22,535 bases of DNA, taken from the IMG/VR virus record IMGVR_UViG_3300008735_000108, positions 1 through 22,535 of that record, one strand, 5' to 3'. The notes under the pieces are model-generated. The model had not been told where the DNA came from, ran no database searches, and worked only from the letters and a program-made list of their open reading frames with translations. Positions 1 to 22,535 of this stretch are shown here, piece after piece. Source of the DNA: a virus. Within the stretch, counting starts at the first letter, position 1, and every line of letters starts with the position of its first letter. A program made the position numbers and the translations under genes.

Positions 1-224
1 TGTAAAGTTGAAAAGTATTTTAAGTCTTCATCCCAATCTATATTAGTTAAAAATTTTATTGCTCTTTGTTTAGCAACTTCTGATGCAGTTCTACTAAATG
101 TAAAAAAGCCTATCTTCTTAACAGGTGTTTTATGTTCATTTACTTCTTTTTTTAAATAAGTATTAATTAATCTATATGTTTTACCAGTTCCTGGTGGACC
201 TGGAATTATTATTCTTTTAGTCAT
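1..224 (-). CDS. SF1 (UvrD/Dda-like) DNA helicase, N-terminal fragment
   Basis: Only the first 74 codons are present; the frame is open at the left edge of the window. Residues 9-16 read GPPGTGKT, a Walker A loop typical of superfamily 1 helicases. Then come FTFSRTASEVAKQR (about residues 43-56), which matches the SF1 motif Ia pattern with its conserved TF and R, and STLH near the end, which matches the next SF1 motif. The protein would be an ATP-driven helicase of the phage replication module. Its ATG overlaps the stop of the upstream primase gene as ATGA (221-224), so the two are probably translationally coupled and may act together at the fork. Seen: the motifs and the overlap. Inferred: the role in phage DNA replication or recombination. 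The exact subfamily cannot be set from the fragment. Confidence 0.85.
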   Translation of the reverse strand, partial: MTKRIIIPGPPGTGKTYRLINTYLKKEVNEHKTPVKKIGFFTFSRTASEVAKQRAIKFLTNIDWDEDLKYFSTL

Positions 225-1735
225 TTTGCAAACGATGGTCTTTCTATTTCTGGTGGTTTATCTGCTGTTTTACTTACATCTAATGCGTCCATAACCATAA
301 CTTTAACTGATTTACCAGAAATTTTTAAAACAGTTTCTTTTGCATTAAATAATTCTTGTATTTTATGAGAAGTTTTATTTCTTTCCATATTCCAAGAACG
401 AGTTCTTTGTAAATAATTCCAAAAATCTTTAAATTTAAAATAAGTTTTTCCTTCATCTGTCCAAGATACACCTCTATTAATATCACTCTTTTGTTTCCCT
501 GCTGCTCGATCCGTTGTAAAATTTTCTAGATATTCTTCTAATTGTTTTTTAAATGTTAAACTTTCAGGAGCTTCTATCTCTTCCACACTTTTAAATAGTT
601 CAGATACTTTTCTACTCCACACTGGTTTTGGTATTGGTGGTAATTTTTCTCTAATTTGATCCATACAAGATTCATCAAATAAATCAAAATTTCTTAGTGT
701 TTTTGTATCTACTTCTACAGTTTGACCTCCAACATTTACAAACCATATTGGTGGATCAGATGTAAATATTCTTAAATTAGAAATCTCTGGCATCATAACT
801 CCGTTGCCTACTCCAAACTTTCTAGTTTGACATGTTACTGAATCACAGAAATTACATATAGGTTGGTCTTTGCATTTATATTGATAGTCTTTATTGTTAA
901 GAGATTTAATTGTAGTCATTACTTGTTGAGGACTTAAAGGTGGTTTCATAAATCTTGTATTATATGTTGCTAAATCTGTTTGCCATGTGTCTGGATTTGC
1001 TTTTTTTAAATAAACCCCAATGTTATATAGTCCATTGTTCCTTGTTCCTTCTGGAAAGCCTTCTTTACAAAGTGTCTGTAGGCAAGGTGGTCCGTCTTTT
1101 ATATTCTGTTCTTTATTACTTTCTACTTTTAAAGACTCAAATTTTTCTTTTGGTATCTTATATTTGTCATACATCTGTACAAATTCTTCTAGTGTTGCTG
1201 ATTCGCCATCTTCTTTAAATGCGTAACGAGTAGTTTTATTTCCTCCGTGATAAGGAAGATTTAAAAAACTACCTGTGTCCCCTCTTTCAATTAATATAAA
1301 TTCTTGTTTAGGAAATATTTCACACTCAGAATATCCTAATAACGCTGCCATTCTTTTTAATTTAGATCTCATCAACGCAGCTTGGACATGTTCACTTGCA
1401 AATAAGAATACATGTGCACCACCAGATTTAGATCGACATACAACTAAAGGTAAGTTCTTTTGTTTTATTTTTTTAATAAATTTTTTATGGTCAAAATTAT
1501 ATTGATCAATGTCAATACATCCCCATTTACATAGACTTTGTTCATTAATTGGAATAATACCTAGTGCAGGTTCCTTACCATCTAAATGATTTTGCCAAAG
1601 TATGTCTGTTACTGTTTTTCTAACAGTAAAAGGTTTTCCTTTTTGCTTACCATTTTCAGAGTAAGTATTACTAGGTATATACTGCCCATATGCACAGTTT
1701 AATCCTTCAAATATTTCTTTAAATCGATTCATCAT
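221..1735 (-). CDS. Archaeo-eukaryotic-type primase (AEP/TOTE-like)
   Basis: The 504-aa protein looks like a primase of the archaeo-eukaryotic superfamily, which makes primers for DNA synthesis. Residues 71-79 (WGCIDIDQY) carry the DxD metal-binding pair D75 and D77. SKSGGAHVF (102-110) is the sGGxH nucleotide-binding motif with H108. CEIFPKQ (138-144) supplies the third acidic position, E139, and NLPYHGG follows at 159-165. This layout matches the AEP domain also described in TOTE conflict systems. Residues about 218-308 look like the helical primase C-terminal region, with RNNGLYN and a Cys cluster C288-x5-C294-x2-C297-x4-C302 that could bind zinc or Fe-S. The last 200 residues are not recognised. 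Two ATGs lie in tandem at the start; no Shine-Dalgarno is visible. It is coupled to the SF1 helicase downstream and preceded by a GC-rich hairpin. A bifunctional primase-polymerase is possible. Confidence 0.82.
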   Translation of the reverse strand: MMNRFKEIFEGLNCAYGQYIPSNTYSENGKQKGKPFTVRKTVTDILWQNHLDGKEPALGIIPINEQSLCKWGCIDIDQYNFDHKKFIKKIKQKNLPLVVCRSKSGGAHVFLFASEHVQAALMRSKLKRMAALLGYSECEIFPKQEFILIERGDTGSFLNLPYHGGNKTTRYAFKEDGESATLEEFVQMYDKYKIPKEKFESLKVESNKEQNIKDGPPCLQTLCKEGFPEGTRNNGLYNIGVYLKKANPDTWQTDLATYNTRFMKPPLSPQQVMTTIKSLNNKDYQYKCKDQPICNFCDSVTCQTRKFGVGNGVMMPEISNLRIFTSDPPIWFVNVGGQTVEVDTKTLRNFDLFDESCMDQIREKLPPIPKPVWSRKVSELFKSVEEIEAPESLTFKKQLEEYLENFTTDRAAGKQKSDINRGVSWTDEGKTYFKFKDFWNYLQRTRSWNMERNKTSHKIQELFNAKETVLKISGKSVKVMVMDALDVSKTADKPPEIERPSFAK

Positions 1736-1745
1736 AATATTTAGA

Positions 1746-1778
1746 ATGGGCGGTATCCACTCTCGCTTCTCCGCCCAT
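1746..1778 (-). promoter_or_regulatory. GC-rich stem-loop in the primase leader
   Basis: ATGGGCGG (1746-1753) and CCGCCCAT (1771-1778) form a perfect 8-bp inverted repeat around a 17-nt loop. A smaller repeat, TTCCA/TGGAA at 1780-1784 and 1792-1796, lies beside it. The 62-nt gap between the 252-aa gene and the primase is clearly richer in GC than its surroundings. On the transcribed strand no U-run follows the stem, so a simple terminator is unlikely. An RNA-processing site, translation control of the primase, or a binding site on DNA are all possible; function is inference. Confidence 0.5.
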
Positions 1779-1797
1779 CTTCCAACCGGAATGGAAT

Positions 1798-2556
1798 TTA
1801 TTTTCCGCTACCGTTAACCGATGAATCACCTCTACGACAACTTTCGTAAAAGGTTTTAGCTCTCTTGTAAACATTGGCATCTGTAACTTCACCAACTTTT
1901 ACAATGTTATAGCCATACCACTGATTTCCTTTGCCGGTATTCTCGACAGAAGATATCTTATAATAGTGGCTAAATGGAGGCGGTGTGTAAGGACCGTCTT
2001 TACCATTTTTAGTTATACTCATCATCATTGAGTTCCATTTTCTAGAAACTTTTGCTTGTGATGAATACATTGAGATTAAAGCCGTCTCAGCAGAATTGCC
2101 ATCTGTTATGATAACAAAATGTTGAGAAGTCTTTTGAATATAATTACCGTTAGGTAATCTATCCTTCCCATTGGCATCTTTTGTGGTTTTAGACAGAATA
2201 TCACTTGATGCAGGATATATGTTTTCTGGTCTTCCAGAACCAGTTCCAAAATCCGCCCATTCTTGATACTCTAATCTATAATGACAAGGAATAACTTGTA
2301 TTCCTTTATCACCATCATACAGTTTTCTCGTTACTGTATTAAAAAACATACCAGGTTCTGCACCTTCGACGTAATTTGGATTACGTTTCTGTGCCTCTCC
2401 TGATCCGTTTTGTAAAAGTTTTAAGATAGGTAAGGCCAAGCTTTCTTGGTCTATATTCTCAAAACCTAGTTTAGCATCTGCTTCAAATAACGCGTCTGAA
2501 GGCAGACCCGCTTCTTGTTTAACTGATACTTGTTTCTCGTTACTATTTTCTAGCAT
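1798..2556 (-). CDS. Conserved phage replication-module protein, possible ssDNA-binding
   Basis: This 252-aa protein is one I recognise only as a recurrent neighbour of phage primase genes. It has no signal peptide or membrane segment. The core from about residue 42 to 215 mixes beta-type stretches with aromatic residues (for example YEQW-like EYQEWADFG, ISKxWNSMMMSI-like SRKWNSMMMSI, and FSHYYKI); the ends are polar and look disordered. Aromatic-rich beta sheets with flexible tails fit a single-stranded DNA-binding protein, and the place just before the primase fits that too, but no diagnostic OB-fold motif can be read by eye. Its ATG directly follows the TAG of the preceding gene, and the Shine-Dalgarno AGGAGA is formed by that gene's last Arg-Arg codons. 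The function is inference; the gene itself is secure. Confidence 0.7.
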   Translation of the reverse strand: MLENSNEKQVSVKQEAGLPSDALFEADAKLGFENIDQESLALPILKLLQNGSGEAQKRNPNYVEGAEPGMFFNTVTRKLYDGDKGIQVIPCHYRLEYQEWADFGTGSGRPENIYPASSDILSKTTKDANGKDRLPNGNYIQKTSQHFVIITDGNSAETALISMYSSQAKVSRKWNSMMMSITKNGKDGPYTPPPFSHYYKISSVENTGKGNQWYGYNIVKVGEVTDANVYKRAKTFYESCRRGDSSVNGSGK

Positions 2557-3105
2557 CTATTTTCTCCTATTAATTTTCGTTTGGTTACCTACAAACGTGT
2601 TAAAAAGATCCGTGGGCATGTCTTGTCCAGATTCAACACGCTCACGAACCACTGCTTTAAGTGTCTGAGGATGAACCCCAATCTTCTGGACGGGTTCATA
2701 TCCTTGACCTTTTGCAAGGACAGCATACTGCTGTGCCTTGTTATCTTCGCCACGACTAAAGGTAACAGTGATATCATTTTTAATAATATCCCCTAAGCCG
2801 TTATCTCGAAGCCAGTTAAATGCCTCATCCTGTTTTTCAGAATTTATCTTGGCACTATAAAAATTGGTAACTTCTATTTGAGCACCATCTTTTAATTTTA
2901 ATTTTGTTATATTCATTTCTTGCATCATCTTAGGAATAATTACCTGAGACAATTCTCTTGCTTTTTCTTTTAGACCTCTAGTATGATCTTCAGAAGCTGC
3001 AACTTGATCTTCTAAATTTCTTAACTCAATTACTTTATCAGATAAAGTTTTAGTTTGGTCAATCTGTGTAACTGAATCAACTCTATCCTCTTCAAAATTA
3101 ATCAT
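2557..3105 (-). CDS. Conserved phage protein, N-terminal coiled coil, unknown function
   Basis: A 182-aa soluble protein. Residues about 18-60 are charged and heptad-like (LSDKVIELRNLEDQV and onward), predicting a coiled coil. They are followed by a compact domain with LKLKDGAQIEV, the segment FNWLRDNGLGDIIKND, and a conserved-looking end HPQTLKAVVRERVESG with FNTFVG near the C-terminus. The pattern is familiar from other phage early regions but I cannot attach a proven function. The coiled coil recalls Gam-like nuclease inhibitors only in general shape. The start overlaps the upstream gene by 8 nt, with a Shine-Dalgarno-like AAGGA ahead of the ATG. Its last codons provide the ribosome binding site of the next gene. 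It belongs to the leftward early operon started at about 3505. Confidence 0.68.
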   Translation of the reverse strand: MINFEEDRVDSVTQIDQTKTLSDKVIELRNLEDQVAASEDHTRGLKEKARELSQVIIPKMMQEMNITKLKLKDGAQIEVTNFYSAKINSEKQDEAFNWLRDNGLGDIIKNDITVTFSRGEDNKAQQYAVLAKGQGYEPVQKIGVHPQTLKAVVRERVESGQDMPTDLFNTFVGNQTKINRRK

Positions 3106-3490
3106 TTATTTTTCCTTTCTCATATAAATTTATTTCTAATGGATAATACATTTGTTCTTGTCTATCCCACTTTAAAAGATTAAATCTTCCATTATTTATA
3201 TCAGACACGATTGCGCATGCAAGTCCTATAACAGAAGGATCTCCTGATAATAATAAATAATCGCTAGAGTTGTAATCTTTCAAAAGTCTTCTTAGTTCAA
3301 ATATTATAGGACCAGGGCTCATAATAATTTGAGTATCTTCTCTAAGAAGAACTTTTAACTTACCAAATTTTTGAGCACCTATAATATTATATTTAGGACG
3401 CCCAATTCTTGTTCCTGGTAATTCTTGCAATACATAAACAGTACTTTGTGTTTCATGTGTATTACTAATTTTATCATATTTTATATTCAT
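3098..3490 (-). CDS. Conserved phage protein, first gene of the leftward early operon
   Basis: A 130-aa protein, counted from the ATG at 3490. The open frame extends upstream to 3595, but that part runs through the divergent promoter and into the opposite gene's start, so the inner ATG is chosen; a purine stretch (AAGAAAG) lies just before it. Recognisable stretches are VYVLQELPGTR, KYNIIGAQKFGKLKVLL, SPGPIIFELRRLLKDYN, LLLSGDPSVIGLACAIVSD and FNLLKWDRQE. No membrane segment or catalytic motif stands out. It begins within about 15 nt of the expected transcription start, so its leader is very short. Similar proteins occur beside replication genes of other marine phages, from memory of the pattern; the function is unknown. 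Confidence 0.72.
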   Translation of the reverse strand: MNIKYDKISNTHETQSTVYVLQELPGTRIGRPKYNIIGAQKFGKLKVLLREDTQIIMSPGPIIFELRRLLKDYNSSDYLLLSGDPSVIGLACAIVSDINNGRFNLLKWDRQEQMYYPLEINLYEKGKIND

Positions 3491-3497
3491 AACTTTC

Positions 3498-3526
3498 TTG
3501 ACAAAAGATATAAACATTATTATATA
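3498..3526 (+). promoter_or_regulatory. Sigma70-type promoter for the SNF2-like helicase
   Basis: TTGACA at 3498-3503 is a consensus -35 box, followed by a 17-bp spacer and TATATA at 3521-3526. Transcription would start near 3533 and leave a leader of only about 24 nt, purine-rich (AAGAAAG, AAGAAA), before the ATG at 3557. Confidence 0.78.
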
Positions 3527-3535
3527 AGAAGTCAA
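3507..3535 (-). promoter_or_regulatory. Sigma70-type promoter for the leftward early operon
   Basis: On the minus strand TTGACT (3535-3530) is followed by a 17-bp spacer and TATATC (3512-3507). It faces and overlaps the rightward promoter completely, so the two can hardly be bound by RNA polymerase at once. It would serve the unknown-protein trio, primase and SF1 helicase. Confidence 0.7.
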
Positions 3536-3556
3536 GAAAGAAAAAAGAAAAATATT

Positions 3557-4987
3557 ATGAATTATAAATTTAAAACGCCACCTTACGCGCATCAATTAAA
3601 AGCGTTAGAAATGTCTTGGAATAAGGAAGTATTTGCTTATTTTATGGAGATGGGCACTGGTAAATCTAAAGTACTTATAGATAATATTTCTATGCTCTAC
3701 GATAGAGGTAAAATTAATGGTGCTTTAATTATAGCTCCTAAAGGAGTTGTTAAAACATGGTATGAACAAGAAATACCTACTCACTTAGTAGATCATGTTC
3801 AAAAAAAGGCAGTTTTGTGGCAAGCCAATATTAACAAAAAACAAAAATCTAAATTAGATACTCTTTTTAAAAATGAAGTGGATCTTCATATTTTAATTAT
3901 GAATGTAGAAGCACTATCTACTAAGAAAGGTGTAGATTTTGCCTCTAGATTTTTAAACTGTCATTCTGCTTTAATGGCAATTGATGAATCTACTACTATT
4001 AAAAACAAAGAGGCTAAAAGAACAAAGTCTGTATTAAAGCTTGGAAAACTTGCTAAATACAGAAGAATATTAACAGGTTCTCCAGTGACTAAATCACCAA
4101 TTGATTTATATACACAATGCGAATTTTTAGATTCTTGGTTATTAGGACATTCTTCTTGGTATAATTTTAGGGCAAAATACGCCATTATGAGAAACATGAG
4201 TGTGGGTGGAAGAACTTTTCAACAGATTGTTGGTTATAAAAATTTAGGAGAATTATCTGAAATATTAAGACCTTTTTCTCACAGAGTACTTAAAGATGAT
4301 TGCTTAGATTTACCTAAGAAAACATTTATGAAGAGGATTGTACAATTAACTCCTGATCAAAAGAAAATTTATCAACAAATGAAGCAAATGGCTTTAGCTG
4401 AAATGAATGGTAAAATGATTACTACAGTTACTGCTTTAACTCAGTTAATGAGATTACATCAAATAACTTGTGGTCATTTCAAAGCAGATGATGGCACTAC
4501 TCAAAACATTAATAATAATCGTATTGATGAATTAATTGATGTATTAGAGGAGATAGAAGGAAAAGTAGTTATTTGGGCGCATTATCAATATGATGTAGCT
4601 CAAATAATTAAAGCTATTACAGAAGAATTTGGAGAAGGATGCTGTGTTGATTATTACGGTTTAACTCCTCAAAGTGAAAGGCAAGAGAATATAAAGAAAT
4701 TTCAAGAAGATGATAAGATAAGATTCTTTGTTGGAACTCCTGCTACAGGAGGATATGGAATTACTTTAACTGGTGCTAGTAATATGATTTATTATTCTAA
4801 TGGTTATGACTTGGAGAAAAGAAAACAATCTGAAGCTAGAATAGATAGAATAGGTCAAGAAAAACCAATGACTTATATAGATATTCTTGCGGAGGATACT
4901 ATTGATGAGAGAATCGTCAAAGCTCTCCGCAAGAAAGTTAACATCGCCACAGAAATTATGGGCGAAGAATTAAAAGACTGGATTTAA
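3557..4987 (+). CDS. SNF2-type SF2 DNA helicase/translocase
   Basis: A 476-aa protein from the ATG at 3557; the frame is open back to 3425 but that stretch contains the promoter. The order of motifs is that of SNF2/RapA-type SF2 ATPases: HQLKAL near residue 12 (Q motif), MEMGTGKSK with K36 (motif I), IIAPKGVVKTW (58-68, motif Ia), IDESTTIKN with D143-E144 (motif II, DES form), LTGSP (172-176, motif III), a second RecA domain with VVIWAHYQYD, VGTPATGGYGITLTGA (motif V), and QSEARIDRIGQ (424-434) with arginine fingers R428 and R431 (motif VI). No extra nuclease or DNA-binding domain is visible, so it is a minimal translocase. It could remodel protein-DNA complexes or help at forks. It is the only plus-strand gene in the window, driven by its own promoter and closed by a terminator. 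Confidence 0.92.
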   Translation: MNYKFKTPPYAHQLKALEMSWNKEVFAYFMEMGTGKSKVLIDNISMLYDRGKINGALIIAPKGVVKTWYEQEIPTHLVDHVQKKAVLWQANINKKQKSKLDTLFKNEVDLHILIMNVEALSTKKGVDFASRFLNCHSALMAIDESTTIKNKEAKRTKSVLKLGKLAKYRRILTGSPVTKSPIDLYTQCEFLDSWLLGHSSWYNFRAKYAIMRNMSVGGRTFQQIVGYKNLGELSEILRPFSHRVLKDDCLDLPKKTFMKRIVQLTPDQKKIYQQMKQMALAEMNGKMITTVTALTQLMRLHQITCGHFKADDGTTQNINNNRIDELIDVLEEIEGKVVIWAHYQYDVAQIIKAITEEFGEGCCVDYYGLTPQSERQENIKKFQEDDKIRFFVGTPATGGYGITLTGASNMIYYSNGYDLEKRKQSEARIDRIGQEKPMTYIDILAEDTIDERIVKALRKKVNIATEIMGEELKDWI

Positions 4988-4998
4988 TCTCAGAAAAT

Positions 4999-5039
4999 GT
5001 AGGATATACACGCGAAGCGTTGTAATTTTTGAAACCTAC
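4999..5039. terminator. Probable bidirectional terminator between helicase and Hsp20
   Basis: TACACGC (5007-5013), loop GAA, and GCGTTGTA (5017-5024) pair with one bulged T, followed by TTTTT at 5026-5030 in the plus direction. An outer pair GTAGG (4999-5003) and CCTAC (5035-5039) can extend the structure. In the minus direction ATTTTC follows the outer stem. The site lies just where two genes converge. Confidence 0.55.
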
Positions 5040-5446
5040 TATTTTATGGAAATCGTCTTAGGTCTTTTATCTTCTGGTGGACGGTATTCCAATTTGATTT
5101 TAAGAATCCCATCTTCGAGTTCAGCACCTTTAGCTTCCACATACTCATGTAATTGTAACTTACGCGTAAAAGCTCTTTTAGCCATACCTTTATAAACATA
5201 GTCCTCCTTATCTTCTTCTGATTTACCAGTTATTTTTAATATGCCATCGGCAACTTCAATATCAATCTCTGATTTTTTATAGCCAGATAAAGCCATCTCT
5301 AAAGTGTATTTATCTTTGCCTGCTTTCTTTATATTATAATAGGGAAAACCCGTATTATGAGAATGCAGAGAAGAAAATCTATTGAAGAAATCTTCAAAGC
5401 CAATTGCGTTATTTAGGAAATTATTTAAATTTATTAGATCAGTCAT
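5039..5446 (-). CDS. Small heat-shock protein, Hsp20/alpha-crystallin family
   Basis: A 135-aa ATP-independent holdase chaperone, which would bind unfolding proteins in the host cytoplasm during infection. The alpha-crystallin domain covers about residues 35-130: PYYNIKK and YTLEMALSGYKKSEIDIEV at the start, GILKITGK, and the closing ELEDGILKIKLEY, which is the conserved G-x-L motif of the family. The tail ends KTISIK, with the I-x-I motif that docks between subunits. The length is close to IbpA. The ATG has a near-perfect Shine-Dalgarno (AAGGAGGT, 5451-5458), the strongest of the window, and a probable promoter sits 60 bp upstream, so it may be expressed apart from the late operon. Phage Hsp20 genes are known from marine cyanophages and pelagiphages. 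Help with capsid protein folding is inference. Confidence 0.93.
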   Translation of the reverse strand: MTDLINLNNFLNNAIGFEDFFNRFSSLHSHNTGFPYYNIKKAGKDKYTLEMALSGYKKSEIDIEVADGILKITGKSEEDKEDYVYKGMAKRAFTRKLQLHEYVEAKGAELEDGILKIKLEYRPPEDKRPKTISIK

Positions 5447-5477
5447 AGTAACCTCCTTGTTTAGACAGTTAATAATT

Positions 5478-5500
5478 AAGAGCCTTCCTAAAGCACTCTT
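5478..5500 (-). other. Imperfect hairpin in the Hsp20 leader
   Basis: On the minus strand AAGAG (5500-5496) pairs with CTCTT (5482-5478), with a partly paired interior. It lies between the predicted promoter and the Shine-Dalgarno. A temperature-sensitive or stabilising leader is conceivable, but the stem is weak and does not cover the ribosome binding site. Confidence 0.25.
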
Positions 5501-5505
5501 ACTTC

Positions 5506-5534
5506 TTATATATACTATTTATGTTAAATTACAA
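5506..5534 (-). promoter_or_regulatory. Probable sigma70-type promoter for Hsp20
   Basis: TTGTAA (5534-5529) is followed after 16 bp by TATATA (5512-5507), or after 17 bp by ATATAA. The -35 box coincides with the last Leu-stop codons of the 65-aa gene. AT-rich sequence makes chance matches likely, but the position, in the 82-nt gap just before a gene with a strong Shine-Dalgarno, supports it. Confidence 0.5.
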
Positions 5535-5726
5535 GACTTTTATTGTAATATTAATAATGACGTATGCCATACCAGTAATTAAAGCGCCTACTGATACTAA
5601 TAAAATACTTTCTATTCTATTAATTTGTTTTTCTAATTTAGATATTTTATCGTGAGTTTGTTTTTGCATAATTCTGCAAAGTTTTTCGTGTGATTCTATT
5701 TTTTGTAATGCGTTATCTTTTGGCAT
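5529..5726 (-). CDS. Small membrane protein with coiled coil, holin-like
   Basis: A 65-aa protein. Residues 10-40 are charged with heptad spacing (SHEKLCRIM, DKISKLEKQINRIES), predicting a coiled coil, and residues 41-62 form one hydrophobic helix (LLVSVGALITGMAYVIINI) ending a few residues before the C-terminus. A coiled coil followed by a C-terminal membrane helix is the plan of XhlA-like phage lysis proteins and some holins. The start at 5726 is chosen because it forms a TAATG overlap with the upstream gene and has AAGGA before it; the longer frame to 5780 has no such signal. No endolysin is seen next to it, which weakens the lysis call. A spanin-like or virion membrane role cannot be excluded. 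Confidence 0.65.
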   Translation of the reverse strand: MPKDNALQKIESHEKLCRIMQKQTHDKISKLEKQINRIESILLVSVGALITGMAYVIINITIKVL

Positions 5727-7627
5727 TATAATACCAATCCTTTTAAGAAAAATTGAACTGTTCTGTACACAAAAGTCCAACCTGTTTTTAATGTTCTTTT
5801 TCTACCTGTGCCAAATGCAACATAATCTTTAAATTCTTGGTAATGATTTTTAACTTTACCTTCTTCAATTGCTTTTTGACCATAGTATCTGTAGCCTCTT
5901 CTTATAGCTTCACCCCACCATGTTCTGTGTAAATTCTTAACACACCAACGTACAGCTTCTCTTTTTGTTTCTGGTGTAAATGCTCCTGATTTAACAGCAT
6001 GAGTTGCAACAACGCAGCCGCCACCGCCTGGCGCATCTCCTCCTGAAGGATGTCCAGTTCGACCCGGTTGAGCTGTAGATCCTTCTGGAACACCTCCTCG
6101 TCCTTGGTCTTGTGCTTTTTCTACTGCTTTTCCAATATCAAAAGCTCCTGTAAGTTCTCCGGTTGGTTCTGTATAACCATAACCTGTATCATCCCAGCCA
6201 TCGAAATCATCAGTTGTATCTACTGTATCTACACCTTCATCTTTACCTGGGTCACGAGTTTGCATTATATCTGTATAAGTTTCTCCAAGTTTTTCTAAAC
6301 CTTCTTTTCTTTCTTCTGCTTGTAAATCTTCTAATGTAGTTACTTCATCTGGATCAGTAACGACTTCTCCAGGGCCCCAAACGTCACCAGTTGCAGGATC
6401 TTCAACACCGCCAGCTTTCTTAGCTTTGTCATTAAAATAAGCTTCTGCAAAAGCTTTTTTAGCTTCTCTCATTTCAGCTGTTTGAAAACCTGTTTGATTT
6501 ATTCCAAGCACATCGTCTGTTAATGTTTGTTCGTAATTGCCAGAAAATGATACTGGATTTCTACCAAAAGGATCTTGATTTAAATTTCCAGATTGTATGC
6601 TAAATTTACTCCACGGTTTATCTTTCTGTCCTTTTAACTCATCAACAATACTTCTTGATGTTTTATTTGCTAATGATTCTTGAGGTAAAGCTTGCACTAC
6701 AAAACCTAAACCAGGTGCTATTGCATTCATAATAGCTGATCCTGCCATCTTACCTACATTTATTCCTTGTTCTGCAAGACCACTAAATGCATCAGCTACA
6801 CTTTGTCCAAAATTAGCAGCGACTCCAGATATTCCATCTGTAGAGTATGTACTTTTTACAGTGTCCCAGAAACTTGGATTTTGATAATTTTGTTGTTGAA
6901 TTTCCATCAATTTTGAATCCATAATACGGTCTGTGTAAGCAAAAGGATCTAATGCTTTTTCTTCAGAAACAATTCTATCATCAGTATACATAGCATCTAT
7001 ATTAGGATCAGAATAATCAACTATTCCCGCTGCTTCCGCTAGTTTAGGATCAACTTCTCCTACGCCATATCCAATTTCAGGAGCTAAAGCATCAAACTCT
7101 GCTTGAGTTGTATCTTTTGCAACTTGAGCTATGTCTTGTTCTAATGCGTTTGGTGTTGTGTCTTCTGGTTGAAAATATTCTTGAGGTCCCCATACCATAC
7201 CTTCAGCTGGTGTCTTAGGCATCTCACCTGGAATTGAATACGCTTGATTTGGTGTCATAGCTGCGACAGCTCCTGCTTGATCCATTGTAGTTGAGCCAAG
7301 TTGAGGAATCATTGTTGTTGGATCTTGTATTGTAGGCTGTACAACTGAAGCTCCTGTAATTCCTTCTCCTCCGCCACCAGTTTGAGGTATCATTGTTGTT
7401 GGATCTTGTACTACTGGTTCTTGTACTACTGGAGTTTCTGCTTCTGGAACCGTCCAACCTACGTCAGGGACATTTCCCCAACCTGTATAATATTGTGCTG
7501 TACCTGTACCTTGAGCAATGTCTTGAAGATAGTTTTCTCCAAAAGCAATCTTTCTCATCTCATGTAGTTCAGGGTTTTGTTCTGCTACTACTTCAGGAGT
7601 TAAATTTAAAACGTCTGTAATTGCCAT
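5726..7627 (-). CDS. Virion-type protein with disordered linker and Cys/His C-terminal domain
   Basis: A 633-aa protein with distinct parts. Residues about 50-130 are low-complexity, Pro/Gln/Thr/Gly-rich, with two copies of QDPTTMIPQ. Residues about 250-330 contain a Gly/Ala-rich hydrophobic stretch (KMAGSAIMNAIAPGLGFVVQ) that could contact membrane. The segment NQDPFGRNPVSFSGNYE follows, a pattern I associate with marine phage virion proteins. A glycine-rich linker (about 510-537, encoded by unusually GC-rich DNA) leads into a separate basic domain, 538-633, beginning CVVATHAV and with WCVKNLHRTWWGEAIRRGYRY, holding C538, H543, C562 and H567. It is coupled by TAATG to the 1562-aa gene before it and the 65-aa gene after it, and GAGGA precedes its ATG. 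A structural or ejected protein is the best guess; an enzymatic role for the last domain is open. Confidence 0.7.
   Translation of the reverse strand: MAITDVLNLTPEVVAEQNPELHEMRKIAFGENYLQDIAQGTGTAQYYTGWGNVPDVGWTVPEAETPVVQEPVVQDPTTMIPQTGGGGEGITGASVVQPTIQDPTTMIPQLGSTTMDQAGAVAAMTPNQAYSIPGEMPKTPAEGMVWGPQEYFQPEDTTPNALEQDIAQVAKDTTQAEFDALAPEIGYGVGEVDPKLAEAAGIVDYSDPNIDAMYTDDRIVSEEKALDPFAYTDRIMDSKLMEIQQQNYQNPSFWDTVKSTYSTDGISGVAANFGQSVADAFSGLAEQGINVGKMAGSAIMNAIAPGLGFVVQALPQESLANKTSRSIVDELKGQKDKPWSKFSIQSGNLNQDPFGRNPVSFSGNYEQTLTDDVLGINQTGFQTAEMREAKKAFAEAYFNDKAKKAGGVEDPATGDVWGPGEVVTDPDEVTTLEDLQAEERKEGLEKLGETYTDIMQTRDPGKDEGVDTVDTTDDFDGWDDTGYGYTEPTGELTGAFDIGKAVEKAQDQGRGGVPEGSTAQPGRTGHPSGGDAPGGGGCVVATHAVKSGAFTPETKREAVRWCVKNLHRTWWGEAIRRGYRYYGQKAIEEGKVKNHYQEFKDYVAFGTGRKRTLKTGWTFVYRTVQFFLKGLVL
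7301..7410. repeat. Direct repeat of about 29 bp within the 633-aa gene
   Basis: The 29-bp sequences starting at 7301 and 7382 differ at one base and both encode QDPTTMIPQ. The spacing is 81 bp, so the reading frame is kept if copies are lost or gained. Confidence 0.85.
7404..7433. repeat. Tandem 15-bp repeat
   Basis: Two adjacent copies of TCTTGTACTACTGG plus one base (7404-7418, 7419-7433) differ only at the last position and encode VVQEP/VVQDP. They adjoin the 29-bp direct repeat in the low-complexity part of the 633-aa protein. Confidence 0.85.
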
Positions 7628-10600
7628 TATTGTGCTATTCCTCTTTGTTTTAATCTTATAACCTTTTCTTCATTAGAAAGCAACGCAGTTTCTGTAGGTG
7701 TCAATCCTGTTTGCATTACGTTAGTATTAACCATTTGTGATACTAGTTTAGGGTCAACTGGTGGTGTTTCTGGTAACTGAGCTGAAGGTGCTTTAGCTTT
7801 TTCCGAAACAGCTGATAGTTCTTGTTCTTGAACTTTTGAAATCCATTTACCACTTTCATAATACTTGTCAAAATCATAATCATATATTCTTTTTACTGGC
7901 TCTGGTTCTTCTAACCATATCCTAATTACAACATCTTGTTCAGTAATAGGCCCTCCATTTCGCATACCAACACGGCCACCATCAGAAAAACTTTCAGCAG
8001 TAGGATAAAGTTTTAATTGTTCTGTTAGTACATTAATATTTCTATTTCTATCAATAATATTATTGATTGTAGGTAAAGCTTCAAAGTATGGATTAGGAGT
8101 ATCTACACCTTCCTTTGCATTTAAGTCTCTAGTAATCTCACCCATTCTTGTTATAAAAAATTGATTAGGTCTTTTTGGTGTATAAACTCCTCTCATTATT
8201 TCATTAAAAGTTTCTTTATTAATTCCTCTTCTTTTAACTTTTGCTCTAATTTTATACTCAGGTAATCCTAATATTCTAGCTGCTTCTATGTTTTGATACA
8301 TTTCTTTCATTTCCGCTAGTTTTCTTCTTTCAGAATATTCATATGTATCTAAAAGTGTTTCAGGAGAAACTCTTCCTCCTCTTAATAAAGAACCTGTAAA
8401 TAAATTATTTGCATTTTTTAATCGAGTAGTAAATCTTGTAGTCATAAAAGTTAAACCTTTTTCAGGTTTAATTTGAATAGGTCTAAAACCAAATAGACCT
8501 TTTATTTCATCATCTAGTTCAAAAGTTTCTCCGTATTTAGGATCTGTTTTTCCTAAAGCTGTTCTTGTTACTCTTTTAATTTGTTGATAAGAACCAGGTT
8601 GCATTGATTCAGCTATATGAAATATTCCTTTTTGTACTTTTACAAAAGGATCATCCGCTGGTTGCCATACTTTTCTACCATCTTTTCCAATTCCTTGTCT
8701 TAATGTAGAATCAATAAGTGCTTCAGTAAAGATAGATTCAGATGCAAAAGGTTCTAATAACTCTACTGCTCCTTCTGTCATTCCTTCTCCCAAAGCTTCT
8801 GCTAAGGAAGATTTTGTACTGTCAGCATCAGCTATTCTATTTACTACTGCTCTAAAAGGTCTTGTTAAAACATCGTAAGCGTTGGTATAACTAAAATCTA
8901 CATATTTTAAGTAACCATTTTCATCCCTACCTACTGGTAATAAAGTAGAATTTTTAGACCATTCGGGTACAAATTTTCTTAATGCAGACATCTCTTTTTC
9001 GCTAACATTATTTTTTGCTTTATAAAATTCTGTTAGAGCTTTTGGTAATCCTAATACAGTAGAACCAAAACCAAATAGTCTTTGATAACCAATGTTTCTT
9101 ATAGATGGAATACCACTAGTTATTTCTTCTATGGCTTGAGCCATAATGTTATTTCCCGTTCTTATAACCTCTAAAGGAAAAGCAATAAAGTTTCCATAAG
9201 GTGTTTGTCTTAGTGCTCTACCTGTTCGACCAACATAATTGTAATTTGGAACTTGGTTACGAACTAAGCTACCAGCGACTTCATCTAAAAGTCCTTCAAA
9301 AGATTCTGCTGCAACATCTTTTCTTTTAACTATTTTTCTAAAAAACTTAGCTGTATTATCTAAAAGTTCTTCTCCTATATTTAGCTGTTTTGCAAGAGCT
9401 GCAAATTCAGGATTAACTGCTCCTGTAGGTAAAAATCTTTCAGGTGCAGCTAAAACTTTAATATAATTATTATTATTTTTTAAATCTTTTGAAATATTTG
9501 TTTCTTTAAATATTTCATCTAATACATTTTCATATCTTCCTCTTTCAACACCCCAATTTAAAGCTTTCCAAAAATCATCTTCCTTCATGTAAAGTTCTTG
9601 GGCTTTAGAAAAAGCAGTTTTTACTCCTGCTATATTTTTATCAAGAGCTGTACTCATAGCTTGATAAGCTTTTTTATCCATTAAAGCGGGATCTCTTGCA
9701 ATATCTTTTAATAATTGTTCTGTTTCTCTAGCACCTACAGCACTAGATAACACATCCACTCTTTGCATTCTTTTTCTTAACATAGCATAAGGAGCAGAAA
9801 CTCTTCCACCAAAGGTTCCTTTTAAACTTGTACCATATGCTTGACCCACTAAACCTTTTCCTCCTAAAAGTTTAGGCATTAAAGCAGAAAAGTTTCCATA
9901 AGATGGAAAGAAAACTCCATTAGCTCCAGCAAAAGCACCTGCACTAATAAAATTACGCATGTGAGTTACAGGAGATAAAATAGTTTTTGCTACTTGTGAA
10001 GCAGCTTTAGGTAAAAGAATTGCCATTTTATATGCTGTTCCTATATCACTTCTATTTAAAATATTTGAAGTAACATCAAACATAGGATCATAAAGAGTTT
10101 TCTTTATATATTTTCCATCTAAAGGAGTTAATGTTAAATTTTCTGCTGTATTTTTATTATATATTTGTGGTGACTCATATTTTTTAAATCTTGGATCGTT
10201 TACAGCTCCTTGTCCATATGTATCTATAAGTTCGTCTTTAGTGTAAATAAATTGACTTGCGTCTTTTTTACCTTTTAATAATGCAATTTGATCATCAATT
10301 TCTTTAATCTGTTGTTCAGTTAAACCTCGTACTAATTTACTTTGTTGTAAAACCTTTATTTGATTAGCAAATCTTTTACCAGAACCTAAATTATCAACTT
10401 GTCTTAAATACCTCATTGTATTATTTAAATTGGCTATTTTCATAACAGAAGAATAAAAACTATAAGAAGGATCTTTGATTACTCCTGCTAATTCTCGTTG
10501 CCAAGGACGTAAAACTTTTTCTTTTAAAGCATCTGTTCTTACTTGAATTCCTTCTATTTCTACAGCCACTTTTGGATCTTTAGGTTTTTGTGTTGGAACT

Positions 10601-12315
10601 TCTAATTCAATTTTAGTTGATTTTAAATCTTTACCAGTAGGTTTAGTCATAACCGTTTTAGCACCATTTTGAAATTCCTTAGCTGCTACATCTACTTCAT
10701 CAATAGATCTTGATTTTATAAAAGATTGAACTTCTTTTACTGCTTCCTCTTTTCCTTCTTTAGTAACACCTTGGGGAACAGGGTCTCCTGGTTTTAAATT
10801 ATTTGTTGCTCTGTATTGATTTTCCCATTCTTCTACAAAAAGTTTTTCAGCATTATTAATTTGTTCTCCCGTTACAGGGTATTTTTTAAGAGGGTTACTT
10901 CTATTAAATATTTTATATTCTGTAGTAAAGTAAGTACCTATGTTAGCTCTTACGGTTTTATTTAATTCATCAGGAAGCGTTTGACCTATTGTATCTAAAT
11001 TTAAATTATCAATATCTCTTCTAACTCTTAAAATAGAATTTGTAAGACGTTCAGGATCCCCACCTTTTGCTTTAATTTGGTTTCTTAGTTTTTCTAAATC
11101 CTTTGTATATTTTATTTCTCCATTTTCAATTCTATAATAATCACTTTTTTTAAATTCTCTTCTTTTTCCTTCATCAAATAATTTTAATACTTCATCTTTA
11201 CTTTCTTTTTTTAATAAACTTTCACCTCTTCCTTCAAGTATTTTTCTAGCTTGTTCCATAAATTTTTCTTCTTTAGCAACACTTGTTAAAGCAGAATCTT
11301 TTAACCAATCTTTTTCAACAATAGCGTAAGCTTCTTTTAAGTCTTTCGTAAATCTTTTAGATACATTTCGTGCTGCTTCGTCTCTTATAGATGTATCTGC
11401 TATTGCTGCTCTTTTATTTTGAAATAAATCTGTTGTTCCTGTTGCTTGCTTTCTTAAACCTAACCAATATTTTTGAATTTGACCTCTTAAACCTGTTCCA
11501 TATTCATCTAATCCAGTTTCTACAAACTCAAATTCATTTTTAAGTGTTGAAGATGAAACACTCATATCTTTAACTTGTCTTTCAGTTAAAATTTCTCCTA
11601 TTTTTTCTCCTCTTGCTCCTTCTACTTTTCTTACATATTTTCCTGTAGGTTTATGTAATTTACCTATACCAGTACCAACTCCTGCTAAAGCAAGATTAAA
11701 TAAAGCTCCTTCTGTACCAAATTTTAATCTATTTAATAATCTTCTACCTGCTTCATCTCTACCCTCTTTATCAACACTTCTATCCATCATTGTGACAGCG
11801 TAAGGTTCTAATGATGTACCTCTAGCCATATCTGCAAAAGTTCCAATGTCTTCATCAGCTACAAAAGCTTCTCCAACACCTCCTCCAATAATTGCCCCTG
11901 TTTTAGGACCAATTATCTTTTCACCAATTTGTGCAAGTTTAAAATATTTGTCGCCTTGTTTAGCAGCGACTGCTCTCTTAGCTAATTTTTTTGCTAAACT
12001 TCTTCCTGCTCTTATTCCAAGAGCACCACCACCTAAAGCTACAGGACCTATTTGAGCTAAAGCTTGAAAAACTTTACCTGCAGTTCTAGCTTCAGCTTCG
12101 TCATCCCATGGATTAACTTCATCAAACCATTCTTCAACTTCTTTAGCTTTGTCTGTATCTCCAATTAAATCAAAAACTTCTGCACCTAATGATACGAAAC
12201 CTTTAGGAATATTCCAAAGACCTGTTGCAACTCCTGCTAATGCAGATTCAAAGAAACCAACATCATCGTCAGTAGTTTTAGAAGAGCCAAAATATTCTTC
12301 AACCGTTTGTGGCAT
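7627..12315 (-). CDS. Giant internal virion / DNA-ejection protein
   Basis: At 1562 aa this is the largest gene, in the size class of T7 gp16 (about 1320 aa). The N-terminus has small-residue hydrophobic stretches at about 90-112 (IGPVALGGGALGIRAG) and 133-150 (GPKTGAIIGGGVGEAF) that could insert in membrane. The middle is long, helical and highly charged. Near residue 780, SPVTHMRNFISAGAFAGANG recalls a segment found in large phage polyvalent proteins. A GGRVGMRNGG motif lies near residue 1450. I see no clear lytic transglycosylase or peptidase motif. The order behind the Gln-rich 298-aa and 371-aa proteins mirrors T7 genes 14-15-16, so an internal core protein pushed into the cell at infection is likely. 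A tape-measure-like role is the alternative. AGGAGG (12320-12325) precedes the ATG by 4 nt. Confidence 0.7.
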   Translation of the reverse strand: MPQTVEEYFGSSKTTDDDVGFFESALAGVATGLWNIPKGFVSLGAEVFDLIGDTDKAKEVEEWFDEVNPWDDEAEARTAGKVFQALAQIGPVALGGGALGIRAGRSLAKKLAKRAVAAKQGDKYFKLAQIGEKIIGPKTGAIIGGGVGEAFVADEDIGTFADMARGTSLEPYAVTMMDRSVDKEGRDEAGRRLLNRLKFGTEGALFNLALAGVGTGIGKLHKPTGKYVRKVEGARGEKIGEILTERQVKDMSVSSSTLKNEFEFVETGLDEYGTGLRGQIQKYWLGLRKQATGTTDLFQNKRAAIADTSIRDEAARNVSKRFTKDLKEAYAIVEKDWLKDSALTSVAKEEKFMEQARKILEGRGESLLKKESKDEVLKLFDEGKRREFKKSDYYRIENGEIKYTKDLEKLRNQIKAKGGDPERLTNSILRVRRDIDNLNLDTIGQTLPDELNKTVRANIGTYFTTEYKIFNRSNPLKKYPVTGEQINNAEKLFVEEWENQYRATNNLKPGDPVPQGVTKEGKEEAVKEVQSFIKSRSIDEVDVAAKEFQNGAKTVMTKPTGKDLKSTKIELEVPTQKPKDPKVAVEIEGIQVRTDALKEKVLRPWQRELAGVIKDPSYSFYSSVMKIANLNNTMRYLRQVDNLGSGKRFANQIKVLQQSKLVRGLTEQQIKEIDDQIALLKGKKDASQFIYTKDELIDTYGQGAVNDPRFKKYESPQIYNKNTAENLTLTPLDGKYIKKTLYDPMFDVTSNILNRSDIGTAYKMAILLPKAASQVAKTILSPVTHMRNFISAGAFAGANGVFFPSYGNFSALMPKLLGGKGLVGQAYGTSLKGTFGGRVSAPYAMLRKRMQRVDVLSSAVGARETEQLLKDIARDPALMDKKAYQAMSTALDKNIAGVKTAFSKAQELYMKEDDFWKALNWGVERGRYENVLDEIFKETNISKDLKNNNNYIKVLAAPERFLPTGAVNPEFAALAKQLNIGEELLDNTAKFFRKIVKRKDVAAESFEGLLDEVAGSLVRNQVPNYNYVGRTGRALRQTPYGNFIAFPLEVIRTGNNIMAQAIEEITSGIPSIRNIGYQRLFGFGSTVLGLPKALTEFYKAKNNVSEKEMSALRKFVPEWSKNSTLLPVGRDENGYLKYVDFSYTNAYDVLTRPFRAVVNRIADADSTKSSLAEALGEGMTEGAVELLEPFASESIFTEALIDSTLRQGIGKDGRKVWQPADDPFVKVQKGIFHIAESMQPGSYQQIKRVTRTALGKTDPKYGETFELDDEIKGLFGFRPIQIKPEKGLTFMTTRFTTRLKNANNLFTGSLLRGGRVSPETLLDTYEYSERRKLAEMKEMYQNIEAARILGLPEYKIRAKVKRRGINKETFNEIMRGVYTPKRPNQFFITRMGEITRDLNAKEGVDTPNPYFEALPTINNIIDRNRNINVLTEQLKLYPTAESFSDGGRVGMRNGGPITEQDVVIRIWLEEPEPVKRIYDYDFDKYYESGKWISKVQEQELSAVSEKAKAPSAQLPETPPVDPKLVSQMVNTNVMQTGLTPTETALLSNEEKVIRLKQRGIAQ

Positions 12316-12319
12316 TTAT

Positions 12320-12325
12320 CCTCCT
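12320..12325 (-). promoter_or_regulatory. Perfect Shine-Dalgarno for the 1562-aa gene
   Basis: TAGGAGG on the minus strand overlaps the TAG stop of the 371-aa gene and lies 4 nt before the ATG at 12315. It is one of the few consensus ribosome binding sites in the late operon, suggesting deliberately strong initiation for the largest protein. Confidence 0.75.
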
Positions 12326-13439
12326 ATGCTTCTTTTTGTGACTGCCATTCTTTTAAAGAATAAATTACTCCGTCTTTGACTACTTTTAAATCTCCTTCAT
12401 CTGTATAGAAATATTTAGGTCCTTTTATTTTAGCAATTTCTTTAGGTTCTTTAGGCATTTCTTTATTAAATTTACCTGCTAATTCAGAATCACTTTTTCT
12501 TAAGTCATCTAGTTGTTCAGCTACTTTATAAGAAGTTTCATAAGATAAGGTAGATCTTCCTGATATATCTTTTGCTATATTATCTATTCTTGAAGCATCA
12601 ATTGCTCTATCTTGAGATGTAGGTCCCTTCATTCTATTTAAAGCTGCTTGTATTGCTATCATCTTAGGAACTTGTTTAGCTTGTCTCTCTTGAGCAGAAA
12701 TTTTACTTAAATCTTCTAATGGTTTTTCAGCTGCTTTACCAATTGCTCCTGCTAAATCTCCACCAGGTTGAGCCATTACTCCTGTACCAAATCTAGCTAA
12801 TGCTAGCCACTTGTCTCTTGCTGCAGCATCCGAGTCAGGTGCTAATTGTTCTTGTATGACAGGTAAATATTCTCCAAAGTATTTTTCAAATTGACTTCTT
12901 GTGTCTAAACCTGCTCCTGTGTCTGCTCCGTTTCCTACCCCGGCTTCATTTGTTCCTGCAACGATAGCATCTTTAGAAACATCTAAACCAAGACTTTTTC
13001 TCTTAGCTACTTGTTTCTCCATTTTTTCTATAAGAGGCTTTTGGAACCATTCTTTTCCTTCTTCAGTTTGTAAGAAATCATATAAATTCTGTTGTTTTTC
13101 AGCGTAAGTACCTTGTCCTAATTCTTCAATGCCTAATGTCATATCAGCAGTAGACTCAGCATCTTTAAGTCTTTTTTGATACATTTCTTCTATTTTTGAT
13201 AATGTTAAATAAGGAAGACCTTTAATTTTTTGTTGTTCTAAATACATTTCAGGAGTAGTTGCAACAAAACCTGTTTCAGCATATCCTCTTCTTGGAACAA
13301 TACCTGACATAATACCATTCATTCCACCACCTCTATAACCTGGTCTAATAGCAGTTACACCGCCACCTCGATACGAGGGTCTAGGGGCTTTAGACACGCC
13401 GCCTTTTCTAAACATAGGTCTTGATAAAATTCTAGGCAT
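12324..13439 (-). CDS. Probable internal virion protein with Gly/Arg repeats at the N-terminus
   Basis: A 371-aa protein. Residues 1-55 are Gly/Arg/Pro-rich and basic, with FRKGG, two tandem 12-residue units RPSYRGGGVTAI and RPGYRGGGMNGI, then PRRGYAETGF. The rest is helical and charged, with DKWLALARFGTGVMAQPGGDLAGAIGKAAEKPL at about residues 209-241, an Ala/Gly-rich amphipathic segment of a type seen in phage ejection proteins. The C-terminus ends in a small beta-type tail (KYFYTDEGDLKVVKDGVIYSLKEW). There is no signal peptide. It sits between the 298-aa and 1562-aa proteins, the place of gene 15 in T7, although no sequence likeness to gp15 can be claimed. The start forms a TAATG overlap with the 298-aa gene. 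A virion role is inference from context and composition. Confidence 0.62.
   Translation of the reverse strand: MPRILSRPMFRKGGVSKAPRPSYRGGGVTAIRPGYRGGGMNGIMSGIVPRRGYAETGFVATTPEMYLEQQKIKGLPYLTLSKIEEMYQKRLKDAESTADMTLGIEELGQGTYAEKQQNLYDFLQTEEGKEWFQKPLIEKMEKQVAKRKSLGLDVSKDAIVAGTNEAGVGNGADTGAGLDTRSQFEKYFGEYLPVIQEQLAPDSDAAARDKWLALARFGTGVMAQPGGDLAGAIGKAAEKPLEDLSKISAQERQAKQVPKMIAIQAALNRMKGPTSQDRAIDASRIDNIAKDISGRSTLSYETSYKVAEQLDDLRKSDSELAGKFNKEMPKEPKEIAKIKGPKYFYTDEGDLKVVKDGVIYSLKEWQSQKEA
13311..13382. repeat. Tandem 36-bp degenerate repeat
   Basis: Two units (13382-13347 and 13346-13311, minus strand) encode RPSYRGGGVTAI and RPGYRGGGMNGI. The protein repeat is clearer than the DNA repeat, so it is old or under protein-level selection. 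Confidence 0.7.
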
Positions 13440-14335
13440 TATTTATTTAATCCAAATATACTTCCAATTGCTCCAAACGGATTCTTGCCAGTTAAGCCTC
13501 CATAAAGTCCTGCAAGTCCAGTACCTACACCTAATGCAGTTTGTAATGGGCTAGCTGAAGGTGTTTGTCCTGTTTGATATTGAGCAGGGTAACCTGAAAT
13601 TAATGAAGCAACTCCAGCGCCATAAGTACCTAATCTTTGATAAGGTTCATACGCTGCAGTTTGTGCTGCTTGTCTTGCTGCATCTGCTTGTGCTTGAGCG
13701 AATGCTTGTTGACCGGCACCTAAAGTACCTAGTCCTGAAATTTGTTGTGAAGCTAATTGTTGAGCACCGCCTCCAAGTTTAGACTGAAGTCCTGCAATAC
13801 CTAATTGGTTTGTTAAATCTTGTTGTCTTGCTTGTTGCGCTTGTTGAAATCCTTGTTGTAACATTTGTGCTTGTAGAGCTGCTCGATTCCTGTCGCTTGT
13901 TGTTTGATACTCTGCTTCTGCAATACCGTGACGACCACCACCAAATACTCCAGCAACACCTGGTGCACCTAATGCTAATCTAGATTTTTGAGCTTGAACA
14001 TCATATTCTGCTAATGCTTTGTCTATAACATCTGCTTGATAAGGACTCATGTAGTCTGTTCTTTGCTGAGCAGTCATTGGTCCTGTTAAACCTGTTGCTG
14101 CATCTGCAGCAGTTCCAGCTTTAGTTAAATAAGGTGCATAAGCTCCTAGTCCTGTTGTTGGATCAGTTGCTTGTTGATAAGCTGCAGTTTGAAGTGGATC
14201 TTGTGCTGCAACAGTTGGTGCAAATGCTCCTGTTTTAACAGGAAGCATTGTTAACGCAGATAATTGTTTTGCGTAATCTTGTCCTATGTCTTCTATAAAC
14301 TGTGCGGGTAATGTTCTTGTTTCTGTTATTGCCAT
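13439..14335 (-). CDS. Gln/Ala-rich internal virion (DNA ejection) protein
   Basis: A 298-aa protein, very rich in Ala, Gln and Gly. The N-terminal third has FAPTVAAQDPLQTAAYQQA; the middle carries ALGAPGVAGVFGGGRHGIAEAEY (about 121-143), then a long helix LQAQMLQQGFQQAQQARQQD; the end is Gly-rich and hydrophobic (LQTALGVGTGLAGLYGG). The GA-GGGR-A-x-AE segment followed by a Gln-rich helix is a pattern I recognise from podovirus proteins annotated as DNA transfer or internal virion proteins. It probably corresponds in position to T7 gp14. It overlaps both neighbours by TAATG, with GGAAG about ten bases before the ATG. What else: a tail-tube connector protein. Confidence 0.66.
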   Translation of the reverse strand: MAITETRTLPAQFIEDIGQDYAKQLSALTMLPVKTGAFAPTVAAQDPLQTAAYQQATDPTTGLGAYAPYLTKAGTAADAATGLTGPMTAQQRTDYMSPYQADVIDKALAEYDVQAQKSRLALGAPGVAGVFGGGRHGIAEAEYQTTSDRNRAALQAQMLQQGFQQAQQARQQDLTNQLGIAGLQSKLGGGAQQLASQQISGLGTLGAGQQAFAQAQADAARQAAQTAAYEPYQRLGTYGAGVASLISGYPAQYQTGQTPSASPLQTALGVGTGLAGLYGGLTGKNPFGAIGSIFGLNK

Positions 14336-16050
14336 TATACTACTCTTCCTTCTAATCTCTTCATTGTATCATACATCTTTTGTGCTCCTTTTTCAACACT
14401 TCCTCCGCCTGCACCTTTTACTGCATCAGCGGTCATGACGAATTCATTTTTAGATAACATTGCTGGAACGTCATCTGCTTTTTCTTTAACTCCCATAGGC
14501 ACGAAACCACCACTTTGCCTATAGTCTAATTCTCTAATTCCACCAGCATTTACTCTTGGCATTCCCATTGGGATTCTTGGCATACCTGCTCCTATGCCAC
14601 CACCGAATGCTTTAGCTCTTTTATATTTCTTTTTTGATTTTTTCTTTTTTAATTTAGAGTAATAGTCAGCATCATGTTGATCCCATGTACCATATTCATC
14701 TCTCATAATTTCCATAATATCTCTATCGTCTTCTGGATCATAATCACTTCCATTAGAATACCCAATTCTTCCGCCTTGAGCCATATAAATCATATCTCCA
14801 TGTAATTTAAGTAGTATTTCATGTAATTCGTCTGTTGTATAACTGCTTCCTGGACCCATTTCTCTTTCTATTTCACTATCATTATAAATTTCTAATAGTC
14901 TACGTCTTGAAATGTTTTTAGCCATCTTCATATTCTCTGGTCTTACATCACCTTTTACTTTAATAGAAGATGCACCAGCTTCTAGACTCTTGATGCCTTC
15001 TTTTGGTCTAGGTGCCCAAGGGTTAATGGGTTTAGTTGGATCTTCTGGTAATGGTGTTCCATTTCCTCCAGCGTATAAACCAATTCTTCCACCTTCTGCT
15101 TTCTTATTTTTATTTAAATATTTTATATATCTTCTGTAGTCTTCAATATCATCAAAATCATCTACTGATAATTTACCCACATCTTTTGGAAGGACTCCAC
15201 CTTCTGATTTAGGAAGGGCTCCTGCTTCATCAGAAACATACATTTGTTCTACACCTTCACCACTTCCTTGACCGTATTTTACTCTGCCGCCTGCTGCTCC
15301 AACATAGTCTCTTGGTGTTAAGAAATGGTAACCTCTATCAAACATTTGTGATCCGCTAAGATCCCCTGTTCTGTATTTTTTAATATCTGCTTTGATTAAA
15401 TCTAAACCTAAACCTTTTCCTCTGTATACGTCTTGTGCTAAATCTTCTGCTTCTTCTTCTGTTTTACCTTTTTGCATAAAGTAAGTTAATAAACTTGCTC
15501 CACTGATCATTCCTAAAGGAGTCATTTTCATAGAACCTCCGCCTTTAGTTAAACCTAACTTGCCTAGAATGCCTTTAGTTGCCTCTGCTACTTCACCTGT
15601 TCCATGAAGAGAAGGGCCTATTGATCCTTGTGGAGTCCCAAACAACGAAGCACTTCTTGATGCACTTAATGGTGAACTAAAATAACTTTTAAATCCTGTA
15701 CCAGCTCCCGGTGTTTTTAATCCCCATTGAGGACCAGCTCCACCTAAATATCGTGCTCCTTGTCCCAAGCCATACATTGCTAAACCTCTACCGACAGATG
15801 GACCTATTCTTCCCGTTTGTTGAAAACTTCCTAGTCCTGCCATACCAGCAGCTATTGCTGGATTGAAAGGTGCTACAAAAGGTGCAGCTACAACTGCAGC
15901 TTTAGCAACTTCTTTTGGAATAATTTTTCTAGTTGTTTCTTTAAGCCAACTTCCGATACCGTATTTTTGTCTTGGAACGGCATTCATAATGCCACCTTCT
16001 TTACGTAGTTGTCTGCGAATCTGTGCTCGTGTTATCATATTATATTGCAT
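14335..16050 (-). CDS. Gly-rich virion-type protein with GGRIG motifs and a tape-measure-like C-terminal module
   Basis: A 571-aa protein. The N-terminus (RAQIRRQLRKEGGI) is basic; residues about 45-75 are Ala-rich and hydrophobic (AAVVAAPFVAPFNPAIAAGMAGLG). Glycine motifs recur: AAGGRVKYGQGSG, EGGRIGLYAGG, AQGGRIGYSNG, GGGIGAGMPR. A lysine-rich run (KLKKKKSKKKYKR) lies at about 455-467. The last 58 residues form a module with SGGFVPMG, DDVPAMLSKNEFVMTADAV and KMYDTMKRLEGR, like endings seen on some tape-measure-type phage proteins. The start is uncertain: ATG at 16050 is used, ATG at 16038 is equally placed, and ATG at 15987 has AAGGTGG before it but would remove the family-like N-terminus. 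It lies between tail and ejection genes, so it is probably a virion protein; the exact role is unknown. Confidence 0.62.
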   Translation of the reverse strand: MQYNMITRAQIRRQLRKEGGIMNAVPRQKYGIGSWLKETTRKIIPKEVAKAAVVAAPFVAPFNPAIAAGMAGLGSFQQTGRIGPSVGRGLAMYGLGQGARYLGGAGPQWGLKTPGAGTGFKSYFSSPLSASRSASLFGTPQGSIGPSLHGTGEVAEATKGILGKLGLTKGGGSMKMTPLGMISGASLLTYFMQKGKTEEEAEDLAQDVYRGKGLGLDLIKADIKKYRTGDLSGSQMFDRGYHFLTPRDYVGAAGGRVKYGQGSGEGVEQMYVSDEAGALPKSEGGVLPKDVGKLSVDDFDDIEDYRRYIKYLNKNKKAEGGRIGLYAGGNGTPLPEDPTKPINPWAPRPKEGIKSLEAGASSIKVKGDVRPENMKMAKNISRRRLLEIYNDSEIEREMGPGSSYTTDELHEILLKLHGDMIYMAQGGRIGYSNGSDYDPEDDRDIMEIMRDEYGTWDQHDADYYSKLKKKKSKKKYKRAKAFGGGIGAGMPRIPMGMPRVNAGGIRELDYRQSGGFVPMGVKEKADDVPAMLSKNEFVMTADAVKGAGGGSVEKGAQKMYDTMKRLEGRVV

Positions 16051-16051
16051 G

Positions 16052-16065
16052 TTAATTTAAATTAA
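16052..16065. repeat. 14-bp perfect AT palindrome before the 571-aa gene
   Basis: TTAATTTAAATTAA is its own reverse complement and ends 2 bp before the chosen ATG. The 72-bp gap that holds it also has a short CAGG/CCTG stem at about 16070-16084. No convincing promoter could be read here. In AT-rich DNA such a palindrome may be chance. Confidence 0.4.
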
Positions 16066-16122
16066 AGGCAGGGATTTCACCTGAGTTTATATACTTACCC
16101 AATTTATATTAATAAATCAAGC

Positions 16123-16461
16123 TTATGTTACATCTCTGGGCTTAATTTCTAAAGCCGAAAGTACAACATGTAGTCTATTTGCAGTAGCTGCAGTCACCTT
16201 TATTACTTCGCTCTCCTGTGCGACTATGGGTGCTGATAACAGCTCTGTAGTGGCGTTTGCCGATATTGATTTTGTTTTAAAAAGGCTGAATACATTATCA
16301 GAAGTATCAGTTAAAGTCACTGTAATTGTGTCAGCATTACCTGAATCTTCAGACACTAAAATTGATTTAATAACAGCTGTAGAATAAGAAGGCACCGTAT
16401 ATAGTGTCGTTGCACTAGTGCTTGTTAAATCTGCTTTTTTATTTACGAAACTATTTGCCAT
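16123..16461 (-). CDS. Small beta-rich virion-associated protein
   Basis: A 112-aa protein of alternating beta-type segments: LYTVPSYSTAVIKSILVSE, DTITVTLTDTSDNVFSLFK, TTELLSAPIVAQESEVIKVTA, RLHVVLSALEI. The opening plan MANSF...ADLTSTSATTLYTVP...TAVIKSI is one I recognise from short proteins encoded near phage tail genes, with a single beta-sandwich-like domain. No membrane segment is seen. It is coupled by TAATG to the 54-aa gene ahead. Likely a minor tail, head-decoration or fibre-associated protein; the precise site on the virion cannot be told. Confidence 0.65.
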   Translation of the reverse strand: MANSFVNKKADLTSTSATTLYTVPSYSTAVIKSILVSEDSGNADTITVTLTDTSDNVFSLFKTKSISANATTELLSAPIVAQESEVIKVTAATANRLHVVLSALEIKPRDVT

Positions 16462-16625
16462 TATGCTAAAAAGAAAGCCTCCGCCTCTGATTCATCTTTT
16501 AAATCTTGCTGAAAAGATGTATTTAATTTTGTAACCACACTATCAACATCTCTAACAAATGATTGTTGAACTGTTTGATCGTATTCTGGTAATGGTTGTG
16601 TTAATGATTGTACTATTCTAGCCAT
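16461..16625 (-). CDS. 54-aa conserved small protein between nozzle and beta-rich protein
   Basis: This short gene starts at ATG 16625-16623 and ends with TAA at 16461. Its start overlaps the stop of the nozzle gene as TAATG, and its stop overlaps the start of the 112-aa gene in the same way, so it fills the gap exactly. GGAAGAAG lies before the ATG. The product begins MARIVQSLTQPLPEYD and ends EAEAFFLA; it is acidic and helical, with no membrane segment. Short proteins with a similar plan (a Pro-rich start, then a helix with TSFQQDL-like residues and an aromatic end) sit beside tail genes in other podoviruses, from memory. It could be a small tail or assembly factor. Confidence 0.72.
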   Translation of the reverse strand: MARIVQSLTQPLPEYDQTVQQSFVRDVDSVVTKLNTSFQQDLKDESEAEAFFLA

Positions 16626-18769
16626 TATCTTCTTCCATCCGGTTGTATATCTAATCTAAAAGTACCAAGTTTCCAGTGTTGAGTTCTTCCAGTATTATCT
16701 ACTTTTAAAGATATAGCTCTTGCTCTGGCACGGGTATCTATTTTAGTTGTAGTAGTAGTTGTTGTAAAAGGACCTAAAGATGAACTTGCTTGTGCATCTG
16801 TTGGGTAATTTTTTAAATTTAATGTAACTCTTGCATCTCCAGTTTGAGTTAAAAAGTCAGGTATAATTCTTCTTATTTTCATCATAAATTCTCCATCACC
16901 TTGTTGTGGAACAGGGGATTGACCAATATCAAAATCTCCTGATTCAATACTAGCTTGAATAGCAGTTGTTGCTCCTGCTTTAATTTGATTGGTCCCAGTT
17001 TCATGTTCAAAGTATGTTGTAACACCATCAGTGTTGCCAACTGTTGAATCACTTGTAGCACTTGAATCATATTCAGTTCCATGTGGTTTACCAAATATAG
17101 ATGAGTCTGCCCAAGTAGATCTAGCTAATGAACTTATAGTCCATATAGGTCTTTGAAGAGATGAATCCATGTAATTGTATGTAACCGATCTAGAATTAGC
17201 TGTGGCTCCACTACCTGGATAGAACCAAGTAACTTCACCAAATAAGTTATTTAAACCTGCATAAATATGCTGTCTAGGTACATCTGCTAAGCCATCATAA
17301 ACATAGTCTTCAACTAAGCATGGTAATGATTGTAATTGTCCAGTGTATCTAAAGAAACCATTTTCTGACATCCAGTATGCAGATCCATCAACCTCAACGG
17401 CTGCATTTTGTCCAATCAATCCACAGTTAGTTCCAACTTGTTGAAACGAGAAAGTAAATGGTGGACCAACGAATTTCATAATAAATAAAGCTGTATCTGT
17501 CCAAATGTAAATTGCATCTCTACCTCTTATAGCTCCAACGATTCTCGTACCATCTGCAAGTCTTTGCGTACCGGCAGTATTAGTTGAAGTTGGTGTCCAA
17601 GTCGTTAAAGATTCTTGAGATGACCATCTAACGTACATATCATCTTGAGTAGATGTTGTGCCAATTGTAGTTTCTGTTCCAAAACAAACTAAGTGTCTAT
17701 CCGGAGTAGAAACTAATGTAAATTGTGATGCTGTTGGTGCTCCAGATACAATTGTTGCACGAGTTGATGTTGCACCTGTTGCATTTGAATTCCATTCAAA
17801 AGTTGCTCCATCTGAAATTGTTGCAATAAGTTTATTTCCAAAATTATCTAGTGACCAAATACCAGGCGCTGTTACAATGTCACCTGTCTGTGATGCACCC
17901 CATTTTGTATAGTCTGATGCATTGGTTGTAGTAGCAGCATCAGAATGTGATGCAGCTGTAGTGTTATCTGCTCCTCTAGTTAATCCCCCTAAAGTTCCAG
18001 TACCCGTGGTGTTTGATGTATAAGCAATTCTTTCATCATCTATTAAAACTGTTCCTGATGATGGAAATCCTGTAGAATCATCTAATACAATACTTGTTGA
18101 AGATGAAGTTAAAGCACCATCAAGAGTTGAAGTAACTTCACCTGCTGTAGTACCACCCCATACTCCTAGTCCCCAACCAGCTGCTGATTCTTCAACTGCA
18201 GGTCCTATGGAATAATAATGTTGAACTCTTATTCCACCTGATGTGGATGCGCCTGATCCTGATTCATTTGATCCCATTTCAACTGTAATCGTTGTTGAAG
18301 TAGGGACGGTTGCGACCATAAAAACTTTATCATCAAAATCACCAGAACTAAAATCAGAATCGGTAATAGCGGTAAAATTATCCAGCTTAATGATATCGTA
18401 CTGAGAAATATTATGATCAGATGCAAACGTAATCGTGACTGTTGCATCGCTTTGTGTTGTTGTAAATGCATTAGTTAATGTTGTTGTAGCCTTAATAGGA
18501 GTAATATCATAAAAAGCACCTCCTGAATACACATATAAAATTCTGTTTGTACCTAATGCTGAATATTTAATACCATCCGAATTAACGAATTGGTGCATAG
18601 CTACAGTTCTTCCAGTTAAAGTAATATCTCCTAACTGTGCCCAACCACCTATTTTTTCAGGGGAACCATATCTAAAACGAACATAGTCTCCATCAACCCA
18701 TTGACCCTCGCCACCCGTTGCGGTAACTTGTTTATTAATTCCTGGTTGAATATTTATTTTTTGTAACAT
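16625..18769 (-). CDS. Tail nozzle / packaged-DNA stabilisation protein (P22 gp10-like)
   Basis: A 714-aa beta-rich protein. The N-terminus, QKINIQPGINKQVTATGGEG followed by WVDGDYVRFRYGSPEKIGGW, matches the start of the P22 gp10 / T7 gp12-like family, which forms the distal tail tube or plug that keeps DNA in the capsid. Later family-type segments are WSLDNFGNKLIA (305-316), YIWTDTALFIMKFVG, the GQNAAVEVDGSAYWMSENGFFRY region, and the C-terminal WKLGTFRLDIQPDGRR. Two extra beta modules interrupt the core: about 95-180, and about 211-282 with STGFPSSGTVLIDDERIAYT and GLTRGADNTTAASH. A run of seven Thr lies near residue 670. No Shine-Dalgarno is clear before the ATG, which is 17 nt after the upstream stop. 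It closes the modification-gene block and opens the tail block. Confidence 0.85.
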   Translation of the reverse strand: MLQKINIQPGINKQVTATGGEGQWVDGDYVRFRYGSPEKIGGWAQLGDITLTGRTVAMHQFVNSDGIKYSALGTNRILYVYSGGAFYDITPIKATTTLTNAFTTTQSDATVTITFASDHNISQYDIIKLDNFTAITDSDFSSGDFDDKVFMVATVPTSTTITVEMGSNESGSGASTSGGIRVQHYYSIGPAVEESAAGWGLGVWGGTTAGEVTSTLDGALTSSSTSIVLDDSTGFPSSGTVLIDDERIAYTSNTTGTGTLGGLTRGADNTTAASHSDAATTTNASDYTKWGASQTGDIVTAPGIWSLDNFGNKLIATISDGATFEWNSNATGATSTRATIVSGAPTASQFTLVSTPDRHLVCFGTETTIGTTSTQDDMYVRWSSQESLTTWTPTSTNTAGTQRLADGTRIVGAIRGRDAIYIWTDTALFIMKFVGPPFTFSFQQVGTNCGLIGQNAAVEVDGSAYWMSENGFFRYTGQLQSLPCLVEDYVYDGLADVPRQHIYAGLNNLFGEVTWFYPGSGATANSRSVTYNYMDSSLQRPIWTISSLARSTWADSSIFGKPHGTEYDSSATSDSTVGNTDGVTTYFEHETGTNQIKAGATTAIQASIESGDFDIGQSPVPQQGDGEFMMKIRRIIPDFLTQTGDARVTLNLKNYPTDAQASSSLGPFTTTTTTTKIDTRARARAISLKVDNTGRTQHWKLGTFRLDIQPDGRR

Positions 18770-18786
18770 AGAAAACCATTATATTA

Positions 18787-19437
18787 TTAATTCCCTAATT
18801 TGGGAACACCTAACATTGGCCTTTTGTCGAACCTATTCTTATCAGCAAAAGGACCATTTACATGGTTATAATGAAGGAATACTTGTCCACAGTTTTCTCC
18901 TTCAAAGGGTTCTCTCCAATGCTCTAATTCACATCCACTATATACTAGCATATCGCCAACATCAAGCAAGACTTTAGTGCCTTCTGGAGCATTGGGTTTA
19001 TGTATATTTTTATATTCATCGATAACATTATTTGATCCTGTGCCATCTATAAATATAGGCCACGGATCACCCCCTAAATTAAGGGTGCAAGATATCTCAC
19101 AACTAGGCCTGTCTTTATGGCGTTTTAAAATATCTCCTTTTTTATATAATCTCGCATAAGAGTATGTTGGTACTAATTGAAGTCCTGTTTCTTTTTGCAT
19201 TACTGGTAATACTTTCATCATTAAGGTTTCCATTACAAAATCAGCATAACAAGAAAAGGTATTTGGAACTTGTTGATCTCCCCATGTTCCTAATAGCCCA
19301 TTGTCATAGGTTATATTATTTTTATACATCCAACCAACTGCATCTCTCTTCAACATAAAATAGTTAAAGATAAAATTAGCTAGCTCATAACTAATTGCAT
19401 TTTTAACTACTTGATATTTTTTAATCTGAAAACTCAT
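18787..19437 (-). CDS. 2-oxoglutarate/Fe(II)-dependent oxygenase-like protein
   Basis: A 216-aa protein of the prolyl-hydroxylase-like double-stranded beta-helix type. YARLYKKGDILKRHKDRPSCE (95-114) contains the iron-binding pair H107 and D109; the distal ligand is probably H173 in CELEHWREPFEG, with VFLHYNHV as the closing strand. R175 or a nearby basic residue may hold 2-oxoglutarate, but the usual Arg spacing after the distal His is not obvious. Such enzymes hydroxylate protein, nucleic-acid or small-molecule substrates; none can be named here. It starts at a TAATG junction with the second oxygenase-like gene, and the nozzle gene follows. Enzymes with the EHWREPF...FLHY end are frequent in marine phages, from memory. 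Confidence 0.78.
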   Translation of the reverse strand: MSFQIKKYQVVKNAISYELANFIFNYFMLKRDAVGWMYKNNITYDNGLLGTWGDQQVPNTFSCYADFVMETLMMKVLPVMQKETGLQLVPTYSYARLYKKGDILKRHKDRPSCEISCTLNLGGDPWPIFIDGTGSNNVIDEYKNIHKPNAPEGTKVLLDVGDMLVYSGCELEHWREPFEGENCGQVFLHYNHVNGPFADKNRFDKRPMLGVPKLGN

Positions 19438-20012
19438 TATATAAAATTAAAAGATACTGATATTCTTATATCATTACTTTGATTAGGTTCTACTTTATGC
19501 CACATCCAAGAAGGGAACATTATGAGTCTTCCAGGAACTGGATCATAAAAAGTCTCTCGCCACAACTCTCTAGGAAGTTTGCTTGATTTTCTTGCTGGCA
19601 TGTTCTGTTGAACTCCAGGTCTTGGGTCCATTAATGCTAATCGACCAGAATTAGGTGAAGCTTTTATATAGTAAGCGCCAGAAAATAATGAATTAGGATG
19701 AAGATGCATTTGATTATATCCTCCTGGAGGATTTATATTAGCCCACATATTACCTAATCTAGGTTTAATATCTAAGTGCTCTTCTTGAATAATTTCATTT
19801 TGCATTGTAAATAATTCTTGAATTAAAGGTTCGTATTCTTTTTTATGGTTCATGTCAGTCTGTGAATGCCAACCCTTAACATTAGTTTTTTTAACACCAG
19901 AATCATTTTTACTCCATTCAACAATATGTTTTTCTAAATATGGATTTAATTCATTCGCATTAGGTAAATCTTTAACGTATATAATAGTTGGAAAAAAATA
20001 TTCTTTAATCAT
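19437..20012 (-). CDS. 2OG-Fe(II) oxygenase-like protein (TIGR02466/PF13759 type)
   Basis: A 191-aa protein matching the plan of the putative 2OG-Fe(II) oxygenase family TIGR02466. Residues 88-108 read NMWANINPPGGYNQMHLHPNS, with H103 and H105; SGAYYIKASPNSGRL and DPR (129-131) follow; the closing part is VPGRLIMFPSWMWHKVEP with H172, then RISVSFNF with R183. H103-x-H105 takes the place of the usual HxD, as is typical for this family, so catalysis and metal binding are less certain than for a canonical enzyme. It overlaps the upstream gene as ATGA and the downstream gene as TAATG. The substrate is unknown. Confidence 0.8.
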   Translation of the reverse strand: MIKEYFFPTIIYVKDLPNANELNPYLEKHIVEWSKNDSGVKKTNVKGWHSQTDMNHKKEYEPLIQELFTMQNEIIQEEHLDIKPRLGNMWANINPPGGYNQMHLHPNSLFSGAYYIKASPNSGRLALMDPRPGVQQNMPARKSSKLPRELWRETFYDPVPGRLIMFPSWMWHKVEPNQSNDIRISVSFNFI

Positions 20013-20593
20013 TTAAAAGGAGTTCCTCCAAACCACATTACTAGAGATTGTCTAACACCACGTGTAACAGGTGCTACTCTATGATTTAAAAATGATGCAA
20101 ACATTACAGCATGTCCTTGTCTCATTTTAGCTCTTTTATCTTTAGCCATTAGTTCTAGTTCTCCTCCTTCAAACTGATGTTCTGGGGATAATAATACTGT
20201 CATTGATATTTTTCTAACAGGAGGTTCGTGCGCCATGTTTACATCACTATCCATATGCCAATCATAAAAGCCACCTTCAGGGTATTCGGTAAATTGAGCT
20301 TGCTCTGTTACATGTACATCTTCAAATCCAAAATGATTTCTATTTGCTTTTTGAATAAAGGAATTGACTTGATCATACATTGGTTTCATTTCATCAAAAG
20401 GAATCCAACTAATAGTAGTAACTCTTTTTTTAGTATCTAATCCACCACCAGGTCTTTGACCCATACCAACTTGAGCTTTCTGTGGTTTTTGTCTGTGACC
20501 ACATTCAATAATCATTTGACATTGTTCAGGAGTAAATAAAGGAGTAGTTGTTTCAACTATCCAACTCTTCCATTTAGGTTCTGTTATTATCAT
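20009..20593 (-). CDS. PKHD/prolyl-4-hydroxylase-type 2OG-Fe(II) dioxygenase
   Basis: A 194-aa protein and the most canonical of the four. EYPEGGFYDWHMDSD gives the iron-binding H113 and D115; MTVLLSPEHQFEGGELEL is the strand-turn typical of the P4Hc/PKHD family; FASFLNHRVAPVTRGVRQSL supplies the distal H171 and the 2-oxoglutarate-binding R181. All four expected active-site residues are present, so an active dioxygenase is likely. The family hydroxylates proline or other residues of proteins, and related proteins act in iron-siderophore contexts. The start overlaps the upstream gene as ATGA. In this place, next to tail genes, a virion or host protein substrate is inference. Confidence 0.88.
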   Translation of the reverse strand: MIITEPKWKSWIVETTTPLFTPEQCQMIIECGHRQKPQKAQVGMGQRPGGGLDTKKRVTTISWIPFDEMKPMYDQVNSFIQKANRNHFGFEDVHVTEQAQFTEYPEGGFYDWHMDSDVNMAHEPPVRKISMTVLLSPEHQFEGGELELMAKDKRAKMRQGHAVMFASFLNHRVAPVTRGVRQSLVMWFGGTPFK

Positions 20594-21243
20594 GCGCTCC
20601 TGTTCTTAATTGGGTCATACTCTACATCCATATTACATGCTAAAGTTCTTCTAAAACCATTTCCATTAAAAGGATAAACACAATGTCTCATATCATATGG
20701 AAATACATAAAAAGCTCTTTCTTTCATTATAGGACCATAGTCTGAATTACAAAATTGTCCTGATGCATTACCTAGTATTTGTAATTGACCATTCATAGGT
20801 TTACCAGGTGCTGAATATTCAACGCCTGTATTTTTAGGTAATTTTAAAATCATAACCGATGATAAACCTGTAAACAAAGCCCCTTGATGAATGTGTACTG
20901 GATTATATTCATTAGCTTTCATTTCATTCACCCATACAGAATTCATATGCATATTATATTCTGTAATTTTATTCCAATCTAAATAATGTTTCATAACCTT
21001 ATGAAACCATTGACGTACATTATCTGGTAAAAAATTATGTGGATGCATTTTATTATTAGGAGGACCATCAAAAAATAAAGAATGCTCGTTTTGAATTTTA
21101 CCTACTAGTTGTACATTAGAAGGAGGTAATTCATGTCTTCTTGTTTCGTATATATGATTAATAGTATCATACACATCTAAAGGTGCTTCATATTTTAAAA
21201 CCGATTGACCTAAAAATATAAAATTAAAATTTAATGTGTCCAT
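20590..21243 (-). CDS. Divergent 2OG-Fe(II) oxygenase-like protein
   Basis: A 217-aa protein that resembles its TIGR02466-type neighbour in layout. NSVWVNEMKANEYNPVHIHQG (101-121) carries H117 and H119, with SSVMILKLP as the next strand; the closing part is RAFYVFPYDMRHCVYPFNG with H187, then FRRTLACNMDV with R198/R199. As in the neighbour the usual HxD is HxH, and overall likeness is weaker, so the call rests on the order His pair, distal His, Arg. The ATG at 21243 overlaps the sulfotransferase gene by 20 nt; no other usable start lies before the domain. It may have become non-catalytic or have a changed substrate. Confidence 0.68.
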   Translation of the reverse strand: MDTLNFNFIFLGQSVLKYEAPLDVYDTINHIYETRRHELPPSNVQLVGKIQNEHSLFFDGPPNNKMHPHNFLPDNVRQWFHKVMKHYLDWNKITEYNMHMNSVWVNEMKANEYNPVHIHQGALFTGLSSVMILKLPKNTGVEYSAPGKPMNGQLQILGNASGQFCNSDYGPIMKERAFYVFPYDMRHCVYPFNGNGFRRTLACNMDVEYDPIKNRSA

Positions 21244-22036
21244 ATTTTTCTCTTATTCTTTTTGGTATTTTTTCTATGTAGGGATTGTATTCTTTCTTAA
21301 CTTCATTTCGTATAGTATGCATATTTTTGCCAACAATTCCATCATTATATCCCATTCTATTAACTTGGATTTGATCTAGATCAAAAAACCTATGTTTAAA
21401 ATAAGGTATGTTAAATAAAGTATATACTTTACTTATTTCTTCTTCAGGGTTTTGTACTAAATCATCATACTTCATAAAGTGACATATATCAGGATAGTTA
21501 TATGCATTTTTAATTGCTTCTAAATTCTTAGCAACAGCACCATCTTTATTCATAACCATAGATAGTTTTTCTTCATCATTTTTACATTCAAATCTATTAG
21601 GAAATGCTGTAGGCTCTCCTGTGTACCATTTCATGTAACTGGCCAGTACATCCATTAAATCTCTCAGCAACACCACACACTTAAAAGGTTTTTTAAAATG
21701 CTTTTGCATGAGTGCAAAATTACCTTTAGTCATTACAGGACCACGATCTATAATATATTTCTGTGGCCAGTTTTTATAATAATTTACATAAACAGAATCT
21801 AATACATTATCTAGTGATCGATGATCTGGGTAGTTTTGAAAGACATCTGTTTCTTTTAATAAAAATAAATCTTTCATTATCTCTAAAGTAATTGAATTAG
21901 GCGTACATGCTATATCAGGATTTTGATTCATAATAGACGTGAATAAGGTATTGCCTGACCTTGGCATTGCAACTAAAAAGAAAAGTTTTTTAACCCTGTT
22001 GTCCGATAGAGTTTTTGCTGAATTCCAGTTTTGCAT
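21224..22036 (-). CDS. PAPS-dependent sulfotransferase
   Basis: A 270-aa cytosolic sulfotransferase-fold protein, which would move a sulfuryl group from PAPS to a hydroxyl or amino group. LFFLVAMPRSGNTLFTSIM (18-36) is the 5'-phosphosulfate-binding loop, with PRSGNT at 25-30. CVVLLRDLMDVLASYMKWY (120-138) is the 3'-phosphate-binding motif with R125 and S133. MKYDDLVQNPEEEISKVY (188-205) is the usual helix after the substrate site. No signal peptide or membrane segment is present. It overlaps the upstream gene by 47 nt; the P-loop begins only 23 residues from the ATG, so the start cannot be much later. The acceptor is unknown; lying ahead of four oxygenase-like genes, a hydroxylated product is one idea. 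Sulfotransferases occur in several marine phages. Confidence 0.88.
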   Translation of the reverse strand: MQNWNSAKTLSDNRVKKLFFLVAMPRSGNTLFTSIMNQNPDIACTPNSITLEIMKDLFLLKETDVFQNYPDHRSLDNVLDSVYVNYYKNWPQKYIIDRGPVMTKGNFALMQKHFKKPFKCVVLLRDLMDVLASYMKWYTGEPTAFPNRFECKNDEEKLSMVMNKDGAVAKNLEAIKNAYNYPDICHFMKYDDLVQNPEEEISKVYTLFNIPYFKHRFFDLDQIQVNRMGYNDGIVGKNMHTIRNEVKKEYNPYIEKIPKRIREKYGHIKF

Positions 22037-22526
22037 CGTCTTTCTTTTTATTTTCGATAGCTATATCTTTTTTAATTCTTTCAATGGATTGCAATTGTCC
22101 TAATACGTTAAAGACTTCTGGTTGAGAGGATCCTTGAGTCAAGGTCTCTGCTTTATTTTTCATGGTTAAATGATAGGAGTTCAATTGGTGAGTATTTACA
22201 TTTTTAGTATCAAATGAGCCATCATCAAATTTCTTTTTAAATTTAGACCATAGTTTTATTTCTCTCATCCTGTCTCTTGCCACTAATTGTGCACTGGCTT
22301 TATTATAAATTTTTTCATCTATGTCTATCTGTAGCAATTCTCTTTTTAGTGGATCTTCTTCTTTTTCTAATTTTTCTTGTAATCTTTTAATCTTCACCTC
22401 TGTTCTTCTATAATCAAAAGATAGTGTCATTAAGTTTTCCAGGAATACATTTTGTTCCCTGACACACTGCCAGTATTTAGCAGCTTTCGTTGGATACTTT
22501 GCATCATTTAAAACAGAAAACTGCAT
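21990..22526 (-). CDS. Conserved coiled-coil marine-phage protein, unknown function
   Basis: A 178-aa protein from the ATG at 22526; the frame (GAA ACT GAA) stays open to the window edge, so the real start may lie outside. The N-terminus DAKYPTKAAKYWQCVREQN is followed by a long charged helix, FDYRRTEVKIKRLQEKLEKEEDPLKRELL, predicting a coiled coil at about 35-85, then LVARDRMREIKLWSKFKKKFDDGSFDTKNVN, and a polar C-terminal helix. The pattern is familiar from marine phage genomes but I know no proven function. The last 15 codons overlap the sulfotransferase start. Being first in the row it may be an assembly or structural helper, or belong to the gene block outside the window. Confidence 0.68.
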   Translation of the reverse strand: MQFSVLNDAKYPTKAAKYWQCVREQNVFLENLMTLSFDYRRTEVKIKRLQEKLEKEEDPLKRELLQIDIDEKIYNKASAQLVARDRMREIKLWSKFKKKFDDGSFDTKNVNTHQLNSYHLTMKNKAETLTQGSSQPEVFNVLGQLQSIERIKKDIAIENKKKDDAKLEFSKNSIGQQG

Positions 22527-22535
22527 TTCAGTTTC

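Follow-up and report, generated by a model that had tools for sequence, protein, structure and literature searches.

Among the cargo genes of marine phages that still lack an explanation, 2-oxoglutarate (2OG) oxygenases are some of the most frequent. They are generally classed as host-metabolism genes, a role proposed for those of both cyanophages and pelagiphages (PMC3037559, PMC9599517, PMC11561400). The HTVC023P-type groups (HTVC023P, 023Pt_psg01 and HTVC033P; PMC9599517) carry genes of this kind, here termed the C, B and A types. In HTVC023P and 023Pt_psg01 these lie near or before a nozzle-type gene; in HTVC033P their neighbours are tail genes. The A-type gene is named 'ferrochelatase' in databases and in published work, with a haem or iron reading attached (PMC9599517, PMC11561400). 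We analysed a 22,535-nucleotide window (the whole stretch taken from IMG/VR record IMGVR_UViG_3300008735_000108), probably from a SAR11 phage, which has the same C-, B- and A-type genes, its A protein being 51–56% identical to theirs. Its phrog_2954 gene (A) adjoins a 2OG oxygenase gene before the shared nozzle gene, placing the locus in the HTVC023P-type oxygenase group. Unlike those cultured phages, which have no sulfotransferase in the region, the window holds four contiguous, overlapping oxygenase-type genes, including a separate type, D, with a sulfotransferase gene (E) in front.

The genes, in the order E-D-C-B-A, form one overlapping minus-strand block with overlaps of 20, 4, 4 and 1 nt, exact in the ORF coordinates, and only 17 nt separate the end of gene A from gene N (16625–18769, minus strand), which directly follows the block and encodes a 714-aa tail nozzle/stabilization-type virion structural protein of the P22-gp10 type (phrog_3287). 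Gene F (21990–22526, minus strand; 178 aa), the first block gene in the window, has no assigned function and a weak phrog_1409 match, and is overlapped by E over 47 nt. In relatives with longer contigs, a double Kelch beta-propeller gene and then F precede the block, and the nozzle gene follows it. The first-pass annotation had described one sulfotransferase and four oxygenase-like genes (one HxD...H...R, one HxD...H and two HxH types) that overlap by these distances and run into the nozzle gene within a virion operon; this description is accurate, as the coordinates, motifs and family matches all agree, and the same-strand block lies within the virion gene module with its catalytic residues under selection. 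It leaves out the 47-nt overlap of E with F.

Three of the oxygenases, all encoded on the minus strand, belong to the 2OG-Fe(II) superfamily. Protein C (20009–20593; 194 aa) is a PKHD/PiuC-like member of 2OG-FeII_Oxy_3 (PF13640, 59 bits against a cut-off of 27, 7e-16) with a canonical HxD...H...R metal and 2OG site (H113, D115, H171, R181) that is invariant in 42 relatives. Proteins B (19437–20012; 191 aa; TIGR02466, 4e-39) and D (20590–21243; 217 aa) match 2OG-FeII_Oxy_5 (PF13759) with 98.7 bits (2.8e-28) and 36.3 bits (7.9e-9), respectively, against a cut-off of 27, and their HxH...H...R sites (H103, H105, H172 and R183 in B; H117, H119, H187 and R198 in D) are invariant in relatives; HxH is normal for PF13759 and is common to the solved members 3bvc and 2rg4. 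A sub-threshold Tet_JBP match of C (E 0.022), together with the DNA hypermodification genes of HTVC023P-type phages (PMC9599517), would suit enzymes that hydroxylate phage DNA bases for further modification at the hydroxyl. We regard this as highly improbable, because the best-matching families of the block oxygenases are protein or small-molecule hydroxylases and the block sits with tail genes, not replication genes; a nucleotide substrate, one of three proposed in the first-pass annotation, found no support in this analysis.

The fourth oxygenase-like protein, A (18787–19437, minus strand; 216 aa; phrog_2954 'ferrochelatase', 6.5e-50), has the ligands H107, D109 and H173 (HxD...H) without a C-terminal Arg. 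Its structure model matches prolyl hydroxylases (PHD2/EGLN and Pseudomonas P4H) with Z scores of 16–17 at 11–16% sequence identity, and this predicted double-stranded beta-helix fold, combined with the triad, places A among the oxygenase-like proteins. The triad is invariant among homologues from podovirus to cyanomyovirus, as are R175, Q185 and H189. The basic residue that usually binds 2OG (Arg/Lys about 10 residues past the second His) is absent at the expected position, and we therefore call A oxygenase-like and not a proven oxygenase. Neither A nor six homologues matched any Pfam family up to an E-value of 1, the ferrochelatase family PF00762 included, and no ferrochelatase structure was among the fold matches listed for the A model. 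A domain fusion of A and C types, suggested by phrog_3531, was rejected, as no fused ORF occurs among the fetched loci.

The predicted prolyl-hydroxylase fold and the lack of a PF00762 match argue against A being a ferrochelatase (HemH), so the haem argument for this protein probably falls; renaming the phage 'ferrochelatase' would overturn the published haem/iron reading (PMC9599517, PMC11561400). The same evidence weakens the proposal that such oxygenases alter how the infected cell handles 2OG, nitrogen or iron/haem, as does their placement beside adhesins in the structural module. Despite the published proposals cited above and the rise of host iron and sulfur genes during HTVC027P infection (PMC12753301), we consider a metabolic role of this kind improbable.

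All block enzymes are conserved and under purifying selection, with metal-ligand residues invariant in 40–44 relatives. The block is not a chance arrangement, since the gene order is preserved in 43 of 43 loci as far as each contig extends, no full-length copy of a block gene among the relatives contains an internal stop, and median dN/dS is 0.13–0.23 for the enzyme genes (0.08 for F). Wherever a locus shows both D and A, the D-C-B-A row is unbroken and its overlaps are fixed, whereas E is precisely missing, with F abutting D, in 32 loci, and the oxygenase tree requires no fewer than 11 gains or losses of it. The expectation that the five genes travel together thus holds for the four oxygenases but not for the separable sulfotransferase, and a single obligate pathway is not borne out; the gene distribution does not require that hydroxylation makes the sulfate acceptor. 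The repeated changes in E, and the highly variable oxygenase number and order among HTVC023P-type phages, could also reflect a cargo hot spot, in which recombination gathers unrelated enzymes beside adhesin genes and the oxygenases and sulfotransferase are separate in function. This we judge unlikely, given the unbroken row and the reappearance of the same enzyme types beside adhesins in unrelated phages.

The optional insert between F and D, gene E (21224–22036, minus strand; 270 aa), encodes a PAPS sulfotransferase (Sulfotransfer_3/_1; PF13469, 45.6 bits against a cut-off of 27, 1.4e-11; PF00685, 9e-11), whose PAPS-binding loop PRSGxT reads PRSGNT, with R26-S27-G28-N29-T30 invariant in relatives. 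Its best PDB sequence match is a weak one to protein-tyrosine sulfotransferase (TPST; 3e-5), in which the Glu of the 'GEET' stretch is catalytic; in a weak alignment (11 bits), this stretch falls on T-P-N-S in E, which has no Glu there. A weak match to the Nod-factor sulfotransferase NoeE was also seen, and no bacterial source of E was found with the sequence patterns used. The adhesin and oxygenase trees predict the presence of E equally well, with 6 changes each. The Kelch blade motif [DE]x[YWF][DN]G carries Tyr in 498 of 602 blades from sulfotransferase loci against 47 of 180 from loci without one (p = 8e-9); however, the correlation does not hold up in tree-based contrasts, as the motif class does not change in any of 5 independent pairs. 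One difference between clades may account for the signal, and the correlation was rejected as evidence for tyrosine as the sulfate acceptor.

Similar enzymes adjoin repetitive proteins well beyond the close relatives. In a survey of 33 contigs, collected around distant sulfotransferases as seeds and dereplicated, repeat-rich proteins made up 37 of 60 immediate sulfotransferase neighbours compared with 29 of 176 other ORFs (p = 1.8e-10). Such a neighbour occurs in 23 of 32 distant-sulfotransferase loci, and in scanned examples these are Kelch and RCC1 propellers where identified; a 2OG-type or DUF6445 gene is likewise present in 29 of 39 loci. With a P4H-type oxygenase as seed, an adjoining repeat protein was found in 15 of 16 loci (p = 0.006), and the oxygenase rows of HTVC008M, HTVC023P and HTVC033P adjoin glycine-rich tail or adhesin-like genes. 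A counter-example is S-SCSM1, in which the sulfotransferase is remote from adhesins. Gene F is a tentative lead as a component shared with the islands of other phages: weak phrog_1409 matches occur on both sides, but profile-profile comparison of the two found nothing, with a method of low sensitivity in this setting that also fails to link A with D.

Since enzymes of these types also lie next to genes for repetitive tail adhesins in unrelated aquatic phages, their role may be to decorate chemically the proteins with which the phage itself binds its host, and a virion protein is the proposed substrate that the gene neighbourhoods favour. Our leading reading, to which we assign a probability of roughly 0.4, is that the block is a late-acting unit that modifies the phage's own tail adhesin by hydroxylation and, in some strains, sulfation. 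The double Kelch beta-propeller protein, whose fold and position are shown in relatives, is most likely this adhesin. C, together with B and D with their HxH variant of the iron site, would hydroxylate side chains of this repetitive protein, and A may be a further hydroxylase with an altered 2OG pocket or a non-catalytic partner. Where present, E would transfer sulfate from host PAPS to hydroxyls of the Kelch protein, either of tyrosine or newly made, and the modified adhesin would differ in its surface charge and in how it binds the receptor.

Two points count against an adhesin substrate: gene proximity alone is also compatible with a modified host receptor, or with tail genes that neighbour a cargo hot spot, and the glycosyltransferase genes also found in sulfotransferase islands suit glycan work. 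Carbohydrates are the commonest sulfotransferase substrates. The enzymes might remodel a host surface polysaccharide or lipid during infection, blocking adsorption of progeny and competitors, with the adhesin linkage reflecting a need to match receptor binding to receptor alteration. The NoeE match and the glycosyltransferase, epimerase and sugar genes near phage sulfotransferases are consistent with this, as are the sulfotransferases that 61 of 148 SAR11 family genomes themselves encode, in some cases together with APS-kinase genes on one contig. On the other side, the block lies in the structural module, where late expression is expected, and not among host-takeover genes, and oxygenase rows without an adjoining sulfotransferase or glycan gene are common; we hold host-surface remodelling to be possible, if rather doubtful.

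Sulfation of either substrate needs PAPS, the supply of which is uncertain because a full-length APS kinase is missing from most genomes of the SAR11 family; many of them do have a short CysC-like gene. Published work tabulates cysC, cysQ and aprA for many strains, while its text calls cysDNCHIJ absent (PMC5069961), and absence of PAPS in the host is not established. The phage is not an evident source, as no APS kinase occurs in 13 related records, some of them incomplete.

More broadly, we tentatively propose that abundant phages of aquatic habitats possess a pathway devoted to post-translational modification, comprising hydroxylase rows and a swappable sulfotransferase, that chemically finishes repetitive propeller adhesins, such that receptor specificity would be set by modification as well as sequence, the widely reported phage 'ferrochelatase' being one such enzyme. 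If tail adhesins are indeed finished by oxygenases, 'auxiliary metabolic genes' of a large class would instead be virion-maturation genes, and a chemical layer would be added to phage host range.

The first-pass annotation considered the dense row unusual, which needs qualifying: the overlapping block is real, but oxygenase rows beside virion genes can already be seen in the cultured pelagiphages HTVC023P, HTVC033P and HTVC008M, and the row here is not unique. As in the block here, oxygenase-type genes stand in a row with the A type last, within a structural (neck/baseplate) module, in the pelagimyophage HTVC008M (gp072–gp068, five genes); unlike the block, they belong to another phage family, are of other oxygenase types, run on the strand opposite to their structural neighbours and include no sulfotransferase. 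In the cyanophages S-SKS1 and S-SRM01 and related viral contigs, a few kb hold a phrog_27463-type sulfotransferase, 2OG oxygenases and proteins of repeat or propeller type, and in S-SKS1 repeat adhesins flank the sulfotransferase; E is only 24–28% identical to these sulfotransferases, and their islands lack the four-oxygenase row and feature glycosyltransferases more prominently.

The window, a complete virus record of 22,535 nucleotides, has a G+C content of 34% and carries most of its long ORFs on the minus strand, including a gene block that is transcribed in the order F, E, D, C, B, A, N. The first gene, F (21990–22526, −), overlaps by 47 nt with E (21224–22036, −), a PAPS sulfotransferase as assigned by family. 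E is followed by the oxygenase-type genes D (20590–21243, −), C (20009–20593, −), B (19437–20012, −) and A (18787–19437, −), the last of which lies 17 nt from N (16625–18769, −), whose product is, to judge from its homologues, a virion protein of the nozzle or ‘stabilization’ type. The five consecutive genes E to A of the first-pass annotation are real, with overlaps of 20, 4, 4 and 1 nt exactly as claimed, and a low-power scan of the minus strand (16000–22535) found no terminator-like sites.

From its sequence, C is classed as a canonical 2OG-Fe(II) oxygenase of the PKHD/PiuC kind, and B and D as members of 2OG-FeII_Oxy_5, a family in which the HxH pattern is normal. Comparison with 40–44 relatives per gene showed that H113/D115/H171/R181 in C, H103/H105/H172/R183 in B, H117/H119/H187/R198 in D and H107/D109/H173 in A are invariant. 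No full-length copy of the genes contains an internal stop, and median pairwise dN/dS is 0.13–0.23.

Protein A bears the label ‘ferrochelatase’ from PHROGs (phrog_2954) and from the annotators of HTVC023P, HTVC033P and HTVC008M, and has been treated as such in the literature (PMC9599517, PMC11561400). Neither A nor six homologues matched any Pfam family, ferrochelatase included. Foldseek with an AlphaFold2 model of A (pLDDT 81) retrieved a prolyl hydroxylase (4iw3, 1.2e-9), and VIA-align superposed the model on PHD2 and P4H with Z 16–17 and an rmsd of ~2.5–3 over ~165 residues. Homologues ranging from pelagiphages to a cyanophage all keep the metal triad. The Arg that usually binds 2OG is missing, and R175, Q185 and H189 are invariant instead. 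A therefore does not look like a ferrochelatase, and its predicted fold is of the prolyl-hydroxylase type; it may be catalytic.

As to whether all five genes travel together, this holds for D-C-B-A, not for E. With E as seed, we retrieved 43 viral contigs, in which the F-E-D-C-B-A-N order is kept to each contig's limit, down to ~51–65% identity, with a 20-nt E/D overlap in 41 of 41. When A, N and E each served as a seed, D-C-B-A formed an unbroken row in every locus showing both D and A. E, however, is missing from 32 loci, where F directly abuts D (in L108, one of these, D is split). Among the loci found with A as seed, 19 contain E and 29 do not, and a D+C+B tree of 107 loci requires no fewer than 11 switches between presence and absence of E. 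The unit is the oxygenase row, and the sulfotransferase is an add-on. A rare exception, L204, has E, C and B but neither D nor A, and L040 and L044 carry ~420 nt extra between B and A.

Relatives that reach further usually encode one ~600-aa or two ~325-aa repeat proteins before F. Their profile matches solved Kelch propellers (2e-17), and about half the length of a model (pLDDT 84) aligns structurally with complete Kelch domains at a target-normalized TM of 0.74–0.77; in relatives, the block therefore lies between a double Kelch propeller, probably an adhesin, and the nozzle.

A similar association recurs in other phages. Using sulfotransferases 24–28% identical to E as seeds (33 dereplicated contigs, not phylogenetically independent), we found that 37 of 60 immediate sulfotransferase neighbours are repeat-rich, whereas among the remaining ORFs of those flanks 29 of 176 are (odds ratio 8.2, p = 1.8e-10). 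Such a neighbour, with Kelch and RCC1 propellers as scanned examples, occurs in 23 of 32 loci, and a 2OG-type or DUF6445 gene in 29 of 39. A P4H-type oxygenase from these loci, used as a further seed, gave an adjacent repeat protein in 15 of 16 loci (15/31 versus 18/85, p = 0.006; likewise dereplicated and not independent, some contigs being in both samples), including 8 of 9 without a sulfotransferase in the available flank (alone, p = 0.2). As a counterexample, the S-SCSM1 sulfotransferase (L392 5998–6843) is flanked by an exonuclease gene and an HNH gene, with no annotated adhesin nearby. Three DUF6445 proteins adjoining phage sulfotransferases and repeat adhesins (L312 1297–1932, L314 4259–4882, L267 7339–7989) share the motif HVDP and, late in the sequence, WHSH, and DUF6445 looks like a further oxygenase-type family. 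The S-SKS1 P4H-type oxygenase (L263 6202–6887) is split across two overlapping ORFs and may be broken or reflect a sequencing error.

The simplest interpretation is that the phage modifies its own propeller adhesin at a late stage. The gene content, the conserved residues, the predicted fold of A, the Kelch neighbour and the recurring association are observed, whereas the adhesin role, expression time, substrate and reaction order are inferred. C, B and D would hydroxylate the adhesin, the part of A being uncertain, and E would sulfate it in strains having E. Hydroxylation could create the sulfate acceptor, as first proposed, but this is not required, because the oxygenases are retained in loci lacking E, and sulfotransferases are also found where the row is absent. 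Gene proximity fits modification of the adhesin, modification of a receptor and a cargo hot spot alike; a tyrosine motif correlates strongly with E, but is clade-confounded and carries no weight as support.

For adhesin sulfation, the host could be the source of PAPS. Phages of this group occur on SAR11 single-cell genome contigs (AG-404-L13, nozzle 64% identical), and the host is therefore probably SAR11, although such contigs can be contaminants. Sulfate reduction is absent in SAR11; aprA, cysC and cysQ are listed for many strains (PMC5069961), family members often carry short CysC-like genes, and 61 of 148 family genomes encode sulfotransferases. In 13 related phage records, some of them incomplete, no APS kinase turned up. 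Two SAR11 loci (L296 1495–2276, L297 1498–2278) carry a short APS-kinase-like gene beside genes that by eye resemble a nucleotidyltransferase and a Rieske-type dioxygenase, possibly an unusual PAPS or nucleotide route.

Elsewhere in the window, 5039–5446 (−) encodes an Hsp20 small heat-shock protein (PF00011, 5e-18), and 5726–7627 (−) a 633-aa protein with no PHROG or Pfam match, whose C-terminus starts GGGCVVATHAV and on visual inspection looks like a CFI-box. The window also matches primase phrog_21866 (221–1735, −), oxygenase phrog_61 (20009–20593, −) and ‘ferrochelatase’ phrog_2954 (18787–19437, −), which are the three PHROGs whose enrichment in seasonal marine viruses has been reported (PMC11561400); since one contig holds all three, such phages may lie behind the seasonal signal.

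Eight distinct oxygenase genes, often near ‘ferrochelatases’, are described from HTVC023P-type phages (PMC9599517). In HTVC008M, the genes for a tryptophan halogenase and an oxygenase of B type overlap each other and lie between the terminase subunit genes (L262 296–2255), another oxidative enzyme pair within a virion module. Precedents for the row are HTVC023P, 023Pt_psg01 and HTVC033P, which carry genes of types C, B and A next to tail genes, and HTVC008M, which has a row of five oxygenase-type genes flanked by head-tail adaptor and baseplate genes.
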